Shown piece by piece: positions 1 to 64,000 of a DNA stretch of 64,000 bases. Position numbers and translations under genes: made by a program. Location of the stretch: assembly GCF_021353235.1 (NCBI RefSeq), contig NZ_JAJTWT010000006.1:124001-188000 (forward strand). The letters run 5' to 3'. The stretch comes from Pelomonas caseinilytica. GTDB taxonomy: Bacteria; Pseudomonadota; Gammaproteobacteria; Burkholderiales; Burkholderiaceae_C. Within the stretch, counting starts at the first letter, position 1; each line of letters opens with the position of its first letter. The notes beneath the pieces were generated by a model, which ran no database searches, was not told the DNA's origin, and worked only from the letters and a program-made list of their open reading frames with translations.

Positions 1-908
1 ACGGCGCTGACGTCGTAGGCCACGATCTGCTCGCGGTGCACGCGGCTCGTCGACCCGGCGCCGAAGGCCGTGGCGGCGAGGTGGCGGTCCACCGGCGCGA
101 GCTCCGCCGCCAGCCAGGCGCGCTGCTTCCGCAGGGCGGCGGTGCGCAGCTTGAGCACCTCGGTCTCGCGGGCGACCATCAAGGGCAGCATGCGGTCGGC
201 GTAGGCCTGCCACTGGGCGCGGCAGCCGGCCTCGCAGCCGATGTTGTCGTACGCCATGCGGGGCTTGGGCAGGCCGGGGTCCAGCCGGCGGGCGTTGACC
301 CGGGCCACGGCGGCCTCGGCGTCCTGCCAGAGCCGGGCTTCGCGGTTGCGCCTCTCGGTGAAGGCGCCGGCCTGGCTGTAGGCCTGGCCGGCCTCGTAGG
401 CGGCGGTGGCGGCGGTGGCGGCGGGGCTGTCCTCGGCCATGGAGCGGGCTTCGTTGGTGATGCGCCGGTCCTGCTGCATGGGCGCGTTCATGCGCTGGGC
501 CAGGGCCATCTGCTCCGCGGGCGTCATGCGGCGCAGCCGCTCCTGCACCTGGGCCGCGTAGGCGGGGTCGGACTGCATGCGCTGCATGTCGATGCCGATG
601 TCGGCCATGCCCTGGCCCAGGGCCTCGGTGCGGTAGCCGGTCTGGGTGCGGGCGGCCTCGGCGTCGCCGGCCAGGAGGCGGTTGGCCGCGGCCTTGTGCG
701 CTTCCATGGCCTGGCGCTGGGCGAGCAGCCCGGCGTGAGCGGGCTTGCCCTGGCCGTCGACCCAGCTTGCCGCCTGTTCCGGCGTGGCAGGGGGCTCGGG
801 CAGGGCGGCGAGCAACTGGGCGAGGCTGGTGGTGGGCTGGGCCTGCGCGGCCGAGGCGGCGAGCAGGGCGCAGGCGGCGAGGCGGGCGAAGGGAAGGCGT
901 CGGGACAT
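1..908 (-). CDS. Secreted protein of unknown function (C-terminus beyond window edge)
   Basis: I read this frame directly from the minus strand. It starts at an ATG at 908 and stays open to the window edge, giving at least 302 residues. The N-terminus is a clear signal peptide (two arginines, a hydrophobic Ala/Leu core, then AQA before QPTTS), so the protein is exported. The rest is Ala/Gln/Arg-rich and mostly helical in character, with a Cys pair (CEAGC) near residue 227. I recognise no domain and propose no function. It follows the TPR lipoprotein gene on the same strand after about 117 bp and may belong to the same transcript. Codons end mostly in G or C, which supports this frame over the long antisense frame on the plus strand. 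Confidence 0.72.
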   Translation of the reverse strand, partial: MSRRLPFARLAACALLAASAAQAQPTTSLAQLLAALPEPPATPEQAASWVDGQGKPAHAGLLAQRQAMEAHKAAANRLLAGDAEAARTQTGYRTEALGQGMADIGIDMQRMQSDPAYAAQVQERLRRMTPAEQMALAQRMNAPMQQDRRITNEARSMAEDSPAATAATAAYEAGQAYSQAGAFTERRNREARLWQDAEAAVARVNARRLDPGLPKPRMAYDNIGCEAGCRAQWQAYADRMLPLMVARETEVLKLRTAALRKQRAWLAAELAPVDRHLAATAFGAGSTSRVHREQIVAYDVSA

Positions 909-1025
909 GGCAGGAGCAAGGGCTGGAAGCGAGGCTGCGGACTCTAGGCAGCCGACCGCGCGGGCGCATCGCCTGAACGGGCCATGGCTCCTCGCGGCGG
1001 CATGGCCCGCCGCCCGACCGTCTCG

Positions 1026-2090
1026 TCAGGCGGCGCGCGGCGGGTGGCGGGCCTGCATGCGGTCGCGCAGGGCGCGGGCTTCGTCCGGCCGGCCGGTGGC
1101 CTCGGCGGCCCGCACGGCCAGGCGGTAGGCGCGCCGCGTCGGCCGCTCGCGCAGGTTGGCCTGGGCCCAGGTCCAGGCCCGCTCGGGGTCGGCCCCCGGG
1201 CCGAGGTAGAACTCGGCCGCATGGTCGGCAAAGGCGGCGGGGTGGCGGGCCAGCAGCGCCTCGTAGCGGCGGCCGGCAGCGGCGATCTCGTCGTTGCCGC
1301 GCGCCACGTCGCCCTGGCGCCGGTGCAGTTCGCCGAGCCGGGCCAGGGCCTCGAGCTCGCCGGTGTGGATGACGACCCACAGCAGCCGCGCTTCGGCCGC
1401 CGCGACGTCGCCCCGGGCCAGGTCCAGCTCGGCGAGGTGGACGCCCGCGGCGGCGAACTCCGGCACCAGGCCCAGGGCCTGCGCATAGGCGCGTGCGCCG
1501 CGTTCCGGGTCGCCGCCCTGCTCGGACCACATCAGCCCGCGGGCGAAGGCGATGGCCGCCGCGGGGAAGGGCGAGGTCGTGTCGAGCCGGTCCAGCGCCT
1601 GGGCGTAGAGGCCGTCCGCCGCCTCCAGGTGGCCGGCCGCGGCTTCGGCGCGGGCCAGGGCGTCCAGGCTCGCGAAGCCGGGCTGGCGGGCCGCATGCGC
1701 GCGCAGCACGGGCAGGGCCTCGGCGGCCCGGCCTGTGGCCACGAGCAGGGCGGCGCGCTGTGCCGGCGTGGCGGCACCCGCGTCGAGGTCGGCTTCGGCG
1801 TCGGTGAAGCGGTGCAAGGCCATGCGGGCGCGCGCGCGGCGCAGCCGCTCGGCCGGCGTGGCGGCGGAGGCGTCGGCCAGCGCCGCAATGCGGTCCAGCA
1901 TGCCGGCGTCGGCCAGGAACTGCAGGCGCAGCAGCCACAGCTCCAGCGCGCCGGGGTCGTCGCCCTGCTGCCGGATCTGGGCATCGAGGTTGGCCAGGGC
2001 GATGCTGCCGTCCGTCGCGGCGGGCGGCGGCCCGGATGCGCAGCCGGCCAGCACGGCCAGGGCGGTGAGGAGGAGGGCGAGTCGGTTCAT
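1026..2090 (-). CDS. TPR-like lipoprotein
   Basis: A 354-residue protein that starts MNRLALLLTALAVLAGC, a lipoprotein signal with the lipobox Cys at residue 17; it is therefore likely membrane-anchored in the periplasm. The body is made of Ala/Leu/Arg-rich helical pairs of the tetratricopeptide type (for example AEALPVLRAHA and AAGVHLAELDLARGDVAAAEA). TPRs usually mediate protein-protein contacts. The start codon overlaps the stop of the upstream DUF4331 gene by 4 bp (ATGA, 2087-2090), so the two are probably translationally coupled. A TPR lipoprotein next to a DUF4331 protein is a recurrent arrangement in proteobacteria as I recall it; the function of the pair is not established. Confidence 0.85.
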   Translation of the reverse strand: MNRLALLLTALAVLAGCASGPPPAATDGSIALANLDAQIRQQGDDPGALELWLLRLQFLADAGMLDRIAALADASAATPAERLRRARARMALHRFTDAEADLDAGAATPAQRAALLVATGRAAEALPVLRAHAARQPGFASLDALARAEAAAGHLEAADGLYAQALDRLDTTSPFPAAAIAFARGLMWSEQGGDPERGARAYAQALGLVPEFAAAGVHLAELDLARGDVAAAEARLLWVVIHTGELEALARLGELHRRQGDVARGNDEIAAAGRRYEALLARHPAAFADHAAEFYLGPGADPERAWTWAQANLRERPTRRAYRLAVRAAEATGRPDEARALRDRMQARHPPRAA

Positions 2091-3133
2091 GGCGCGCTCA
2101 GGAAGGGGAAGTCCACGGTGGAGTGCTCGCGGTCGTCGTGCCGCAGGCCGTCGTCGGCGACGTCGGGCGTGCCGCGCACCAGCAGCGAGCGGAAGACGGC
2201 GTTGACCTCGTGCAGCGGCGTGCGGCCTCCGCAATCGGGCGGCAGCGCCACGCCGAAGGCCTGGCGCTCGACGGCGAGGTAATGCCGGCAGCGCGTCTGG
2301 CGGCTGTCCACCCAGAGGCGGTCGTCGGCCAGCAGCTCGGCCAGGCGCCGGTAGCGCGCGGGCGAGTCGTCCTTGGCGTCGGCCAGCCACTGGTTGCCGG
2401 CCACGCCGTCCAGGCCGTCGTAGAGCGCGAGGTTGCGGGCGATCTCGGTGGCGAAGCCGGCCCAGCCGGCGGGTTCGGCGCGGTTGTAGGCCTCCTTGAG
2501 CTGGTCGGCGATGTCTTCCTCGGCCAGGGTGCCGACGAGGGCATTGCCGGTCAGGGCCCGGCCCATGCGGTCGATGGGAGCGCCGGGCGCGGGCATGGCG
2601 CCGTCGGCCGGCACCGCCTGGCGGCGCTCGGTGCGGGCCCACACGGCCAGCAGCGGCCCGCCGGTGGCGACGACGTCGAGGTCGACCGACAGCACGATGG
2701 CCGAGGTCGTCCAGCCGGCCAGGAAGTTGCGTGCCGGGCCGCCGTCGGTCCGGCGCCACTCGGCGGCGATGCGCGCCAGCGTCGGCGCGTCGAAGCGGGG
2801 CAGGCCGCTCGCCGTGCGCGGCGCCTGGCCGGCGCGGAGGGCTTCGGCGGCGATGGTCAACGCACGGCGGGTGCCGCGCACGTTGTTGAAGTAGGGGTCG
2901 TCGCGCAGCCCGGCGAAGACGCGCAGGCGCCCGCTGCGGCTGGCGAGCCCTTCGGCGGCGCTGGCATCGCCTTCGAGCGCTTCCTCGCCGCCGGCCCAGC
3001 AGCGGGCGCGGCCGGCGGTGTCGAACTGGCAGAGCAACCGGGTGCCCGCCCGCGTGCGGCCCAGGGCGGGGCCGCTGTCGACGTGGAAGACGTACTGGAC
3101 CTGGTCGGAAAAACGCCGTCCGACGATGTCCAT
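2087..3133 (-). CDS. DUF4331-family protein, apparently N-terminally truncated
   Basis: A 348-residue protein beginning MDIVGRRFSDQVQYVFHVDS, which resembles the early part of DUF4331 proteins. Members of that family are normally secreted and begin with a signal peptide followed by a His/Asp-rich segment. Here the same frame continues upstream as ASPHDTPKPFRDAPPGRRLNLV, which looks like the family N-terminus, but it is closed by an in-frame TAG at 3200-3202 with no ATG, GTG or TTG in between. As written the protein lacks a signal peptide. Either the 5' end was lost by a deletion or frameshift, or an unusual start is used. The 3' end is intact and overlaps the lipoprotein gene by 4 bp. Family assignment is moderately secure; function unknown. 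Confidence 0.7.
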   Translation of the reverse strand: MDIVGRRFSDQVQYVFHVDSGPALGRTRAGTRLLCQFDTAGRARCWAGGEEALEGDASAAEGLASRSGRLRVFAGLRDDPYFNNVRGTRRALTIAAEALRAGQAPRTASGLPRFDAPTLARIAAEWRRTDGGPARNFLAGWTTSAIVLSVDLDVVATGGPLLAVWARTERRQAVPADGAMPAPGAPIDRMGRALTGNALVGTLAEEDIADQLKEAYNRAEPAGWAGFATEIARNLALYDGLDGVAGNQWLADAKDDSPARYRRLAELLADDRLWVDSRQTRCRHYLAVERQAFGVALPPDCGGRTPLHEVNAVFRSLLVRGTPDVADDGLRHDDREHSTVDFPFLSAP

Positions 3134-3283
3134 GACGAGGTTGAGCCGCCGGCCAGGCGGCGCGTCGCGGAAGGGCTTGGGCGTGTCATGGGGCGAAGCC
3201 TAGGCAGGTCCGCCGCCGCGCACTTTGCAAAAACTGCGCGGCCTGCTGACAGCTCCGTGCAGCGGCATGCCTAGCATGCGGCC

Positions 3284-4144
3284 ATGCCGACAACAGCTCC
3301 CGAGGCCGAGCGCCGCTATCGCCCGCTGCAGCGCGGCCCGGGCCTGCGGCTGCTGCACTGCCGCTGCCAGGCCCGCCGCGGCGACCCCGCGCTGGACGAG
3401 GAGCATGCCGCCTTCTCCATCACGCTGGTGGACCGCGGCCACTTCGGCTACCGCACGCGGGCGGGCTCGGTGCGCCTGGCCCCCGGCTGGCTGATGCTGG
3501 GCAATGCCGGCGAGGGCTATGCCTGCTCCCACGACGACAGCGACGGCACGGGCGACGACTGCACGGTGCTGTCGCTGTCCGCACCGCAGCTGGAGGACGC
3601 GCTGGAGGCCCTGGGCGCCTCGGCCGCGGTGGGCCGCTTCACGCGGGCCGGCCTGCCGCCGCTGCCGCGCGTGGCGGCGCTGCTGCAGGCGCTGGACCGC
3701 GAGGGCGATGAAGGCTTCGCCCTCGAGGAGACGGCCCTGGCCGTCGTCGCCCACGTGCGGCGCGCCCTCGACGCTGGCGTTGCGCCCGTGCCGCTGCCGC
3801 GCCAGGAGGAGCGCGCCCGCGCCGCCGCGCACTGCATCGAGACGCGCAGCGCCGAGGCGGTTTCGGTGGCGGAGGTGGCGCGGGCGGCAGGGCTGGGCAG
3901 CTTCCAGCTGCTGCGGGTGTTCCGCCAGTCCTTCGGCGTCACGCTGCACCAGTACCTGATGCGGCAGCGCCTGCTGCACGCCTTGCGGCTGCTGAGGGAC
4001 ACGGCCCTGCCGGTGATCGACGTGGCCTACGAGGCCGGCTGGGCCGACCTCTCCAATTTCAACCGCGCCTTCCGCCGCGAGTTCGGCTGCCCGCCGAGCG
4101 GCGTCAGGCGGGGCGACCGCCGGCTGCTGGCGCCGGCGGCCTGA
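3284..4144 (+). CDS. AraC-family transcriptional regulator
   Basis: A 286-residue protein with an N-terminal AraC-type sensing region (residues about 1-165, cupin-like, LAPGWLMLGNAGEGY) and a C-terminal double helix-turn-helix (about 180-275). The signature of the second HTH is visible as VIDVAYEAGWADLSNFNRAF followed by FGCPPSGVRRG. Such proteins bind DNA in response to a small ligand; the ligand here cannot be read from sequence. It is transcribed away from the DUF4331 gene, with about 150 bp between their starts, and ends 3 bp from the convergent PRC-barrel gene. The ATG at 3284 is the first in frame and fits the family length. Confidence 0.9.
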   Translation: MPTTAPEAERRYRPLQRGPGLRLLHCRCQARRGDPALDEEHAAFSITLVDRGHFGYRTRAGSVRLAPGWLMLGNAGEGYACSHDDSDGTGDDCTVLSLSAPQLEDALEALGASAAVGRFTRAGLPPLPRVAALLQALDREGDEGFALEETALAVVAHVRRALDAGVAPVPLPRQEERARAAAHCIETRSAEAVSVAEVARAAGLGSFQLLRVFRQSFGVTLHQYLMRQRLLHALRLLRDTALPVIDVAYEAGWADLSNFNRAFRREFGCPPSGVRRGDRRLLAPAA

Positions 4145-4147
4145 GGC

Positions 4148-4495
4148 TTACATCCAGGGGAAGCCGTAGTAGTCGTAGACCTTGCGGCCGTACTCGTCCG
4201 TGTAGTTGGGCGCTTCATCCTCGGCGTAGCGCGGCGCGTTGTCGAGCTGCGTCTTGTCGAGGTTGACGACGTAGCCGTCCTTGGTGGTGTCGTACTTCAG
4301 CATGTTCCAAGGCAGCGGATAGCGGTCGGTGCCGACGCCGAGGAAGCCGCCGAACTCCAGCGCCGCGTAGCGCACCTGGCCGCTGCGCTTGTCGATGACG
4401 AGGTCGTCGATGGAGCCGAGCTTGTCACCCTGCAGGTTGTAGACGTTGGTGCCTTCGACCTTGGACGAGGAGATGGTGGGATACGGGCTGTTCAT
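4148..4495 (-). CDS. PRC-barrel domain protein
   Basis: A 115-residue protein dominated by one PRC-barrel domain (residues about 12-85): VYNLQGDKLGSIDDLVID, then RYAALEFGGFLGVG and YPLPWNMLKYD. PRC-barrel domains are small beta-barrels found in photosynthetic reaction centre H subunits, RimM and many stand-alone stress-related proteins. The C-terminus is acidic and Tyr-rich (DEAPNYTDEYGRKVYDYYG). The start at 4495 has the purine-rich AGGAGT just upstream. It is divergent from ku; the 284 bp between them carries CCTACA-type motifs oriented toward each gene (4617-4624 and 4699-4706). A general-stress role is inferred from context only. Confidence 0.85.
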   Translation of the reverse strand: MNSPYPTISSSKVEGTNVYNLQGDKLGSIDDLVIDKRSGQVRYAALEFGGFLGVGTDRYPLPWNMLKYDTTKDGYVVNLDKTQLDNAPRYAEDEAPNYTDEYGRKVYDYYGFPWM

Positions 4496-4779
4496 GGTGG
4501 ACTCCTGGGGTTGGGTGGGGATCGGCGGGCCCCGTGGCCGCGCCGCGGTGTGAACACCTGCCGAACACTGTGCTCGCGATGCCGCGCGCCGGTCGTCGGG
4601 CCGTTGGCCTTCGGCCTGTAGGCCCGGGCCGACGCCATTCCCGCCGGCAAGGCACGTGCCCGAAGCCGCTCGAACGGGCCGTCAGGCGCGGGCGCCGCGT
4701 CCTACACGCCGATGCGGCCTTTTCCGCTCACCGCGGCCTGCCGGCGGCGTAGCTTTGCGGGACGCGCACAGGAGATCCC

Positions 4780-5700
4780 ATGGCCACCTCCGCCCGTTCC
4801 ATCGCCTCGCTGACGCTGAGCTTCGGCCTCGTCAACGTGCCCGTGCGGCTGTACTCGGCCACCGAGCCGGGCGCCGACATCCGCTTCAACCTGCTCGACA
4901 AGGACGGCTCGCGCCTGAAGCAGCAGTACGTCAACGAGCGCACCAAGAAGGTCGTCGAGCGCAAGGACATGGTCAAGGGCTACGAGGTGGAGGACAACCA
5001 GTTCGTACTCTTCACGGCCGAGGAGCTCAAGCAGCTGGAGGAGGGCAGCAGCCACGTCATCGAGATCGTGAGCTTCGTGCCCCAGGCCTCCATCGACCCG
5101 CTCTACTACGACAAGAGCTATCTGCTGGCGCCCGACAAGCGCGGCGAGAAGCCCTATGCCCTGCTGGCCGAGGCGCTGCGCCAGTCGGGCCGCTGCGCGC
5201 TGGCGAAATGGGCCTGGAAGGCCAAGCAGTACGTGGCCCAGGTGCGCGCCAACGACGACGGCCTGATCCTGCAGCAGCTGCGTTATGCCGCCGAGGTGCG
5301 GTCACTGGCCGACCTCGACATCCCCAAGGCCACGGTGTCCAAGCCCGAGCTGCAGTTGGCCCTGCAGCTGGTCGACCAGATCGCCGCCGACCACTTCGAC
5401 CCCGAGCAGTTTCACGACGAGGAGAGGGCCCGCGTGCTGGCCGCCATCGACGAAAAGGTGCGCGGCAGGAAGATCGTCGCCTCGTCCCGCGAGGAGCATG
5501 GGGCCGTGGCGGGTGGCCAGGTCATCGACCTGATGGACGCCCTGCGTGCCAGCCTCGGTGCCCGGCCGGCCAAGAGCGCGAAGGCCGCGAAGGCGCCGGC
5601 CGCCAAGGTCACCGAGCTGGCCGCCGCGCCGGCCCGCAAGGCCGCCAAGCGCGCGGCGCCCGAGCCCGAGGCCGCGCCGCGGCGCCGCGCGCAGAAGTAG
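4780..5700 (+). CDS. ku: Non-homologous end joining protein Ku
   Basis: A 306-residue bacterial Ku. The protein forms a homodimeric ring that binds DNA double-strand ends and recruits LigD. The family core spans residues about 5-260, with recognisable stretches such as IASLTLSFGLVNVPVRLYSA, a YVNERTKKVVERKDMVKGYE-type segment and FVPQASIDPLYYDKSYLL. The tail (about 255-306) is rich in Lys, Ala and Arg, like the basic C-terminal extensions of bacterial Ku that contact DNA. The ATG at 4780 is preceded by CACAGGAGATCCC, a good ribosome-binding site. It heads a three-gene run with a MerR/TPR gene (2 bp gap) and ligD (4 bp overlap), consistent with one NHEJ operon. Confidence 0.97.
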   Translation: MATSARSIASLTLSFGLVNVPVRLYSATEPGADIRFNLLDKDGSRLKQQYVNERTKKVVERKDMVKGYEVEDNQFVLFTAEELKQLEEGSSHVIEIVSFVPQASIDPLYYDKSYLLAPDKRGEKPYALLAEALRQSGRCALAKWAWKAKQYVAQVRANDDGLILQQLRYAAEVRSLADLDIPKATVSKPELQLALQLVDQIAADHFDPEQFHDEERARVLAAIDEKVRGRKIVASSREEHGAVAGGQVIDLMDALRASLGARPAKSAKAAKAPAAKVTELAAAPARKAAKRAAPEPEAAPRRRAQK

Positions 5701-5702
5701 GC

Positions 5703-6497
5703 ATGGACGGCGAGGCGGCCTACACCCTGGGTGAGGTGCGGCGGCTGGCCGGCCTGCCCGAGAGCTTCATCGCGACGCTGGTGGAGCTGGGCGTGCTGGA
5801 GCCGCTCGACGGCCAGCGCTTCAGCCACCAGGACCTCGTCGTGCTGAGGACGGCGCGCGCCCTGCGCGACGCCGAGGTGCCGGCGCGCAAGGTGGTGCAG
5901 GCCCTGCGCAACGTCAAGGCAGGCCTGGCCTCCACCCATCTCGCCAGCGTCAGGCTGCGCGCCCGCGGCGGGGCCATCGAGGCCAGCGCGGGGCCGCGCC
6001 GCTTCGATGCGCTGTCGGGTCAGATGCTGCTGCCCTTCGACGACGCGGCGGCCGGCGCCGGCGTGCAGGCCCTGGGCCGCCCGGCCGCGGCCGTGGCGCA
6101 GGCCCTGGCCGCGGCCTTGGCCGCCGAGGCGCACGACGACGCCGCCGCCGAGGCCGCCTACCGCCGCGCCCTGGAGCAGGACGCCGCCTGTGCCCTGGCC
6201 TACGTCAACCTCGGCGCCCTGCTCAGCGAGGCGGGCCGCCACGAGGAGGCCCTGTCCCTCTACGACCAGGCCCTGGTGTGGTGCGAGGCCAGCCCCCTCG
6301 TCCACTACAACCGCGCCATCGCGCTGGAGGACACCGGCCAGCCCCGCCAAGCCGCGGCGGCCTACGAACGCGCCCTGCAGCTGGACGCACGCCTGGCCGA
6401 CGCCCACTACAACCTCGGCCTGCTGCTGGAGCGCCTGGGCGACGCCCAGGGCTCGCTGCGCCACTTCAGCGCCTACCGGCGCCTGGCCCCGCCATGA
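5703..6497 (+). CDS. MerR-like HTH plus tetratricopeptide repeat protein in the NHEJ operon
   Basis: A 264-residue protein starting MDGEAAYTLGEVRRLAGLPE. Residues about 5-75 resemble a MerR-type winged helix (YTLGEVRRLAGL, then FSHQDLVVLRTARALRDAEV). Residues about 140-260 hold TPR units (AYVNLGALLSEAGRHEEALSLYDQAL, split as helix pairs, and ADAHYNLGLLLERLGDAQGS). It lies 2 bp after ku and its TGA overlaps the ATG of ligD. Its job is not established. A DNA-binding head on a TPR scaffold sandwiched between Ku and LigD suggests either regulation of end-joining or a structural partner. The start is set by the tight spacing to ku, although no strong ribosome-binding site is seen. Confidence 0.85.
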   Translation: MDGEAAYTLGEVRRLAGLPESFIATLVELGVLEPLDGQRFSHQDLVVLRTARALRDAEVPARKVVQALRNVKAGLASTHLASVRLRARGGAIEASAGPRRFDALSGQMLLPFDDAAAGAGVQALGRPAAAVAQALAAALAAEAHDDAAAEAAYRRALEQDAACALAYVNLGALLSEAGRHEEALSLYDQALVWCEASPLVHYNRAIALEDTGQPRQAAAAYERALQLDARLADAHYNLGLLLERLGDAQGSLRHFSAYRRLAPP

Positions 6498-9049
6498 CGC
6501 GCGCCCGCGCCACCGGGGCGCGCGGCGGCGAAACGCCGCTGGCCCGCTACAACGCCAAGCGCGACTTCAGCGCCACCGCCGAGCCCGAAGGCCGCGTCGG
6601 CCGCAAGCGCGCCAAGGCCCTGGCCTTCATCGTGCAGAAGCACTGGGCCTCGCGGCTCCACTACGACTTCCGCCTCGAGCTCGACGGCGTCATGCTCAGC
6701 TGGGCCGTGCCCAAGGGGCCGAGCTACGACCCTGCCGTCAAGCACATGGCGGTGCGCGTGGAAGACCACCCCGTCAGCTACAACCGCTTCGAGGGCGAGA
6801 TTCCCAAGGGCCACTACGGCGCGGGCAAGGTCATCGTCTGGGACCGCGGGACGTGGACGCCCGCGGGCGTCCCGCGCCAAGGGCTGGAAGCCGGCAAGCT
6901 GGTGTTCGACCTGCATGGCGAGAAGCTCGCCGGCCGCTGGGAGCTGGTGCGCACCGGCAAGCCCGGCGACCGGCAGGAGCGCTGGCTGCTGCTGAAGAAG
7001 CGCGATGCCTGGGCGCGGCCCGAGAGCGAGTACGACGTCGTCACGGCCCTGCCCGACAGCGTGGTCGAGACGCCGCTCGGGCTGGTCGAGGAGCGCGAGC
7101 CCCACGGCGCCGTGCCGGCCGCCACGCCTGCGGGGTCCGACCTCTCGGCCGCCGTCAAGGCCGCCTTCCCCAGGACCCTGGAGCCCCAGCTCGCCACACT
7201 GGCGACGGGCGTGCCGGCCGAGGGGCGCTGGATCGTCGAGAACAAGTTCGACGGCTACCGCCTGCTGGTGCGCCTGCAAGCGGGCAAGGCGCGCCTCATC
7301 ACCCGCAACGGCAACGACTGGACCGACCGCCTCACCGCCCTCGCCGAAGAACTCGGCCGCCTCGGCGTGGCCCGTGCCTGGCTGGACGGCGAGATCGTCG
7401 TGCTCGACGAGCAGGGCGTGCCCAACTTCAACCGGCTGCAGGACGCCATCGACGGCCCCGCCAACCGGGACATCCTGCTCTACCTCTTCGACCTGCCCTT
7501 CCTCGGCGACCGCGACCTTCGCCGCGTGCCGCTGGAAAGCCGGCGCGCGGCCCTGCGCGAGCTGCTGCAGGGGCACGGCGGCGAGCGCGTGCGCTTCAGC
7601 GAGGACCTGCCCGCGCCGCCTTCGCAGGTGCTGCAGGCCGCCTGCCGGCTGGGGCTGGAGGGCGTGATGCTCAAGCGTGCCGACTCGCCCTACGTCGGCC
7701 GGCGCACCGACACCTGGCTCAAGCTCAAGTGCCAGCGCCGCCAGGAGTTCGTCGTCGTCGGCTTCACCGACCGCACCAACGCGCCGCAGGAGGTCGGCGC
7801 CCTGCTGCTCGGCTACCACGACGAGGGCGGCCGGCTGCGCCATGCCGGGGCCGTCGGCACGGGCTGGTCCAACGCCCAGGGCCGCGAGCTGCACGAACGC
7901 CTCGTCGCGCTGGAAGTGCCCAAGCCGCCGGTGCATGCCGAGGCGCCGCCGCCCAGCCGCCGCGGCGGCCCGGCGCGCGGGCGCGAGCGCTGGGTCAGGC
8001 CCGAGGTCGTCGTCGAGGTGGCCTTCGGCGAGTGGACGCCCGACGGCCACATCCGCCATGCCAGCTTCCGTGGCCTGCGCGCCGACAAGCCGGCCCGCGC
8101 CATCGTGCGCGAGGAAGGCGTGCCGGCGGCGGCCCTGCCCAAGGCGCCCAAGGTCGGCAAAGCCGGCAAGGGCGCGGCGGCGCCGGCCATCAAGGTGTCC
8201 CACCCCGAACGCGTCATCGACGCGTCGACCGGCCTCACCAAGCTCGACCTGGTGCGCTACTACGAGAGCGTCGCCGAGCGCATGCTGCCCCATCTGCGGC
8301 GCCGGCCGGTGGCCTTCGTCCGCGCGCCCCAGGGCATCGCCGGCCAGCTCTTCTTCCAGAAGCACGCCGAGGCCAAGTTCCGGGGCCTCACCGAGCTGGA
8401 CGCCAGCCTCTGGCCCGGCCATGCGCCGCTGCTGGCCGTCGACACGGCCGAGGCCCTCGTGGCCGCGGCGCAGATGAACGTGGTGGAGCTGCACACCTGG
8501 AACTCCACCGCCCGCAGCATCGACAAGCCCGACCGCGTCGTCTTCGACCTCGACCCCGGCGAAGGCGTGCCCTGGGCCCAGCTGCAGGAGGCGGCGCTGC
8601 TGACGCGCACGATGCTGGAGGAGCTGGGCCTGCGCAGCTGGCTCAAGACCAGCGGCGGCAAGGGCCTGCACGTCGTCGTGCCGCTGGCTGCCCGCGCGAC
8701 GGACGAGCGCGTCAAGGCCTTCGCGCATGCCGTCACCGACCACATGGCGCGCACCATCCCGCAGCGCTTCGTGGCCAAGAGCGGCGCCGCCAACCGCGTC
8801 GGCCGCATCTTCATCGACTACCTGCGCAACGGCCACGGCCAGACCACGGCGGCGGCCTTCTCCGCAAGGGCGCGGCCGGGCCTGGGCGTGTCCATGCCGG
8901 TGGCCTGGGAGCAGCTCGGCGAACTCAAGGGCGGCGCGCAATGGACGGTGCAGACCGCGCGCGACCACCTCTCCTTCGAGAGCGCCGACCCCTGGGCCGA
9001 TTACTGGACCACCCGGCAGGCGCTGCCGCGCTGGCCGGGCAAGGGCTGA
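6494..9049 (+). CDS. ligD: Multifunctional ATP-dependent DNA ligase D (phosphoesterase-ligase-polymerase)
   Basis: An 851-residue LigD that seals double-strand breaks held by Ku. Domains in order: a 3'-phosphoesterase at about residues 35-170 (RLHYDFRLELDGVMLSWAVP, then GEIPKGHYGAGKVIVWDRG); an ATP-dependent ligase at about 205-510 with the nucleotidyl lysine in ENKFDGYR (K251) and later EGVMLKR; and a primase-like polymerase at about 565-850 with metal ligands in FDLDPG (D685, D687) and IFIDY (D775), plus SGGKGLHVVVPL. The PE-LIG-POL order matches Pseudomonas-type LigD. Its ATG overlaps the stop of the upstream MerR/TPR gene (ATGA, 6494-6497). All catalytic motifs I checked are intact. Confidence 0.97.
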   Translation: MTRARATGARGGETPLARYNAKRDFSATAEPEGRVGRKRAKALAFIVQKHWASRLHYDFRLELDGVMLSWAVPKGPSYDPAVKHMAVRVEDHPVSYNRFEGEIPKGHYGAGKVIVWDRGTWTPAGVPRQGLEAGKLVFDLHGEKLAGRWELVRTGKPGDRQERWLLLKKRDAWARPESEYDVVTALPDSVVETPLGLVEEREPHGAVPAATPAGSDLSAAVKAAFPRTLEPQLATLATGVPAEGRWIVENKFDGYRLLVRLQAGKARLITRNGNDWTDRLTALAEELGRLGVARAWLDGEIVVLDEQGVPNFNRLQDAIDGPANRDILLYLFDLPFLGDRDLRRVPLESRRAALRELLQGHGGERVRFSEDLPAPPSQVLQAACRLGLEGVMLKRADSPYVGRRTDTWLKLKCQRRQEFVVVGFTDRTNAPQEVGALLLGYHDEGGRLRHAGAVGTGWSNAQGRELHERLVALEVPKPPVHAEAPPPSRRGGPARGRERWVRPEVVVEVAFGEWTPDGHIRHASFRGLRADKPARAIVREEGVPAAALPKAPKVGKAGKGAAAPAIKVSHPERVIDASTGLTKLDLVRYYESVAERMLPHLRRRPVAFVRAPQGIAGQLFFQKHAEAKFRGLTELDASLWPGHAPLLAVDTAEALVAAAQMNVVELHTWNSTARSIDKPDRVVFDLDPGEGVPWAQLQEAALLTRTMLEELGLRSWLKTSGGKGLHVVVPLAARATDERVKAFAHAVTDHMARTIPQRFVAKSGAANRVGRIFIDYLRNGHGQTTAAAFSARARPGLGVSMPVAWEQLGELKGGAQWTVQTARDHLSFESADPWADYWTTRQALPRWPGKG

Positions 9050-9116
9050 AGGCCGCCGCTCGGTGGTTCATGCCGCTTGCGCGGAACCCGCACGGCATGA
9101 AGCCCGAAGCGGAATG

Positions 9117-9180
9117 CAACCACAGAGGCACAGAGGCAACACAGAGTTCTTTTCTCTGTGGCTCTGTGCCTCTGTGGTTG
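9117..9180. repeat. 64-bp imperfect palindrome (CACAGAG-type) between convergent genes
   Basis: The left arm begins CAACCACAGAGGCACAGAG and the right arm ends CTCTGTGCCTCTGTGGTTG; they are near-perfect reverse complements around a T-rich centre (TTCTTTTCTC). This gives a long hairpin between convergent ligD and the hemerythrin gene and could terminate both. CACAGAG-rich palindromes of this kind occur as dispersed intergenic repeats in various proteobacteria; I see only one copy in this window. Confidence 0.8.
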
Positions 9181-9197
9181 CCTTTGGCTTTTTCCTT

Positions 9198-9692
9198 TCA
9201 ATGCAGCTGCAGGGTCAGCTGCTCCTTCAGCGCGGCCATGCGCTCGCCGAGTTCGACGAGGTCCATGCGGCTGTCCTTGGCCTTGGGGAACATCTCGTTC
9301 TGCTCCTCCTTGACGTGGTGCTTGACGAACTCGCCCATCACCCTGACCTTGGCGTCGAAGTCCTCGCCGTCGGGCTCCTTGTCCTGCACCTGGGCGATCA
9401 GGGCCTTGACCGAGTCGTGTTCGACGCGGGCCTCCGGCACCAGTTCCTTGTCCTTGAGCGCGGCCTTGAACTCGGGGTAGAAGATTTCGTCTTCGATCTG
9501 GGTGTGAATGGTGAGCTCCTCGCAGATCTGCTGCACGAGGCGCTTCTTGACGGTGGCCGAGCGGGCCTTCTCGTAGTCCTCGAACAGGCCGAGGACCTTC
9601 TTGTGGTCCTCCCTGAGCATGCCGATGGCGTCCTTGGCGCGGGAGCGGGACGACGACTTGGACGTGGCGGTGCGGGTCGATGCGGTGGGCAT
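9198..9692 (-). CDS. Hemerythrin-like (HHE domain) protein
   Basis: A 164-residue protein. After a Ser/Thr/Lys-rich head (about 25 residues) comes a four-helix HHE cation-binding fold with candidate di-iron ligands in LREDHKKV, the HTQIEDEIFYPE segment, VEHDSV and KHHVKEEQNEMFP. Such proteins bind oxygen, NO or iron and are often stress-induced. I place the start at the ATG at 9692 because AAAGGAGCATCCC sits just upstream; an earlier in-frame ATG would add a low-complexity Arg-rich stretch. The upstream region shared with the divergent small basic protein carries CCTACA-type motifs (9782-9789, 9820-9827) like those near ku. Confidence 0.9.
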   Translation of the reverse strand: MPTASTRTATSKSSSRSRAKDAIGMLREDHKKVLGLFEDYEKARSATVKKRLVQQICEELTIHTQIEDEIFYPEFKAALKDKELVPEARVEHDSVKALIAQVQDKEPDGEDFDAKVRVMGEFVKHHVKEEQNEMFPKAKDSRMDLVELGERMAALKEQLTLQLH

Positions 9693-9883
9693 GGGATGCT
9701 CCTTTGATGGGGTGTCCGGATGGGGCAAGGCATGCTCCTGCCCGCGGGGCGGGGCCATCGCAGGCAGCCGTGCCATCGCGCTGTAGGTCAGCGCCGATAG
9801 ATGGTTAGCGTGGGACGAGGTCCTACATCGGGCACGGCGGCGGCGGCGCAAGGTGGCGTCTCCATCCACTCCAGGAGACCACC

Positions 9884-10201
9884 ATGCCGCAAGGCGACAA
9901 GTCCTCCTATACCGACAAGCAAAAGCGCCAGGCCGAGCACATCGAGTCCGGCTACGAGCACCGCGGCCTGCCCAAGAAGGAAGCCGAGCGCCGTGCCTGG
10001 GCGACCGTCAACGCCGAGACCGGCGGCGGCAAGAAGTCCGGCTCCGGCCGCGGCAAGGCCGAGAACCACGAGCCCTCGCGCAAGGGCGGCCACCTCGGCG
10101 GCCAGGCCGTGGCCCACCGCACCGCGGCCGAGCGCTCGGCCTCCGCCAAGAAGGCCGCGGCCACGCGCAAGCGCAACGCGGCGGCGCGCGCCCACCACTG
10201 A
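9884..10201 (+). CDS. Small basic, lysine-rich protein (plasmid-stabilisation-like)
   Basis: A 105-residue hydrophilic protein. The first half (SYTDKQKRQAEHIESGYEHR, GLPKKEAERRAWATVN) resembles short proteins often annotated as plasmid stabilisation proteins or ChaB-like. The second half is rich in Gly, Lys, Arg and Ala (KKAAATRKRNAAARAHH), as in histone-H1-like nucleic-acid binders. It has a good ribosome-binding site (CAGGAGACCACC) before the ATG. It is divergent from the hemerythrin gene and 8 bp upstream of the DUF72 gene. Function is not established; a nucleic-acid-associated stress role is a guess from composition and neighbourhood. Confidence 0.8.
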   Translation: MPQGDKSSYTDKQKRQAEHIESGYEHRGLPKKEAERRAWATVNAETGGGKKSGSGRGKAENHEPSRKGGHLGGQAVAHRTAAERSASAKKAAATRKRNAAARAHH

Positions 10202-10209
10202 CCCGCGTC

Positions 10210-10953
10210 GTGGCGCCGCGCATCGGCACCGCCGGCTGGGCCGTCCCGGCCGGCGGGCCCGAGGCGGGCACGCAGTTGCAGCGCTATGCCGCCGTGCTGG
10301 ACGGCGTGGAGATCAATTCCTCCTTCCACCGCCCCCACCGCCGCGCGACCTACGAGCGCTGGGCCGCGAGCACGCCGGCCGCCTTCCGGTTCTCGGTCAA
10401 GCTGCCGCGGCGCATCACTCACGAGCTGCGCCTGGCCGAGGCCGACGAGGCGCTGGCCCGCTTCCTGGACGAGGCCGCAGGCCTGGGGCCGAAATGGGCG
10501 GTCGCCCTGGCCCAGCTGCCGCCATCGCTGGCTTTTGACGCGCGCATCGCCGGCCGGTTCTTCGAGCGCCTGCGGCGTGGCTTCAACGGCGCCATGGTCT
10601 GCGAGCCGCGCCACGCGAGCTGGTTCACGGCCGAGGCGCAGGCCCTGCTGAGCGAATGCCGCGTCTGCCGTGCCGCCGCGGACCCCGCCCGCCATCCGGG
10701 GGCGGGCGAGCCGGGCGGCTGGCTCGGGCAGGTGAGCTACGGCCGCTGGCACGGCTCGCCGCGCATCTACCGCTCGTCCTACGACGAGGCCTGGCTGCGC
10801 GACCGGGCGGCGGCCCTGCGCGCCCTGCCCGACGGCGTGCAGGGCTGGTGCATCTTCGACAACACGGCGTCGGGCGCGGCCTGGGCCAACGCGCTGAGCC
10901 TCCGCGGGCTGCTCGGTGGTCCATTCCCCGTTCGTGGCACACGCGAAGCATGA
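10210..10953 (+). CDS. DUF72 (YecE-like) family protein
   Basis: A 247-residue member of the DUF72 family, a TIM-barrel-like fold of unknown activity. Diagnostic stretches are RIGTAGWAVP at the N-terminus, YAAVLDGVEINSSFHRPHRR, FRFSVKLPRRITHE, then VCEPRHASWF and the terminal WCIFDNTASGAAWANAL. I use the GTG at 10210 as the start because it directly precedes APRIGTAGW, the usual family N-terminus, and follows the previous stop by 8 bp. The last codons run into repeat element A (10950-11107), so the final few residues (VRGTREA) may be element-derived. Confidence 0.87.
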   Translation: MAPRIGTAGWAVPAGGPEAGTQLQRYAAVLDGVEINSSFHRPHRRATYERWAASTPAAFRFSVKLPRRITHELRLAEADEALARFLDEAAGLGPKWAVALAQLPPSLAFDARIAGRFFERLRRGFNGAMVCEPRHASWFTAEAQALLSECRVCRAAADPARHPGAGEPGGWLGQVSYGRWHGSPRIYRSSYDEAWLRDRAAALRALPDGVQGWCIFDNTASGAAWANALSLRGLLGGPFPVRGTREA

Positions 10954-11107
10954 AACGGGGCATTTGCGGGCCGAGCGCTGGGCCGTTCCCGAGCCGGCCC
11001 GCGCTGGCGATGTGCTTGCGGCTCAATGCCGCAAGCCTCGCCGTCCCCACGGGGGACCGACTGGGCTTGCCGGCGTTCAGCCGGAGCAAGACCGGGCGAG
11101 GGGCTCA
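10950..11107 (+). repeat. Structured intergenic element, subfamily 1, copy A
   Basis: A dispersed element whose first roughly 110 bp match 25611-25722 closely. It holds serial hairpins: CGGGCCG/CGGCCCG (10967-11001); GCTTGCGGC/GCCGCAAGC around TCAAT (11014-11036); GTCCCC/GGGGAC (11043-11057); and a stem closed by GTTCA (11066-11090). The arms differ from copy B by compensatory changes. It lies between the convergent DUF72 and TonB-receptor genes and reaches the receptor stop codon, so it may serve as a terminator there. Confidence 0.85.
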
Positions 11108-13228
11108 ATACGCCCAGCTTAGGGTCGCGGTGACGCTGCGCGGCGCGGCGTAGTAGGCCTGGTCCCACTTGAGGCTGGCGAGGTAGCTGCGGTCGGCCAC
11201 GTTGGCGACGGCGAGGCCCACGTTCCACTGCCGGTTGAACTCGTAGTTCGCGTTCAGGTCGACGACCGCGTAGGACGCCTGGCGCACGGCGCCGCTGGCG
11301 TCGGCGATGTCGCTCTGCCAGCGCAGCGCGGTTCCCAGCTTGAGGCGGGGCAGGGCGCGCCAGGTCGAGCTCAGCCGCAGCACGCGGCGCGGCACGTAGC
11401 GGTTCACGTCGTCGCCGCGGCTGCCCTTCAGGCGCAGCTGGGTCCAGCCGCCGGCCAGCGTCCAGTCGGCGGCGAGCCGCCCGGAGACCTCCAGCTCGTA
11501 GCCGGTGCTGGTGGCGATGATGCCCTCGTAATAGGTGCTGAAGTCGGGGCGCTGGCCGGCGGCTGACGGCACGTTGCGCTGGCGGGTGCGGAAGACGGCG
11601 GCGCTGGCGTCGAGGCCGTCCCAGGCCGCCTTGAGGCCGGCTTCGAGGTTGCTGCCTTCCAGCGGGTCCAGCGTGCGGTGGTCGCGGTCGGCCTCGAGCT
11701 GGGGGTTGAAGACCGAGGCATAGCTCGCATAGGCGCTGTAGGTGGCGCTGAGGTCGAGCACGGCTCCCAGGTAGGGCTTGATGGCGCCGTGGCGCGCGGC
11801 CTGGTCGACGCCGTAGCTGCGGCCGGCGTTGCGCACGCGGGTGGCGTTGAGGCCGAGCACGAGCTTGAGCGCGTCGCCAGCGTCGAGCTGGGCGGCGGCG
11901 TAGGCGCTGTCGCGGCGTCGCGTCACGTCCGAGCCGTCGGTGGTGGCGCCGAAGGCGGGCTTGGGGAAGCGGCCGTCCCAACCGGCCAGCGGTGGCACCG
12001 GGGCGCCGATGTTGGCGGCGTAGCGCGAGAGTTCGTCCAGCGTCTGGCGGCCCGCGTCCAGGCCGGCCATCAGCTGGTGGCGGCGGCCCAGCAGCGTGAA
12101 GGGGCCGGACACGAAGACATCGGCCACGGTGTCGACGTAGTGGCCGTCGAAGGCCGAGGGGTAGGCGAAGAGGCCGCTGTCGGGCGTGCTGCCGGGCGTG
12201 CTGCCGGGCTTGGGCGCACCGTAGACGTAGAAGAGCTCGCTCGGCGTGCTGCGGCTGCGGCGCGTGAGCGTGGCGCGCGCCTGCCAGCCCTGGCCGAGGT
12301 CCTGCGTCAGCTCGGCGAAGACCTCGGTGTCGCGGTTCGTCCACCAGGCCCAGTCGGCGGCGGAACTGGTGTTGCGCGGGTAGTCGATGCGCCGGCCCGT
12401 GCTGTCCACCAGCGGCAGGGCGCCCCACATCGGGCTGCGGGCCTGGCTGCGCTGGGCGTTGACGCCGAGGGTGAGCAGCGAGCCGCGGGCGAGGTCGGCT
12501 TCCAGCACGCCGTAGGCCAGGCTGCGGTGCTGGCCATAACGGTCCAGCCAGCTGTCCTTGTCCTCGTCGGCGAGCACGGCCCGGGCGCGCAGCGAGCCAT
12601 CGGCCGTCAGCGCGGAGGCAACGTCGGCCTCGACGCGGCGCTGGTTCCAGGAGCCCAGCGTCAGCCCGCCGCTGGCGGCCAGGGTCCGCGCGGCGGCGCG
12701 TTTGCGGACGAAGTTGACGGTGGCCGAGGGGTTGCCCGTGCCGGCCAGCAGCCCGGTCGCGCCGCGCAGCACCTCCACGCGCTCGAAGGCGGCGGTGTCG
12801 AGGGCGCCCCACTGCGCGCCGTTGGCGAAGGGCAGGCCGAGTCCGTCGACCTGGAAGTTCGTGACGTCGAAGCCGCGGGCGCTGAAATAGGTGCGGTCGG
12901 TCTCGACCCGCTCGACCAGGACGCCGGGCACGTGATCGAGCAGCGTGTTGATGTCGGTGAGGCCGAAGTCGCGGATCTGCTGCGCGCCCACGACGGTGAT
13001 GGACTGGGGCGTCTCGCGCAACGTCAGCTCCAGCCGCGTCGCGGCGCTGCTGCTCTTCTCATCGCTCGCCGACTGGGCCTGCACGCGCACCACGGGCAAG
13101 GTGTTGGCGGGGGGATCGTCGCCCGGTGCGGGCTGGGCCAGGGCGGTGGCGGCCGCGAGCGCCACGGAGGGAGCGGCGAGGCGGGCGACGCAGGCGAGGC
13201 TGGGGACGAGGGCTTTCTTGTTCTTCAT
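11105..13228 (-). CDS. TonB-dependent siderophore receptor
   Basis: A 707-residue outer-membrane receptor. Signal peptide at residues about 1-31 (ending ATALAQP). The plug domain follows (ETPQSITVVGAQQIRDFGL, GVLVERVETDRTYFSARGFD), with the siderophore-receptor feature RVEVLRGATGLLAGTGNPSA. The rest is a beta-barrel ending in SWAY, an aromatic C-terminus typical of outer-membrane proteins. It resembles FhuE/FpvA-type ferric-siderophore receptors; the exact substrate cannot be read. Its ATG overlaps the TGA of the upstream PepSY gene (13225-13228), so both are one transcript, preceded by a Fur-box-like site at 14528-14546. No siderophore biosynthesis genes are present, so it may take up foreign siderophores. 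Confidence 0.94.
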   Translation of the reverse strand: MKNKKALVPSLACVARLAAPSVALAAATALAQPAPGDDPPANTLPVVRVQAQSASDEKSSSAATRLELTLRETPQSITVVGAQQIRDFGLTDINTLLDHVPGVLVERVETDRTYFSARGFDVTNFQVDGLGLPFANGAQWGALDTAAFERVEVLRGATGLLAGTGNPSATVNFVRKRAAARTLAASGGLTLGSWNQRRVEADVASALTADGSLRARAVLADEDKDSWLDRYGQHRSLAYGVLEADLARGSLLTLGVNAQRSQARSPMWGALPLVDSTGRRIDYPRNTSSAADWAWWTNRDTEVFAELTQDLGQGWQARATLTRRSRSTPSELFYVYGAPKPGSTPGSTPDSGLFAYPSAFDGHYVDTVADVFVSGPFTLLGRRHQLMAGLDAGRQTLDELSRYAANIGAPVPPLAGWDGRFPKPAFGATTDGSDVTRRRDSAYAAAQLDAGDALKLVLGLNATRVRNAGRSYGVDQAARHGAIKPYLGAVLDLSATYSAYASYASVFNPQLEADRDHRTLDPLEGSNLEAGLKAAWDGLDASAAVFRTRQRNVPSAAGQRPDFSTYYEGIIATSTGYELEVSGRLAADWTLAGGWTQLRLKGSRGDDVNRYVPRRVLRLSSTWRALPRLKLGTALRWQSDIADASGAVRQASYAVVDLNANYEFNRQWNVGLAVANVADRSYLASLKWDQAYYAAPRSVTATLSWAY

Positions 13229-14421
13229 GCGCGGGATGTCTCGAGGGCAGGAGGGGAGGAAAGGCGGGCGGCGTGGCGGCGGGCGCGGGCCTTGCGCAGC
13301 CAGACCAGCACGCCGGTGGCCGACAGCGCGGCGACCGCGAGGCCCAGCGCGGCGACGAGGATGCGGCCGGGCAGGCCCAGGATGCGGCCCGAGTGCAGCG
13401 GGAACTGGGCCTGCAGGTAGAGGTCGCCGGCCGTGCCCTGGCCGGGGATGACGGCGCCTGCGAAGCGGCCGTCGCGGCTGTCGACGTAGATCCACGGGTT
13501 GCCCAGGCCGCCGTCGCCGTGGTCGTTGCCGGCCTCGAAGAATCCGACCCCGTAGACGCCGATCTCGGCGGCATGGAAGACGCCGCCGGCCGGCTGCGAG
13601 ACGCCGCGCTGGCGGGCCAGGGCCTCGGCCGCGGCCACGGCCTGGGCGCGCGTGAGCCGCGGCGCGACCGGCGTCGCGCCGGGTGTGCGCGTCTCGAAGG
13701 GGCCGGGCGTGAGGGTCGACACCCGCGACACCAGCGGCACGACGACCTGCTGGCGCAGGTTCATCGCCACCGAGGTCAGCGCGATGACGAGGACCAGCGC
13801 CCACAGCCAGACGCCGCCGCTGCGGTGCAGGTCGAAGGTCAGGGCATGGCCGCCCTTGGCCCAGCGGAAGGCCAGCGACTTGCGCCACTGCCGCGGGCTG
13901 GGGAAGGACAGCGCGAGGGCGACGAAGCAGTCCAGCACCCAGGCGATGCCGATCAGCCCCATCAGCCAGATGCCCCAGGCGATGCCGCCGGCTTCGGGCA
14001 GGTGCAGGCTGTAGTGCAGGGCGTACAGGAAGGGCAGCAGGTTCTCGCGCGACAGCGACAGCGCGCCCCACTGGCGCCGGGCCTGCACCTGGCCCGTCGC
14101 TGGGTCGAGGGCGACCTGGTTGTAGCCCAGCGGGGTGCCGGGCTCGCGGGGCTCGACCATGGCCAGCAGCGTGTGGCCGGGCTCCGCCTGAAGGGGCAGG
14201 TAGCGCAGGCGCAGCCGCGGCTCGGCGGCTTCCAGCGCATCGGCCAGCCCCAGCGCGGAGCGCGCCGGGCCCGTGCCGCGAGCCTCGAAGAACGCGGGGT
14301 TCAGCGCCGCGTCCAGCTCGTGATCGAAGGCGATGACGGCGCCGGTCAGCCCGGCGATGAAGAGAAAGCCCGCCGCCGCCAGGCCGAACCAGCGATGCAG
14401 CAGGACGAGAAAGGGGCGCAT
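13225..14421 (-). CDS. PepSY-associated TM protein (iron-uptake operon)
   Basis: A 398-residue inner-membrane protein of the PepSY_TM (PiuB-like) family. The start MRPFLVLLHRWFGLAAAGFL is characteristic: an LHRW motif in the first transmembrane helix. Further helices are seen at about 145-180 (GIAWGIWLMGLIGIAWVLDC), about 210-230 (SGGVWLWALVLVIAL) and near the C-terminus. Relatives are coupled to TonB receptors and are implicated in ferric-siderophore reduction in some Gram-negatives. It overlaps the receptor gene by 4 bp. The upstream 141 bp hold a Fur-like site, so iron repression is likely. Confidence 0.92.
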   Translation of the reverse strand: MRPFLVLLHRWFGLAAAGFLFIAGLTGAVIAFDHELDAALNPAFFEARGTGPARSALGLADALEAAEPRLRLRYLPLQAEPGHTLLAMVEPREPGTPLGYNQVALDPATGQVQARRQWGALSLSRENLLPFLYALHYSLHLPEAGGIAWGIWLMGLIGIAWVLDCFVALALSFPSPRQWRKSLAFRWAKGGHALTFDLHRSGGVWLWALVLVIALTSVAMNLRQQVVVPLVSRVSTLTPGPFETRTPGATPVAPRLTRAQAVAAAEALARQRGVSQPAGGVFHAAEIGVYGVGFFEAGNDHGDGGLGNPWIYVDSRDGRFAGAVIPGQGTAGDLYLQAQFPLHSGRILGLPGRILVAALGLAVAALSATGVLVWLRKARARRHAARLSSPPALETSRA

Positions 14422-14527
14422 CTCGCGAAAGCAGCTCCGTGAAGGGACATCGGAGTCACGGCGGGCTGGCTTTCGGCGGGCTGGCGGGCGACGGGACGCG
14501 ACCCGGTGGGCCGCGCGCTGCCATCAT

Positions 14528-14546
14528 ATTGCGAATAATTCTCATC
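14528..14546 (-). promoter_or_regulatory. Fur-box-like operator
   Basis: The minus strand reads GATGAGAATTATTCGCAAT, close to the Fur consensus built from GATAAT-type hexamers and to natural sites of the form TGAGAATTATTCGCA. It lies about 107 bp upstream of the PepSY/TonB-receptor operon and is an AT-rich island in GC-rich DNA. Iron-dependent repression by Fur is inferred. Confidence 0.8.
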
Positions 14547-14562
14547 TGGGAGATTGACCCCG

Positions 14563-17500
14563 TCAGCGGCCGGCCTTGGCCACCGCCTGGCCGGCCGGCT
14601 CGCCCACCGGCAGGGTGAGCGAGAGCTTGCCGGTGGGGTTGCCCTCGGGCGGGTTGGCGGTGAGGACGACGGACTGGCCGGCGAGCAGGTTGCGCAGCCG
14701 GAGCTGGAGGGCGACGGTGTCGGACTCCTTCTTCAGCTCGCCGCTGGAGGCCAGGGTCACGGTGCCGTCCTTGAACGCGAAGCTCATGCCCTTGGGCAGG
14801 CTGACGCCCTTGTCGAGCGTCGCCTCGGCGATCTCGCCGCCGCTGGCCGTCAGCGTGACGGCCGGCTTCTTGCCCGCCGGCAGCGAGAGCTTGACGCGCA
14901 GGACGCCGGTGTCGTCCTTGGCGGCGATGCGCTCCACGCCCGCCTCGAAGCTGTAGCTGGGCTCGGGGGCCTTGGCGCATTGGCCCTCCACCACCTCGAT
15001 GGGCACGTTGACCATGCCGTCGCTGCCGGTGGCGCTGAGGGCCAGCCGGGTCAGGCCGCGGTTGGCCTTGCGCAGGCCGTCGAAGCTGACCGCCACGGTG
15101 CGCACGTCGCCGTCGGACTCGACCGTCCGCACCGCGCTGGCCTGGAGCACCCCGAGGCGGTAGCGCCGCCAGTCGTCGGGCAGGCCGCGTCCGCTCAACT
15201 CCAGCGTCAGGCGGTCTTCGCAGCTCGACACCTGGCTGGGCGACACACGCTCGATGGCCGTGGCCACCGTCGTCTCGGTGAGGGCGGTGGCCTGGCCCGC
15301 GGCGCCCTCGCAATTGCCCTTGAACTGGGTGCGCAGCTTGGCCTCGGCGACGCCGTGGTTGGTCCACACGACCACCGTGCCGTCGGCGCGCAGCGCCTGC
15401 TTGTTGAGCGTGCCGACGTCCACCGTGGCGGACAGGCCGGTCATGTCGGGCAGCACCGCGACGCCTTCCTGCGGCACCGCTGCACCGCCCAGGAAGACGC
15501 GCGGGTTGCGCCACAGGTCCACGCCGTAGATCAGCAGCGTCAGCCGGGCATTGGGCGTGTCCTTGCAGATGGGCAGGACTTCGGGGCGGATGCTGTCGAT
15601 GCGGGCCTGGTGATAGCCCTGGGAGGTCAGGGCGCGCATCAGCGTCACGGTGAGCGCGTCGTAGGAGGCGCGGTTGAGCCTGAAGCGGACCGGCAGCGCG
15701 TAGTGGTCGGTCTTGTCCGCGGCGGCGTCGAGCAGGGCGCCCCTGCCGTCGAAGTTGCCGCGCCAGGCGACCTGCACCTTCAGCGTGGCCCGGGTCCACC
15801 AGCCGGGTACCGAGACGTCGGCGCTCACCGGCACCGTGCGGGCCTGCTGGCGCAGCAGCAGCCGGTTGCCGGCCGTGTCCACGCTCAGGCGCGGCCCGAA
15901 CACCCAGCCGAATTCATAGTCGCCGTCGTCCTCCGTGCGGCCGGCGAATCCGATGACCTCGGGCACCCGCTCCATGGCGTCGACCCGGCCGGAGGCGCGG
16001 CGCGCATAGCCCACGCCGGCGCCCAGGCTGGCGCCCGAGCCGGGCATCTGCGCAGCCAGGCCGGCGGCCAGCTCCACGGCATTGGCGGCGCTGGCCACGG
16101 TGGACAGGCGTTGCACGCGCATCATCGGATCGGCGCTGTAGGGGAAGGCGACGACCGGCCCCCTGGCCGCCTGCTTGAGCGCCGTCTTGAACGGCGCCGG
16201 CGCCGCCGACGCCTCCCGGATGATGCTCTGGCCGTCGTATCGGGCGCAGTCCGCCTCGGGGGACGCGGCCCGGCAGGCCTCGTACAGCCTGTCGAGCAGC
16301 TCCTTGGCCGCATGGAAGGCCTCGCGGTACTGGTCCAGCGCCTGCTTGCCGCTGCGCTTGGTGCCGTCGGCGATGAGGCTGCGGTCGCCGATGGAATGCA
16401 CGCCCACTTCCACGGAGGGCGCGAGCTCCAGCACGCCCCTGGCGCTGCGAAGGACATCGGCGCCCGTCCTGAACCGGGGCGTCGGCACCAGCGGCAGCGA
16501 CTCCTCGCGCAGTGCCCTCCGGAAGCTCTCGTCGCTGGGTTCCATGAGCAACTGGCAAGGACGCGGCCTGCCGTCGTCGGCCGTCGTCATCGCATCGGCC
16601 ACCACGGCCGGTGCCGAAGCGGCCGTCGCGGCGAGCAGCCATTGCAGGCAGGGCTGGCCCGAGGGTTGGCGGGCCTCGTCCCTGAGCCGCTGCGAAATGC
16701 TGCGCAGGGCATAGCGCAGGTCCTCCGCCGGCTGGACGGCAAAGCTGTTGCGCTTGCCGGGGTGGACGGCCAGCTGCAGCACCTCCGGCTTGCCGTCCTG
16801 GCGCCGGCCGGACAGGGGCAGCATGGCCACGTCGTACAGGCCGGTCATGGGTCCGAGCACGGCGTAGTTCAGCGGCTCCTTGCCGTTGCCGCCACGCTGC
16901 GCCAGGTTCTGGTTCATCCGGTTGGTGATGGCGGCCAGCCAGGTGTGATAGAGCAGGTCCAGGTCCTCCCTGGCCTCGTCGTGCTCGATGGTCAGGCGGG
17001 CGATGCCGTACTGCGCCTTGTTCGGCCCGGGCATGACGGTGGACGTGAACTGCAGGTGGTACAGAGAGTTGCCGTCCACGTCGTGGGCGTCGTCCAGCAG
17101 GTTGGCGTTGATCTCCTCGCGGATGCGCGAGCGCAGCGCGAGCCGGTCTTCGAACTCATCCTCCAGCGTGCCGGGCACGCCGGCCGTGCGGGCCGTCTGG
17201 CCCATCGCCGCCAAGCCCTTGAGGGCCTCGTCGATGCGGCCCTGCAGCGCCGTGATGCGGCTGTCGCTCAGCGCCGTCGAGCCGGAGGCCAGCGTCGGCG
17301 AGGCGCCCACGGTGGCGCTCGCGGGCGGGGCGGCCGAAGCGGCGGCGGCGGGGCCGGCGGCGCTCAGCTGGGCCAGCTGCGCCTGCAGCACGACGAGCTG
17401 CGACTTGAGCTGGGTGACGTTGATCTGCTGCTGCAGGTCGGCCTGCTCGTTGGCGCGCTGGAAGTTGAGCTTGAGCGCCGGATCGACGCTCAGCGACAGC

Positions 17501-17805
17501 TGGGCGGCCAGGGTGGAGACGACCTGCAGGTCGCGCGACAGGCTGCTGCCCAGCGGCGCCGAAGCCGCATGGCCGAGCTGCTCCTGCAGGAAGCTGTCCT
17601 CGCGCATGCGGTCGTTGATGAGCTGCTCCCGCGTGAACACCTGCGGCGGACTCAGGCGTATGCGTGCAGCCTCCTGGCCGCTGCGGTCGTCGATGGCGTC
17701 GGCGCCGCCGGTGAAGGCCCGCTCGAAGGCGCCGCAGCCGCCGAGCAGGAAGGCGGTGGCCAGCAGGGCGGCACCGGCCGCGAGGGGGGTGGTGGACGGG
17801 TTCAT
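14563..17805 (-). CDS. Very large lipoprotein of unknown function (1080 residues)
   Basis: A 1080-residue protein with a lipoprotein signal peptide (FLLGGC, lipobox Cys at residue 24), so it is probably membrane-anchored. Residues about 80-240 are Gln/Ala-rich with heptad-like spacing, suggesting a coiled coil (DLQQQINVTQLKSQLVVLQA). The middle (about 250-750) is mixed alpha/beta. The C-terminal third (about 780-1080) reads as serial beta-sandwich-like segments (TLTASGGEIAEATL, VALQLRLRNLLAGQSVVL). I recognise no family. The two isolated Cys in the 390-420 region could pair. It stands alone, convergent with nothing on its strand and divergent from the iron operon. Secretion or envelope assembly is possible but not shown. 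Confidence 0.9.
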   Translation of the reverse strand: MNPSTTPLAAGAALLATAFLLGGCGAFERAFTGGADAIDDRSGQEAARIRLSPPQVFTREQLINDRMREDSFLQEQLGHAASAPLGSSLSRDLQVVSTLAAQLSLSVDPALKLNFQRANEQADLQQQINVTQLKSQLVVLQAQLAQLSAAGPAAAASAAPPASATVGASPTLASGSTALSDSRITALQGRIDEALKGLAAMGQTARTAGVPGTLEDEFEDRLALRSRIREEINANLLDDAHDVDGNSLYHLQFTSTVMPGPNKAQYGIARLTIEHDEAREDLDLLYHTWLAAITNRMNQNLAQRGGNGKEPLNYAVLGPMTGLYDVAMLPLSGRRQDGKPEVLQLAVHPGKRNSFAVQPAEDLRYALRSISQRLRDEARQPSGQPCLQWLLAATAASAPAVVADAMTTADDGRPRPCQLLMEPSDESFRRALREESLPLVPTPRFRTGADVLRSARGVLELAPSVEVGVHSIGDRSLIADGTKRSGKQALDQYREAFHAAKELLDRLYEACRAASPEADCARYDGQSIIREASAAPAPFKTALKQAARGPVVAFPYSADPMMRVQRLSTVASAANAVELAAGLAAQMPGSGASLGAGVGYARRASGRVDAMERVPEVIGFAGRTEDDGDYEFGWVFGPRLSVDTAGNRLLLRQQARTVPVSADVSVPGWWTRATLKVQVAWRGNFDGRGALLDAAADKTDHYALPVRFRLNRASYDALTVTLMRALTSQGYHQARIDSIRPEVLPICKDTPNARLTLLIYGVDLWRNPRVFLGGAAVPQEGVAVLPDMTGLSATVDVGTLNKQALRADGTVVVWTNHGVAEAKLRTQFKGNCEGAAGQATALTETTVATAIERVSPSQVSSCEDRLTLELSGRGLPDDWRRYRLGVLQASAVRTVESDGDVRTVAVSFDGLRKANRGLTRLALSATGSDGMVNVPIEVVEGQCAKAPEPSYSFEAGVERIAAKDDTGVLRVKLSLPAGKKPAVTLTASGGEIAEATLDKGVSLPKGMSFAFKDGTVTLASSGELKKESDTVALQLRLRNLLAGQSVVLTANPPEGNPTGKLSLTLPVGEPAGQAVAKAGR

Positions 17806-17874
17806 GAGGCGCTCTCCCAGGTCACGCGTCGTCGCGTGCGGGTATTGGAGGGAAAGCGCCGCCCCGGCAAAACC

Positions 17875-18266
17875 TCAAGAGTTGGGAGGCTCCGGGCCTG
17901 CGGCCGGAGGCGCCGCCACACCGCGGCGCGAGCCCAGCCGCTGGGCGTAGACCCAGGTGAATTCGGCGCCGACGAGGAGGACCTGGGTCGAGTAGTAGAC
18001 CCAGACGAAGACGACGGCCAGCGAGCCGGCGGCCCCGAAGCCGACAGCACGATGACGAGCCGCGGCGCCAGCGAGAAGACGGTGTAGTACGACAAGGCCG
18101 CGCCCATGCTGGGCGCGTAGTCGTCGACCCAGGCGGAGACCGAGGCCTTGAGCAGGCTCCACCAGGTCGACGCGGACCCGCGCGAGGCGGCCCGCAGCGC
18201 GCCCCGGGCCGAGGCGACGGCATCGTCTTGGGCGGGGTTCGGCCGGGCGGCTTGGTGGGCTGGCAT
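17875..18266 (-). pseudogene. YihY/UPF0761 membrane protein remnant with internal deletion
   Basis: The N-terminal part (from ATG 18266) reads WSLLKASVSAWVDDYAPSMG, ALSYYTVFSLAP and LVIVLS, the start of a YihY/UPF0761 (BrkB-like) membrane protein. Near 18045 the family sequence continues in another frame as FGAAGSLAVVFVWVYYSTQ and LLVGAEFTWVYAQRLGSRR, which is the family C-terminus. Roughly 200 or more residues of the middle are missing and the junction is out of frame. The product cannot be functional. I see no repeat at the junction. Confidence 0.85.
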
Positions 18267-18371
18267 GGCGGCTTGCCGGGCAAGCTGGATGCCCGGACGA
18301 GCCGGCGCCGCTGACAGGACAATGCCGGGGCGGGCGCGGCGACGCCCGATGTCCGGTCGAACCGCCCTCCC

Positions 18372-19013
18372 ATGCTCCAGTCCCTGACCCTCCCCGTCAC
18401 GCCCTTCCAGCAGAACTGCTCCATCGTGTGGTGCGACGTCACCCATGAAGCCGCCGTCATCGACCCCGGCGGCGAGCTGCCCCGGCTACTGGCTGCCGTG
18501 CAGGAACGTGGTTTGCACCTGAAGGCCATCTGGCTCACCCATGCCCACATCGACCACGCAGGCGGCGCGGGCCAGCTGGCCCGCGAGCAGGGGCTGCCCA
18601 TCGTCGGGCCCCATCCCGGCGACCAGTTCTGGATCGACGGCCTGGCGCAGCAGAGCCGCATGTTCGGCTTCCCGCCGGCCGAGGCCTTCGAGCCCGACCG
18701 CTGGCTGCATGACGGCGACACCGTGCGCATCGGCGAGGAGGTGCTGTCGGTGCGCCACTGCCCGGGCCACACGCCGGGCCACGTCGTCTTCCATTCGGCC
18801 TCGGCGGGCCGCGTCTTCGTAGGCGACGTGCTCTTCGCCGGCAGCATCGGCCGAACGGACTTTCCGGGCGGCAGCCACCGGCAGCTCATCGATTCCATCC
18901 GCGGCCGGCTGTGGCCGATGGGCGATGCGACCATCGTCGTGCCGGGCCACGGTCCGGAAACCAGCATCGGGCGGGAGCGGGCCGGCAATCCCTATGTTGC
19001 AGAGGGCGTCTGA
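18372..19013 (+). CDS. Metallo-beta-lactamase-fold hydrolase (YcbL/glyoxalase-II-like)
   Basis: A 213-residue MBL-fold hydrolase. Zinc-binding motifs are present: THAHIDHAGG (HxHxDH), the HCPGHTPGH segment, the Asp in FVGDVLFAGSIGRTD and the terminal His in PGHGPETSIG. The start MLQSLTLPVTPFQQNCSIVW matches YcbL-type type II glyoxalase relatives that hydrolyse thioesters such as S-lactoylglutathione. It begins right after the broken yihY on the other strand. The exact substrate is not certain. Confidence 0.93.
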   Translation: MLQSLTLPVTPFQQNCSIVWCDVTHEAAVIDPGGELPRLLAAVQERGLHLKAIWLTHAHIDHAGGAGQLAREQGLPIVGPHPGDQFWIDGLAQQSRMFGFPPAEAFEPDRWLHDGDTVRIGEEVLSVRHCPGHTPGHVVFHSASAGRVFVGDVLFAGSIGRTDFPGGSHRQLIDSIRGRLWPMGDATIVVPGHGPETSIGRERAGNPYVAEGV

Positions 19014-19135
19014 ATCACGCGGCGCCACCGCCGTGATTCGTTCACAAACACACCCAGCAACATTTACGCCCCGCCGGAAAAGTGCTCTCCTACGCTCTGG
19101 GGATGGCCTGCAAGGGTGGGCCGAGGAGTGCTGCC

Positions 19136-19813
19136 ATGTGGATGTCCGAGTTTGTCCAGCCAGGCCAGGTGCAGGGGGCTCGCCCTCGCGAGCGCCGGGC
19201 TGCGGCTTCGCTGTCCAGCCAGTGGATGAGCCTGGTGCTCGAGGAGCTCGACCACGGCGTCGTGCTGCTCAATGGCGCGGGCAGGGTGCTTCACACCAAC
19301 CTCGCGGCGCGCGCGTCGCTGGAGGGCAACCATCCGCTCGAGATGGTCGGCCCCCACCTGCGTGCGCGGCTGCTGACCGACGCCGTGCCTCTGGCCGAGG
19401 CCCTGGAGGGCGCCGAGGCGAGTGGCCGGCGCTGCCTGCTGCGCCTGGGTGACGAGCGGGCCGAATGCGGGCGCGCCAATGTCGTCGTCGTGCCGCTCAA
19501 CCGCGATGTCAGCCAGGCGGCCGTGCTGCTGGTGCTGGAGCGGCGCCAGCTCTGCGGCGACCTCGCCGCCCAGTGGTTCGCGCTGCGCTACCAGCTCACG
19601 CCGGCGGAGACCGAGGTGCTGAAGGCCCTGTCCAACGGCGTCAAGCCCACCGAGGTCGCCCAGCGCCAGGGCGTGGCGATCTCCACCGTGCGCAGCCAGA
19701 TCCAGAGCATCCGCGCCAAGAGTGGCGCCGACAGCATCGGCGAGCTCATGCGCCAGCTGGCCCTGCTGCCACCGCTGGTGTCCTCCCTGAGGCCGGCCAA
19801 GCTGGTCAATTGA
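19136..19813 (+). CDS. PAS-like sensor with LuxR-type HTH
   Basis: A 225-residue regulator from the ATG at 19136 (an in-frame start at 19082 would add 18 residues). I choose 19136 because GAGGAG lies 8 bp upstream. The N-terminal half is PAS-like (ELDHGVVLLNGAGRVLHTNL). The C-terminal 65 residues form a LuxR-type helix-turn-helix (LTPAETEVLKALSNGVKPTE, VAISTVRSQIQSIRAKSG). It probably controls transcription in response to an unknown signal. A Crp-type regulator gene follows on the same strand. The stop codon sits inside a short tandem repeat (ATTGAGCGGCG). Confidence 0.88.
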   Translation: MWMSEFVQPGQVQGARPRERRAAASLSSQWMSLVLEELDHGVVLLNGAGRVLHTNLAARASLEGNHPLEMVGPHLRARLLTDAVPLAEALEGAEASGRRCLLRLGDERAECGRANVVVVPLNRDVSQAAVLLVLERRQLCGDLAAQWFALRYQLTPAETEVLKALSNGVKPTEVAQRQGVAISTVRSQIQSIRAKSGADSIGELMRQLALLPPLVSSLRPAKLVN

Positions 19814-19921
19814 GCGGCGATTGAGCGGCGATTGACGGGAGATTCCGCGGCCGGTGTCCGCGGCGTCAACAGGCCCTAACATCCGGCCCGCGGCGCGCCT
19901 CATGCGCGCCGCCTTGCCCGG

Positions 19922-20554
19922 ATGGCTGACCACGCTCTCGACCCCGAACTGCAGGCCCTGCCCCCTTCGCTGCGCACGCTGGCGGCGCGCGGCATCGCGC
20001 GCAGCTACCGCAAGGGCGTGGTGCTGATCGAAGAAGGTTCGCTCGGCGACAACCTCTACCTCGTGCTGTCGGGCTCGCTGCGCGCCTACAGCAGCGATGC
20101 GCGCGGACGCGAGATCACCTACGGCGTCTACGGCCCCGGCGAATACGTCGGCGAGATGAGCCTGGACGGCGGGCCGCGCTCGGCCAGCGTCATGACCGAG
20201 GTGCCCAGCCGCCTCGTCATGGTGACCCGGGCCAGCCTGCTGACCCACATCAGCGTGCACCCGGAGTTCGCCTTCGAACTGCTGACCAAGGTCATCCGCC
20301 GCGCCCGCGCGGCGACGCTGTCGACCAAGCAGCTGGCCCTCAACGACGTCTATGGCCGCCTGCGGTCCTTGGTGGACGAGGCCACCCAGGACGGCCGCCA
20401 TCTCGAGATGACCCACCAGGGCATCGCCCAGCGCCTGGGCTGCTCGCGCGAGATGGTGTCCAAGCTCGTCAAGGATCTGGAGCAGGGGGGCTATCTCAAG
20501 CGCATCGCTGCCAGCCAGTACCAGCGGCTCAAGACGCTGCCGGCGCGCTGGTGA
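19922..20554 (+). CDS. Crp/Fnr-family transcriptional regulator
   Basis: A 210-residue regulator: cyclic-nucleotide-binding beta-barrel at about residues 20-135 (VLIEEGSLGDNLYLVLSGSL, GEYVGEMSLDGGPRSASV) and a winged HTH at about 145-205 (TQDGRHLEMTHQGIAQRLG, SREMVSKLVKDLEQGGYL). The phosphate-binding cassette GEMSLDGGPRSASV keeps the Gly-Glu and Arg-Ser features of cAMP binders, so cAMP or a related nucleotide may be the ligand. There is no Fnr-type cysteine cluster. It follows the LuxR-type gene by about 110 bp, so the two could act together. Confidence 0.92.
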   Translation: MADHALDPELQALPPSLRTLAARGIARSYRKGVVLIEEGSLGDNLYLVLSGSLRAYSSDARGREITYGVYGPGEYVGEMSLDGGPRSASVMTEVPSRLVMVTRASLLTHISVHPEFAFELLTKVIRRARAATLSTKQLALNDVYGRLRSLVDEATQDGRHLEMTHQGIAQRLGCSREMVSKLVKDLEQGGYLKRIAASQYQRLKTLPARW

Positions 20555-20572
20555 GGCAGGGCGGGCCCGGCC

Positions 20573-21541
20573 TCACTGCGACCGCGACTTGAGCGGCGGC
20601 GCGACGGGGAAGCGCTGGTCCGGCTTGGGCGCGCGCTGGTACAGGCCCTCGACCTTGGGCAGGTTGGCCTGGATGTCGCGGATGCGGGTCGTGCTCGCCG
20701 GGTGGGTGGACAGCCACTGCGGCGGCGCGCCCTTGTTGGCCGTCATCATCTTCTCCCACAGCCGCACGGCGGCGGCGGGGTCGTAGCCCGAGCGGGCGGC
20801 CAGCTCGATGCCGACGAGGTCGGCCTCGGTCTCATCCTCGCGGCTGAAGCGCAGCGACAGCAGCTGGGCGCCCATGCCCGCCAGGCCGCGGCCGACGTTG
20901 CCCAGGCCCAGCAGGGCCGAGCCCAGCTCGACGACGGCGTTGGTCGCCGTGGTCTTGCCCATGCGCTCGCGGGCATGCTCGCGCAGCGCGTGCGAGACCT
21001 CGTGGCCCATGATGGCGGCGACCTCGTCGTCCTCCAGCTTGAGCTTTTCGAGGATGCCGTAGAAGAAGGCGATCTTGCCGCCGGGCATGCAGAAGGCGTT
21101 GAGCTCGGGGCTGCCGAGCAGGTTGACCTCCCACTTCCACTCGCGCGCGCGGTCGTTCCATTCGTAGCTGAAGGGGATGATGCGCTGCGCGATGTAGCGC
21201 AGGCGGTGCAGCTGGGGGTGGTCCATCGGGGCCAGGGCGCGCTGCTGGGCGGCCTGGCGCATCATCTGCGCGTACTGCTGGCCGCCGGCCTGCTCGAGCT
21301 GGTCGGCCGAGACGAAGCCGGTGAACTTGCTCTTGGGCCCCACGTCCACGCCTTCGCGCGCCCAGGCGGGCACCAGCGCCGCGGCGCCCGCGGCACCGAG
21401 CAGGCCGGTGAAGAGCCGGCGGCTGCGCTGGCGTGGCGGCGTGCAGCGGCCGGCGGCGCAATCGGTGCAGGCGCCGAAGCCGCGCGGCAGCGGGTGGGTG
21501 AAGCGGAGATCGTCGGAAACGGTGAAGTCGTCGGCATCCAT
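20573..21541 (-). CDS. M48-family zinc metalloprotease
   Basis: A 322-residue M48 peptidase. The zinc site is intact: HEVSH (H180, E181, H184) and the downstream SREDETEADLVG with the third ligand Glu at about 237. A hydrophobic segment after RSRRLFTG (residues about 43-60, GLLGAAGAAALVPAWA) acts as a membrane anchor or signal; the twin arginines make Tat export conceivable. The C-terminus has WLSTHPASTTRI, the family motif that contacts the active site. Relatives (LoiP/BepA/Oma1-like) clear damaged envelope proteins. The start at 21541 was chosen over an upstream extension that overlaps the flavin reductase gene. Confidence 0.9.
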   Translation of the reverse strand: MDADDFTVSDDLRFTHPLPRGFGACTDCAAGRCTPPRQRSRRLFTGLLGAAGAAALVPAWAREGVDVGPKSKFTGFVSADQLEQAGGQQYAQMMRQAAQQRALAPMDHPQLHRLRYIAQRIIPFSYEWNDRAREWKWEVNLLGSPELNAFCMPGGKIAFFYGILEKLKLEDDEVAAIMGHEVSHALREHARERMGKTTATNAVVELGSALLGLGNVGRGLAGMGAQLLSLRFSREDETEADLVGIELAARSGYDPAAAVRLWEKMMTANKGAPPQWLSTHPASTTRIRDIQANLPKVEGLYQRAPKPDQRFPVAPPLKSRSQ

Positions 21542-21581
21542 GCCGTCATTGTGCGATGTCCGCAGTAGCGACAATCCCCCC

Positions 21582-22058
21582 ATGGACAGCCAGCAATTCC
21601 GCGCCGCCCTGGGGCTCTTCGCCACCGGCGTGACCATCGTCACCGTGCGCTCGGAGGAGGGCGGCCTGGTCGGCCTGACGGCCAATTCCTTCAACTCCGT
21701 GTCGCTGGACCCGCCGCTGGTGCTGTGGAGCCTGGCCCGGCGGGCCGGCTCGCTGCCGGTGTTCGCCCGCGGCACGCATTACGCCATCAACATCCTCGCG
21801 GCCGACCAGAAGGAGCTGGCGCAGCGCTTCGCCACGCGCGACATCGACCGCTTCGCCGGCGTGCCCTGGCGCGAGGGCGCGGGTGGCGCGCCGGTGCTGG
21901 ACGGCGTCGTTGCCGCTTTCGAATGCGCCAACCGGAGCCGTTATGAGGAGGGCGACCACGTCATCTTCGTGGGCGAGGTGGAGCGCTGCACCGCACGGCC
22001 GGGCGCACAGCCGCTGATCTTCCACGGCGGGCGCTACTTCACCGAGCTGCCGTTGTGA
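21582..22058 (+). CDS. Flavin reductase-domain protein
   Basis: A 158-residue protein of the flavin reductase (FMN-binding split barrel) family. Family features: FATGVTIVTVRSEEGGLVGL, then TANSFNSVSLDPPLVLWSL, and C-terminal DHVIFVGEVERC followed by PLIFHGGRYFTEL. Members supply reduced flavin to a monooxygenase or act as stand-alone reductases. No monooxygenase gene is adjacent. The ATG at 21582 is only about 40 bp from the divergent M48 start, so the promoters must overlap. Confidence 0.92.
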   Translation: MDSQQFRAALGLFATGVTIVTVRSEEGGLVGLTANSFNSVSLDPPLVLWSLARRAGSLPVFARGTHYAINILAADQKELAQRFATRDIDRFAGVPWREGAGGAPVLDGVVAAFECANRSRYEEGDHVIFVGEVERCTARPGAQPLIFHGGRYFTELPL

Positions 22059-22188
22059 TCTGAAGGGTGGCCCGTCGCTCGGCCCGCCGGGGGCTTCGGG
22101 CTTTTTCGGGATGGCGCTGTCGATCCGGGCGCGGTCTGATCGTCGTCAAGGTCAGAGGGCCGTCCTCTGACCACACCGAGACCCGACC

Positions 22189-22632
22189 ATGACCACCACC
22201 GTCACCCTGCACCGCGTGCTGCGCTGCCCGCCCGAGCGCGTCTACCGCGCCTTCACGACCCCCGCCGCCATGGCCAAGTGGCTGCCTCCCCACGGCTTCA
22301 CGGGCACCGTCCACGAGATGGACGCCCAGGTCGGCGGCAGCTACCGCATGTCCTTCACCAACTTCACGACCGGCGACGGTCACAGCTTCGGCGGCCGTTA
22401 CCTCGAGCTGGAGCCGGGCCAGCGGCTGCGCTACACCGCCACCTTCGACGACCCCAACCTGCCGGGCGAGATGCAGACGACCGTCGAGCTGCGCGCGGTG
22501 TTCTGCGGCACCGAGGTGCGCATCACGCAGCAAGGCATTCCGGCGGTCATTCCGGCCGAGGCCTGCTACCTGGGCTGGCAGGAATCGCTGACGCTGCTGG
22601 CCCAGCTGGCCGAGCCCGAGATCCGTCAGTAA
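22189..22632 (+). CDS. SRPBCC (AHSA1-like) protein
   Basis: A 147-residue START-like protein of the AHSA1 group: VTLHRVLRCPPERVYRAFTT, AAMAKWLPPHGFTGTVHEMD, the GGSYRMSFTNFTTG segment and a C-terminal helix CYLGWQESLTLLAQL. These proteins form a deep hydrophobic pocket; ligands are mostly unknown. It stands alone with a short upstream region and is convergent with the ABC permease gene. Confidence 0.9.
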   Translation: MTTTVTLHRVLRCPPERVYRAFTTPAAMAKWLPPHGFTGTVHEMDAQVGGSYRMSFTNFTTGDGHSFGGRYLELEPGQRLRYTATFDDPNLPGEMQTTVELRAVFCGTEVRITQQGIPAVIPAEACYLGWQESLTLLAQLAEPEIRQ

Positions 22633-22643
22633 GGGGGCCGGGA

Positions 22644-24095
22644 TCAGGCGCAGCGCCCGGCCGGCAGCGCGTCGGGTGCGCGCAGGGCCCGCCGCCAGCA
22701 CCAGGCGCCCACGGCCAGCGTCGCTGCCACGCTCGCGGCGGCGAGCAGCGGCAGCGGCACGCTCCAGTGCTTCTGCAGCGCATACAGGCCCCAGCCCAGC
22801 ACCAGGAAGCCGAAGATGGGCAGGGCCACCGTCCAGGCGGACGGCGCCTTCATGCGGGCCGGCGGGCGCAGCAGCGCGCCGGGGCTCAGCGGCAGCGTGC
22901 CGAGGGCCAGGCACAACAGGGACGTGTCGCCGGTGGCGTGAGCCAGCCCGGCCAGCGCCGCCGTCGTCAACGTCCAGGCGACCAGGCATTGGCGCAACTG
23001 CATCCAGGCCAGGGCGTGGTTCTGGCGGGCGCCCAGCGGCATGCCCGGCAGCAAGCGCAGCAGGGCCTGCTCGCGGCGGCTGTGCCACAGCATGTTGGGC
23101 AGCGAGAAGCCGGGGTTGAAGCCCATGCTGGCCAGGCCGATGGCCATGCCGTAGGCGCCCTGCTGCCAGTGGCCCTGCAGGTCCTTGCCGGCCATCGTGA
23201 AGGCGAACAGGAAGCCCAGCGCCGCCAGGCCCAGCGCGAACAGCGTGCCCAGGGCCTGGCGCAGCCAGTGCTGCTGGCCGTGCAGGACGATCTCGGCGCG
23301 CTGCATGACGCTGGCCTCGTCGGGCCGCGCCGTGGCCAGGGTGTGGCGCAGCCAGGCGGCGGCGGCCCGGTCGAAGGGGCGGGCCAGCCATTCGCCCGGC
23401 CGGCCGAAGGCGCCGGCGTCGTCCCGCTTGCCGTTCATGCCGCCGCGCGCGGCGCGCTGCAGGCGGGCCCGGCAGGCATAGGCCTGCAAGTGAGCGGCAT
23501 CGCCGTCGCCGAAGAGCCGGGCCACGGCCCAGCCGAGGCCGAACAGGCCCAGCGCCAGCACGGGCAGGGTCTGCGCCTCCCACAGCGCGCGCAGGGCTTG
23601 CCAGAGCGGCGCCAGCCGCCGGTCCAGCCCGGCGCCAAAGAACAGGGCCGGGCCGAAGGACAGCAGGAACCACAGCATCCACTGGCGCACGGCCCAGGCC
23701 GCGAAGGCCAGGACGGCTGCGCTCAGCAGCAGCAGGGCCGGCAGCGAGGGCGTGCCCGGCAGCAACAGCCAGGGCAGGACGGCGGCCGTGGCCGACAGCA
23801 GCGCCCAGGCCGCCAGCGCCGCCTGCCGCAGCTGGCGCGCATGGCCAGGCACGAAGCGCGCGGCATGCGGGTGGTTCTGCACCAGCAGGCTGCCGATGAG
23901 CACCATCCACAGCGTCGCGGCGGCCAGGGCCAGGCTGGCGGCCACCACCTGCGGCCACAACCCGGGCGCCACGTACAGGGCCGCGGCGATGCTGAGCAGC
24001 ATCAGCGCGGCGAGCAGGCGCCGGCCCCACGGTGCCATGCGGTCGCGCTGGCGCCAGGGGGCCAGCAGCATCTGGTTCCAGGCGGCGGCGTTCAT
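22644..24095 (-). CDS. ABC transporter membrane component (unassigned family)
   Basis: A 483-residue integral membrane protein with about ten hydrophobic segments (for example LLAALMLLSIAAALYVA, LPALLLLSAAVLAFAAWAV, TVALPIFGFLVLGWGLYAL). I do not recognise a family, but its gene overlaps the preceding ABC ATPase gene by one base and the GntR regulator lies upstream, so it is most likely the permease of that system. A polar loop rich in Arg and Asp lies near residues 215-260. Substrate unknown; YtrA-type operons often handle peptides or envelope stress agents. Confidence 0.8.
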   Translation of the reverse strand: MNAAAWNQMLLAPWRQRDRMAPWGRRLLAALMLLSIAAALYVAPGLWPQVVAASLALAAATLWMVLIGSLLVQNHPHAARFVPGHARQLRQAALAAWALLSATAAVLPWLLLPGTPSLPALLLLSAAVLAFAAWAVRQWMLWFLLSFGPALFFGAGLDRRLAPLWQALRALWEAQTLPVLALGLFGLGWAVARLFGDGDAAHLQAYACRARLQRAARGGMNGKRDDAGAFGRPGEWLARPFDRAAAAWLRHTLATARPDEASVMQRAEIVLHGQQHWLRQALGTLFALGLAALGFLFAFTMAGKDLQGHWQQGAYGMAIGLASMGFNPGFSLPNMLWHSRREQALLRLLPGMPLGARQNHALAWMQLRQCLVAWTLTTAALAGLAHATGDTSLLCLALGTLPLSPGALLRPPARMKAPSAWTVALPIFGFLVLGWGLYALQKHWSVPLPLLAAASVAATLAVGAWCWRRALRAPDALPAGRCA

Positions 24096-24982
24096 CAGGT
24101 CAGCTCCGCGAACAGGTCTTCGAGGTTGACGGCTTGCGCATCCAGCGGCGCCGCCACGCCGGCCGGCAGCCGCGCCAGCACGCGTTCGCGGCCGGCCTCC
24201 AGCGGCGTGCGCTTGAGCGGCTGGGCGCCGAGCCGGGCGAACAGGCCGGCGAGCTCCGTCACCGTGCCCGTGAAGGCCCGCACCTGCTCCAGCAGCTCGT
24301 CCAGCGGCGCCTGCAGGGCGATGCGGCCCTCGCTGAGGAAGGCCAGGTTGAAGGCGACGCGCTCCAGGTCGGACAGGATGTGGGTGGAGAAGACGACGGT
24401 GGTGCCGCGGTCCAGCACCTGCTCCACCAGCTCGCGCAGGAAGTCGCGCCGGCCGACGGGGTCGAGGCTGGCCACGGGCTCGTCCAGCACCAGCAGGTCG
24501 GGCTCATGGGCCAGGGCGCGGATGATGGACAGGCGCTGCTTCTGGCCGCCGGAGAGCTTGCGGATGGGCTTGTCGCGGGCGATGTCCCAGCGGGACAGCA
24601 GACCCTCCACCCGGGCCTCGTTCCAGCGCGGGTAGAAGCTGCGGAAATAGGCCAGCAGCTGGGCGGGCGTGAAGCCCTCGAAAAGGTCGCTCTGCTGCGG
24701 CACGTAGCCGATGCGGCTGCGGGCTTCGTCGTCCAGGCGCTTCACGTCCTGGCCGAAGAGGGCCACCGAGCCGGCGTCCGGATCGCGCAGGCCCAGCAGC
24801 GTCTCCAGCAGCGTGGTCTTGCCGGCGCCGTTGCGGCCGAGCAGGCCCACCACCTGGCCGGGCAGCAACTGCCAGTCCAGGCCGTCCAGCACCCGCGCGC
24901 CGCGGGGGTAGGCCAGGCTCACGCCGCGGAGGTCGGCGCTGGGCGTCTCGGTGTGCGGGAAGTGCGGCGTCTGGGGCTTCAT
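24095..24982 (-). CDS. ABC transporter ATP-binding protein
   Basis: A 295-residue ABC ATPase. Walker A GLLGRNGAGKTTLLETLLGL (about residues 51-70), Q-loop YVPQQSDLFEG, signature LSGGQKQRLSIIRAL, Walker B DLLVLDEPVASLDP and switch His in VFSTHILSDLERV. The C-terminal extension (about 225-295) is typical of drug- or bacteriocin-type exporters. It overlaps the GntR gene by 4 bp (24979-24982) and the permease gene by 1 bp, giving a GntR-ATPase-permease operon. Confidence 0.95.
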   Translation of the reverse strand: MKPQTPHFPHTETPSADLRGVSLAYPRGARVLDGLDWQLLPGQVVGLLGRNGAGKTTLLETLLGLRDPDAGSVALFGQDVKRLDDEARSRIGYVPQQSDLFEGFTPAQLLAYFRSFYPRWNEARVEGLLSRWDIARDKPIRKLSGGQKQRLSIIRALAHEPDLLVLDEPVASLDPVGRRDFLRELVEQVLDRGTTVVFSTHILSDLERVAFNLAFLSEGRIALQAPLDELLEQVRAFTGTVTELAGLFARLGAQPLKRTPLEAGRERVLARLPAGVAAPLDAQAVNLEDLFAELT

Positions 24983-25374
24983 GGGGTGTTTCCGTCCAGC
25001 AGTTGTTCCAACAGGCCGAGGACCTCGGCCTTGGGCAGTTCCAGCTGCCGCGCCTCGTCGGCCGCCTTCTGCAGCGAGGGCCGCAGCAGCTCGATGCGCG
25101 AGGCGGCCGGCTGCGCCCGGTGGTGCTGGGCCGCCACGACCATGGACAGGCCGCGGCGGCGCTCCAGCACACCGGCCATCTCCAGCATGGAGTAGGCCTT
25201 GGAGATGGTCATGGGGTGCACGGCCAGGGCCTGGGCCAGCTCCCGCACCGACGGAATCTCGTCGCCCGCCTTCAGCTGCCCCGCCGCCACCCGCCGCTTC
25301 ACCTGCTCGATGAGCTGGCGGTAGATGGGCTCGGGCGAGCCGGTGTTGATGTGGACGAAGTCGGTGGGAGTCAT
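24979..25374 (-). CDS. GntR-family repressor (YtrA subfamily)
   Basis: A 131-residue regulator from the ATG at 25374 (a TTG four codons upstream, at 25386, is possible). Winged HTH at about residues 8-75: PIYRQLIEQVKRRVAAGQLK, AGDEIPSVRELAQALAVHPM and TISKAYSMLEMAGVLERRRG. The short C-terminal domain is the YtrA type, which usually represses its own ABC operon. The promoter just upstream overlaps a palindrome, which fits autorepression. The leader is only about 16 nt with no clear ribosome-binding site, so translation may be nearly leaderless. Confidence 0.93.
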   Translation of the reverse strand: MTPTDFVHINTGSPEPIYRQLIEQVKRRVAAGQLKAGDEIPSVRELAQALAVHPMTISKAYSMLEMAGVLERRRGLSMVVAAQHHRAQPAASRIELLRPSLQKAADEARQLELPKAEVLGLLEQLLDGNTP

Positions 25375-25387
25375 GCGAACTGCCAAT

Positions 25388-25427
25388 GTGTACTAGTATG
25401 ATAGTACACGTGTACGGTGACCGTCAA
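25388..25427 (-). promoter_or_regulatory. GntR promoter with overlapping palindromic operator
   Basis: On the minus strand a -35 TTGACG (25422-25427) and a -10 TATCAT (25398-25403) are 18 bp apart. The -10 lies inside an inverted repeat with arms GTGTAC and GTACAC (25388-25393 and 25404-25409). A second, perfect palindrome GTACACGTGTAC (25404-25415) occupies the spacer. This layout suits repression by a dimeric YtrA-type GntR protein. Confidence 0.8.
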
Positions 25428-25610
25428 GCCCGGGGGCTGTTCCGAGCAAATAGAGTCGAAAACTAGCCCACGACGGGCTCTCGGGCCCCTGCGGCGGTGG
25501 TGAGCGCGGGGGCGACGGCCGGTGGAGGCGTTGTGGCAAACACGACGTGGCCCTCGTCATGGCGAGCCGCCATCTCAGTTGTCCATGGTGCTGCTCACCA
25601 CCCGCAGCCA

Positions 25611-25771
25611 ATGAAACGGGGCATTTGCGGGCCGAGCGCTGGGCCGCTCCCGAGCCGGCCCGCGCCGGCGATGTGCTCGCGGCTCGAAGCCGCGAGCATC
25701 GCCGCCCCCTCGGGGGGCGGACCAGACCCGCGCCGCGTTCAGCGCGCGGGGTTGGGCCGGGGGTGGTTTCA
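25611..25771 (+). repeat. Structured intergenic element, subfamily 1, copy B
   Basis: Matches copy A (10950 onward): the first 36 bp are identical and similarity continues for about 110 bp. Hairpins: GCTCGCGGC/GCCGCGAGC around TCGAA (25675-25697); GCCCCC/GGGGGC (25704-25718); CCCGCG/CGCGGG with inner CGC/GCG around GTTCA (25727-25750). It ends GGGGGTGGTTTCA (25759-25771), almost the same as the end of copy C. It fills much of the gap between the GntR promoter and the alpha/beta hydrolase gene. Confidence 0.85.
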
Positions 25772-25977
25772 CTTCAGACGACCGCCGCAATCTGCGTGTT
25801 GACCTCGTCGAGGCGCTCGCAGCAGAAGGCTTCATCACACTGTCGGGGACCAAGGTCGCTTTTCCGGTGAAGGTCGGCGGACCAGGGCATCCGGCGGTCA
25901 TAGTCACCGCGGGGACGGAGTGCGGCCGCCTATACGCATGCCCTGACGGCCATCGGGTCGAGCTCATCCAGCGGTGA
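25768..25977 (+). pseudogene. Gene remnant without a start codon
   Basis: A plus-strand frame reads FTSDDRRNLRVDLVEALAAE, then GFITLSGTKVAFPVKVGGPG and ends HRVELIQR before TGA (25975-25977). It has protein-like composition, an amphipathic helix and a beta-rich end. I find no usable ATG or GTG in frame, and it begins exactly where element B ends. It is best read as the C-terminal stub of a gene whose 5' part was lost. I do not recognise the family. The rest of 25428-25610 holds nothing I can name. Confidence 0.5.
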
Positions 25978-26019
25978 TCGCCCGGGCCGCCCCAGGGAAG
26001 CGCTTGACGGAACGCCCGC

Positions 26020-26916
26020 TCAAGCCCGCTGGGCCACGGCGGCGATGGCCGTGGCCAGGCGCGGCCAGAGCGGCTCGGGCAGGTCGTGGCCCCAGCCCGG
26101 GATGATCTCGAGCTGGTTGTCGGGGATGCGTTGCGCCAGGTCGTGTGCGGCGGCCACGGGAATCAGCGGGTCGTCCTGGCCGTGGAGGATGAGCGTGGGC
26201 GCCTCGATGCGTGCCAGCCTCTCGGCGCGGTGGGCGTCGGCGGCGATGGCGACGAGCTGGCGGGCCACCGCCTGCGGCCGGAAGGCGCGCTTCACGCCGT
26301 GGGCGATGCGCTCGCGCAGCTGGCGGGGCTCGGCCGGGTAGCCGGGGCTGCCGATGACGCCGTAGAGGCCCACGTAGTGGTCGAGGATGTTGTCGAGCTT
26401 TTCCTCGGGCGTGCGGCCGGGGCGCGGGCGCGACAGCAGGGCGCGCCTCACCTTGAGGCTTTCCTTGGGCAGGCCGCGGTGGCCGCTGGTGGTCATCATC
26501 AGCGTCAGGCTGCGCAGCCGCTGGCCGTGCGAGAAGCCCAGGTGCTGGGCGACCATGCCGCCCATGGAGGCTCCGCAGACATGGGCGCGGCCTATGCCCA
26601 GGGCGTCGAGCACGCCGACGGCGTCGCGCGCCAGGTCGGCCAGCTGGTAGGGCGCCTTCACCGGCAGGTGGAAGGTGTGCAGCAGGGCCGCCAGCGGGAT
26701 GTTGGGCAGGCCGAGGTGGTCGAAGGGCTGGGACAGGCCGATGTCGCGGTTGTCGAAGCGGATGACCCGGAAGCCACGCGCCACCAGCTCGTCCACCAGG
26801 CCGTCGGGCCAGGCGATGAGCTGCATGCCCAGGCCCATGATCATCAGCAGCGGCTCCCCGTCGTCGGGGCCGTGGATGTCGACCTCGATGCGGACGCCGT
26901 TGGCCGAGACCTGCAT
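26020..26916 (-). CDS. Alpha/beta hydrolase (RdmC/esterase-like)
   Basis: A 298-residue alpha/beta hydrolase. Oxyanion-hole region LLMIMGLGMQLIAWPDGLVD, FDNRDIGLSQ after strand 4, nucleophile Ser in GASMGG (about residue 122), acid Asp in HGQDDPLIP and catalytic His in GWGHDLP. The FDNRDIGLS stretch is typical of the aclacinomycin methylesterase-like group, whose members hydrolyse esters or act as lipases. The ATG at 26916 gives a normal length. The upstream 166 bp contain repeat element C. The natural substrate is unknown. Confidence 0.93.
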   Translation of the reverse strand: MQVSANGVRIEVDIHGPDDGEPLLMIMGLGMQLIAWPDGLVDELVARGFRVIRFDNRDIGLSQPFDHLGLPNIPLAALLHTFHLPVKAPYQLADLARDAVGVLDALGIGRAHVCGASMGGMVAQHLGFSHGQRLRSLTLMMTTSGHRGLPKESLKVRRALLSRPRPGRTPEEKLDNILDHYVGLYGVIGSPGYPAEPRQLRERIAHGVKRAFRPQAVARQLVAIAADAHRAERLARIEAPTLILHGQDDPLIPVAAAHDLAQRIPDNQLEIIPGWGHDLPEPLWPRLATAIAAVAQRA

Positions 26917-27006
26917 CAGTGCTGCAAAGCCGATGCGCCGCCCCAGCCAGGCGGCAGCATGCCACCATGCCCCGAGGCGCGCGAAGCGCCGCCGTCTCGC
27001 GCGCGG

Positions 27007-27085
27007 CTGCCGTGGAACCGGCTTTGCCGGGCCACTGGCAGCGCCCCCTTGAGGGGGCTCGCGAAGCGAGCAGGGGGTGGTCTCA
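27007..27085 (+). repeat. Structured intergenic element, subfamily 2, copy C
   Basis: Serial hairpins: CTGCC-GTGG paired with CCAC-GGCAG, enclosing CCGGC-TTT-GCCGG (27007-27041); GCCCCC-TTGA-GGGGGC (27043-27058); GCTCGC-GAA-GCGAGC (27057-27071). It ends GGGGGTGGTCTCA, where TCA is the complement of the clpP stop. The inverted copy D at 30803-30881 has the same layout with compensatory arm changes. It probably terminates clpP transcription. Confidence 0.88.
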
Positions 27086-27706
27086 TCCCAGTTCGCTCTG
27101 TTTCTCGACGACGCGCGACACCAGGCCGTAGTCGATGGCTTCCTGGGTGCTCATCCAGAAGTCGCGCTCGATGTCGACGCGCACGCGCTCCAGCGGCTGG
27201 CCGGTCTCGCGGGCGATGACGCCGGCGATGCGCTCGCGGGCGCGGATGATCTCCTTGGCCTGGATGGCGATGTCGCTGGCCTGGCCGCCGGCGCCGCCCG
27301 CGGGCTGGTGGATCATGAAGCGGGTGTTGGGCAGCGCCAGGCGGCGCTCCTTGGGCACGGCCAGGTAGATGTGGGTGCCGGCGCTGGCGACCCAGCCGGT
27401 GCCGATGATGGTGACCGGCGCGCGCACGAAGCGGATCATGTCGTGGATGGCGTCGCCGCTCTCCACGTGGCCGCCGGGCGAGGACAGCAGCAGGGTGATG
27501 GGCGCGTCCGACTCCTGGCTCAGGGCCAGCAGGCGGCGGCAGGTGGCGTGGGCGACCTTGTCGTCGATCTCGCCGAAGACCATCACGTAGCGGCTCTTGA
27601 AGAGCAGCTGCTCCTCCATCTTCTCGGGGGCGGCGTCCTTCTTGGCGGCCTTGTCTTCGGCGGCGAGGGTGTGGTGTTGCATGGTCATGTCCGGGTTGAA
27701 GGCCAT
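27083..27706 (-). CDS. clpP: Stand-alone ClpP-family serine protease subunit
   Basis: A 207-residue ClpP-type protease. Catalytic triad in family context: Ser in GWVASAGTHIY, His in FMIHQPAGGAGGQ, Asp in ERDFWMSTQEAIDYGLVSRV. An N-terminal extension (residues about 1-32) is charged and ends KMEEQLLFKSRYVMVFGEID. It is not next to clpX or tig, unlike the housekeeping clpP, so it is likely an accessory ClpP. The Ser motif VASAGT departs from the usual ASMG and GGAGGQ replaces the usual handle sequence, both seen in divergent paralogues. The stop codon lies within repeat element C. Confidence 0.9.
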   Translation of the reverse strand: MAFNPDMTMQHHTLAAEDKAAKKDAAPEKMEEQLLFKSRYVMVFGEIDDKVAHATCRRLLALSQESDAPITLLLSSPGGHVESGDAIHDMIRFVRAPVTIIGTGWVASAGTHIYLAVPKERRLALPNTRFMIHQPAGGAGGQASDIAIQAKEIIRARERIAGVIARETGQPLERVRVDIERDFWMSTQEAIDYGLVSRVVEKQSELG

Positions 27707-27759
27707 ACCTTACCGCGAGAAGCGCCGCCGGCCCGGCAGTGGGGTTCCGGCCGAGGTAC

Positions 27760-28584
27760 TCAGCCGTGCCGCGAGGGCGTCTTGTAGAACCACCGCCGCG
27801 CGCCCTTGGGCTCGAAGTGCTGCCACTGCCCTTCGGGCTGGGCCAGGCGGTCGGCCAGTGCGTAGAGCGCGATCGGGTTCACGCCCAGGCCGATGTGGCT
27901 GGCCTGCACCTCGATGTTCTCGGCCAGCGGCGAGGGCTCGTTGACGCTGCAGCGCCAGGCCACCACGCCGTCGCTCTTGGAGTAGATGGACGTCGTCGGC
28001 ACCGGGGGCGGCTGGCGGATCTGCTCGATCAGCTCGTGGTCGGACACCGAGTGGCCGCTGACCAGCTCAAAGAAGCGCCAGGCGTTGGTCGCCCGCGGAT
28101 GGCCGGTGAAGGGCGTGCCCAGCGTGACGACGCAGCGCACGAGGTCGGGGCACTCCTTGGCCAGCTCGCGGGCATAGATGCCGCCCAGGCTCCAGCCCAG
28201 CAGGCTGACCTTGCGGTGATGGCGCCGCTGCAGGGCCTGCAGGTCGGCCTTGCATTGCTCCAGCACGCCCGCGCGCGGGCCGAAGTTGAAGCCCTGGCCC
28301 CAGGCCTGGGTGGTGTAGCCCAGCGAGTCGAGCAGGGCGCGCAGCGGCGCGGTGGTCAGGTCGTTGGCGCCGAGGCCGGGAAAGACGAGGACGGGATGGC
28401 CGTCGCCGGGAGGGAGCTTGCGCAGCCAGGGCAGGGCGGCCAGCAGGGCGGCGTATTCCCAGGGCGCGCGGCCCTCCAGCATCAGCAGCCAGGCGTTGGG
28501 GGCCTTGAGATCGGACCAGTCGGGATTGACCTCGGCGGGGTGGGACTGCCAGCGCGCAAAGCGCGGCGAACGGGTGGCGGGCAT
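27760..28584 (-). CDS. Alpha/beta hydrolase, lipase-like
   Basis: A 274-residue hydrolase. The first beta strand and oxyanion region read HPVLVFPGLGANDLTTAPLR, the nucleophile Ser lies in the GWSLGG elbow (about residue 133), and candidate acid and His residues are in YSKSDGVV and ASHIGLGVN. The layout resembles triacylglycerol-lipase or PGAP1-like hydrolases. It is encoded 53 bp upstream of clpP on the same strand. A neighbouring acyltransferase (29174-30802) makes a neutral-lipid role plausible but unproven. Confidence 0.87.
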   Translation of the reverse strand: MPATRSPRFARWQSHPAEVNPDWSDLKAPNAWLLMLEGRAPWEYAALLAALPWLRKLPPGDGHPVLVFPGLGANDLTTAPLRALLDSLGYTTQAWGQGFNFGPRAGVLEQCKADLQALQRRHHRKVSLLGWSLGGIYARELAKECPDLVRCVVTLGTPFTGHPRATNAWRFFELVSGHSVSDHELIEQIRQPPPVPTTSIYSKSDGVVAWRCSVNEPSPLAENIEVQASHIGLGVNPIALYALADRLAQPEGQWQHFEPKGARRWFYKTPSRHG

Positions 28585-28802
28585 GCGGCGTGAGCGGGGA
28601 TGGACCCGGGCATGTTAGCCAGTCGCTGCAGCGCGTCGTCTGCGGGTTTGCCGCGGCGGGCCGGCTCGATGCCCGCGAAAGGCGTTTCGTGGCTGCGCAG
28701 GTCGAGTGGCGCCATTCGCACCGGCACGGCGCCGTCGGTTGCCTAGGCTCGCCGCTTTTCGAGGTGTGTCCGTCCGCGCGCTTCGTCGACAGGGAGAGAG
28801 GG

Positions 28803-29153
28803 ATGAACAGGAAATGGATGGTCGCTTCCGGTGTGCTGGCCGCGGTCTTGACGACCTCGGCCGGTCACACGGCCACCGTACAGGCGCCGGCCGGCCGCGA
28901 CGAGGGCGTCGCCCTGCGGTGGACCGGGCAGCCTGCGGCCTCTCCGGCGCCGGCCCTGGTCGCGGCAAGGTCCGAGGCGCCCGCCGGGCAGCGACGCGGG
29001 GCTCCGGCCGATCCCTTCGCCGCCGAGGTGCCGCAGCCGGCGGCGTCGGCGGTGCCTGGGGACGGCGCTGGCAGCCAGATGGCGATCTGGGTCCTGGCCT
29101 TGCTCAGCGGCGGCGTGCTCCTCGACTGGATCCGTCGCGGCTGGCCGAGGTGA
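28803..29153 (+). CDS. Small exported protein with C-terminal membrane helix
   Basis: A 116-residue protein. N-terminal signal peptide (MNRKWMVASGVLAAVLTTSA, likely cleaved near GHTA), a Pro/Ala-rich middle, and a C-terminal hydrophobic segment MAIWVLALLSGGVLLDWIRR followed by GWPR. Hydrophobic helix plus basic tail resembles sorting signals, but there is no PEP motif, so I do not call it an exosortase substrate. The start is chosen for its ribosome-binding site AGGGAGAGAGG; an earlier in-frame start lacks one. Unknown function. Confidence 0.65.
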   Translation: MNRKWMVASGVLAAVLTTSAGHTATVQAPAGRDEGVALRWTGQPAASPAPALVAARSEAPAGQRRGAPADPFAAEVPQPAASAVPGDGAGSQMAIWVLALLSGGVLLDWIRRGWPR

Positions 29154-29173
29154 CGGCGGGCCGCCCGGCCGCG

Positions 29174-30802
29174 TCAGGCGCTGCGCCCTGCGCCCCGGCG
29201 GGCGGCGGCCTTGCCTCCCGTCTTGCGCCGCGCCGGGCTGGCCCCCTTGGCGGCGGGCTTCTTTCCTGACGTCTTCACAGCGGCCTTTTTCGTCGCGACC
29301 GGAGCCGGCTCGGCATCGGCCACCGCCAGGGCCTGGAATTCCATGAAGGCCGTCTCGACGTGGGCCGCCAGCTCCGCCGTCTCCGGCAGGGCCTCGCCGC
29401 AGGCCATCAGGCCGATGTCCAGGGACTGGTTGTAGGTCTGCACCGTCACGTTCAGCGCCAGGCCGTGCACGGCGATGGAGGTCGGGTAGTTGGTGAGCAT
29501 CTTCGCGCCGGCCAGGTACAGCGGCACCTGCGGCCCCGGCACGTTGGAGATCACCACGTTGGCCACCACGGGCAGCTTCTCGGCCACCTTGGCGCGGCCG
29601 TAGAGCATGGCGCCGGCCTGCATCAGCCAGGGGATGCCCAGGCTGGGGAAGTCGGTCGGCATCAGGCTCTTGAGCTGGGCCATCTGGGCCTTCATGGCCT
29701 GGCTGGAGGCCATCACGTGGGCCAGGCGCTCGGCCGGGTCGGCCAGGTGGGTGCCCAGGCTCATGAAGGTCATCGTCGCCTGGTTGTTGGAGGTGGTGTC
29801 GCCGGCAGCGCGCGTGGACACCGGCACGGCGGCGACCAGGCTCTTGCGCGGCAGCGGGCCGTGCTTGGTCAGGAAGCGCCGCAGCGCGCCGCCGATGACG
29901 AAGAGCACCGCGTCGTTGAGGCTGGCGCCGTGGCGCTTGCGCGTGCGGTTGAGCTCGGCCAGCGGCAGGGTCACGCCGGCGAAGGAGCGCGTGGCCGAGA
30001 GGCTCACGTTGAAGCGCGTGCGCGGCGCCGGGCCGAGGCTGGCGACCGAGGTCTTGCCGCGCACCACGGCCGTGGTCTGCGAGGCCACGCCGGCCAGCAG
30101 GGCCCGCAGCTTGTCGATGGACGCGCCGGCCGCCGCACCGCCCACATAGCCCGCCGCCATGTTGCCGACGATGCCGGCGGCGCTGGGCAGCGAGCGGGCC
30201 AGCTTGACGGTCTGCTTCCACTGCTGCGACACGGCGGCGCGGAGCAGGCCGACCGTGCCGAGCTGGCCGCGCTTCCTGCCACGCGCGGCGAGGGTCTCAA
30301 TGGCGCGCGGCTCCGGGCTCAGGTCGAGGATGACCTGGGCCAGGGCCACGGCGGCCTGGCCGTCGACGGCGGCGTGGTGCAACTGCGTGTACAGGGCCAC
30401 GCGCGGCTGGCCCTCGGGGCCGGGCTCGATGCCGGTGAAGACATGGAACTTCCACAGCGGCCGGCTGCGGTCCAGCAGCACCGGATGCAGCAGGCCGACC
30501 TGGGCCTCGAGCTCGGCCATGCCGCTGCCCTCGGGCAGGGCGATCTCGACGATGTGCTCGTCGAGGTCGGGGTCGGCGTCCACCCAGCCGGGGTTGGACA
30601 GGCCCAGGGGCATGGCCAGCAGCTTGCGCCTGAGGGCCGGCAGCAGCGGCAGCCGTGCGCGCATGTGCTCGCGCAGGTCCTCGACGTAGTCGCCGTCGTA
30701 GCCTTCGGGCAGCTCCAGCAGGTGCAGGGCGCCGACGTGCATCGGCATCTGCGGCGTTTCCAGGTAAAGGAAGCTCGCGTCGAGTCCTGCCAGCTGTTTC
30801 AT
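29174..30802 (-). CDS. Wax ester synthase/diacylglycerol acyltransferase (WS/DGAT)
   Basis: A 542-residue WS/DGAT enzyme that transfers acyl groups from acyl-CoA to fatty alcohols or diacylglycerol to make storage lipid. The catalytic HHxxxDG motif is present as LHHAAVDGQ at about residue 138. Other family marks are PQMPMHVGALHLLELP near the N-terminus, LNDAVLFVIGGALRRFL and NVVISNVPGPQVPLYLAGAK. The last 45 residues are an unusual Lys/Ala/Arg-rich tail (KKAAVKTSGKKPAAKG). The ATG abuts repeat element D, whose end GGGGGTGGTCTC stands where the ribosome-binding site should be. Confidence 0.94.
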   Translation of the reverse strand: MKQLAGLDASFLYLETPQMPMHVGALHLLELPEGYDGDYVEDLREHMRARLPLLPALRRKLLAMPLGLSNPGWVDADPDLDEHIVEIALPEGSGMAELEAQVGLLHPVLLDRSRPLWKFHVFTGIEPGPEGQPRVALYTQLHHAAVDGQAAVALAQVILDLSPEPRAIETLAARGRKRGQLGTVGLLRAAVSQQWKQTVKLARSLPSAAGIVGNMAAGYVGGAAAGASIDKLRALLAGVASQTTAVVRGKTSVASLGPAPRTRFNVSLSATRSFAGVTLPLAELNRTRKRHGASLNDAVLFVIGGALRRFLTKHGPLPRKSLVAAVPVSTRAAGDTTSNNQATMTFMSLGTHLADPAERLAHVMASSQAMKAQMAQLKSLMPTDFPSLGIPWLMQAGAMLYGRAKVAEKLPVVANVVISNVPGPQVPLYLAGAKMLTNYPTSIAVHGLALNVTVQTYNQSLDIGLMACGEALPETAELAAHVETAFMEFQALAVADAEPAPVATKKAAVKTSGKKPAAKGASPARRKTGGKAAARRGAGRSA

Positions 30803-30881
30803 GAGACCACCCCCTACGGCCTGACGGCCGCCCCCTCAAGGGGGCACTGCCGACGGCCCGGCAAAGCCGGATCCGTGGCAG
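30803..30881 (-). repeat. Structured intergenic element, subfamily 2, copy D
   Basis: Inverted relative to copy C. Hairpins: CGGCC/GGCCG (30817-30830), GCCCCC-TCAA-GGGGGC (30830-30845), and CTGCC-ACGG paired with CCGT-GGCAG enclosing CCGGC-AAA-GCCGG (30847-30881). Compared with C, the middle stem has swapped bases on both arms and the third stem is replaced wholesale with pairing kept. It ends directly at the WS/DGAT start codon. Confidence 0.88.
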
Positions 30882-30911
30882 TCGCTTGAGGGGTCGGCCT
30901 AGCGGCCTCCG

Positions 30912-31241
30912 TTATTCCTCCGGAACGAAGATCCAGAGGAGGATGTACAGGAGTATGCCGCTGCCGAAGGCCAGGAAGAGCACCGTGAAGATCAGGCGCC
31001 AGACCCAGGAGTCCAGCCCCGTCGCTCGGGCGATGCCGCCGCAGACGCCGCCGATCCAGCGGTCCATGCGCGAACGGCGCAGTCCGTTGACGGCGCCGAG
31101 GTTGGGGGCCGGTGCCGCGCTCGCGGCCGGGCCCGCCGTGCCGGCGAGCAGGCGCGCCTTGGCCTTGGCGAACTCTTCGTCGGTCAGCACGCCGCGGGCG
31201 TGCAGGTCGGCCAGCTTGGCGAGTTCTTCGGCATCGTTCAT
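30912..31241 (-). CDS. SHOCT- and PspC-domain membrane protein
   Basis: A 109-residue protein with an N-terminal SHOCT-like helical segment (LAKLADLHARGVLTDEEFAK) and a C-terminal PspC domain (MDRWIGGVCGGIARATGLDS, then a membrane helix VWRLIFTVLFLAFGSGILLY). PspC proteins sit in the inner membrane and take part in envelope-stress responses. The fusion with SHOCT is common. The gene is upstream of the WS/DGAT gene, separated by repeat element D, and preceded by AAGGAGCCCACG, a good ribosome-binding site. Confidence 0.9.
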   Translation of the reverse strand: MNDAEELAKLADLHARGVLTDEEFAKAKARLLAGTAGPAASAAPAPNLGAVNGLRRSRMDRWIGGVCGGIARATGLDSWVWRLIFTVLFLAFGSGILLYILLWIFVPEE

Positions 31242-31345
31242 CGTGGGCTCCTTGCGGTGTTGATGAGGCGAAGCCTAGCGGCAGGGCGCGGGCCCGCCAG
31301 CGCCTTGCGACAGGCTGTCGATCCAGCGGGACGCACCCGCGGAAA

Positions 31346-33142
31346 TCATCGGACGGGCTGCTTGGCGGGGTCGATGTCGACGAACTGCCAGAAGTCCTGC
31401 CAGAACAGCGGCCGGTAGAAGCCGCTCATCCAGGGCTGCTCGATGTCCGTGACGATGCGGTGCACGTGCACCTTGTAGGGCATGTAGGCGACGGCGATGC
31501 GCTTGGCTTCCTTGAACAGCGCGTCGCGTTCGGGGCCATCGGGCAGGGCTTGCATGCGCTCGTAGAGGGCGTCGAAGCGGGCGTCCTTGAAGCGCGTCAG
31601 GTTGGCCGTGCCGCTGGCGGGACCGTAGTAGCGCTGCAGCAGGCCTTGCCCGTCGGGCTGCGACGCCATCGACCCCACCGGCCAGCTCTGGTAGTTGCCG
31701 GCCTGCACCGCCTTGAGGTTCTCGGGCCATTGCTGGATCTTGATCTCCATGCGGATGCCCACCGCCCGCAGCGCCTTGTCCCAGAGCTCGTCGATGGAGC
31801 GGTTCAGCGAGTTGGGCTCGGTGTTGCGCACGATCACGAGGGGCGAGCCGTCGGGCATGTCGCGCCAGCCGTCGCCGTCCTTGTCGACGTAGCCGTACAT
31901 GTCGAGCAGGGCCTTGGCGCGGGCGGGGTCGTAGTCGCCCATCTCGCTCTTGAAGGCCGGGTCGTAGCCCGAGGTGTTGGGCATGGAGGGCGCCTGGGCC
32001 GGAATGGCCTGGCCGCGGCGCGCGAGCTGGATCTCGCGGTTGACGTCGTAGGCCAGGGACATCGCCCGCCGCAGCGCGATCTTCGCCGGCGCCATGCCGC
32101 CGACGATGGGGTCGTCCATGTTGAAGCAGGTCAGGGTCACGTCGGGCGACAGCGTGAACACGGCCCGCATGCCGCGCTTGGCGAGGTTGGGGGCGAGCTT
32201 GCCGCCCGGCGCGGCCTGGGTGATGAACTCCTCGGGCATGCGCTCGATGAAGTCGTGCTCGTTGTTCAGGAAGGCGAGCCAGCGCGGTTGCGTCTCCACG
32301 ATGATGTCCACGACGACGCGGTCGATCATCGGGATGCGACGGCCCTTGAACTTCGCGTAGATGGCCTGGGCCTCCTTGTCGCCCGGCGCGGGCGTGGCCT
32401 CGTAGTGGCGCTCGCGGTAGGTCGGGTTGCGCTCGAAGACGATCTGCGAGCTGCGCCGCCACTCCTTGAGCACGAAGGGGCCGGTGCCGACCGGGTGCTC
32501 CATGATGCGGTCGCCGTAGAACTCGACCACCTCGCGCGCCACGGCGCCGTAGAGGTCGTTGCCCGCGAGGATGGACTCCACCAGCCGCGGCCGCGGCTCA
32601 TGGGTCTTGATCTGCAACGTGTAGCGGTCCAGGGCCTTCAGCCCGGCGATCTCGGTGTCGTAGGGGAAGGGCTTCTTGGTCTTGAGCACCTGCTCGCGCA
32701 GTTCGTTGAGGCCGACGATGCCCTGGTCCTCATAGCTGCTCCAGCCCTGCGAATTGGTCGCCGGGTCGGCGAAGCGCTTGACGCTGTAGACGAAGTCCTG
32801 GGCCGTCACCTCGCGCTTCCTGCCCTTGAAGGCCGGGTCGTCGGCGAAGTAGATGCCCGGCGTCACCCTGACGGTGAAGGTCTTGTAGTCGGCGCTGATC
32901 TCCGGCTCGCCCGCGGCGATCAGCGGCACGATCCGGGTCGGCCGGGCCAGCGGGTCGTAGGTGTAGAGGCTCTCGAAGATGTGGCTGGTGAGGGTGCGCG
33001 AGTAGATGTCCGACAGGCGCGCCGGGTCGAAGCCGGTCTCGGCGACCTTGAAGGCATAGCGCAGCGTCTTGACGGGCTCGGCACCGTGTGCGGAGGCGTG
33101 CAGGCCGAGGCAGACGGCGAGGGCGGCGAGCAGGTGTTTCAT
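31346..33142 (-). CDS. ABC transporter substrate-binding protein, family 5 (peptide type), copy 1
   Basis: A 598-residue periplasmic binding protein of the SBP_bac_5 family. I take the ATG at 33142 (MKHLLAALAVCLGLHASAHG) because it gives a signal peptide. Family stretches: KTLRYAFKVAETGFDPARLS, YPLARPTRI-type early region, the VVEFYGDRIMEHPVGTGPFV motif and DPARAKALLDMYGYVDKDGD. It captures peptides or similar solutes for the importer encoded divergently at 35100-38746. It is a paralogue of the next gene, with identical length and shared motifs; the gap between them is 22 bp. Confidence 0.93.
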   Translation of the reverse strand: MKHLLAALAVCLGLHASAHGAEPVKTLRYAFKVAETGFDPARLSDIYSRTLTSHIFESLYTYDPLARPTRIVPLIAAGEPEISADYKTFTVRVTPGIYFADDPAFKGRKREVTAQDFVYSVKRFADPATNSQGWSSYEDQGIVGLNELREQVLKTKKPFPYDTEIAGLKALDRYTLQIKTHEPRPRLVESILAGNDLYGAVAREVVEFYGDRIMEHPVGTGPFVLKEWRRSSQIVFERNPTYRERHYEATPAPGDKEAQAIYAKFKGRRIPMIDRVVVDIIVETQPRWLAFLNNEHDFIERMPEEFITQAAPGGKLAPNLAKRGMRAVFTLSPDVTLTCFNMDDPIVGGMAPAKIALRRAMSLAYDVNREIQLARRGQAIPAQAPSMPNTSGYDPAFKSEMGDYDPARAKALLDMYGYVDKDGDGWRDMPDGSPLVIVRNTEPNSLNRSIDELWDKALRAVGIRMEIKIQQWPENLKAVQAGNYQSWPVGSMASQPDGQGLLQRYYGPASGTANLTRFKDARFDALYERMQALPDGPERDALFKEAKRIAVAYMPYKVHVHRIVTDIEQPWMSGFYRPLFWQDFWQFVDIDPAKQPVR

Positions 33143-33164
33143 GGGCAGAGCTTCAACGGTGGCT

Positions 33165-34961
33165 TCAACGGCGTTGGGGCAGGGCCTGGGTGTCGATGTC
33201 GACATACTTGCCGATGTCGCGCACGAAGAGGTTGCGGCTGTAGCCCTTGACCCAGGGCTGGGCCATGTCCGTCCAGACGCGGTGGACGTGGAACTTGTAG
33301 GGCGCGTAGGCGACGAGCAGGCGCTGGGCTTCCTGCATGACGGCCTGGCGCTCGGGGCCGTCGGGCAGGGCCTTCTGCCTGTCGTACAGGGCCTCGTAGG
33401 CCGGCAGGTCGAAACGCGCCCGGTTGGCGGCGCCCTTGGACTTGTTGGAGCCCATGGCGATGAAGGTGTCGCCGTCCGGCGTGGTGCCCACCCAGCCGAC
33501 GCCCCACATCTGCAGCTTGCCGGCGGAGGAGGCCTTGAGCTGCTCGGGCCACTGGGCGATCTTGAACTTGATCCGGATGCCGATGGCGGCCATGTTCTTC
33601 TGCCACTGCTCGGTCAGCTGGCGGTTCTGCGCGTCGGGCGAGGTGGCGTATTCCAGCACCAGCGGCTGGCCGTCGGGCAGGTCGCGCCAGCCGTCGCCGT
33701 CCTTGTCGACGTAGCTGTACAGGTCCAGCAGGGCCTTGGACCGGGCGGGGTCGAAGTCGCTCATCTCGGTCTTGAAGTCGGGCGAGCCGCCGAAGGCGAT
33801 GGGCGGGATGGGGCCCTGGCTCTTGATGGCCTGGCCCCGGCGCACGAGGTTGATCTCCTTGTCCAGGTCCACGGCCAGGTTGATGGCGCGGCGCAGGGCG
33901 ATCTTCTCGGGCGTGTAGCCGCCGACGACGGGGTCTTCCATGTTGAAGTAGCTGACCGACACGTCGACGCGGGGATAACGCTGCATGTGCATGCCGCGCT
34001 TGGCGAGGTTGGGCGCCAGCTGGCCCTTGGGCATGGCCTCGCCGGCGAAGTCGGCCGGCACTTCCTCGATGACGTCGAACTCGCCGCTCACGAAGGACAG
34101 CCAGCGCGGCTGGTTCTCCTCGATGATGTCGATCTGCACCCGGTCCACCAGCGGCAGCTTCTTGCCCTGCAGCGCCGCGACCTCGGCCTTCAGCCGCGCA
34201 TCGGCGCCCGGCGGCGGCACCTCGGCGTAGCGCATGTCGCGGAAGTTGGGGTTGCGCTCCAGCACGATGCGCGAGCTGCGCCGCCACTCGGCGAGGCGGA
34301 AGGCATTGGTGCCGACCGGGTGTTCCATGATGCGGTCGCCGTAGAACTCGACGACCTCGCGCGCCACGGCGCCGAAGGTGCCGGCGTCGGCGAAGTTGTT
34401 GATGAAGCGCGGGTCGGGGACGCCGAGCTTGATCTGGAAGGTGTAGCGGTCCAGGGCCTTCAGGCCCTCCACCTCGCGGTCGTAGTCGAAGGGCTTCTTC
34501 GCGGCCATCAGCTCCTTGCGCAGCTCCGACAAGCCGAGGATCTTGGCGTTTTCCAGCAGGTAGAGGTTGCCGCTCTTCCAGCGCGGGTCGTAGTGGCGCT
34601 TGATCGAGTAGACGTAGTCCTGGGCGACCAGTTCGCGCTTCCTGCCGCCGAAGGCCGGGTCGTCGGAGAAGTAGATGCCCGGCTTGACGCGGAAGGTCAG
34701 GGTCTTGAAGTCCGCGCTGACCTCGGGCATCTCGGCCAGCGTGGCCGGGCGCAGCTTGAAGGGGCGGGTGCCGAGCTCGTACTCCAGCGGCGCGTCGAAG
34801 ATGTTGGCGATCGCGTCCTTGGAATACTTGTCGGTGACCTGCACGGGGTCGAAGCCGGTTTCCGCCACGCGGAAGGCGTAGCGCAGCACCTTTTCGGTGG
34901 CCTGTGCCCCGGTGGCGGCGCAGGCCATCAGCAGGGTCGTCAGCAGTGCGGAGAACTTCAT
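33165..34961 (-). CDS. ABC transporter substrate-binding protein, family 5 (peptide type), copy 2
   Basis: A 598-residue binding protein with signal peptide MKFSALLTTLLMACAATGAQ. It shares blocks with copy 1: VLRYAFRVAETGFDPVQVTD, EVVEFYGDRIMEHPVGTN, DPARSKALLDLYSYVDKDGD and a VHRVWTDMAQPWVKGYSRNL end. The first gene of the minus-strand pair, it lies divergent from the permease operon with 138 bp between. Two receptors feeding one permease set would widen the substrate range. Regulation may be shared through the common intergenic region. Confidence 0.93.
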   Translation of the reverse strand: MKFSALLTTLLMACAATGAQATEKVLRYAFRVAETGFDPVQVTDKYSKDAIANIFDAPLEYELGTRPFKLRPATLAEMPEVSADFKTLTFRVKPGIYFSDDPAFGGRKRELVAQDYVYSIKRHYDPRWKSGNLYLLENAKILGLSELRKELMAAKKPFDYDREVEGLKALDRYTFQIKLGVPDPRFINNFADAGTFGAVAREVVEFYGDRIMEHPVGTNAFRLAEWRRSSRIVLERNPNFRDMRYAEVPPPGADARLKAEVAALQGKKLPLVDRVQIDIIEENQPRWLSFVSGEFDVIEEVPADFAGEAMPKGQLAPNLAKRGMHMQRYPRVDVSVSYFNMEDPVVGGYTPEKIALRRAINLAVDLDKEINLVRRGQAIKSQGPIPPIAFGGSPDFKTEMSDFDPARSKALLDLYSYVDKDGDGWRDLPDGQPLVLEYATSPDAQNRQLTEQWQKNMAAIGIRIKFKIAQWPEQLKASSAGKLQMWGVGWVGTTPDGDTFIAMGSNKSKGAANRARFDLPAYEALYDRQKALPDGPERQAVMQEAQRLLVAYAPYKFHVHRVWTDMAQPWVKGYSRNLFVRDIGKYVDIDTQALPQRR

Positions 34962-35056
34962 GGCGGCGGCGCGCGGTGGCGGGGAAGTCGCGGAGTCTAG
35001 TGAAACCGGCATGCCTGCCTGACGTTGCGCTCGCATAGACTCCGCCCGTTTCGTGT

Positions 35057-35078
35057 AACCCCGCGCTCTGGCGGGGTT
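35057..35078. promoter_or_regulatory. Hairpin in the leader of the ABC permease operon
   Basis: AACCCCGC and GCGGGGTT form a perfect 8-bp stem around GCTCTG, 21 bp before the permease ATG. A short T-containing run (TGTGGTTTC) follows. It could be an attenuator or a boundary between the divergent operons; the ribosome-binding site GGAG (35089-35092) lies outside the stem. Confidence 0.55.
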
Positions 35079-35099
35079 TGTGGTTTCTGGAGCTCCGTG

Positions 35100-36038
35100 A
35101 TGGCGGCCTATCTCGTCCGACGCCTGTGGCAGATGATCCCGACCCTGCTCGGCGTCGTGCTGCTGGTGTTCTTCCTCTTCAAGTATTTCGGCAGTGACCC
35201 GGCCATCATCCTCGGCGGCCTCAACGCCCGTCCGGAGCAGATCGAGTCCATCCGCGAGCAGCTCGGCCTGAACAAGCCGGTCTGGGAGCAGCTGCTCATC
35301 TTCGTGAAGCAGATCGTCACCTTCGACTGGGGCAAGAGCTGGGCCACCAACGAGTCGGTCGGCCACCTGTTCGCCACGCGGCTGCCCGCCACGCTCACCG
35401 TCACCGTGCCCATCCTGGTGCTCGAGGTGCTGCTGGCCATCCCCTTCGCCATGGCCGTGGCGGCCGTGCGCGGCAGCCTCACCGACCGCGCCGTCATGGT
35501 GGTGTCCACCGTGGCGGTGTCCATCTCGCTGCTGGTCTACGTCATCCTGGCCCAGTACCTCTTCGCCTTCCGCCTGGGCTGGTTCCCGGTGCAGGGCTGG
35601 ACGGCCAGCACCTGGACCAACCTCACCACCTACGCCCCGCTGCCGGTGCTGGTGGCCGTGGCGGTGTCCATGGCCCCGCAGATCCGCCTGTACCGCAGCT
35701 TCTTCCTCGACGAGATCGGCCACGACTACGTCCGCACCGCCCGCGCCAAGGGCCTGGCCGAAGGCACGGTGCTGCTCAAGCACGTGCTGCGCAACGCCAT
35801 GATCCCCATCCTCACCAACGTGTCGGTGCTGCTGCCGGGCGTGCTGGTCGGCAGCTTCCTGCTGGAGGTCTTCTTCTCCATCCCGGGCCTGGGCCGTGAG
35901 CTGCTGCTGGCCGTCAACCGCGGCGACTACCCCGTCATCCAGGCCTTCGCCGTCTACCTGGCGGCGCTGACGATGACGGTCAACCTCGTCGTCGACATCC
36001 TCTACAAGTTCGTCGATCCGCGAGTCGTCCTCAAATGA
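35100..36038 (+). CDS. Peptide ABC transporter permease 1 (DppB/YejB-like)
   Basis: A 312-residue inner-membrane permease. It starts MAAYLVRRLWQMIPTLLGVV, the usual N-terminal helix of DppB-type subunits. The EAA loop is visible as DYVRTARAKGLAEGTVLLKH. About six membrane helices are seen, ending VNLVVDILYKFVDPRVVLK. The ATG at 35100 is preceded by TGGAGCTCCGTG. An in-frame start 25 codons upstream was rejected because it crosses the leader hairpin. It overlaps the next permease gene by 4 bp (36035-36038). Confidence 0.95.
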   Translation: MAAYLVRRLWQMIPTLLGVVLLVFFLFKYFGSDPAIILGGLNARPEQIESIREQLGLNKPVWEQLLIFVKQIVTFDWGKSWATNESVGHLFATRLPATLTVTVPILVLEVLLAIPFAMAVAAVRGSLTDRAVMVVSTVAVSISLLVYVILAQYLFAFRLGWFPVQGWTASTWTNLTTYAPLPVLVAVAVSMAPQIRLYRSFFLDEIGHDYVRTARAKGLAEGTVLLKHVLRNAMIPILTNVSVLLPGVLVGSFLLEVFFSIPGLGRELLLAVNRGDYPVIQAFAVYLAALTMTVNLVVDILYKFVDPRVVLK

Positions 36039-37063
36039 GCGCCGTCCTGTCCTCTTCCTCCGGCGGCGTCTGGGCCGCGTCCTGGCGCCGGCTCAAGACC
36101 GACCGCGTCGGCATGGCCTGCATGGTCGTCGTCGGCCTCTTCCTCGTGCTGGTGCTGGCGGCGGCCACCAACCTCGTCGCGGCCGGCTGGCAGAAGGAGA
36201 TCGGCGTGCCCAACGCGCCGCCGACCCTGCTCGGCCCGCAGCCGCCCGAGGACACCGGCGCCATCGCCGCGCCCAAGGGGCCCAACGTCGACCTGAGCGA
36301 CATCGACCCGCTGGCGCCGCGCTACGCCGAGTGGGCCGAGCGTGCCAAGGCCTTCAAGACCGAGGAAGCCGTGCGGTCCCAGACGCTGCCGCTGGGTGGC
36401 GACCGCCTCGGCCGCGACGTGCTGGCCAAGGTCATCAAGGGCGCCGAGGTCTCCATCTTCGTGGGCCTGGCCGCGGCCCTGGCCGCGACGCTGATCGGCA
36501 CGCTGCTCGGGGCCGTCTCGGGCTTTTTCGGCGGCAAGGTGGGCGACTTCCTCGAGTGGGTCTACAACGTCTTCACCGCCATCCCGAGCATCCTGCTGAT
36601 CTTCGCGTTCGCGGCCATCTTCCACCGCGGCGTGGGCTCGGTCGTGGCCATCCTGGCGCTGACGGGCTGGACCGGCATCTACCGCCTCATCCGCGCGGAG
36701 TTCATCAAGCACCGCGGGCGCGAGTACGTGCGTTCGGCCGAGGCCATCGGCGCCTCCCAGGCCTCGCGCATGTTCAAGCACATCCTGCCCAACGTCTCGC
36801 ACGTGGCCCTGGTGCAGCTGTCGCTGCACGTCGTGAGCTTCATCAAGAGCGAGGTCATCCTCAGCTACCTGGGCCTGGGCGTGGGCGTGGACCAGGTCTC
36901 CTGGGGCACCATGCTGGCCGAGGCGCAGAACGAGATGATCCTCGGCTACTGGTGGCAGCTCGGCGCCGTGACGGTGTTCATGGCCGTCTTCGTCACCGCC
37001 TTCGCGCTGTTCACCGACGCGCTGCGCGATGCGCTGGACCCCAAGCTTCGCGGTCTGGAGTAA
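36035..37063 (+). CDS. Peptide ABC transporter permease 2 (DppC/YejE-like)
   Basis: A 342-residue permease. A first membrane helix (GMACMVVVGLFLVLVLAAAT) is followed by a long Pro-rich periplasmic loop (about residues 50-120), as in the YejE/DppC group. Then come GGDRLGRDVLAKVIKGAEVS and the membrane core, with an EAA loop REYVRSAEAIGASQASRMFK. The C-terminus FTDALRDALDPKLRGLE is typical. Start overlaps the previous stop (ATGA); the ATPase gene begins 6 bp downstream. Confidence 0.95.
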   Translation: MSAVLSSSSGGVWAASWRRLKTDRVGMACMVVVGLFLVLVLAAATNLVAAGWQKEIGVPNAPPTLLGPQPPEDTGAIAAPKGPNVDLSDIDPLAPRYAEWAERAKAFKTEEAVRSQTLPLGGDRLGRDVLAKVIKGAEVSIFVGLAAALAATLIGTLLGAVSGFFGGKVGDFLEWVYNVFTAIPSILLIFAFAAIFHRGVGSVVAILALTGWTGIYRLIRAEFIKHRGREYVRSAEAIGASQASRMFKHILPNVSHVALVQLSLHVVSFIKSEVILSYLGLGVGVDQVSWGTMLAEAQNEMILGYWWQLGAVTVFMAVFVTAFALFTDALRDALDPKLRGLE

Positions 37064-37069
37064 AGCTTC

Positions 37070-38746
37070 ATGTTGCTCAGCATCCAAGACCTCAAGGTCG
37101 CCTTCCGCATGGGCAAGGTCGGCGGCCAGGCGCAGCGCCAACTGGCCGTCAAGGGCGTCAGCTTCGACGTGCCCGAGAACAGCACCGTCGCCCTGGTCGG
37201 CGAGTCCGGCTCGGGCAAGAGCGTCACGGCCATGTCCATCCTCAACCTGCTGCCGAGCAATGCCGAGCGCGAGGGCCGCATCCTCTTCCAGGGCCGCGAC
37301 CTGCTGCAGGCCGGCCAGCGCGAGCTGCAGGCCATCCGCGGCAAGGACATCGCCTGCGTCTTCCAGGACCCGATGAGCTCGCTCAATCCGGTCTTCACCG
37401 TGGCCACGCAGATCTGCGAGCCGCTGATGAAGCATCTGGGCATGAGCCGCCGCCAGGCGCTGGCGCGCGCCGAGGAGCTGCTCGCCGAGGTGGGCATTCC
37501 CGAGCCGCGGCGGCGGCTGCAGGCCTACCCGCACGAGATGTCGGGCGGGCAGCAGCAGCGCGTCATGATCGCCGTGGCCCTGGCCTGCGCGCCCAAGCTG
37601 CTCATCGCCGACGAGCCGACCACCGCCCTGGACGTGACCATCCAGCGCCAGGTGATGGAGCTGATGGCGCGGCTCAAGGAAAGCCACCGGATGAGCCTGC
37701 TCTTCATCTCCCACGACCTCGGCGTCGTCGGCGAGATCTCCGACCAGGTCGTCGTCATGCGCCACGGGCAGGTGCGCGAGAACGCGCCGGTCGAGCGCAT
37801 CTTCAACGATCCGCAGGACGCCTACACCAAGGCCCTGCTCGCCTGCCGGCCGTCGCTCACCGAGAACCCGGCGCGGCTGATGGTCATCGACGACCACATC
37901 GCGGGCCGCGCCGCCTCCACCGACGTGAAGGCCAAGGACGCGAACGCCCCGGTCGTGCTGGAGGTGACCGGCCTGCGCAAGAGCTTCTGGCTCAAGCAGG
38001 GCCTGTTCGGCAAGCGCGAGTTCCAGGCCGTCAAGGGCGTGAGCTTCAAGCTGCGCAAGGGGCACACGCTGGGCGTCGTCGGCGAGTCCGGCTCCGGCAA
38101 GACGACGATGGGCCTGACCCTGCTGCGCCTGCACGAGCCCTCCGGGGGCCAGGTGCTGTTCGAGGGTCGTGACCTGCTGCGCATGAGCGGCGCCGACTGG
38201 CTGCACATGCGCCGCCGCATCCAGGTGGTCTTCCAGAACCCCTATGCCTCGCTGAACCCGCGCTTCACCATCGGCCAGACGCTGCGCGAGCCGATGGAGA
38301 TCCACGGCATCGGCGCCGATGCCGCCGAGCGCCAGGCCCGCGCCGTGGCCCTGCTGGAGCGGGTGGGCCTGGACGAATCGGCCCTGGCCAAATACCCGCA
38401 CGAGTTCAGCGGCGGCCAGCGCCAGCGCATCGCCATCGCGCGCTGCCTGACGCTGCAGCCCGAGGTGCTGGTGCTGGACGAGGCAGTCTCGGCGCTGGAC
38501 GTGTCGGTGCAGGCCCAGGTGCTCAACCTGCTGAAGGACCTGCAGGACGAGTTCGGCCTGAGCTACATCTTCATCAGCCACGACCTCGCCGTCGTGAAGT
38601 TCATTTCGGACGAGGTCCTGGTGATGCAGAACGGCGACGTGGTCGAGCAGGCGCCCACGGCCGCGCTGATCGCCGCGCCGCGTGAGGAGTACACGCGCCG
38701 CCTGCTGGGTGCCGTGCCGCGGGGTTACCAGGGCCGGCCGGCCTGA
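37070..38746 (+). CDS. Peptide ABC transporter ATPase, two fused domains (YejF/GsiA-like)
   Basis: A 558-residue protein with two complete ABC domains, equal to fused DppD and DppF. First domain: Walker A GESGSGKSV (about residue 44), signature MSGGQQQRVMIAVALACAPK, Walker B LLIADEPTTALDV. Second: Walker A GESGSGKTT (about 343), signature FSGGQRQRIAIARCL, Walker B EVLVLDEAVSALDV. It powers the permease pair. All key residues are intact in both halves, so both ATP sites should be active. Confidence 0.96.
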   Translation: MLLSIQDLKVAFRMGKVGGQAQRQLAVKGVSFDVPENSTVALVGESGSGKSVTAMSILNLLPSNAEREGRILFQGRDLLQAGQRELQAIRGKDIACVFQDPMSSLNPVFTVATQICEPLMKHLGMSRRQALARAEELLAEVGIPEPRRRLQAYPHEMSGGQQQRVMIAVALACAPKLLIADEPTTALDVTIQRQVMELMARLKESHRMSLLFISHDLGVVGEISDQVVVMRHGQVRENAPVERIFNDPQDAYTKALLACRPSLTENPARLMVIDDHIAGRAASTDVKAKDANAPVVLEVTGLRKSFWLKQGLFGKREFQAVKGVSFKLRKGHTLGVVGESGSGKTTMGLTLLRLHEPSGGQVLFEGRDLLRMSGADWLHMRRRIQVVFQNPYASLNPRFTIGQTLREPMEIHGIGADAAERQARAVALLERVGLDESALAKYPHEFSGGQRQRIAIARCLTLQPEVLVLDEAVSALDVSVQAQVLNLLKDLQDEFGLSYIFISHDLAVVKFISDEVLVMQNGDVVEQAPTAALIAAPREEYTRRLLGAVPRGYQGRPA

Positions 38747-38873
38747 CCCGCCGGTCGGGCGGCGCGTGCAATTTCAACGGACTCGGCGCGGCGCCCCGGC
38801 AACCGGCATGCCGATCCGCGCTGAAATGGACGATTCGGGGCCACGAGCCCCGGCTCGTGCTTCAGTCGCCCCG

Positions 38874-41009
38874 ATGTACCGATCTCCGGCCCCACGTTCC
38901 AGCCTGTGCGCGGCTTTGGCCGCGCTGGCGCTGCTGTCCGCCTGTTCGCCGGGCGAAGGCGGCGGGCCGGACGCTCCCCGCGCGCCGGCTGCCGCGGCAT
39001 CGGCGTCCGTCGACGCAAGCCTGGCCCACGACCTCGACCGCATCGAGCGCGCCAGCCGCGCCAAGCCCGCCATCTACGAGCAGGAGCTGCGAGCGCGGGG
39101 CGAGGCCCTGCCGGCGGACAGCCCCGGCCGGCTCGACGTGCTGGCCCTGCGCGGCCTGCTGGCCGCCATCGCCCGCGACCGCGCCCTGACCGACCAGATC
39201 ACCCAGGAGCTGCGCGCCTGGCCCGTGCCCGGGCAGCGCGCCGCCGCGGTGCTCGCGGCGGCCGGCGCGAACGCCGAGTTCCTGCGCCAGCATGGCGACC
39301 TGCGCGAGGCCCGCAAGCAGCTGGTCGCCATCGACGCCGCCCAGGTCGATGCCGCGCCGCCCATCTACCGCTGGCGCTACTACCGCCAGCTCGCGGCCAT
39401 CAGCAGCGATGCCGGCGAGCTGGACGCGGCCCTCACCCAGGGCCACCGCGCGCTGCGCGTCGCCGAGGAGATCGGCCAGCCCTGGCGCGTGGCCCTGTCG
39501 CTGGTGGAGCAGGCCTTCACGACCCTGCGCGCCGACACGCCCGCGCGGGCGCGCCAACTGGTCGCCCAGGCCCTGGCCGAGGCCCAGAAGGACCCCGACC
39601 CCATGACGCTGAACCAGGTCCACACGATGCGCGGCATCGTGCATGCCGACGACAGCGACTCCAGCATCACCCTGCAGGCCAACTCCGACGCCCTGGAGCA
39701 GGCCGCCGCCGCGGGCGCCGATTCGGTGCGGGCGCTGGGCCTGGCCAATTTCGCCGACTACCACCTGCGCCAGGGCCACCCCGCCCGTGCGCTGGAGCTC
39801 GCGCAGCAGGCCCTGCCGCTGGCCCGCGCCACGCGCAACACCGGCGCCGAGGCCGTGGCCCGCTCCAACATCGGCCTGGCCAAGATCGCCCTCGGTCGCA
39901 TCGCCGAAGGCCGTGCCGAAGCGCGCGCCGCCATCACGCTGGACGAGCAGCAGGGGGCCCTGTCCTATGCCTCCGACGGCTGGAAGGAACTGGCCGGCTA
40001 CCTCGAGCGCGCCGGCGACCTGGCCGGGGCGGTCGCCGCCTACCAGGAGCACCGCCGCATGGTGGACCGCGTGCTGCGCGACGAGACGCGCAAGCTGCTG
40101 CTGGAAGCCCAGGAGCGCCAGGACGCCGAGCAGCGCGCCCGCGACATCGAGCTGCTCAACCGCGACAACGCCCTCAAGGCCGAGCAGGTCCACCAGCGCA
40201 ACCTGGCGCTGACGCTGTGGACGGCCCTGGGCGGCTGCGTGGCCGTCTCGCTGGGCCTGCTCTACCAGGCCTTCCGCCGCGTGCGCCGCACCAACGAGGC
40301 CCTGGCCCACAGCAATGCCTCGCTCAAGCGCCAGAGCGAGACCGACCCGCTCACCGGCCTGGCCAACCGCCGGCACTTCCAGGCCGCCATCAAGTCGCTG
40401 TCGGGCCAGGACGGCCTCTCGGCCAGCGTCTTCCTCATCGATGTCGACCACTTCAAGCGCATCAACGACGGCTTCGGCCACGCCGCGGGCGACGCCGTGC
40501 TCGTCGAGATCGCGCGCCGGCTGCGCGAGGCGGTGCGCGACGACGACCTCATCGTGCGCTGGGGCGGGGAGGAGTTCCTCATCGTCGCGCGCACCCGCGA
40601 GGGCGTGTTCGCGCCCCAGCTCGCCCAGCGCCTGCTCGACCTCATCGGCGGCCGGCCCGTGCGCCACGAGGGCCGGGACATCCACGCCACCGCCTCCATC
40701 GGCTTCGTCAGCCTGCCCGTGCCGCCGAACGGCCTGCGCCTGTCGTGGGAGCGCGCCATCGACCTCGTCGACACCGTCATGTATCTCGCCAAGGCCCATG
40801 GCCGCAACAAGGCCTACGGGGTCGAGCGCATCGATGCCGAAGACGCCCTGGCCGCCGCCCAGCTGACGGCCCGCCTCGAGTCCGCCTGGAGCGAGGGTCG
40901 CGTCGGCCTGATGGCCCTCAGCGGCCCCCCTCCGTTGCCGGGGGCCGTGTCGGTGGCGGGCAGCGGCTTCCTGCCCTTCGATGACGGCCCGCGGCCGGTC
41001 GGCGCATGA
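38874..41009 (+). CDS. TPR-sensor diguanylate cyclase 1 (lipoprotein signal)
   Basis: A 711-residue protein. It starts MYRSPAPRSSLCAALAALAL and has a lipobox LLSAC (Cys24), so the N-terminus is probably lipid-anchored on the periplasmic side. Residues about 60-430 are TPR-like helical repeats. A coiled segment leads to one membrane helix (ALTLWTALGGCVAVSLGLLY, about 445-465), then a GGDEF domain with DPLTGLANRRHF, I-site RDDD and active-site GGEEF (564-568). It should make cyclic di-GMP under product inhibition. The next gene starts within its stop codon (ATGA). An earlier in-frame ATG at about 38806 is possible. Confidence 0.92.
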   Translation: MYRSPAPRSSLCAALAALALLSACSPGEGGGPDAPRAPAAAASASVDASLAHDLDRIERASRAKPAIYEQELRARGEALPADSPGRLDVLALRGLLAAIARDRALTDQITQELRAWPVPGQRAAAVLAAAGANAEFLRQHGDLREARKQLVAIDAAQVDAAPPIYRWRYYRQLAAISSDAGELDAALTQGHRALRVAEEIGQPWRVALSLVEQAFTTLRADTPARARQLVAQALAEAQKDPDPMTLNQVHTMRGIVHADDSDSSITLQANSDALEQAAAAGADSVRALGLANFADYHLRQGHPARALELAQQALPLARATRNTGAEAVARSNIGLAKIALGRIAEGRAEARAAITLDEQQGALSYASDGWKELAGYLERAGDLAGAVAAYQEHRRMVDRVLRDETRKLLLEAQERQDAEQRARDIELLNRDNALKAEQVHQRNLALTLWTALGGCVAVSLGLLYQAFRRVRRTNEALAHSNASLKRQSETDPLTGLANRRHFQAAIKSLSGQDGLSASVFLIDVDHFKRINDGFGHAAGDAVLVEIARRLREAVRDDDLIVRWGGEEFLIVARTREGVFAPQLAQRLLDLIGGRPVRHEGRDIHATASIGFVSLPVPPNGLRLSWERAIDLVDTVMYLAKAHGRNKAYGVERIDAEDALAAAQLTARLESAWSEGRVGLMALSGPPPLPGAVSVAGSGFLPFDDGPRPVGA

Positions 41010-43048
41010 GGAAGGCCGCCCTCGCCCTCGCCCTGGCGCTTGCCGCCACTGCCGTGCCGGCGGCGCCCGTCACGGGGCCCGACCCGGCGGCCGAGGACAC
41101 CCTGCTGGCCAGCATCACGCGCCGCGCCTACGACGACCCCGAAGCCATGCTGGCCGAGCTCAACCGCCGCTGGCCCACCCACGCCGGCCCGGGCCAGCCG
41201 CGCGAGCCCGCCTGGCTGCTGGCGCGGGGCCGCGTGCTGCTGGCGGCCGGCCAGGCCGAGGCGGCCGATGCCGTGGCCGCGCGGCTGATGGGCCGCGAGG
41301 ACGGCGTGGACCGCGGCTGGCTGCTGCGCGCCCTCATCCAGGAGCGTGCCGGCAAGCCGGCCGGCGGGCTGGCGACGCGTGCCCTCTCGGGCCTGGACAA
41401 GCATTGCCCCGCGGGTGACGAGGCGCGCGCCCTGCGCGAACTGGGCTGCGACTTCCGCAGCACCTGGGAAGCCCTGCGCCTGCTGCTGCGCGAGCAGACC
41501 GGCCAGGGCGTCGTCGTCGAGGCCGAGGCCACCGCGCGCCGCGCCCTGGCCCTGGCCCGCGCCGGCGAGGACCGCTACCTGATCGCCATGAGCCTGGGCA
41601 ACCTGGCCCTGGTGCTGCAGGCCCAGGACCACGTCGACGCCGCGCGCGCCGAGCTGCGCGCCGCCGAGGTCGAGGCCCAGGGCCACCTGACGGCCGCGGG
41701 CCGGGTGCGCAATTTCCAGGCCGTGGTGGAGCGCCGCGCGGGCGATCTCGGCGCCGCGCGCAGCGCCCTGGAGGCGGCCCTGGTGCTCGCCGAGCAGGCC
41801 GACGCGCCTCACTTCGCCGCCGTCACGCGCTCCAACCTCGTCGACGCCTACATGCACCTCGGCCTGCCGAAGGAGGCCCTGGCCGCCGGCCAGAAGGCCC
41901 TGCCCGTGCTGCAGCGCTTCCGCGACAAGGCCTTCGAGCGCAACCTGCACCACAACCTGGCCGTCGCCCACATCAAGCTGCACCAGTTCGACGCCGCGCG
42001 CCAGGAGCTCGCCAAGGTCGGCGAGATCGGCGTGGACCCGTCGGAGCTGGTGCCGCGCGCCCGCCAGCTGCGCGAGCTCGGCGACACCTGGGCCGAGGCC
42101 GGCCAGTACAAAGAGGCCCTGGCCGCCTTCCACGACGAGCGCGGGCTCAACGCCCTGGCCAACGAGCGCAACCGCGCCAGCGCCCTGGAGGAGCTGCGCC
42201 GCAAGTACGACAGCGCCGCCAAGCAGCGCGACCTCGAGCTGCTGGCCCGCGACGGCCAGCTCAAGGACCAGCAGCTGGAGAACCAGCGGCTGGCGCAGAA
42301 GGTCGGCGTCGCCGTCGGCGTGTTGCTGTTGCTGTCCATCGCGCTGATCGGCGTTACGCTGCTGCGCATGCGCCGGGCCCAGGCACGGCTGACCGCCAAC
42401 CAGAGCCTGCTGCGCGCCCAGAGCGAACGCGACCCGCTGACCGACTTGTCCAACCGCCGCCACTTCCTCGCCGTCATGGACCAGCGCACCCGCGAGGCGC
42501 CGGCCGATGCCTTCCATGGCGCGCTGATGATGATCGACATCGACCACTTCAAGAACGTCAACGACTGGCACGGCCATGCGGCGGGCGACGCCGTCATCGT
42601 CGAGGTCGGCCGGCGCATCCGCGCCGCCGTGCGCGACACCGACCTCGTCGTGCGCTGGGGGGGCGAGGAGTTCCTCGTCTTCGCCGCCGAGATGCAGGCC
42701 CACGACCTCGGCCAGATGGCCGACCGCATCCTGCGCAGCGTGGGCGGCGAGGACGTCGAGACGCCCGAGGGCCCGCTGCGCGTGACCGCCTCCATCGGCT
42801 TCGCCAGCTTCCCCCTCGGCGGCGCCGCCGCCACCGGCGCGCCGGCCCTGCGCCTGCACTGGGAGCAGGCCGTCAACTGGGCCGACATGGTGCTCTACAA
42901 GGCCAAGGCCGAGGGCCGCAATCGCGGCGTCGGCATCACCGCCGTCGAGGCCCCCGACGCCGACACCCTGGCCTCCATCCTGCAGGACTTCGATGCCGCC
43001 TGTCTCAACGGCCAGGTGCGTCTCACTGTCCTGCTCGGTCCGTCATGA
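41006..43048 (+). CDS. TPR-sensor diguanylate cyclase 2
   Basis: A 680-residue paralogue of the preceding gene. Cleavable signal peptide (MRKAALALALALAATAVPAA), periplasmic TPR-like region (about 25-415), a membrane helix KVGVAVGVLLLLSIALIGVT (about 430-450), and a GGDEF domain with DPLTDLSNRRHF, I-site RDTD and GGEEF (552-556). The domain is intact, so cyclic di-GMP synthesis with feedback inhibition is expected. Both ends overlap neighbours by 4 bp: the first cyclase (41006-41009) and a Bug-type receptor (43045-43048), so the three are translationally coupled. Confidence 0.93.
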   Translation: MRKAALALALALAATAVPAAPVTGPDPAAEDTLLASITRRAYDDPEAMLAELNRRWPTHAGPGQPREPAWLLARGRVLLAAGQAEAADAVAARLMGREDGVDRGWLLRALIQERAGKPAGGLATRALSGLDKHCPAGDEARALRELGCDFRSTWEALRLLLREQTGQGVVVEAEATARRALALARAGEDRYLIAMSLGNLALVLQAQDHVDAARAELRAAEVEAQGHLTAAGRVRNFQAVVERRAGDLGAARSALEAALVLAEQADAPHFAAVTRSNLVDAYMHLGLPKEALAAGQKALPVLQRFRDKAFERNLHHNLAVAHIKLHQFDAARQELAKVGEIGVDPSELVPRARQLRELGDTWAEAGQYKEALAAFHDERGLNALANERNRASALEELRRKYDSAAKQRDLELLARDGQLKDQQLENQRLAQKVGVAVGVLLLLSIALIGVTLLRMRRAQARLTANQSLLRAQSERDPLTDLSNRRHFLAVMDQRTREAPADAFHGALMMIDIDHFKNVNDWHGHAAGDAVIVEVGRRIRAAVRDTDLVVRWGGEEFLVFAAEMQAHDLGQMADRILRSVGGEDVETPEGPLRVTASIGFASFPLGGAAATGAPALRLHWEQAVNWADMVLYKAKAEGRNRGVGITAVEAPDADTLASILQDFDAACLNGQVRLTVLLGPS

Positions 43049-44058
43049 CGCAGGCCCTGCCGCGGCGCCGCGGCCTGTTGCTGTGGCTGGCCGCCTCGGC
43101 CGCCTCGGCGCAGCCAGACCGGCCCGAGCGGCCCGACGCCTGGCCCAACCGGCCGTTGCGCATCGTCGTGCCTTACGCGGCCGGCGGCTCGGCCGACATC
43201 GCCGCGCGGCTGCTCGCGCCCGAACTGCAGCGCGGCCTCGGCCAGCCCGTGGCCGTCGACAACCGGCCCGGCGCCGACGGCAACATCGGCAGCGCCGAGG
43301 TCGCCAGCGCCACCGACGGCCACACGCTGCTGATGGGTTCGGTCGGCACGCATGCCATCAACCCGCTGCTGTCGCGCCGCCTGCCCTACGACCCCGTCAA
43401 GGACTTCGCCCCCATCAGCCTGATCGCGACGGCACCGCTGGTGCTGCTCATCAACCCCGGCGTTGCCCAGAGCCTCGCCATCCGCAACGTGGCCGACCTC
43501 GTCCACGCCGCGACCACCCAGCCCGGACGGCTGCACATCGCCTCGGGCGGCAACGGCCATCCGTCGCATCTGGCCGGCGAACTCTTCAAGCGCCTGACCC
43601 AGACCTACATGCTGCACTTCCCCTACCGCAGCACGGTGTCGGCCCAGCAGGACGTCATCGCCGGCAACATGGACCTGATGTTCGACGCCCTGCCTTCGGC
43701 CCTGCCGCAGATCCGTTCGGGCCGGCTGCTGGCGCTGGCCGTCACCACGGCCAGGCGCAGCCCCAGCCTGCCCGAGCTGCCCACGCTGGAGGAAGCCGGC
43801 GGGCCGGCGCTCAAGGGCTACGAAGCCAGCGCCTGGGTCGGGCTCTTCGCGCCGGCCACCCAGCCGGCCGAGCAGGTGGCCCGGCTGCAGCGCGACGCCG
43901 TCGCGGCGCTGGCGGGGCCGGGCCTGCGCGAACGGCTGGGCGCGCGCGGCCTGCTGGTGCAGGGCAGCGGTGGCGCCGAGTTCGCCAAGCTCATCGCCGG
44001 CGAGACGGCCAAGTGGGCGCGGGTCGTCAAGCTGTCCGGGGTCAAGGTCGACAGATAG
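43045..44058 (+). CDS. Bug-family tripartite tricarboxylate receptor, copy 1
   Basis: A 337-residue periplasmic binding protein of the Bug/TctC family. Short signal peptide (RRRGLLLWLAASAASAQP), then the family blocks [40 protein letters not shown] and [20 protein letters not shown]. Bug proteins bind carboxylates or aromatic acids. There are no tctA or tctB genes nearby, which is common because Bug genes are often orphans. Unusually, its start overlaps the stop of a diguanylate cyclase gene, which suggests it may act as a sensor partner rather than only in transport. Confidence 0.93.
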   Translation: MTQALPRRRGLLLWLAASAASAQPDRPERPDAWPNRPLRIVVPYAAGGSADIAARLLAPELQRGLGQPVAVDNRPGADGNIGSAEVASATDGHTLLMGSVGTHAINPLLSRRLPYDPVKDFAPISLIATAPLVLLINPGVAQSLAIRNVADLVHAATTQPGRLHIASGGNGHPSHLAGELFKRLTQTYMLHFPYRSTVSAQQDVIAGNMDLMFDALPSALPQIRSGRLLALAVTTARRSPSLPELPTLEEAGGPALKGYEASAWVGLFAPATQPAEQVARLQRDAVAALAGPGLRERLGARGLLVQGSGGAEFAKLIAGETAKWARVVKLSGVKVDR

Positions 44059-44172
44059 AGTGGGGGGAGGGTGCCCCTCGCCCAGGCGCACGGCGCTGGA
44101 CGCATCGCCAGGCGGCCCGGCCTAGCGCGGCCCGCCGCTCGGCCGGAACGCTGATGACTGATGGAGACCATG

Positions 44173-45159
44173 ATGAAGTTCAACCGCCGACAAGCGGCTG
44201 CCCTGGCCGGCAGCCTCGCTCTGCCCGCCCTGGCCCAGGCCGGCTGGCCGTCGCGGCCCGTGCGCCTCGTCGTGCCCTTCACGCCGGGCGGCACGACCGA
44301 CCTGCTGGCCCGCGCCATGGCGCCCGAGCTGCAGCAGCGCCTGGGCCAGGCGGTCGTCGTCGACAACAAGCCCGGTGCCGGCGGCAACATCGGCAGCGCC
44401 GAGGTGGCCAAGGCCACGGACGGCCACACGCTGCTGATGGGCACCGTCGGCACCCACGCCATCAATGCGGCGCTCTACCCCAGGCTGCCCTACGACCCGG
44501 TGAAGGACTTCGCGCCCGTCACGCTGGTGGCCTCGGTGCCCAACGTGCTGGTGCTCAACCCCGCCAATGCCGCGCGTTATGGCATCCGCAGCGTCGCCGA
44601 CCTCGTTCGCGTCGCCCGCGCCAACCCCGGCAAGCTCAACATGGCCTCCAGCGGCAACGGCACGTCCATCCACCTCGCCGGCGAATTGTTCAAGGCCATG
44701 ACGGGCAGCTACATGCTGCACTTCCCCTACCGCGGCTCGGGCCCGGCGCTGATGGACCTGATGGCCGGCAACATGGACCTGATGTTCGACAACCTGCCTT
44801 CGGCCCTGCCCCACATCAAGGCCGGCAAGCTGTTGGCCCTGGCCGTGACCAGCGCGCAGCGCAGCCCGGCCGTGCCCGAGCTGCCCACCATCGCCGAAGC
44901 CGGCGGCGCGCCGCTCAAGGGCTTCGAGGCCAGCTCGTGGTTCGGGCTGCTGGCCCCGGCGGGCCAGCCGCACGACCAGGTGGCGAGACTGCAGCGCGAG
45001 GCCGCCGCGGCCCTGGCCACGCCGGCCCTGCGCGAGCGGCTGGCGGGGCAGGGGGCCGTCGCCGGCGGCGGCAGCTCGGCCGAGTTCGCCGCCCTGATCG
45101 CCGCCGAGACGGCCAAGTGGGCGCGGGTCGTCAAGGTCTCCGGGGCCAAGGTGGATTGA
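44173..45159 (+). CDS. Bug-family tripartite tricarboxylate receptor, copy 2
   Basis: A 328-residue Bug receptor, a close paralogue of the previous gene. Shared blocks include [35 protein letters not shown] and [20 protein letters not shown]. Signal peptide [21 protein letters not shown] choose the ATG at 44173, 6 bp after GGAG; ATGs at 44161 and 44170 are alternatives. The spacers after both copies share short blocks (CCCTCGCCC, GCTGGACG, CATCGCCA), so the duplicated unit probably included the downstream spacer. Confidence 0.93.
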
Positions 45160-45283
45160 TGGGGCCCTCGCCCGAACTTGCATCGCTGGACGGGAGTCCA
45201 TCGCCATACCGGGCCGGCCGGGATGAAACCCCGCATTCGTTTCACGCGTCGCCGATGCCGCGAACGCGGAATGGACAACTGAC

Positions 45284-46945
45284 ATGAAGTCCACCTGGCG
45301 CGCCGACCTGATGGCCGGCGCCATCGTCGCCGTGTTGCTGATCCCGCAGAGCCTGGCCTACGCCATGCTCGCCGGCCTGCCGCCGCAGGTGGGGCTGTAC
45401 GCCAGCCTGCTGCCGCTGCTGGCCTACGCGGCCCTGGGCTCCAGCCCGGTGCTCGGTCTCGGCCCCGTCGCGGTGCTGGCGCTGATGATCGCGCAGGCCC
45501 TGGCCGGGCTGCCGGCAGGCGTGTCGGCCGAGGCTGGCGCCCTGGTGCTGGCGGCCGAGGTCGGCGCCCTGCTGGGCCTGGCGGCCCTGCTGCGGCTGGA
45601 CGCCCTGTCCAGCCTGCTGTCGGTGCCGGCCCTGCGGGGCTTCGAGAACGGCGCCACCTTGATGATCGCCGCCGGCCAGCTGCCCGTGCTGCTGGGCAGC
45701 GCCGCCGCCGGCTTCACGCTGCCCGACCTCGCCACGTCGGCCGTGCATGGCGGCCTGCGGCCGGTGAGCGCCGTGTGGGGCGGCGGCGCCGTGGCCCTGC
45801 TGCTCCTGTCGCGCCGGGCCGGCCCGCGGCTGCTGGCGCGGCTGGCGCCGCTGCTGCTGCTGGTGGGGGCCATGGGCTTGTCGGCCTTCACGCCGGCCGC
45901 TTCCGGCGTGGCCCAGGTCGGGGCGCTGCCGTCCCTGGCCCTGCCCCTGGCCCTGCCGTCGCTGGACAAGCCCCTGTGGCTGCAGCTGCTGCCCTCGGCC
46001 GCCCTGGTGGGGCTGATGGCCTTCGTGTCCAGCCTGGCGGTGTCGGAATCCCTCGCCCAGCGGCGGGGCGAGAAGCTGCTGCCCGCGGCCGAACTGCGCG
46101 GCCTGGCGGCGGCCAACCTGGTCGCCTCGTTCACCGGCGGCATGCCGGTGGCGGGCAGCTTCTCGCGCAGCATCCTGCTGCACGAGGCCGGCTCGCGCAG
46201 CCGCTGGAGCCTGGTCTTCGTCGCCGTCTTCATGCTGCTGGCCATGCTGCTGCTGGCCCGGCCCCTGGCCTATCTGCCCAAGCCGGTGCTGGCGGCGACC
46301 ATCCTCGTGGCGGTGCTCGGCGGCTTCACGCTGCGCCACTACCGCGAGGCCTGGGCCTATGCGCGCGCCGAGGGCCTGCTGATGGCAGCCGTCACGGCGG
46401 CGGTGCTGCTGTGGAGCGTGGGCGCGGCCCTGGCCCTGGGCGTCGTCGGCTCCATCGCCCTGCTGCTGCAGCGCACGGCCCGCCCCCACGTCGCCCGCAT
46501 CGGCCGGGTGCCGGGCACCCATCATTACCGCAACGTCGAGCGCCATGTCGTCGAGTGCCGGCCCGAGGTGGTGGGGCTGCGCATCGACGAAAGCCTGGTG
46601 TTCACCAACGCCCGCGGCCTGGTGGACGTGGTGCTGGCCCTGGTGGCCGAGCATCGCGCCAAGGTGGGCGAGCCGCGCCGCGTGCTGCTGCTGATGGGCC
46701 CGGTCAACCACATCGACGTCTCCGGCCTCGTGGCCCTGCAGGAGCTGCACGCGGCCCTGGCCGCCGAGGACTTGGGCCTGGAATTCTCCGAAGTCAAGGG
46801 CCCGGTGCTGGACCGGCTCAAGGCCGTCGGCTGGCTGGAGCGTTACCACGTGCCGCTCTACCTCAGCCATCACCAAGGCATCCAGGCCGGCGAACATGCC
46901 CTGAGGCCCAGCCTGGCCGACCACGACGCGCCGGGGCAGCTGTAG
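45284..46945 (+). CDS. SulP-family anion transporter with STAS domain
   Basis: A 553-residue SulP transporter. Multiple membrane helices fill residues about 8-405, with early family stretch LMAGAIVAVLLIPQSLAYAM and LAGLPPQVGLYASLLPLLAY. A cytosolic STAS domain follows (about 430-530; LLLMGPVNHIDVSGLVALQE). Relatives carry sulfate, bicarbonate or dicarboxylates; the substrate here is not readable. gshA, which consumes cysteine, follows by 45 bp, so sulfate uptake for thiol synthesis is an attractive but unproven reading. Confidence 0.93.
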   Translation: MKSTWRADLMAGAIVAVLLIPQSLAYAMLAGLPPQVGLYASLLPLLAYAALGSSPVLGLGPVAVLALMIAQALAGLPAGVSAEAGALVLAAEVGALLGLAALLRLDALSSLLSVPALRGFENGATLMIAAGQLPVLLGSAAAGFTLPDLATSAVHGGLRPVSAVWGGGAVALLLLSRRAGPRLLARLAPLLLLVGAMGLSAFTPAASGVAQVGALPSLALPLALPSLDKPLWLQLLPSAALVGLMAFVSSLAVSESLAQRRGEKLLPAAELRGLAAANLVASFTGGMPVAGSFSRSILLHEAGSRSRWSLVFVAVFMLLAMLLLARPLAYLPKPVLAATILVAVLGGFTLRHYREAWAYARAEGLLMAAVTAAVLLWSVGAALALGVVGSIALLLQRTARPHVARIGRVPGTHHYRNVERHVVECRPEVVGLRIDESLVFTNARGLVDVVLALVAEHRAKVGEPRRVLLLMGPVNHIDVSGLVALQELHAALAAEDLGLEFSEVKGPVLDRLKAVGWLERYHVPLYLSHHQGIQAGEHALRPSLADHDAPGQL

Positions 46946-46990
46946 CGCGGTTCTGCTACCGTCTCGGGCCCATCTGGTCCCCCGGACGCC

Positions 46991-48484
46991 ATGAACGACA
47001 AAGAGACACTGCTCGGCATCCGCCGCGGCATCGAAAAGGAAAGCCTGCGTGCCCTGCCCGGGGGCGGCCTTGCGCTGACCCCGCATCCCCTGGCCCTGGG
47101 CTCGGCGTTGACGCACCCCCACATCACGACCGACTACAGCGAGTCGCAGCTGGAGCTCATCACCGGCGTGCATGCCGGCGTTGACGACTGCCTGCGCGAG
47201 CTGACCGAGATCCACCAGGCCGTCTACCGGGCGCTTGCCGACGAACGGCTGTGGGTGAGTTCCATGCCCTGCGGCTTGCCGACCGACGAGACCATTCCCA
47301 TCGGCCGCTACGGCAGCAGCAACGTCGGCCGCGCCAAGAGCGTCTACCGCGTGGGCCTGGGCCAGCGCTACGGCCGGCGCATGCAGACCATCTCCGGCAT
47401 CCACTACAACTGGTCGCTGCCGGGGGTGGGCACCGACGGCTATTTCGGCCTGATCCGCAACTTCCGCCGCCACGGCTGGCTGCTGCTCTACCTGTTCGGC
47501 GCCAGCCCGGCGCTGTGCGACAGCTTCGTCCACGACCGCGACCACGGCCTGCAGCGGCTGTCCGAGCACACCCTCTACCTGCCGCACGCCACGTCGCTGC
47601 GCATGGGACGGCTGGGCTACCAGAGCGACGCCCAGGCCAGCATCGCCGTCAGCTACAACTGCCTGGAGAGCTATGCTGCCTCGCTGCAGGACGCGCTCAC
47701 CCGGCCCTACCCGGCCTACGAGGCCATCGGCGTGCAGACGCCCGGCGGCGACTACCAACAGCTGTCCACCAGCCTGCTGCAGATCGAGAACGAGTTCTAC
47801 AGCACCATCCGCGCCAAGCGCGTGATCCGCTCGGGCGAGCGCCCGCTGCATGCGCTGCGCGAGCGCGGCGTCGAGTACGTCGAGGTGCGGCTGATGGACC
47901 TCGACCCCTTCGAGCCGGTCGGCATCGGCGCCGACACCATCCGCGTGCTGGACGCCTTCCTGCTGCACTGCCTGCACGCCGACAGCCCGCACGATTCGCC
48001 CGCCGAGATCGCCGCCAACGCGCGCAACCAGCACCGCGTCGCCGCGCGTGGCCGCGAGCCCGGCCTGATGCTGGAGCATTGGCAGGGTGGCGAGCGGTCG
48101 CTGGCCGACTGGGCCGGCGAGATCCTCGCGGCCTGCGCCGTGCATGCCCGGGCCCTGGACGCGGCCCACGGCGGCAATGCCTACGGCGCCGCGCTGGCCC
48201 GCGTGGCGCAGCGGCTCGCCCAGCCGGACCTGTGCCCTTCGGCCCGCGTGCTTGCGGTCATGGCCCAGGACTTCGACGACAGCCACGTCGCCTTCATCAG
48301 CCGCCAGAGCGATGCCACGCGTGCCGGGCTGCTGGCCCTGCCTTTCCCTGACGAGCTGCAGCGCCGCTTCGAGAAGATGGCGGCCGACTCGCTGGCCGAG
48401 CAGGCCCGCATCGAGGCGGCCGACACCATGGACTTCGAGGAGTTCCGGCGCTTCTACGTCGCGCCCGAGCGGATGGCGGTCTGA
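46991..48484 (+). CDS. gshA: Glutamate-cysteine ligase (proteobacterial type)
   Basis: A 497-residue enzyme that joins glutamate and cysteine, the first and rate-limiting step of glutathione synthesis. It resembles the E. coli GshA type: RGIEKESLRALPGGGLALTP, LGSALTHPHITTDYSESQLE, then IPIGRYGSSNVGRAKSVYRV and MQTISGIHYNWSLP. ITTDYSE and YGSSN are part of the glutamate/ATP site in this family. Length agrees with the roughly 500-520 residues usual for the type. gshB is not in the window. It is convergent with the MHYT gene, 21 bp apart. Confidence 0.96.
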   Translation: MNDKETLLGIRRGIEKESLRALPGGGLALTPHPLALGSALTHPHITTDYSESQLELITGVHAGVDDCLRELTEIHQAVYRALADERLWVSSMPCGLPTDETIPIGRYGSSNVGRAKSVYRVGLGQRYGRRMQTISGIHYNWSLPGVGTDGYFGLIRNFRRHGWLLLYLFGASPALCDSFVHDRDHGLQRLSEHTLYLPHATSLRMGRLGYQSDAQASIAVSYNCLESYAASLQDALTRPYPAYEAIGVQTPGGDYQQLSTSLLQIENEFYSTIRAKRVIRSGERPLHALRERGVEYVEVRLMDLDPFEPVGIGADTIRVLDAFLLHCLHADSPHDSPAEIAANARNQHRVAARGREPGLMLEHWQGGERSLADWAGEILAACAVHARALDAAHGGNAYGAALARVAQRLAQPDLCPSARVLAVMAQDFDDSHVAFISRQSDATRAGLLALPFPDELQRRFEKMAADSLAEQARIEAADTMDFEEFRRFYVAPERMAV

Positions 48485-48505
48485 ACGCCGCGCCGGGCCG
48501 CGGGG

Positions 48506-50671
48506 CTAGACGTTGGCCCCTTCGTCCAGCTCGCTGTAGAGCGAGTCGCTGAAGCGCAGCCCCGTGGCCGACCCGCGGTGGTCGCGGGCCCAGCGGCTCA
48601 GTTCCTCGGCCGGCATGGGGCGCGCGAACAGGAAACCCTGGAGCTTGTCGCAGCGCTTGCCCCGCAGCACGGCGGCCTGGCCTTCCGTCTCCACGCCCTC
48701 GGCCACCACCTGCAGGCTCAAGGCATGGGCGAGTTCGATGACGGCCTTGACGATGGCGCGCGCATCGGCGCTGGTCTCCAGGTCCTGGACGAAGCTGCGG
48801 TCGATCTTCAACTGCGACACCGGCAGGCGGCGCAGGTAGGCCAGGCTGGAATAGCCGGTGCCGAAGTCGTCGATGGACAGGGCCAGGCCGAGGGTGGCCA
48901 GGCGCTGCAGGGCGCGTTGGGTGGCGCTGGCGTCGTCCATCGCGACGGACTCGGTGATCTCGCAGGTCAGCTGCCCGGGCGCGATGGCATGGCGTGCCAG
49001 GGCCTCCTCGAAACGCCGCACCAGGGCATCGGGCTGACGCAGCTGTTGCACGGACAGGTTGATGGCCACGCGCATCTGCAGGCCCTCGTCGCGCCAGGCG
49101 GCGAGCTGGCGGCAGGCCTCGGCGATGACCCAGTCGCCCAGCGGCACGATGAGGCCGAAGCGCTCCGCCACCGGGATGAAGACGCCCGGGCCGACGGCGC
49201 CGCGCTGCGGATGCTGCCAGCGCAGCAGGGCCTCGACGCCGGTGATGTCGCCCTCCTCGGTGGCCACCTTGGGCTGGTAGTGCAGGGCGAGGGTGCCGCC
49301 GCCCGGCTCGCCGGCGAGGGCGGCGCGCAGGTCGCGGGCCAGCTCGACCTGCTCGCGCACGCCGGCCTGCATGTGGGCCTCGAAGAAGGCGAAGCCGTTG
49401 CCGCCGGCACGCTTGGCGGACCGGGCCGCCGAGTCGGCCTGGGCGATCAGGGCCTCGCCCGGTCCCTCGCCGCCGTAGAAGGCGATGCCCACCGAAGCCG
49501 ACAGGCGCAGCGGCTGGCTGCCGGCGCCCGGCACGCCGGCCATGGGCGCGGCCAGGGCGTCGAGCAGGCGCTGGGCCACCTGGGCCAGCGTCGTCTCGCC
49601 GACCTCGCCTTCGAGCATGAGGGCGAACTCGTCCGCGCCGAGCCGCGCCAGCGTGTCGTGGCCGCGGGCCAGGCCCTGCAGCCGCCGCGCCACTTCGCGC
49701 AGCACGTGGTCGCCGGCGCTCAGCCCGAAGCTGTCGTTGATGGGTTTGAAGCCGTCGAGATTGACCGTCAGCAGAGCCAGGCGCACGCCCTCGCGCCGGC
49801 CGCGGGCGACGGCGTGCTGCAGCCGGTCGTCGAGCAGCTGGCGGTTGGCCAGGCCGGTCAGCGGGTCGCGCAGGGCCTGCTCGTGCAGCTCCGTCGTGGC
49901 GGCCTGCAGGGACTGCTGCAGCCGGCTGGTGCGGCGCTGGCTGCGGGCGTCCAGGGCCGAGGTGAAGAGCGTCAGCAGCAGCAGCGCGAAGGTGGCGGCC
50001 GCGACCAGGCTGCCGAGGTTGTCGCCACCGAGCGAGCCGGCGCTGAGGCAGACCGAGGCCGCGTCGATGCCGGCGGCGGCCATGCCGGTGTAGTGCATGC
50101 CGGCCACGGCCGCGCCCATCACCAGCGCCGCCAGGCCCTGGCCCCAGCGCGCCCAGTCGTGCGGCAGCCGCCGCAGCCAGAAGAAGATGCCGAGCGCCGC
50201 TGCGGATGCGCCCGTGGCCACGCCGGCCGAGGCGGCCACCAACGCCCAGTTCCAGCGGATGCCTGGAGCCAGCACGAGGGCGGCCATGCCGGTGTAGTGC
50301 ATGGCGCAGATGCCCGCGCCCATGCTCAGGGCGCCGATCGCCAGCCGCCGCGGCGTGAGCCGGTCCTCGGCGGCGACACGCAGCGCGATGGCGGACACCG
50401 CCACCGCGGCGAGCCAGCTCAGCAGGGTGACCGCGGCGTCGTAGCCGACGGCGAAGGGCAGCCTGAGCGCGAGCATGCCGACGAAGCGCATGGCCCAGAT
50501 GCCCGTGCCCAGGGACAGCGAACCGGCGAGCCACCAGCCGCGCGCCACCGCCGCGTCGGGCGCGCGCACGCGCTGGGCCAGGTCCAGCGCGACGAAGGAC
50601 GCGAAGGCGGCGGTGAGGTAGGACAGCACGACGACCGCGGGGTCGAAGCGCAACGCGAGGTCGGCGGGCAT
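48506..50671 (-). CDS. MHYT-GGDEF-EAL cyclic-di-GMP protein
   Basis: A 721-residue membrane protein. The MHYT sensor region (residues about 10-230) has seven helices; its signature motifs read MRFVGM, MHYTGM and MHYTGM, so the first histidine is replaced by Arg. A GGDEF domain follows with I-site RGHD and active-site variant GADEF (345-349). The EAL domain (about 450-700) keeps EALLRW (E480) and later DDFGTGYSSL. The EAL half looks competent as a phosphodiesterase; the cyclase half may be weak or regulatory. MHYT domains are thought to bind copper and sense O2, CO or NO. A terminator on the same strand lies about 80 bp upstream. Confidence 0.94.
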   Translation of the reverse strand: MPADLALRFDPAVVVLSYLTAAFASFVALDLAQRVRAPDAAVARGWWLAGSLSLGTGIWAMRFVGMLALRLPFAVGYDAAVTLLSWLAAVAVSAIALRVAAEDRLTPRRLAIGALSMGAGICAMHYTGMAALVLAPGIRWNWALVAASAGVATGASAAALGIFFWLRRLPHDWARWGQGLAALVMGAAVAGMHYTGMAAAGIDAASVCLSAGSLGGDNLGSLVAAATFALLLLTLFTSALDARSQRRTSRLQQSLQAATTELHEQALRDPLTGLANRQLLDDRLQHAVARGRREGVRLALLTVNLDGFKPINDSFGLSAGDHVLREVARRLQGLARGHDTLARLGADEFALMLEGEVGETTLAQVAQRLLDALAAPMAGVPGAGSQPLRLSASVGIAFYGGEGPGEALIAQADSAARSAKRAGGNGFAFFEAHMQAGVREQVELARDLRAALAGEPGGGTLALHYQPKVATEEGDITGVEALLRWQHPQRGAVGPGVFIPVAERFGLIVPLGDWVIAEACRQLAAWRDEGLQMRVAINLSVQQLRQPDALVRRFEEALARHAIAPGQLTCEITESVAMDDASATQRALQRLATLGLALSIDDFGTGYSSLAYLRRLPVSQLKIDRSFVQDLETSADARAIVKAVIELAHALSLQVVAEGVETEGQAAVLRGKRCDKLQGFLFARPMPAEELSRWARDHRGSATGLRFSDSLYSELDEGANV

Positions 50672-50749
50672 GGCCGGCAGTATGAAAGCGCTGTCCCGGA
50701 AGCCGCGCCGCCAGCGCAGCCGCCGCGTGAAGGGATGACGCGTACCGCC

Positions 50750-50781
50750 AAAAAAAGACCCGGTCAGCGGACTGCCGGGTC
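50750..50781 (-). terminator. Intrinsic terminator upstream of the MHYT gene
   Basis: On the minus strand GACCCGG and CCGGGTC, extended by CAG/CTG, form a stem (50757-50781) followed by seven Ts (50756-50750). A second hairpin, GCCCTC-GCTT-GAGGGC (50787-50802), precedes it. No annotated minus-strand gene lies upstream for it to terminate, so it either ends a small RNA or attenuates the MHYT gene. Confidence 0.75.
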
Positions 50782-50844
50782 ATGAAGCCCTCAAGCGAGG
50801 GCGTCGTTGGGAAGCCGCACTTTAGGGGCGAGGCGTCGGCAGAG

Positions 50845-50863
50845 GTGGGCAATATTCACCCAC
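50845..50863. promoter_or_regulatory. Palindromic operator-like site, copy 1
   Basis: GTGGGCAATATTCACCCAC: arms GTGGG and CCCAC around an AT core. It lies 13 bp before a possible -10 CATAAT of the YecA-like gene (50876-50881) and about 175 bp upstream of the MHYT gene. A 15/19 match occurs at 58897-58915. Confidence 0.5.
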
Positions 50864-50888
50864 GCGCCGCCTGCCCATAATCCCGCCC

Positions 50889-51557
50889 ATGCCCGCACCC
50901 ACCTCCGCGCCACGCGCCGAAGCCTTCACCGAAGCCGACCTGGAGCGCCTGCAAGCCCTGCTGGACGCCTTGCCGGCGCCGCTGGAGCCGTTGGATGTCA
51001 GCATGCTGGATGGTTATCTGTGCGGCGTGCTGCTGCAGCCCGAGCCGGTGCCGCTGGCCGCCTGGCTGCCCCCGCTGCTGGACAGCGAGGGCGGGCATCC
51101 CGTGCCGTCCCGGGTCGACGACGAGTTGCTGGCCCTGCTGCGCCGCCGCCACAAGGAGCTCAACGTCGCCATCGCCGCCCGCCAGTGGTTCGACCCCTGG
51201 GTCTTCGAGCTGGACGACGAGGCCGGGCCGAGCGAGACGGTGCTGCCCTGGGTGGCCGGTTTCGCCCACGCGCTGGACGCCCACCCGGCGTTGATGCGCC
51301 TGCCCGAGGAGCCGCTGCTGGAGCCGCTGGCCGCGATCTACATGCACCTGGACCCCGACGACCTCGAGGATGCCGATGCGCTGCTGGAGGAGATCGAATC
51401 CCTGGAGCCGCCGGCGGATCTGGAGGAGGCCGTGGAGGGCCTGGTCAGCGCGGTGCTGATGATCGCGGACGTGTCGCGGCCCTTGAAGCCTAGGCAAACA
51501 GCCGCCGGGCGTGCAGGCCCAGGCCGGTCGCGACCGAAGCAAAGCGGTCGCCGCTGA
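50889..51557 (+). CDS. YecA/UPF0149-family protein
   Basis: A 222-residue protein of the UPF0149/YecA group: AEAFTEADLERLQALLDALP, LDVSMLDGYLCGVLLQPEPV, FDPWVFELDDEAGPSETVLP and WVAGFAHALDAHP. The C-terminal SEC-C metal-binding motif found in many relatives is missing; instead a basic tail (RAGPGRSRPKQSGRR) overlaps the end of the convergent Hsp70 gene by 68 bp. A -10-like CATAAT ends 7 bp before the ATG and there is no ribosome-binding site, so the mRNA may be leaderless. Confidence 0.85.
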   Translation: MPAPTSAPRAEAFTEADLERLQALLDALPAPLEPLDVSMLDGYLCGVLLQPEPVPLAAWLPPLLDSEGGHPVPSRVDDELLALLRRRHKELNVAIAARQWFDPWVFELDDEAGPSETVLPWVAGFAHALDAHPALMRLPEEPLLEPLAAIYMHLDPDDLEDADALLEEIESLEPPADLEEAVEGLVSAVLMIADVSRPLKPRQTAAGRAGPGRSRPKQSGRR

Positions 51558-52758
51558 CGCGAGCGGCCCGCGGGAAGCCCGCGGCCATGCCGTCCACCAG
51601 CAGGCGCAGGCCGGTCGAGCCGCCGGTGAAGTACAGGGCGTCGATGTCGTCGGCCCGCAGCCCGGCGAGGGCCACGGTCTCGTGGGCCGTCGAGATGATG
51701 CGGTCGAGGTCGGCGCGCAGGGCGTCCACGGCCAGGCGCTCGCTCAGCGGCAGCACCAGGCCCGGCTCGACGTGGCCGAGGTCGACGGTGGTGTCGGCGC
51801 CGCCGGAGATGGCGATCTTGGCGCCCTCGGCGCGCGCGGCCAGCTCGTGGCCGAGGCGCTCTTCCAGCACCGTCATCAGCCGCGCATGGTGGCGCACGTC
51901 GCCGAACCAGCTCTTCATGCCGCGCCACTCGGCCACGCGCAGCGGGGCGTAGCAGGTGTTGATGAGGTGCCAGGTGGCGAGGTCGAAGTAGATGCCGCTG
52001 GGCACCTCGCGTCCGCTCGGACCGGTCGCGCGGTAGCCGAATTCGGGCAGCAGGCCGGCCAGCTCGATGTGGCGGTCGAAGTCGGTGCCGGCGATGTGGA
52101 CGCCGTGGCTGGCAAGGATGTCGTCCCGGCGCTCCAGCCGAGACATGCGCTCGGGGCCGACGCGCACGATGGAGAAGTCGCTGGTGCCGCCGCCGATGTC
52201 GGCCACCAGCACGAGCTGTTCGTGGCGGGCTTGCCGCTCGAAGTCGAAGGCAGCGGCGATCGGCTCGTACTGGAAGTGCACCTCGGCGAAGCCGACGGCG
52301 CGCGCGCAGGCCTCGAGCTGGGCCTGGGCCGCGGCATCGCGCTCGGGCTCGCCGTCGACGAAGAAGACGGGCCGGCCCAGCACCGCGCGGCCCGGCTCGC
52401 CGGCCAGGCGGCGCAGCCGCTTGAGGTAGCCGGACACGATGTCGGCGTACTTGGCGCCGCGGCCGCCGCCGACGTCGGTGGTCTGCTCGATGAGGCTGGA
52501 GCCGAGGATGCTCTTCATCGAGCGCATCAGCCGGCCATCGTGGCCTTCGACGTAGGCCGCCACGGCGGCGCGGCCGAAGGCGCGCGGCGGGCCGTCGGCG
52601 TCGTGCCGGCCTTCGGCGAAGTAGAAGACCGCCGTGGGCATGGTGCGCTGGCCGGGTTCCAGCTCGACGAGCTGCATCGCCCCGGCGGCATCGGGCACGG
52701 CCACGGCCGAGTTGGACGTGCCGAAGTCGATGGCGCAGAAGGCGGGGCGGGTGCTCAT
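51490..52758 (-). CDS. Short Hsp70-family protein (YegD-like)
   Basis: A 422-residue actin-fold ATPase. Phosphate loops are intact: CAIDFGTSNSAVAVPD at the start, VLVADIGGGTSDFSIVRVGP in the middle, and LYFTGGSTGLRLLVDGM toward the end. The substrate-binding beta-sandwich and lid of DnaK are absent, as in YegD. Chaperone activity is not established for this group. The ATG at 52758 gives the family N-terminus. It is divergent from prsT (84 bp between starts) and its last 68 bp overlap the YecA-like gene on the other strand. Confidence 0.92.
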   Translation of the reverse strand: MSTRPAFCAIDFGTSNSAVAVPDAAGAMQLVELEPGQRTMPTAVFYFAEGRHDADGPPRAFGRAAVAAYVEGHDGRLMRSMKSILGSSLIEQTTDVGGGRGAKYADIVSGYLKRLRRLAGEPGRAVLGRPVFFVDGEPERDAAAQAQLEACARAVGFAEVHFQYEPIAAAFDFERQARHEQLVLVADIGGGTSDFSIVRVGPERMSRLERRDDILASHGVHIAGTDFDRHIELAGLLPEFGYRATGPSGREVPSGIYFDLATWHLINTCYAPLRVAEWRGMKSWFGDVRHHARLMTVLEERLGHELAARAEGAKIAISGGADTTVDLGHVEPGLVLPLSERLAVDALRADLDRIISTAHETVALAGLRADDIDALYFTGGSTGLRLLVDGMAAGFPRAARVSGDRFASVATGLGLHARRLFA

Positions 52759-52842
52759 GACATCTTGCCGGCCCTGGGGCCAGTCCTGACAAGGGGGGCG
52801 GATTCTAGGAACACAATCGCGCGCCAGTTTCCCGGAGAACCG

Positions 52843-55629
52843 ATGAAGACGCGCCATTTCGCCCCGGTCCTGCTTGCCGCCGCCCTTGCCGGCTGCGGCC
52901 AACGCTCGGAGCAGGACCTGCTTGCCGCCGCGCAGAAGCGCATGGACCAGAAGGACACGGCCGGCGCCGTCATCGAGCTGAAGAACCTGCTGCAGCAGAA
53001 CGGCTACAACGCCCAGGCCCGCTTCCTGCTCGGCAAGGCCTTGCTCGACAGCGGCGACCTGGCCGGCGCAGAGATCGAGCTGCGCCGGGCCTCGGAGCTG
53101 GGCACCCCGCCGGACGAGCTGGTGCCGCTGCTGGCCCAGACGCTGCTGAGCTCGGGCCAGTCGCGCAAGCTCATCAGCGAGTTCGGCGAGCAGAAGCTGG
53201 CCAATCCCCAGGCCATGGCCGCGCTGCAGCGCCAGCTCGCGCTGGCCTATCTGGCCCAGGGTCATCTCGACCAGGCCAAGGAGGCGTCGGCGCAGTCCCT
53301 GCAGTTGGCGCCGGACAGCGAGGAGGCCGTCGTCGCGGGCGCCCGCGTCAAGCTGGCCTCCGGCGCCGCGGACGAGGCCCTGGCCGCACTCGACGGGCTG
53401 CTGCAGCGCGCGCCCAAGTCCGCCAAGGCCTTGCTGCTCAAGGCCGAGGTGTTGCTGTCGCGCGGCAAGCCGGCAGACGCCGAGCCGCTGCTGCAGCAGG
53501 TGCTGGCGCTGGACACCGCCAACCTCGACGCCCGTTCGCTGCTGGTCCGCCTGGCCTTCGGCCGCCAGCAGGTGGAGGCGGCCGCCAAGCTCGTGGAAGA
53601 CATGCCGCCGGCCGTCGCCAAGAAGCCGCAGGGCCGTTTCCTGCAGGCTCAGGTCGCGCTGGCCAAGGGCGATGCCGCCAAGGCGCGCGAGCTGGCCCAG
53701 CCGCTGCTCAAGGCGATGCCCAACTACCTGCCGCTGCTGCGCCTGGCCTCGGGCGCCCACCAGCAGCTCGGCGAGCTGGCCGATGCCGAGAACCTGCTCA
53801 ACCAGGCCCTCAAGCTGGCGCCCGAGGACACCTCGCTGCGCCGCCAGTTCGCCGGCCTGCAGCTGCAGCGCCGCGAGCCGGCCAAGGCGCTGGAGACCCT
53901 GCGCCCGGTGGTGGAAGGCGGCAAGGCCGATGCCGAGACCCTGCTTCTGGCCGGCAAGGCCCAGCTCATGCAGGGCAATTTCGAGGCGGCCGACCAGGCC
54001 TTCGGCGGCGCGGCCAAGCTGCGGCCCGACGACGCCAAGACCCAGGCTGCCCTGGCCCTGGCGGCCATCGTGCGCGACAGCGCCACGCCGGGCGGCGGCG
54101 GCCGGGCCAAGGCCGATGCCGCCATCGTCCAGCTGCGCGAACTGGCCGCCAAGGACGTCGGCAGCAACTACGACCTGATGCTCGTCAACACGCTGATGCG
54201 CCGGCAGGACCTGCCGGCGGCGCTGGCGGCCATCGACAAGCTCGAGCCCAAGATGAAGGGCAGCCCGGTGCCGGACGCGCTGCGCGGGCGCATCCAGCTG
54301 GTGCGCAAGGACACGGCGGCCGCCCAGGCGGCCTTCGAGACCGCGCTGAAGGCCGACGCCGGCTACCTGCCGGCCGTCCTCGGCCTCGTGGCCATCGACA
54401 TGCAGGCCGGCCGCGGCGATGCCGCCGTCAAGCGGCTGGAGAACTTCGTCGCCACCCAGAAGGCCGTTCCCCAGGCCCGCCTGGCCCTGGCCGACCTGCT
54501 GGTGCAGACCAAGGCGCCCGTCGAGCGCATCACCGAGGTGCTGAGCAATGCCGTGCGCGAGGAGCCGACCGAGGCGTCGCTGCGGCTGGCGCTGGTCGAC
54601 CACTACCTGCGCCTGGGCGACGCGGTGAAGGCTGGCCAGGCAGCGCAGGAGGCCTCGGCGGCGCTGCCGCTGAATGCCGACCTGCTCGAGCGGCTGGCCC
54701 GCATCCAGCTGGCCACGGGCGACAAGGCGCAGTCCGCCAAGACCTACACCCGGTTGACGGCGTTGGCGCCGTCGCGTGCCCAGGGCTGGCTGGGCCTGGC
54801 CCAGCTGCGCTTCGTGGAGCAGGACTACGCCGGCGCCGAGCGCGAGGTCAAGCGCGCGCTGGAGGCCGAGCCCGGTTCGGTGGCCGCGCAGCGGCTGCTG
54901 ATCACGCTGGCCGTGCGCCAGGGCCGCGTGGACGAAGCCCTGGCCACGCTGCACGAGCGCCAGAAGAAATCCCCGCAGGAGGCCTACGCCTTCATCGCCG
55001 AGGCCGACATCGAGCTCGGCCGCCAGCACATGGATGCCGGCATCGCCGCCCTGCGCAAGGCCATCCAGCTGCGCGACCCGGGCGACGCGCCGGCGCGCCT
55101 GTTCGCCGCCCTGCTGGCGGCCAAGAAGCGCGACGAGGCCCTGTCCTTCGAGGCGCAGTGGCAGGCGGCTCATCCGCAGGACGCCAACTTCGCCGCGACC
55201 GTGGCCGACGTGACGCTGGCCCGCGGCGACGTGGAAGGCGCGCTGGCCCGCTACGAAGTGCTGCTCAAGCGCAGCCCCGACGCCATCCCCCTCATCAACA
55301 ACGTCGCCTGGCTGCGCAGCAAGACCGGCAAGCCCGGCGCGCGCGAGCTGGCCGAGCGCGGCCTGAAGCTCAAGCCCGACGACGGCGCCCTGCGCGACAC
55401 CTACGCCACCGTGCTGGCCAACGAGAAGCAGTTCGACAAGGCATTGAGCGTGCAGCGCCAGCTCATCGCCGACCAGCCCGACCAGCCCAGCTACAAGTTC
55501 AACCTGGCGCAGATCCTCATCCAGTCCGGCGACAAGGCGGCCGCCAGGACGGAGCTGGAAGGCCTGTCCCGCCTGGGCAAGAAGTTCCCGCAGCAGAAGG
55601 ACGTGGACGCCCTGCTGAAGACGCTCTGA
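52843..55629 (+). CDS. prsT: PEP-CTERM-system TPR lipoprotein (PrsT-like)
   Basis: A 928-residue lipoprotein: signal MKTRHFAPVLLAAALAGC with lipobox Cys18, then a continuous TPR array (AGAVIELKNLLQQNGYNAQA, ARFLLGKALLDSGDLAGAEI, ending LKPDDGALRDTYATVLANEK). Length and start match the PrsT family, which accompanies exosortase/PEP-CTERM and exopolysaccharide genes. Ribosome-binding site GGAGAACCG precedes the ATG. No exosortase or polysaccharide genes are in the window, so it may serve a locus elsewhere. Its TGA is immediately followed by the convergent dadA stop, with no gap. Confidence 0.9.
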   Translation: MKTRHFAPVLLAAALAGCGQRSEQDLLAAAQKRMDQKDTAGAVIELKNLLQQNGYNAQARFLLGKALLDSGDLAGAEIELRRASELGTPPDELVPLLAQTLLSSGQSRKLISEFGEQKLANPQAMAALQRQLALAYLAQGHLDQAKEASAQSLQLAPDSEEAVVAGARVKLASGAADEALAALDGLLQRAPKSAKALLLKAEVLLSRGKPADAEPLLQQVLALDTANLDARSLLVRLAFGRQQVEAAAKLVEDMPPAVAKKPQGRFLQAQVALAKGDAAKARELAQPLLKAMPNYLPLLRLASGAHQQLGELADAENLLNQALKLAPEDTSLRRQFAGLQLQRREPAKALETLRPVVEGGKADAETLLLAGKAQLMQGNFEAADQAFGGAAKLRPDDAKTQAALALAAIVRDSATPGGGGRAKADAAIVQLRELAAKDVGSNYDLMLVNTLMRRQDLPAALAAIDKLEPKMKGSPVPDALRGRIQLVRKDTAAAQAAFETALKADAGYLPAVLGLVAIDMQAGRGDAAVKRLENFVATQKAVPQARLALADLLVQTKAPVERITEVLSNAVREEPTEASLRLALVDHYLRLGDAVKAGQAAQEASAALPLNADLLERLARIQLATGDKAQSAKTYTRLTALAPSRAQGWLGLAQLRFVEQDYAGAEREVKRALEAEPGSVAAQRLLITLAVRQGRVDEALATLHERQKKSPQEAYAFIAEADIELGRQHMDAGIAALRKAIQLRDPGDAPARLFAALLAAKKRDEALSFEAQWQAAHPQDANFAATVADVTLARGDVEGALARYEVLLKRSPDAIPLINNVAWLRSKTGKPGARELAERGLKLKPDDGALRDTYATVLANEKQFDKALSVQRQLIADQPDQPSYKFNLAQILIQSGDKAAARTELEGLSRLGKKFPQQKDVDALLKTL

Positions 55630-56904
55630 TCAGCAGCCGTAGAAGCCGAAGGCCATGTCGGGGCGGCGCCCGGCGATGAGTTCCGCCATGGCTCGGCCCG
55701 AGCCGGCGCCATGCGTCCAGCCCAGCGTGCCGTGGCCGGCGTTGAGCCACAGGTTGCGGGCGCGGGTGCTGCGGCCGATGTAGGGGATGTTGGTCGGCGT
55801 GCTCGGCCGCAGGCCCGTCCAGTAGTTCGGTTCGGTCGTGTCGGCCACGCCGGGGAAGAGCTCCTCGTAGCGCCGCACCAGGGCCGCGCAGCGCACCTGG
55901 GCGGTCGGGGTGTCGAGCGAGGTGTCGAAGCCCGACAGCTCGGCCGTGCCGGCGATGCGGACGTGGTCGCCCAGGCGCGAGATGGCGATCTTGCGGCTGT
56001 CGTCCAGCAGGCTGACGACGCTGGCGGCCTCGGGCCGCTTGAGCCGCAGCGTGGCCGAGTAGCCCTTGGCGGGATAGATGTTCAGCGATTCGCCCAGCGG
56101 CCTCACGAGGGCCGGCGTGTAGGAGCCCATGGCAGCGACGAAGGCGTCGGCCTTCAGGGACTTGCGCTCGCCGCTGCGCACGTCGGCCAGCTGCACCGCC
56201 TCGATGCCATCGCCCGAGCGCTGCAGGCCGAGGATGTCGTGCTCGTAGAGGAACTGCGCGCCGCGCGCCGCGCAGAGCTGGGCCAGCTTCTGCGTGAAGA
56301 CGCGGGCGTCGCCGCTCTCGTCGCTGGGCGTGAAGGTGCCGCCGGCGATGCGCGAGCCGAAGGCGGCCAGCGCCGGTTCCACCTTGAGCACCTCCTCGCG
56401 GCTCAGCACCCGGCGGTCCACGCCGTGGCGGCGCATGATCTCGGCGCCCGAGGCGCCGGCATCGAAATCGGCCTGGCTGGAGAAGAAGTGCAGGATGCCG
56501 CGCTCCAGGCGGTCGTACTCGATGCCGGTGCGCGCGACCAGCTCCTTCAGCGAGGCGTGCGAGTAGCGGCCGAGCTGCACCAGCTGCTCCACATTGCGCT
56601 CGAACGCGGCGTTCGTGCACTGCATCAGGAAGGCCAGGCCCCAGCGCCACTGGTTGGGGTCCAGGCGCGGGCGGAAGAGCAGCGGCGAGTCGTCGCGCAG
56701 CAGCCACTTGGCCACCTTGAAGGGCGCATCGGCATTGGCCCAGGGCTCGCAGAAACTGACCGAGATCTGTGCGCCGTTGGCGAAGCTGGTCTCCAGCGCG
56801 GCGTCCGCCTGGCGGTCGATCACGATGACCTCGTGGCCTTCGTCGAGCAGATACCAGGCGGTGGCGATGCCGATGATGCCGGCGCCGAGGACGACGATCT
56901 TCAT
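55630..56904 (-). CDS. dadA: D-amino acid dehydrogenase
   Basis: A 424-residue FAD-dependent oxidoreductase that deaminates D-amino acids such as D-alanine and feeds electrons to the respiratory chain. N-terminal dinucleotide-binding fold VVLGAGIIGIATAWYLLDEG with acidic IDR at the end of strand 2. Family stretches: FANGAQISVSFCEPWAN, PAKGYSATLRL and the C-terminal WLNAGHGTLGWTHGAGSGRA. The catabolic alanine racemase dadX is not adjacent. A LysE-type exporter gene lies 8 bp upstream on the same strand, so the two may be co-transcribed. Confidence 0.93.
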   Translation of the reverse strand: MKIVVLGAGIIGIATAWYLLDEGHEVIVIDRQADAALETSFANGAQISVSFCEPWANADAPFKVAKWLLRDDSPLLFRPRLDPNQWRWGLAFLMQCTNAAFERNVEQLVQLGRYSHASLKELVARTGIEYDRLERGILHFFSSQADFDAGASGAEIMRRHGVDRRVLSREEVLKVEPALAAFGSRIAGGTFTPSDESGDARVFTQKLAQLCAARGAQFLYEHDILGLQRSGDGIEAVQLADVRSGERKSLKADAFVAAMGSYTPALVRPLGESLNIYPAKGYSATLRLKRPEAASVVSLLDDSRKIAISRLGDHVRIAGTAELSGFDTSLDTPTAQVRCAALVRRYEELFPGVADTTEPNYWTGLRPSTPTNIPYIGRSTRARNLWLNAGHGTLGWTHGAGSGRAMAELIAGRRPDMAFGFYGC

Positions 56905-56912
56905 GGAGGTTC

Positions 56913-57551
56913 TCAGAGGGGTTGAAGCAGGAGTTGCAGGCCCAGGGTCGCCATCAGCAGCGCGACCCCGGTGTCGATGATCTGCCAGGTGCGGGCATGG
57001 CGCAGCCGCGGCGCCGCCGCCGCCGCGCCGAAGCCCAGCAGGCCGAACCACATCACCGACGCGAGGCCGGCGCCGATCGCGAATGCCGCGCGCAGCTGGG
57101 GCGGCTGGCGAGCCCCCAGGCCGCCGAGCAGCACGACGGTGTCCAGGTAGACGTGGGGGTTGAGGTAGGTGAAGGCGAAGGCGGCCGACAAGGTGGCGCC
57201 GAGGGTGGCGGGGTGGCTGCCCGCCTGCAGTCCGGCCGAGGGCCGCCAGGCCCGCCGCGCGGCCAGCACGGCATAGGCCAGCAGGAAGGCTGCGCCGCCG
57301 AAGCGGAAGACCTGGAGCAGCATCGGGCTTGCCTGGATCAGGGTGCCGAGCCCGAAGACGCCCAGGGCGATCAGCAGCCAGTCCGACAGCGTGCACACGG
57401 CGACGACGGCGCCCACGTGCTCGCGCCGCAGGCCCTGGCGCAGCACCAGGGCGTTCTGCGCGCCGATGGCCAGGATCAGGCCCGCACCCATGGCCCAGCC
57501 TTGGGCGAACACGGCGGTCGCGGCAGGGGAGGCCAGGGCGGAGGCAGGCAT
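56913..57551 (-). CDS. argO: LysE/ArgO-family amino acid exporter
   Basis: A 212-residue membrane protein. LysE-family marks: LILAIGAQNALVLRQGLRRE, then FAFTYLNPHVYLDTVVLLGG, and six hydrophobic helices ending LLMATLGLQLLLQPL. ArgO exports arginine (and canavanine) and is controlled by ArgP. The ATG at 57551 follows CGGAGAATCGCCC; an earlier ATG (57593) would add 14 residues with no ribosome-binding site. It is divergent from an ArgP-type LysR gene, the classic arrangement, so arginine or lysine export is likely. Confidence 0.92.
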   Translation of the reverse strand: MPASALASPAATAVFAQGWAMGAGLILAIGAQNALVLRQGLRREHVGAVVAVCTLSDWLLIALGVFGLGTLIQASPMLLQVFRFGGAAFLLAYAVLAARRAWRPSAGLQAGSHPATLGATLSAAFAFTYLNPHVYLDTVVLLGGLGARQPPQLRAAFAIGAGLASVMWFGLLGFGAAAAAPRLRHARTWQIIDTGVALLMATLGLQLLLQPL

Positions 57552-57624
57552 CGGGCGATTCTCCGCAGGGCGAGCCGTTTCAAGAAGGGCCATTCATATT
57601 CTTCGCCATACATTAGCGGTGCTT

Positions 57625-58530
57625 ATGAACGAATACGACCCCGCTGCGCTCGACTGCCTCGCCGCCCTGGCCGACGAGCAGGGCTTCGAGCGCGCCGCGC
57701 AGCGGCTGTCCATCACCCAGAGCGCCGTTTCCCAGCGGCTGCGGGCGCTGGAAACCCAGGTCGGCCAGCCGCTGGTGGTGCGCTCCCGTCCCTTGCGCCT
57801 GACGGAGGCGGGCAAGGTGCTGCTGCGCTTCGCCCGCCAGCTGCAGGCGCTGCGGGTGGACGTGGCGCGGGAGCTGGGCGAGAGGGTGTCGCCGCAGTCG
57901 CGGCTGGCCATCGCCGTCAACGCCGACAGCCTGGCGACCTGGGTGCTGCCGGCGCTGGACGGTCTCGTGCAACAGGGACTGCGCGAGGGCTACGGGCTGG
58001 AGCTGGTGGTGGACGACCAGGACTTCACCCACGACAGCCTGCGCCAGGGCGCGGTGCTGGGTTGCGTCTCGACGGTGGCGGAGGCCCTGCAGGGGTGCCG
58101 TGTGCAGGCGCTGGGCGTGATGCGCTATGTGGCCGTGGCCAGCCCGGGCTTCCAGGCGGCTTATCTGCGGGAGGGACTGCATGCCGGCAATTTCGCCGAT
58201 ACGCCCTTCCTCGTCTTCAACCGCAAGGACGACAGCCAGGTGCAGTGGGTGTCACAGGCCTTCGGGGTGCGCGCGCCGCGCTTGCGCGAGCGCTTCGTGC
58301 CGTCGAGCGAAGCCTATGTGCGCGCCGCCGTGATGGGCTGGGGTGTGGGTGTGGCGCCGGAGATCCAGCTGCGGCCTTTCGTGGAGGCGGGACAGCTCGT
58401 CGTGCTCAGGCCGGAGGTGGGGGTGGACGTGGCGCTCTACTGGCACCAGTGGCAACTGCAGGGGCGCGGGGCGCTGCTCGACCAGATCGGCCAGGCCCTG
58501 GCCGAAGGTGCGCGGCGGGCGCTCGGCTGA
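57625..58530 (+). CDS. argP: ArgP (IciA)-type LysR regulator
   Basis: A 301-residue LysR-type regulator. HTH at about residues 5-65 (EQGFERAAQRLSITQSAVSQ, RLRALETQVGQPLVVRSRPL). The effector domain contains LAIAVNADSLATWVLPAL and the VDDQDFTHDSLRQGAVLGCV stretch characteristic of ArgP, which senses lysine or arginine and activates argO. The 73-bp region shared with the divergent argO gene is AT-rich (CATTCATATTCTTCGCCATA), as expected for an ArgP site. ATG at 57625. Confidence 0.95.
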   Translation: MNEYDPAALDCLAALADEQGFERAAQRLSITQSAVSQRLRALETQVGQPLVVRSRPLRLTEAGKVLLRFARQLQALRVDVARELGERVSPQSRLAIAVNADSLATWVLPALDGLVQQGLREGYGLELVVDDQDFTHDSLRQGAVLGCVSTVAEALQGCRVQALGVMRYVAVASPGFQAAYLREGLHAGNFADTPFLVFNRKDDSQVQWVSQAFGVRAPRLRERFVPSSEAYVRAAVMGWGVGVAPEIQLRPFVEAGQLVVLRPEVGVDVALYWHQWQLQGRGALLDQIGQALAEGARRALG

Positions 58531-58710
58531 TCAGCGGGCGACGGGGGCGGCCGGGGCGGACGCGGCGGCGTCGGGAGCGCTGACTTGGGCCAGCATCAGC
58601 GAAGCGGCGCCGTGGTCGCCGGTCTGCACGGCCTGGGCCATCCACAGCGTGCCCGCCACGACGAGGCCGATCAGGCCATTGGCGATCCATTTCAGTACTG
58701 CTGAGGTCAT
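58531..58710 (-). CDS. Small single-helix membrane protein
   Basis: A 59-residue protein: MTSAVLKWIANGLIGLVVAG and a following TLWMAQ form one membrane or signal helix, then a Ser/Ala/Pro-rich tail (SAPDAAASAPAAPVAR). Its stop touches the argP stop on the other strand. The ATG at 58710 is favoured over one 15 codons upstream because the extra residues are Pro-rich and off-pattern. No recognised family. Confidence 0.55.
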   Translation of the reverse strand: MTSAVLKWIANGLIGLVVAGTLWMAQAVQTGDHGAASLMLAQVSAPDAAASAPAAPVAR

Positions 58711-59002
58711 GCGGGAAAGCCCGGGGGGGTCAGGGAGGGCGCAGCTTAAGCTCAACCGGACCGATTTGGATCAATAGACCTGGGGGGATGGCTCTGGATT
58801 TGCAATCGCACAACGCTCCCGCGCTGATGCGAATCAGCCACAAACCCCGATGCCTACTGGGGAAACGGCCCACCCTGGATGTGTGGTAATGCCAGCCGGG
58901 GCAATATTTACTCACAGTCGGGGGGTTCTCTTGTCATATGAATCCCTCACACTGGCCACGTTGCCGATGAGGTTATCGGCGCCAAGCCAGAGAGGTTCCG
59001 CC
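58711..59002. other. 292-bp region without a gene, with hairpin and operator-like site
   Basis: AT-richer than its surroundings. It contains a GCTGAT-GCGA-ATCAGC hairpin with a GNRA-type tetraloop (58823-58838), an AGCTTAAGCT palindrome (58743-58752), and a 15/19 match (58897-58915) to the palindrome at 50845-50863. No open frame of note. Confidence 0.5.
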
Positions 59003-59224
59003 ATGCGATTCGTACCAGCGCTGCGTTTCTTCCGCCGTGACGCCGCTGTGCGCGGCGAACCTGATCCCGCCGACCTCGGCACCGCCTTCGGCCTGGACGC
59101 CTGCCTCGATGGCGGCGCCGTCAGCGAATACCGCAGCCAGCCGGCCAGCGATTTCCTCGAGTCGCAGTCGCCGCGCGGGGCCCAGGATTCGCCGTTGAGC
59201 TGGCTGTCGCGCCGTACCGCCTGA
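59003..59224 (+). CDS. Small hypothetical protein (73 residues)
   Basis: Begins MRFVPALRFFRRDAAVRGEP and ends SPLSWLSRRTA. It has a basic N-terminus, an acidic middle (EPDPADLGTAFGLDACLDGG) and no membrane helix. AGAGAGG lies 7 bp before the ATG. I recognise no family. It is convergent with pssA, 7 bp apart. A long AT-richer leader upstream (58711-59002) suggests regulated expression. Confidence 0.6.
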   Translation: MRFVPALRFFRRDAAVRGEPDPADLGTAFGLDACLDGGAVSEYRSQPASDFLESQSPRGAQDSPLSWLSRRTA

Positions 59225-59231
59225 ACGCGGC

Positions 59232-59852
59232 TCAGAGCTTGGGGATACGGATCCGGCTCACCATCAGCGAGCCCGAGACGGCGAACAGCAGCACCAGCGG
59301 GTGCAGGCGAAAGCCGCCCAGCCACCACACGCCGCCCCACAGCGCCTCGCCGATGGCGCCCTGGGCGGCGGCCACCCACAGCACGGCCACGAGCAGCATC
59401 GACGTCGGGATGGGCGTGCCCTCGAAGTAGGCCACCTTGCCGGTGCCGCCGCTGAGCTTCTCGGCCGTCACGTTGTAGCGGGCCAGCCGGCTGACGCCGC
59501 AGGCCACGAAGAAGACCAGGACGATGCGGTCGTAGAGGCCCTGCATGCCGCAGCCGTAGGCGATGGCCGCCGGCGCCACGCCGAAGGAAATGACGTCGGC
59601 CAGCGAGTCCAGCTCGCGGCCCAGGGCCGAGCTTTTCTGCCGCCAGCGGGCGATGCGCCCGTCCAGCACGTCGAAGGCCAGGGCCAGCGGAATGAGGGCG
59701 CAGGCGTACTGCAGGTGGCGGGTGTCGCCGCCCCGCAGGAAGCTCATCACCGAGAACAACGCGCCCATGCCGGCGCAGGCGTTGCCCAGGGTGAACCAGT
59801 CGGCGAGATGGAACTCGCGGATCATCGAGAACGGTTTGGGCTTGTTGTCCAT
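59232..59852 (-). CDS. pssA: CDP-diacylglycerol-serine O-phosphatidyltransferase
   Basis: A 206-residue membrane enzyme of the CDP-alcohol phosphatidyltransferase family. The catalytic motif D-G-x2-A-R-x8-G-x3-D-x3-D is present as DGRIARWRQKSSALGRELDS followed by LAD (about residues 63-85). Five or so membrane helices surround it (LADWFTLGNACAGMGALFSV at the start). The length and first helix fit the Bacillus-type PssA that makes phosphatidylserine, precursor of phosphatidylethanolamine. It lies 6 bp after the nucleotidyltransferase gene of the HPr-rel-A cluster, so a housekeeping lipid gene may be driven partly by that operon. Confidence 0.93.
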   Translation of the reverse strand: MDNKPKPFSMIREFHLADWFTLGNACAGMGALFSVMSFLRGGDTRHLQYACALIPLALAFDVLDGRIARWRQKSSALGRELDSLADVISFGVAPAAIAYGCGMQGLYDRIVLVFFVACGVSRLARYNVTAEKLSGGTGKVAYFEGTPIPTSMLLVAVLWVAAAQGAIGEALWGGVWWLGGFRLHPLVLLFAVSGSLMVSRIRIPKL

Positions 59853-59858
59853 GCGGGC

Positions 59859-60974
59859 TCAGGGCTGGGCGGCCGGGTCGGCCTCGTCCTGCTGGTCCCT
59901 GCCCGGCGGCGGCCGGCTCACGGCCTTGACGATCAGGTGGGGCAGCAGCAGGTGCAGGGGCATTCTCAGGTAATGGCTGCGCACGTAGAGCATGAATTCG
60001 GCAAGCCGTGTACCCGGTGCCGTCGAGCCGCGGTGGGCGCTGGTCAGCGCACGCTGCAGCACGGCGTCCATCAGGCGCTGCGCCAGGCGGCCGGGGCGCG
60101 AGGGGCAGCGCGCCAGCACGTCGTCGGGCACGGGCGTGTGCAGCCAGCGCCGGCACTGGGTCAGCGCGTAGAACAGCGGCCGGCCCAGGTTCAGCAGGGC
60201 GGCGCGCGCCAGCAGGGCCTCCCAGAAGCCGGCCTCGCGGCCATGCAGGCGCAGCAGGCTGTCCAGGTCGGCGAGGTCGCGCAGGCCATGGCCCCACTCG
60301 CCTTCGTGCATCAGGTGAGTGGCGCTGTGCAGCACCTGGTCGACGGGGGCCGGCACGCTGAAGCGCGGGAATTCCGGCACCGGCTGCGCCGCGGCCAGCA
60401 GCGGGCCGCACGGCGTCTTGATGCGGGCCGTGAGCGGCAGGATGTTGTGGTGCAGGTCGAGGTTGGTCTGCCGGCGCAGGTGGACCATGGGCGGCAGCTC
60501 GTGCATCCATTGGCGGTAGTAACGCTCGTCGTAGGCGGTGCCCGCGGCGCTGACCCAGCCACCCAGCATGAGGGCCGCCTCGGCCTCGTCGAGCTGGTCG
60601 CGCGGCACCAGGAGGTCGATGTCCGAGAACAACCGGCCGGGGGCCGGCGGCAGCTCGCCGGCCACGTAGGCGGCGCCCTTGAGCAGCAGCACCGGCCCGC
60701 GCAGGGCGGCCAGGTCGCGGCTCAGCAGGACCAGCTCCCAGCGCACCGCGCGGCGCTGCTGGTCCGACACGGCCAGCAGCGCCCCCATGTGCCGGCGCAC
60801 CGGCAGGGGCAGGGCGGCCTCGATGCCGGCCTGCCGTGCCAGCGCCGCCAGCCGCCCCAGCACGCCGGCTGAAAGCGCCTGGCGCATCAGCAGGTCCCAG
60901 GTGGCGTCGTCGAACGCGGCCATGCGGGCCGGTTCGCGCAGCGCCAGCAGCAGGGCCTGCCAGTGGGGCGTCAT
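59859..60974 (-). CDS. Nucleotidyltransferase of the HPr-rel-A cluster (NTP_transf_5-like)
   Basis: A 371-residue protein. A nucleotidyltransferase core is visible as GPVLLLKGAAYVAGEL, then GRLFSDIDLLVPRDQLDEAE with the metal-binding DIDLL motif (about residues 117-121) and HHNILPLTARI. The group (NTP_transf_5, PF14907) is found beside HprK-related kinases and PqqD-like proteins, and near exosortase or polysaccharide loci. It could transfer a nucleotide to a protein or sugar; the acceptor is unknown. Its ATG overlaps the kinase stop by 4 bp (60971-60974). Confidence 0.9.
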   Translation of the reverse strand: MTPHWQALLLALREPARMAAFDDATWDLLMRQALSAGVLGRLAALARQAGIEAALPLPVRRHMGALLAVSDQQRRAVRWELVLLSRDLAALRGPVLLLKGAAYVAGELPPAPGRLFSDIDLLVPRDQLDEAEAALMLGGWVSAAGTAYDERYYRQWMHELPPMVHLRRQTNLDLHHNILPLTARIKTPCGPLLAAAQPVPEFPRFSVPAPVDQVLHSATHLMHEGEWGHGLRDLADLDSLLRLHGREAGFWEALLARAALLNLGRPLFYALTQCRRWLHTPVPDDVLARCPSRPGRLAQRLMDAVLQRALTSAHRGSTAPGTRLAEFMLYVRSHYLRMPLHLLLPHLIVKAVSRPPPGRDQQDEADPAAQP

Positions 60975-61876
60975 GAGCGCAGGCCCTCCAGGGCGGCAAG
61001 GCCGTCGGGCAGGTCGGAGTAGCCGAAGTCCCAGCACTGGCAGCCATCGATGAGGGCGGCGGTCAGTTCGAAGCCCAGACGGCCGAGCAGGCTGTAGTTG
61101 AAGGCGTGGGACGCCAGGCGCTCGAAGGCCTCGCCCTTGGGAACGGGCGTCAGCCGCGTGGCGGCGCCGGCGCTCCAGTGCGGGAAAAGCAGCTGGGTCG
61201 GCCGCACCGGGATCAGCCGCCCCGCCACGCTGGCTGGCGAGGCCCGCAGGTGCGAGACCGTGCCCTTGTGCGTGTCCCGCGCGGCCTCGCCCAGGACGGC
61301 CTGGGGCGAGAACGCGCGGATGATGTCGATGGATCGGTTCTTGAGGCTGACGGGCCGGGCGAGCGGCACGGCCAGGCCGTTGTCGCGGTCGATCATGGCC
61401 ATCTCGTCGGACAGCAGCCGCCAGCCCGACAGCATCAGCGCGGCCGTCAGCGTGCTCTTGCCCGCGCCGGGGTCGCCCGGCATGACCAGGCACTCGCCGT
61501 TCTTCTCCAGCACGGCGGCGTGGAAGAGCAGGTGATGGTTGGCCTGGCTGGCCAGGCACCAGTTCATGCCCCATTCCAGCAGCGCGAAGGCGTGGTCGGC
61601 GGGCAGGGGCAGGAAGGGGCTGTGCTGGTCGAGCCGGAACTCCACCTGTGGGCGCCACCAGCGGCGCGGCCCGCGCACCGGCCGCACGTGGACGTGGAAG
61701 TCGGCGATGCCCCCCGGCGCCTCCACCTCGAAGTCGGCATACAGGGTGGCCAGGCCGTCAGCCACGGGAGCGCAGCGGCTGTGGATGCGGTAGGCGAAGG
61801 GGCCGGTCCGCAGGGTCAGGCCCTCGCGCAGGCGGCGCAGCAGCTCGGGCCGCTCGAGGCTGCCGACGGTCAGCAT
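60971..61876 (-). CDS. HprK-related kinase A
   Basis: A 301-residue protein related to the C-terminal kinase domain of HPr kinase/phosphorylase. The P-loop reads GDPGAGKST (134-142), with SDE (156-158) as the Walker-B-like site and HAAVLEKNGE before the loop. No PTS HPr gene is nearby, and the N-terminal 110 residues do not resemble canonical HprK. NCBI protein families name this type as part of the HPr-rel-A system, which has no assigned function. It overlaps the PqqD-like gene by 7 bp and the nucleotidyltransferase gene by 4 bp, so all three are coupled. Confidence 0.92.
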   Translation of the reverse strand: MLTVGSLERPELLRRLREGLTLRTGPFAYRIHSRCAPVADGLATLYADFEVEAPGGIADFHVHVRPVRGPRRWWRPQVEFRLDQHSPFLPLPADHAFALLEWGMNWCLASQANHHLLFHAAVLEKNGECLVMPGDPGAGKSTLTAALMLSGWRLLSDEMAMIDRDNGLAVPLARPVSLKNRSIDIIRAFSPQAVLGEAARDTHKGTVSHLRASPASVAGRLIPVRPTQLLFPHWSAGAATRLTPVPKGEAFERLASHAFNYSLLGRLGFELTAALIDGCQCWDFGYSDLPDGLAALEGLRS

Positions 61877-62145
61877 GGCTCGACGAGCAGCAGCCGCTCG
61901 AGCTGCTCCAGGGCGTCGCGGGCGCTGTCCTCGTCGGCCTCCATCAGGGTGGCCAGTTCCTCCAGCGTCGCTGGCGGCTGCTGCCCCAGCCGTCGCAGCG
62001 CCGGCACCAGCCAGGCAGCCAGGCGATGGGTGTCGTTGGACAGGGCGTGGTGGACGAGGCAGTCGTCGCCCCAGACGTGGATGGACAGGTCGGCCCCGTG
62101 GGTGAGCGTCCAGCGGGGCGGGGACGAGGAGGGGGGCCGGGTCAC
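61870..62145 (-). CDS. PqqD-like protein of the HPr-rel-A system
   Basis: A 91-residue protein from the GTG at 62145. The body (HVWGDDCLVHHALSNDTHRL, then a winged-helix-like end LATLMEADEDSARDALEQLE) is of the PqqD-related type that, in PQQ and other RiPP pathways, binds precursor peptides. A GTG at 62202 would give 110 residues, but the extra 19 codons run through a perfect hairpin (62168-62197), so I prefer the shorter form. No strong ribosome-binding site is seen for either. It most likely presents a peptide or protein to the kinase or nucleotidyltransferase. Confidence 0.78.
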   Translation of the reverse strand: MTRPPSSSPPRWTLTHGADLSIHVWGDDCLVHHALSNDTHRLAAWLVPALRRLGQQPPATLEELATLMEADEDSARDALEQLERLLLVEPC

Positions 62146-62167
62146 GGAAGCGGTCGGGACTGAAATG

Positions 62168-62197
62168 ACTTCGGGCGTCGCAGTGGACGCCCGAAGT
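62168..62197 (-). terminator. Strong hairpin between the Tat-signal protein gene and the PqqD-like gene
   Basis: ACTTCGGGCGTC and GACGCCCGAAGT pair perfectly over 12 bp around a 6-nt loop. It begins 23 nt after the stop of the upstream gene and is followed by CATTTCAG on the minus strand. It could partly terminate transcription or protect the 3' end of the upstream mRNA. Confidence 0.75.
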
Positions 62198-62219
62198 GTC
62201 ACATCGACTGCGCCGGTGC

Positions 62220-62948
62220 TCAGGAGTACAGGCTCTGGAAGTAGGCCAGCACCTGGTTGTCGTCCCAGTACACGCTGCCGTTGACCTGGTACTTGCCACC
62301 CAGGGGGCAGACCGCGTTGAACATCTTGATGGCCTGCGCCACGGTGATGGGGTAGTCGGTGCCGACGCTCAGGGCATTCAGGATGGTGGCGACGGTGGCG
62401 CGGCCCAGGGCGTAGATCATGGTGTCGTTCAGGCCGCCCGGCGTGTTCAGCACCTGGAGCATCGACGCCTTGGACGAGCAGGTGGAGAAGACGGGGTCGC
62501 GAGAGCCGTAGACGTTGCAGTTGGACGACTCGGACTTGTAGCGGAAGGCGTCCACGAGCGCCTGGCCGCCGCTCGTGAAGCCGCCGAAGACGGTGCCCTT
62601 GGTATTGTTGGCGAAGCTGCAGTTGCCGGCGGGCATCACGCCCTTGACGGTGCCGGCCGGCCAGCTCGCCGCGTTCTTCCAGTAGCCGGGCGACTTGCCG
62701 ATGGTCTTGCAGTCCACCTTGCCGGGGCGGGGCGAGGCATTGCCGGACATCTGCCCCGAAACGGTGCAGTTATAGGCCTGGGAGGCCAGGGCCGGTTTGC
62801 TCAGCAGGCTGCCCAGCACGACGGGCGCCGCCGCGCCCGCCTTGGCGAATTGCCGGCGAGACGCCACCACCCGGCCCGACGCGGCAGGCGGTGCGGACGG
62901 GCCGGCAGGCCCGCCCAGTTCGGGATCGGAGGGAGTGCGCTCATTCAT
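62220..62948 (-). CDS. Tat-signal, cysteine-rich exported protein (candidate HPr-rel-A substrate)
   Basis: A 242-residue protein. SRRQFAK (30-36) fits the twin-arginine consensus SRRxFxK, followed by a hydrophobic stretch AAAPVVLGSLLSKPALA with a likely cut before SQAYN. The mature part has six cysteines (61, 80, 110, 144, 157, 214) and the block CKTIGKSPGYWKN, which I associate with HPr-rel-A neighbourhoods but cannot check. Tat export implies folding, cofactor loading or modification in the cytoplasm before transport. The ATG at 62948 is preceded by AGGGTTCC. It heads the cluster; the PqqD-like gene follows after a strong hairpin. Confidence 0.85.
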   Translation of the reverse strand: MNERTPSDPELGGPAGPSAPPAASGRVVASRRQFAKAGAAAPVVLGSLLSKPALASQAYNCTVSGQMSGNASPRPGKVDCKTIGKSPGYWKNAASWPAGTVKGVMPAGNCSFANNTKGTVFGGFTSGGQALVDAFRYKSESSNCNVYGSRDPVFSTCSSKASMLQVLNTPGGLNDTMIYALGRATVATILNALSVGTDYPITVAQAIKMFNAVCPLGGKYQVNGSVYWDDNQVLAYFQSLYS

Positions 62949-63094
62949 TTTTGGAACCCTGCTTGGCCTGCGCAACACCGGTTGCATGGCTTGGACGGCC
63001 GCGATGCTAGTGCAGGCATGTGAGCCGTCTAAGACAGTGTTTCACAGAAGCCGGGCAGGTCGGTAGGCCTCATCCCCCCTCGAACGGGTGGCGC

Positions 63095-63967
63095 TCAGCC
63101 TGCCGACGACGACTTGTTGAATGTGTCACAGGCCTTCAGGTCGCCGGCTTCCAGCCCCCTTTTGAACCAGCCGACCCGCTGGGCGCTGCTGCCGTGGGTG
63201 AAGCTTTCGGGCACCACGGTGCCGCGGGCGCGCTTCTGCAGGGTGTCATCCCCGATCTGGGTGGCGGCATTGAGGGCCTCCTCCACGTCGCCCTGCTCCA
63301 GCCAGCCCTTGCCGCGCTGCGACAGGTTGGCCCAGACGCCGGCGAAGCAGTCGGCCTGCAGCTCCAGCCGCACGCTCATGGCGTTGGCCTCGCGCTGCGA
63401 CACCCGCCCCCGGGCGGCGTCGAGCTTGTCGGTGGTGCCCATCAGGTTCTGGAGATGGTGGCCGACCTCGTGGGCGATGACATAAGCCTGGGCGAAGTCG
63501 CCCGGCGCGCCCAGTCGCTCGCGCAGCGTGTCGTAGAAGCCCAGGTCGATGTAGACCTTGCGGTCCGCCGGACAGTAGAAAGGCCCCATGGCGGCTTCGC
63601 CCGCGCCGCAGGCGGTGGGGTAGCGGCCCCGGTAGATGATCAGCTTGGGCGCAGGGTAGGCCTGGCCGGTGCGCTGGAAATAGGCGCTCCACACGTCTTC
63701 GGTGTCGGCCAGCACCGTGCTGACGAAGCGCGCCTCGGGGTCCTGGGGATGGGTCTGGGCCGGCGTGGGCGCCTGCGCCGGGCCGCCGCCGCCGTCCAGT
63801 AGCCCCAGCACCGCCAGGGGGTTGACGCCGAAGATCCAGGAGGCCAGCAGGGCGATGACGACGCCGCCCAGGCTGAGTCCGCGCCCGCCGATGGGCAGGC
63901 CGCCGCCGCCGCTGCTGCCGCGCACGTCTTCCACGTTCTCGCTCTCCCGCTGGCCTTCCCACTTCAT
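63095..63967 (-). CDS. Neutral zinc metallopeptidase (YpfJ-like)
   Basis: A 290-residue protein of the putative neutral zinc metallopeptidase family (PF04228). Head MKWEGQRESENVEDVRG is the family N-terminus, followed by a Gly-rich linker and one membrane helix (LGGVVIALLASWIFGVN). The zinc motif HEVGHH lies at about residues 166-171, and LELQADCFAGVW further on carries the likely third ligand Glu. The end SSAQRVGWFKRGLEAGD is conserved in the family. Function is not established. It is the most upstream minus-strand gene here, 146 bp before the Tat-signal protein gene. Confidence 0.94.
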   Translation of the reverse strand: MKWEGQRESENVEDVRGSSGGGGLPIGGRGLSLGGVVIALLASWIFGVNPLAVLGLLDGGGGPAQAPTPAQTHPQDPEARFVSTVLADTEDVWSAYFQRTGQAYPAPKLIIYRGRYPTACGAGEAAMGPFYCPADRKVYIDLGFYDTLRERLGAPGDFAQAYVIAHEVGHHLQNLMGTTDKLDAARGRVSQREANAMSVRLELQADCFAGVWANLSQRGKGWLEQGDVEEALNAATQIGDDTLQKRARGTVVPESFTHGSSAQRVGWFKRGLEAGDLKACDTFNKSSSAG

Positions 63968-64000
63968 GAAATCTCTCCTGCTGGTCCCGTCATCCTACGG

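Follow-up and report, generated by a model that had tools for sequence, protein, structure and literature searches.

A Tat-signal protein is a fixed partner of the HPr-rel-A enzymes and a candidate substrate of their kinase

In the 64,000-nucleotide stretch of Pelomonas caseinilytica DNA analyzed here (the window), an HprK-related kinase is encoded within a compact gene group, which raises the question of what this kinase acts on. The cassette consists of four minus-strand genes (62948-59859) and starts with the gene for a Tat-signal exported protein, the candidate substrate (P0001; 62220..62948, 242 amino acids [aa]). Separated from its stop codon by 17 bp is the start of a PqqD-like, RRE-type protein gene (P0002; 61870..62202, GTG start), followed by genes for HprK-related kinase A (P0003; 60971..61876; TIGR04352, 375.3 bits, cut-off 200) and a PF14907 nucleotidyltransferase (P0004; 59859..60974; 174.5 bits, cut-off 31.2). 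The first-pass annotation had placed four minus-strand open reading frames (ORFs) in this interval and noted overlaps of 4 to 7 bp among the last three, which we measured as 7 bp (PqqD-like/kinase) and 4 bp (kinase/nucleotidyltransferase). The P-loop GDPGAGKST (from residue 134 of the kinase) and the DIDLL motif (from residue 118 of the nucleotidyltransferase) are likewise present as it had claimed. In the window, the cassette is flanked by the genes for PssA and YpfJ. pssA (CDP-diacylglycerol--serine O-phosphatidyltransferase; 59232..59852, minus strand; TIGR00473, 115.3 bits, cut-off 107) lies 6 bp downstream of the nucleotidyltransferase gene and is probably a neighbor outside the system. 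An Rfam scan of the window gave no match.

The annotation had also grouped the Tat gene with the other three genes, and genome co-occurrence counts bore this out. Among 299 genomes of the host family, the Tat family and the kinase were found together in 72, the kinase only in 1, the Tat family only in none, and neither in 226; hence, the Tat family was not found mostly without the other genes. These searches scored the best 7 to 10 candidates per genome (best 6 to 8 in further genome searches). The figure of 72 of 73 kinase genomes is partly circular, because the Tat profile was built from cassettes. This does not apply to the 226 kinase-free genomes, none of which had a leader-bearing match of at least 40 bits among the best ∼10 candidates scored per genome. 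With the window Tat protein itself as the query, matches were obtained in 18 of the 299 genomes; 17 adjoin a kinase scoring over the cut-off, and the 18th (genome G110, contig C308) is interrupted by two stop codons. The 76 host-family loci encoded the kinase and the nucleotidyltransferase without exception and the PqqD-like protein in 75 cases; close copies occur in the Pelomonas sp. Root strains of loci L008 to L010. Outside the host family, the phylum set comprised 58 over-cut-off genomes, with wide stretches obtained from 54 (all except G319, G374, G469, and G485). Here, a leader-bearing gene adjoined the kinase in 47 of 54 loci according to a leader profile trained in part on the phylum loci that it matched, and a Tat profile from the host family alone matched 36 of the 54, once each and adjoining the kinase. 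The nucleotidyltransferase profile matched in 44 of these loci. The Tat gene is, with very little doubt, a fixed member of the cassette.

Gene neighborhoods may also persist as inherited synteny without any shared function. Within the fetched stretches, pssA was present in 23 and a gene for a YpfJ-type peptidase in 19 of the 76 family loci, and both were absent from all 54 phylum loci; being syntenic in the host family only, they demonstrate that inherited synteny does occur at these loci. However, across the phylum the Tat gene adjoins the kinase, whereas pssA does not, and in three loci (L081, L088, and L109) the Tat gene had switched to the opposite side of the cassette, still together with the kinase. 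Such an explanation of the Tat gene's position is largely refuted by the absence of the Tat family among the best ∼10 candidates of each kinase-free genome, and we consider it extremely improbable. On the basis of its counts, pssA was dropped as a fifth member, for which an analogy to archaeosortase lipid anchoring had been considered (available part of PMC7157517). An S1C serine protease, a neighbor in 16 of 76 family and 6 of 54 phylum loci, was dropped as a fixed member as well.

Both enzymes of the cassette are conserved in their catalytic residues. Kinase residues H119, K140, D157, and E158 were invariant in 130 of 130 sequences, and K99, G100, D118, D120, and D173 of the nucleotidyltransferase in 120 of 120. 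The PDB relatives of the kinase were HprK structures 1jb1 and 2qmh (E = 0.003); a PDB search with P0004 returned chance-level matches only (E = 0.45 and worse, prion chains). In a plasmid search, P0004 was matched in four records.

The PqqD-like protein of the window scored 30.5 bits with TIGR04353 (cut-off 35), a model matched by 63 of 68 relatives at E ≤ 0.001. A profile of these 68 sequences (of 75; L069, L073, L085, L099, L100, L115, and L116 were excluded from the alignment) matched the lasso RREs TfuB1 (6jx3, E = 2.1e-6) and TbiB1 (5v1u, E = 7.6e-5) best in the PDB, so that, judged by this profile, the cassette would possess the discrete RRE of a lasso/LPP-type RiPP module. The AlphaFold model has the element order b-b-b-a-a-a at a pLDDT of 54. 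With this low-confidence model, Foldseek gave no match at E ≤ 0.001, and VIA-align gave helix-turn-helix and sigma chains with Z scores of up to 5.5. The fold matches were to helices only; lasso RREs were absent from both lists, which excludes nothing. The matches of this model to winged-helix and sigma-factor helices, together with MarR and ArsR model matches by single PqqD-like relatives, would fit a regulatory set in which signal sensing by a winged-helix PqqD-like protein and the kinase governs Tat-gene expression, as HprK controls HPr. We regard such a function as very unlikely: most relatives match TIGR04353, lasso RREs are the best PDB matches of the profile, the scheme leaves the nucleotidyltransferase without a role, and the mature part of the Tat protein correlates with the kinase (see below).

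Which known systems does the cassette resemble? By its over-cut-off kinase and the adjoining nucleotidyltransferase, it corresponds to the HPr-rel-A system (TIGR04352 kinase; TIGR04353 PqqD family peptide chaperone); its PqqD-like protein, itself below the TIGR04353 cut-off, would belong to the named family, as the matches of its relatives suggest. The same trio is annotated in RefSeq in Sphingomonas parapaucimobilis (NZ_CP155749), and kinase and nucleotidyltransferase in Vibrio alfacsensis (NZ_CP140104). In contrast, the Tat partner lies outside all NCBIfam and Pfam models and is a "hypothetical protein" in both records, and the HPr-rel-A family names are silent on substrate, export route, and a link with the exosortase XrtA. 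Among CC-licensed PMC papers, we found none naming the HPr-rel-A system, HprK-related kinase A, or the Tat partner.

Among experimentally tested systems, RiPP modules come closest, namely, those of lasso peptides (PadeK and PsmK/PsmN) and of LPP (linear polyphosphorylated peptides; Bacillota, 2026). In the available text of PMC9266682, lasso tailoring by PadeK, ThcoK, SyanK, and PsmK/PsmN involves an HprK-like kinase, a nucleotidyltransferase, and the RRE B1, along with B2 and C proteins, and its target is a short peptide ending in Ser. This C-terminal Ser is phosphorylated by PadeK in the lasso precursor, and PsmN places hexoses on the phospho-Ser (paeninodin and pseudomycoidin facts were taken from the accessible portions of the reviews PMC9266682, PMC8498205, and PMC7533575). 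The catalytic residues of lasso kinases are reported there as H-K-D-D (PMC9266682); on that reading, the window-type kinase differs by having D-E in place of D-D. The two genes on either side of the window cassette encode no lasso enzyme. For LPP, the available portion of PMC13381572 describes a precursor with a conserved N terminus and variable C terminus, a discrete RRE, an HprK-like kinase, and an NTP transferase, encoded in capsular polysaccharide loci. There, LppK with the RRE LppB phosphorylates S3 just past the leader; deletion of LppN left LPP unchanged. LPP further has its own signal-peptidase-like LppS and an MsbA-like exporter, and its leader carries the motif YxxP. The same portion of the paper contained no proteobacterial or Tat mention that we could find. 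As far as that text permits comparison, the window cassette shares with LPP the conserved-leader/variable-core precursor, RRE-type protein, HprK-type kinase, and nucleotidyltransferase; it differs in that the leader is a Tat signal in which [YW]xxP is absent (0 of 74) and that the exported parts measure ∼100 to 200 aa. By analogy, we read the cassette as a putative Gram-negative, Tat-routed version of a RiPP tailoring module.

The Tat protein was aligned across 74 of the 76 family loci (L132, at a contig end, and L124, lacking an in-frame leader, were excluded; the ORFs of L094, L098, L099, L104, and some others were picked by eye). In the window protein, the leader comprises residues ∼1 to 55, with SRR at 30 to 32 and RR at 31 to 32; in the alignment, the first Arg is kept in 73 and the second in 74 of 74. 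Given a hydrophobic stretch after the twin arginine and a TatC encoded in the host genome (223 bits, above its cut-off), the protein is predicted to be a Tat substrate. The six cysteines that the first-pass annotation had emphasized (61, 80, 110, 144, 157, and 214) are all present downstream of the signal of the window protein; as a family trait they did not hold up, since the 74 relatives carry between 0 and 11 post-leader cysteines. C61 is near-invariant (72 of 74) and opens the motif C61-x2-S64-G-x2-S68 just past the leader, in which the S64 column is Ser or Thr and the S68 column Ser in 71 of 74 each. As a best guess, the acceptor in the window protein would be S68 or S64, within the motif C-x(2,3)-[ST]-[GA]-x2-S, and that in the other two Tat-protein groups the Ser of a C-terminal C-[WFY]-x-S motif. 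Group alignments contained no Ser motif common to every group. A C-terminal Ser, as modified by PadeK, is present in the window protein but in just 11 of 74 relatives and was rejected as the site for the family; the [Y/W]xxP motif of lasso/LPP RREs was likewise rejected for the Tat leaders.

Whereas the leader is kept across groups, the exported part changes, with at least three different exported domains, and none of the 74 members matched a Pfam or NCBIfam model at E ≤ 0.01. A PDB search with the Tat profile matched the leader region alone (E = 0.021), and the structure prediction was too low in confidence to use (pLDDT 34). A conserved leader with a variable core, tandem pairs of Tat genes in two genomes (G052 and G168), and an enzyme trio that, in the available texts, is the same as in lasso and LPP clusters are also features expected of a narrowly defined RiPP that is secreted: its Tat leader would be removed and its modified core released as a bioactive toxin or signal rather than serving as a cell-surface protein. 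We consider this unlikely: the cores of ∼100 to 200 aa with many conserved structural residues resemble folded domains, and the mature domain was also seen within ORFs of 1295 to 4460 aa.

The nearly constant company of the Tat gene and the trio, together with the likeness of the latter to a peptide-tailoring kit, therefore suggests that a phosphate or sugar is probably added to the Tat protein before export. On balance, we favor one protein-tailoring system in which the four genes act together on the Tat-signal protein. We infer that the latter would be made as a cytoplasmic precursor and delivered by the PqqD-like protein to the kinase, which would phosphorylate one of its Ser residues; the nucleotidyltransferase would next extend this phosphate by a further group, a hexose or a nucleotide, and the modified, folded protein would leave via the Tat translocon to act in the envelope. 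Not all of these steps are equally probable. From its association, the Tat protein is a reasonably probable target of the kinase. That the nucleotidyltransferase then loads the phosphate with a sugar or nucleotide is a tentative assignment, and binding of the leader by the PqqD-like protein seems possible to a similar degree. In a distance-matrix analysis, the mature part correlated with the kinase (0.375 with the nucleotidyltransferase removed; 0 of 2000 permutations as high) and showed a partial correlation of 0.185 with the PqqD-like protein. The leader and the PqqD-like protein had a partial correlation of 0.046, reached in 133 of 2000 permutations (single test); for binding of the PqqD-like protein, the mature part may thus count for more than the leader. 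Thus, the annotation's view of the Tat protein as substrate found partial support: the Tat gene lies in the cassette, the catalytic residues are invariant, and the same trio acts on precursor peptides elsewhere, but the leader-PqqD correlation gave no signal.

For an enzyme set that has a name but no assigned function, this reading supplies a specific candidate substrate, a residue open to testing, and a place in cell physiology. Lasso and LPP peptides with HprK/NTP-transferase/RRE tailoring are found mostly in Gram-positive bacteria. If true, the reading would extend such tailoring to Tat-exported proteins of full size in Pseudomonadota, with a tie to the XrtA exopolysaccharide system in one large family.

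The setting is indicated by the distribution of XrtA. Of the 299 host-family genomes, 70 had both kinase and XrtA, 3 the kinase only, 9 XrtA only, and 217 neither (P = 4.5e-54); phylum-wide, no XrtA scored over the cut-off in 36 of the 61 genomes with the kinase. The window itself contains prsT, an XrtA/PEP-CTERM TPR-repeat protein gene (52867..55566, plus strand; TIGR02917, 598.4 bits, cut-off 312.2; residues 453 to 1352 of the ORF 51511-55629), which is genomic context outside the cassette. Although the host-family cassette thus occurs in the same genomes as the XrtA/PEP-CTERM system, no Tat protein matched a PEP-CTERM model (0 of 74; Pfam and NCBIfam, E ≤ 0.01), and the main text of PMC1569441 on that system, in its available portion, does not mention HPr, PqqD, or a nucleotidyltransferase. 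Within our scheme, the exported Tat protein of the host family would work alongside the XrtA/PEP-CTERM exopolysaccharide system.

The trio could instead modify a non-Tat target, such as an XrtA exopolysaccharide or lipid-carrier intermediate, with the Tat protein as an exported partner or as an enzyme handling the product in the periplasm. That the kinase follows XrtA in the host family would fit this, as would the presence of prsT, prsK, prsR, and export genes near 9 to 16 of the 76 loci each. Moreover, three kinases (L175, L176, and L189) occur without PqqD and Tat genes, with a glycosyltransferase adjoining in L176 and a UDP/GDP-sugar dehydrogenase in L189 (judged by eye). However, a ribosomally made substrate is implied by the presence of a PqqD-like/RRE protein, no exopolysaccharide neighbor is as constant as the Tat gene, and HprK-like kinases tested to date use proteins or peptides, according to the available parts of PMC9266682 and PMC13381572. 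Overall, a non-Tat target appears rather unlikely. Modification of the Tat protein remains our preferred reading. In its fullest form, which is speculative and open to considerable doubt, the cassette would represent a new class of Gram-negative ribosomal tailored proteins: the Tat signal would double as a RiPP-type leader, and a whole domain of 100 to 200 aa would be phosphorylated, and probably phospho-glycosylated, at a conserved Ser while still in the cytoplasm. Exported folded, it would help build the XrtA exopolysaccharide envelope or anchor it, and the exported domain would be exchanged from one lineage to another, with the leader and the enzymes kept. Distances between kinase and XrtA were taken from 24 same-contig pairs chosen by eye from lists; 16 host-family pairs lay at most 60 kb apart, 9 of them within 17 kb.

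The HPr-rel-A cassette occupies window positions 62948-59859 and consists of four ORFs on the minus strand. The first encodes a Tat-signal protein of 242 aa with SRR at positions 30-32, a hydrophobic stretch and six cysteines, and 17 bp after it lies the GTG start of the gene for a PqqD-like protein (110 aa; 30.5 bits to TIGR04353, below the cutoff of 35). The genes for HprK-related kinase A (TIGR04352, 375.3 bits; cutoff, 200) and, last, the nucleotidyltransferase (PF14907, 174.5 bits) follow, with overlaps of 7 bp between the PqqD-like and kinase genes and of 4 bp between the kinase and nucleotidyltransferase genes. The first-pass annotation had described four clustered minus-strand genes of which the last three overlap; this observation is confirmed and is stronger than its reader could know. 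TatC is encoded in the source genome.

In the 299-genome family set, the kinase scored above the cutoff in 73 genomes, at 76 places. Using the window Tat protein as a query, matches were obtained in 18 of the 299 genomes; 17 of these matches adjoined a kinase gene, and the 18th held two stop codons. We fetched the 75 further family kinase places and inspected their neighbors. The nucleotidyltransferase was present in all 76 loci, a PqqD-like ORF in 75 (the exception, L132, is truncated by a contig end), and a protein with a twin-arginine leader flanked the cassette in 74. Its gene usually lies directly upstream of the PqqD-like gene, and in three loci (L081, L088, and L109) directly downstream of the nucleotidyltransferase gene. 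The two loci lacking a leader protein were L124, with an ORF without an in-frame leader, and L132, which is cut. All 74 leader proteins could be aligned as a single, very divergent family, and none of the 74 matched a Pfam or NCBIfam model. A profile built from them gave 85 rows of at least 40 bits in the 299 genomes, 76 of them within 3 kb of a kinase. One of the other nine, in G205, ends 386 bp short of a contig end, as expected if an assembly break parts it from the kinase, which is located at the end of a different contig. In the remaining eight, ORFs of 1295-4460 aa, the mature domain alone was matched, without a leader; one such match lies in the kinase-free genome G249. Unrelated proteins matched at ∼20-24 bits, mostly over the first 50-70 columns, as expected of Tat signals in general. 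Co-occurrence of the Tat family with the kinase across genomes had been proposed as a check: among the matches listed for the 299 genomes, 72 genomes held both, 1 (G261) the kinase only, 0 the Tat gene only, and 226 neither. Since these cassettes were the source of the profile, the "72 of 73" carries some circularity, from which the "0 of 226" is free. Two cassettes were preceded by a tandem pair of Tat genes (G052:C22, L099; G168:C56, L074). The leaderless ORFs of 1295-4460 aa often contained the mature domain (columns ∼65-179) twice (G052:C63, G296:C2 [L221], G246:C166, G011:C8, G168:C56, and G249:C227).

Across the phylum, the kinase was found above the cutoff in 61 of 398 genomes, and wide stretches were fetched for 54 of the 58 kinase genomes outside the family. 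The Tat profile built from the family only matched once per locus, adjoining the kinase, in 36 of these 54 loci. A leader profile, partly trained on 36 of the loci it then matched, had one match per locus in 47; two of the seven misses (L205 and L207) had a clear leader at the correct place by eye. Neither a Tat nor a PqqD-like gene was found near the kinase in L175, L176, and L189, L198 gave no leader-profile and no PqqD-like match, and L213 had a PqqD-like ORF with no leader gene seen. The PqqD-like and nucleotidyltransferase profiles each matched in 44 of the 54 loci. Public records showed the same layout for Sphingomonas parapaucimobilis, with genes annotated as hypothetical protein, PqqD, kinase, and nucleotidyltransferase, and for a plasmid of Vibrio alfacsensis, where the annotation gives hypothetical protein, kinase, and nucleotidyltransferase; both hypothetical proteins carry RR leaders, and neither matched an NCBIfam model. 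Judged by eye, the kinase without a PqqD-like or Tat gene adjoins a glycosyltransferase-like ORF in L176 and a sugar-nucleotide-dehydrogenase-like ORF in L189. At L219 (G333:C25), a below-cutoff HprK-like kinase and a PqqD-like ORF accompany two small tandem Cys-rich RR-leader proteins. A second, distant HprK-like gene of its genome (G000:C1:188487-189002, L002; 38 bits to TIGR04352) adjoins nucleotidyltransferase-like and radical-SAM-like ORFs by eye, with no PqqD or Tat gene seen.

The second arginine of the twin arginine is invariant in the 74 family Tat proteins. The leader is followed by Cys (72/74), S/T (71/74), G or A, and S (71/74), giving a motif C-x(2,3)-[ST]-[GA]-x2-S, usually with N-x-S next; a strict regular expression matched 61 of 74. 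Deeper conserved features are SPGYW-like, W, A-x-LNA (L, 71/74; N, 68/74), and a YL-like C-terminal end. Since the columns conserved to at least 90% are M1, R31, R32, C61, S68, L190, and N191, S68 is the sole hydroxyl residue among them. Other classes share the leader, and their exported part is a different domain. An [ST]-C-W-x-S end occurs in 31 proteins (28 phylum, 3 family; C, W, and S each 31/31) and a T-C-[FY]-A-S end in six further proteins plus L207, L210, and L211. C-x2-S is present in every group and may or may not be a common modification site. By analogy, a constant leader with a swappable core is the logic of RiPP precursors.

Three published precedents share with the window cassette the trio of RRE, HprK-like kinase, and NTP transferase. 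In the available portions of PMC9266682 and PMC8498205, PadeK acts on the paeninodin precursor, phosphorylating its C-terminal Ser, and PsmN puts one or two hexoses on the phospho-Ser of pseudomycoidin. The available portion of PMC13381572 describes linear polyphosphorylated peptides (LPP) of Bacillota, clusters spotted in capsular polysaccharide loci, whose precursor (conserved N terminus, variable C terminus) is served by the RRE LppB, kinase LppK, and NTP transferase LppN; LppK phosphorylates S3, directly past the leader, and LppN deletion is reported there to have no visible effect. Among 130 kinases, H119, P-loop K140, D157, and E158 were invariant, as were G139, T142, E101, N105, G205, and N260; in contrast, lasso kinases, described in that part of PMC9266682 as H-K-D-D, have D as the second acidic residue. 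K99, G100, D118, D120, and D173 were invariant in 120 nucleotidyltransferases. A PDB search with the PqqD-like profile picked up two lasso RREs, TfuB1 and TbiB1, and 1 of 68 PqqD-like relatives also matched a lasso PqqD model.

Because the published trios modify precursors, we propose that the Tat protein would likewise be tailored, a plausible reading already made in the first-pass annotation, for which tested analogues now exist; in kind, the cassette is by analogy a new form of RiPP-style HprK/NTP-transferase/RRE tailoring. Association, conservation, and a precedent for each enzyme type support it, and we infer substrate, site, order, and product as follows. The Tat protein would be phosphorylated on a Ser, for which the window protein offers the candidates S68 and S64; the nucleotidyltransferase would extend the phosphate, and the folded, modified protein would be exported via Tat, a route that fits because ATP-dependent modification has to come before export. 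Two results count against this mechanism: the [YW]xxP leader motif occurs in 0 of 74 family Tat proteins, and the leader-PqqD partial correlation was 0.046 (133 of 2000 permutations as high). The mature part did correlate with PqqD (0.185; 0/2000), so the PqqD-like protein may recognize the mature part. Partial correlations with the kinase were 0.375 for the mature part and 0.243 for the leader (0/2000 each), and those with the nucleotidyltransferase were 0.214 for the leader (0/2000) and a weak 0.078 for the mature part (43/2000).

XrtA scored above the cutoff in the source genome, on a different contig from the cassette, and in 79 of 299 family genomes. There, 70 genomes had kinase and XrtA, 3 kinase only, 9 XrtA only, and 217 neither (Fisher P = 4.5e-54, which overstates independence because the genomes are related). 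Among 24 compared same-contig pairs, the kinase-XrtA distance was at most 17 kb in 9 and at most 58 kb in 16. The 76 fetched family stretches included PrsT in 16, PrsK in 14, PrsR in 14, and an export gene in 9, names read from the sequences, with PrsT, which marks the XrtA/PEP-CTERM system, alone confirmed, in the window (plus strand; 598 bits; end ∼3.7 kb beyond pssA). In the phylum set, the counts were 25, 36, 10, and 327, respectively (P = 2e-15). The partnership is thus strong in some lineages and not general, since 36 phylum genomes are kinase only, including, by inspection of the lists, most CWxS-type cassettes.

In the window, pssA (59232-59852) begins 6 bp downstream of the nucleotidyltransferase gene, and a YpfJ-type zinc peptidase gene flanks the opposite side. 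Archaeosortase lipid anchoring requires PssA homologues, according to the available part of PMC7157517; the pssA neighborhood was not kept in the phylum loci outside the family. A divergent pair at 56913-58530, an ArgP/LysG-type regulator and a lysine/arginine exporter, is ordinary. In L068, L069, L071, L072, L083, L096, L113, L120, and others, the gene after that for the nucleotidyltransferase, on the same strand, encodes an S1C-type serine protease; such a protease lay within the fetched stretch at 16 of the 76 loci of the family and at 6 of the 54 from the phylum.
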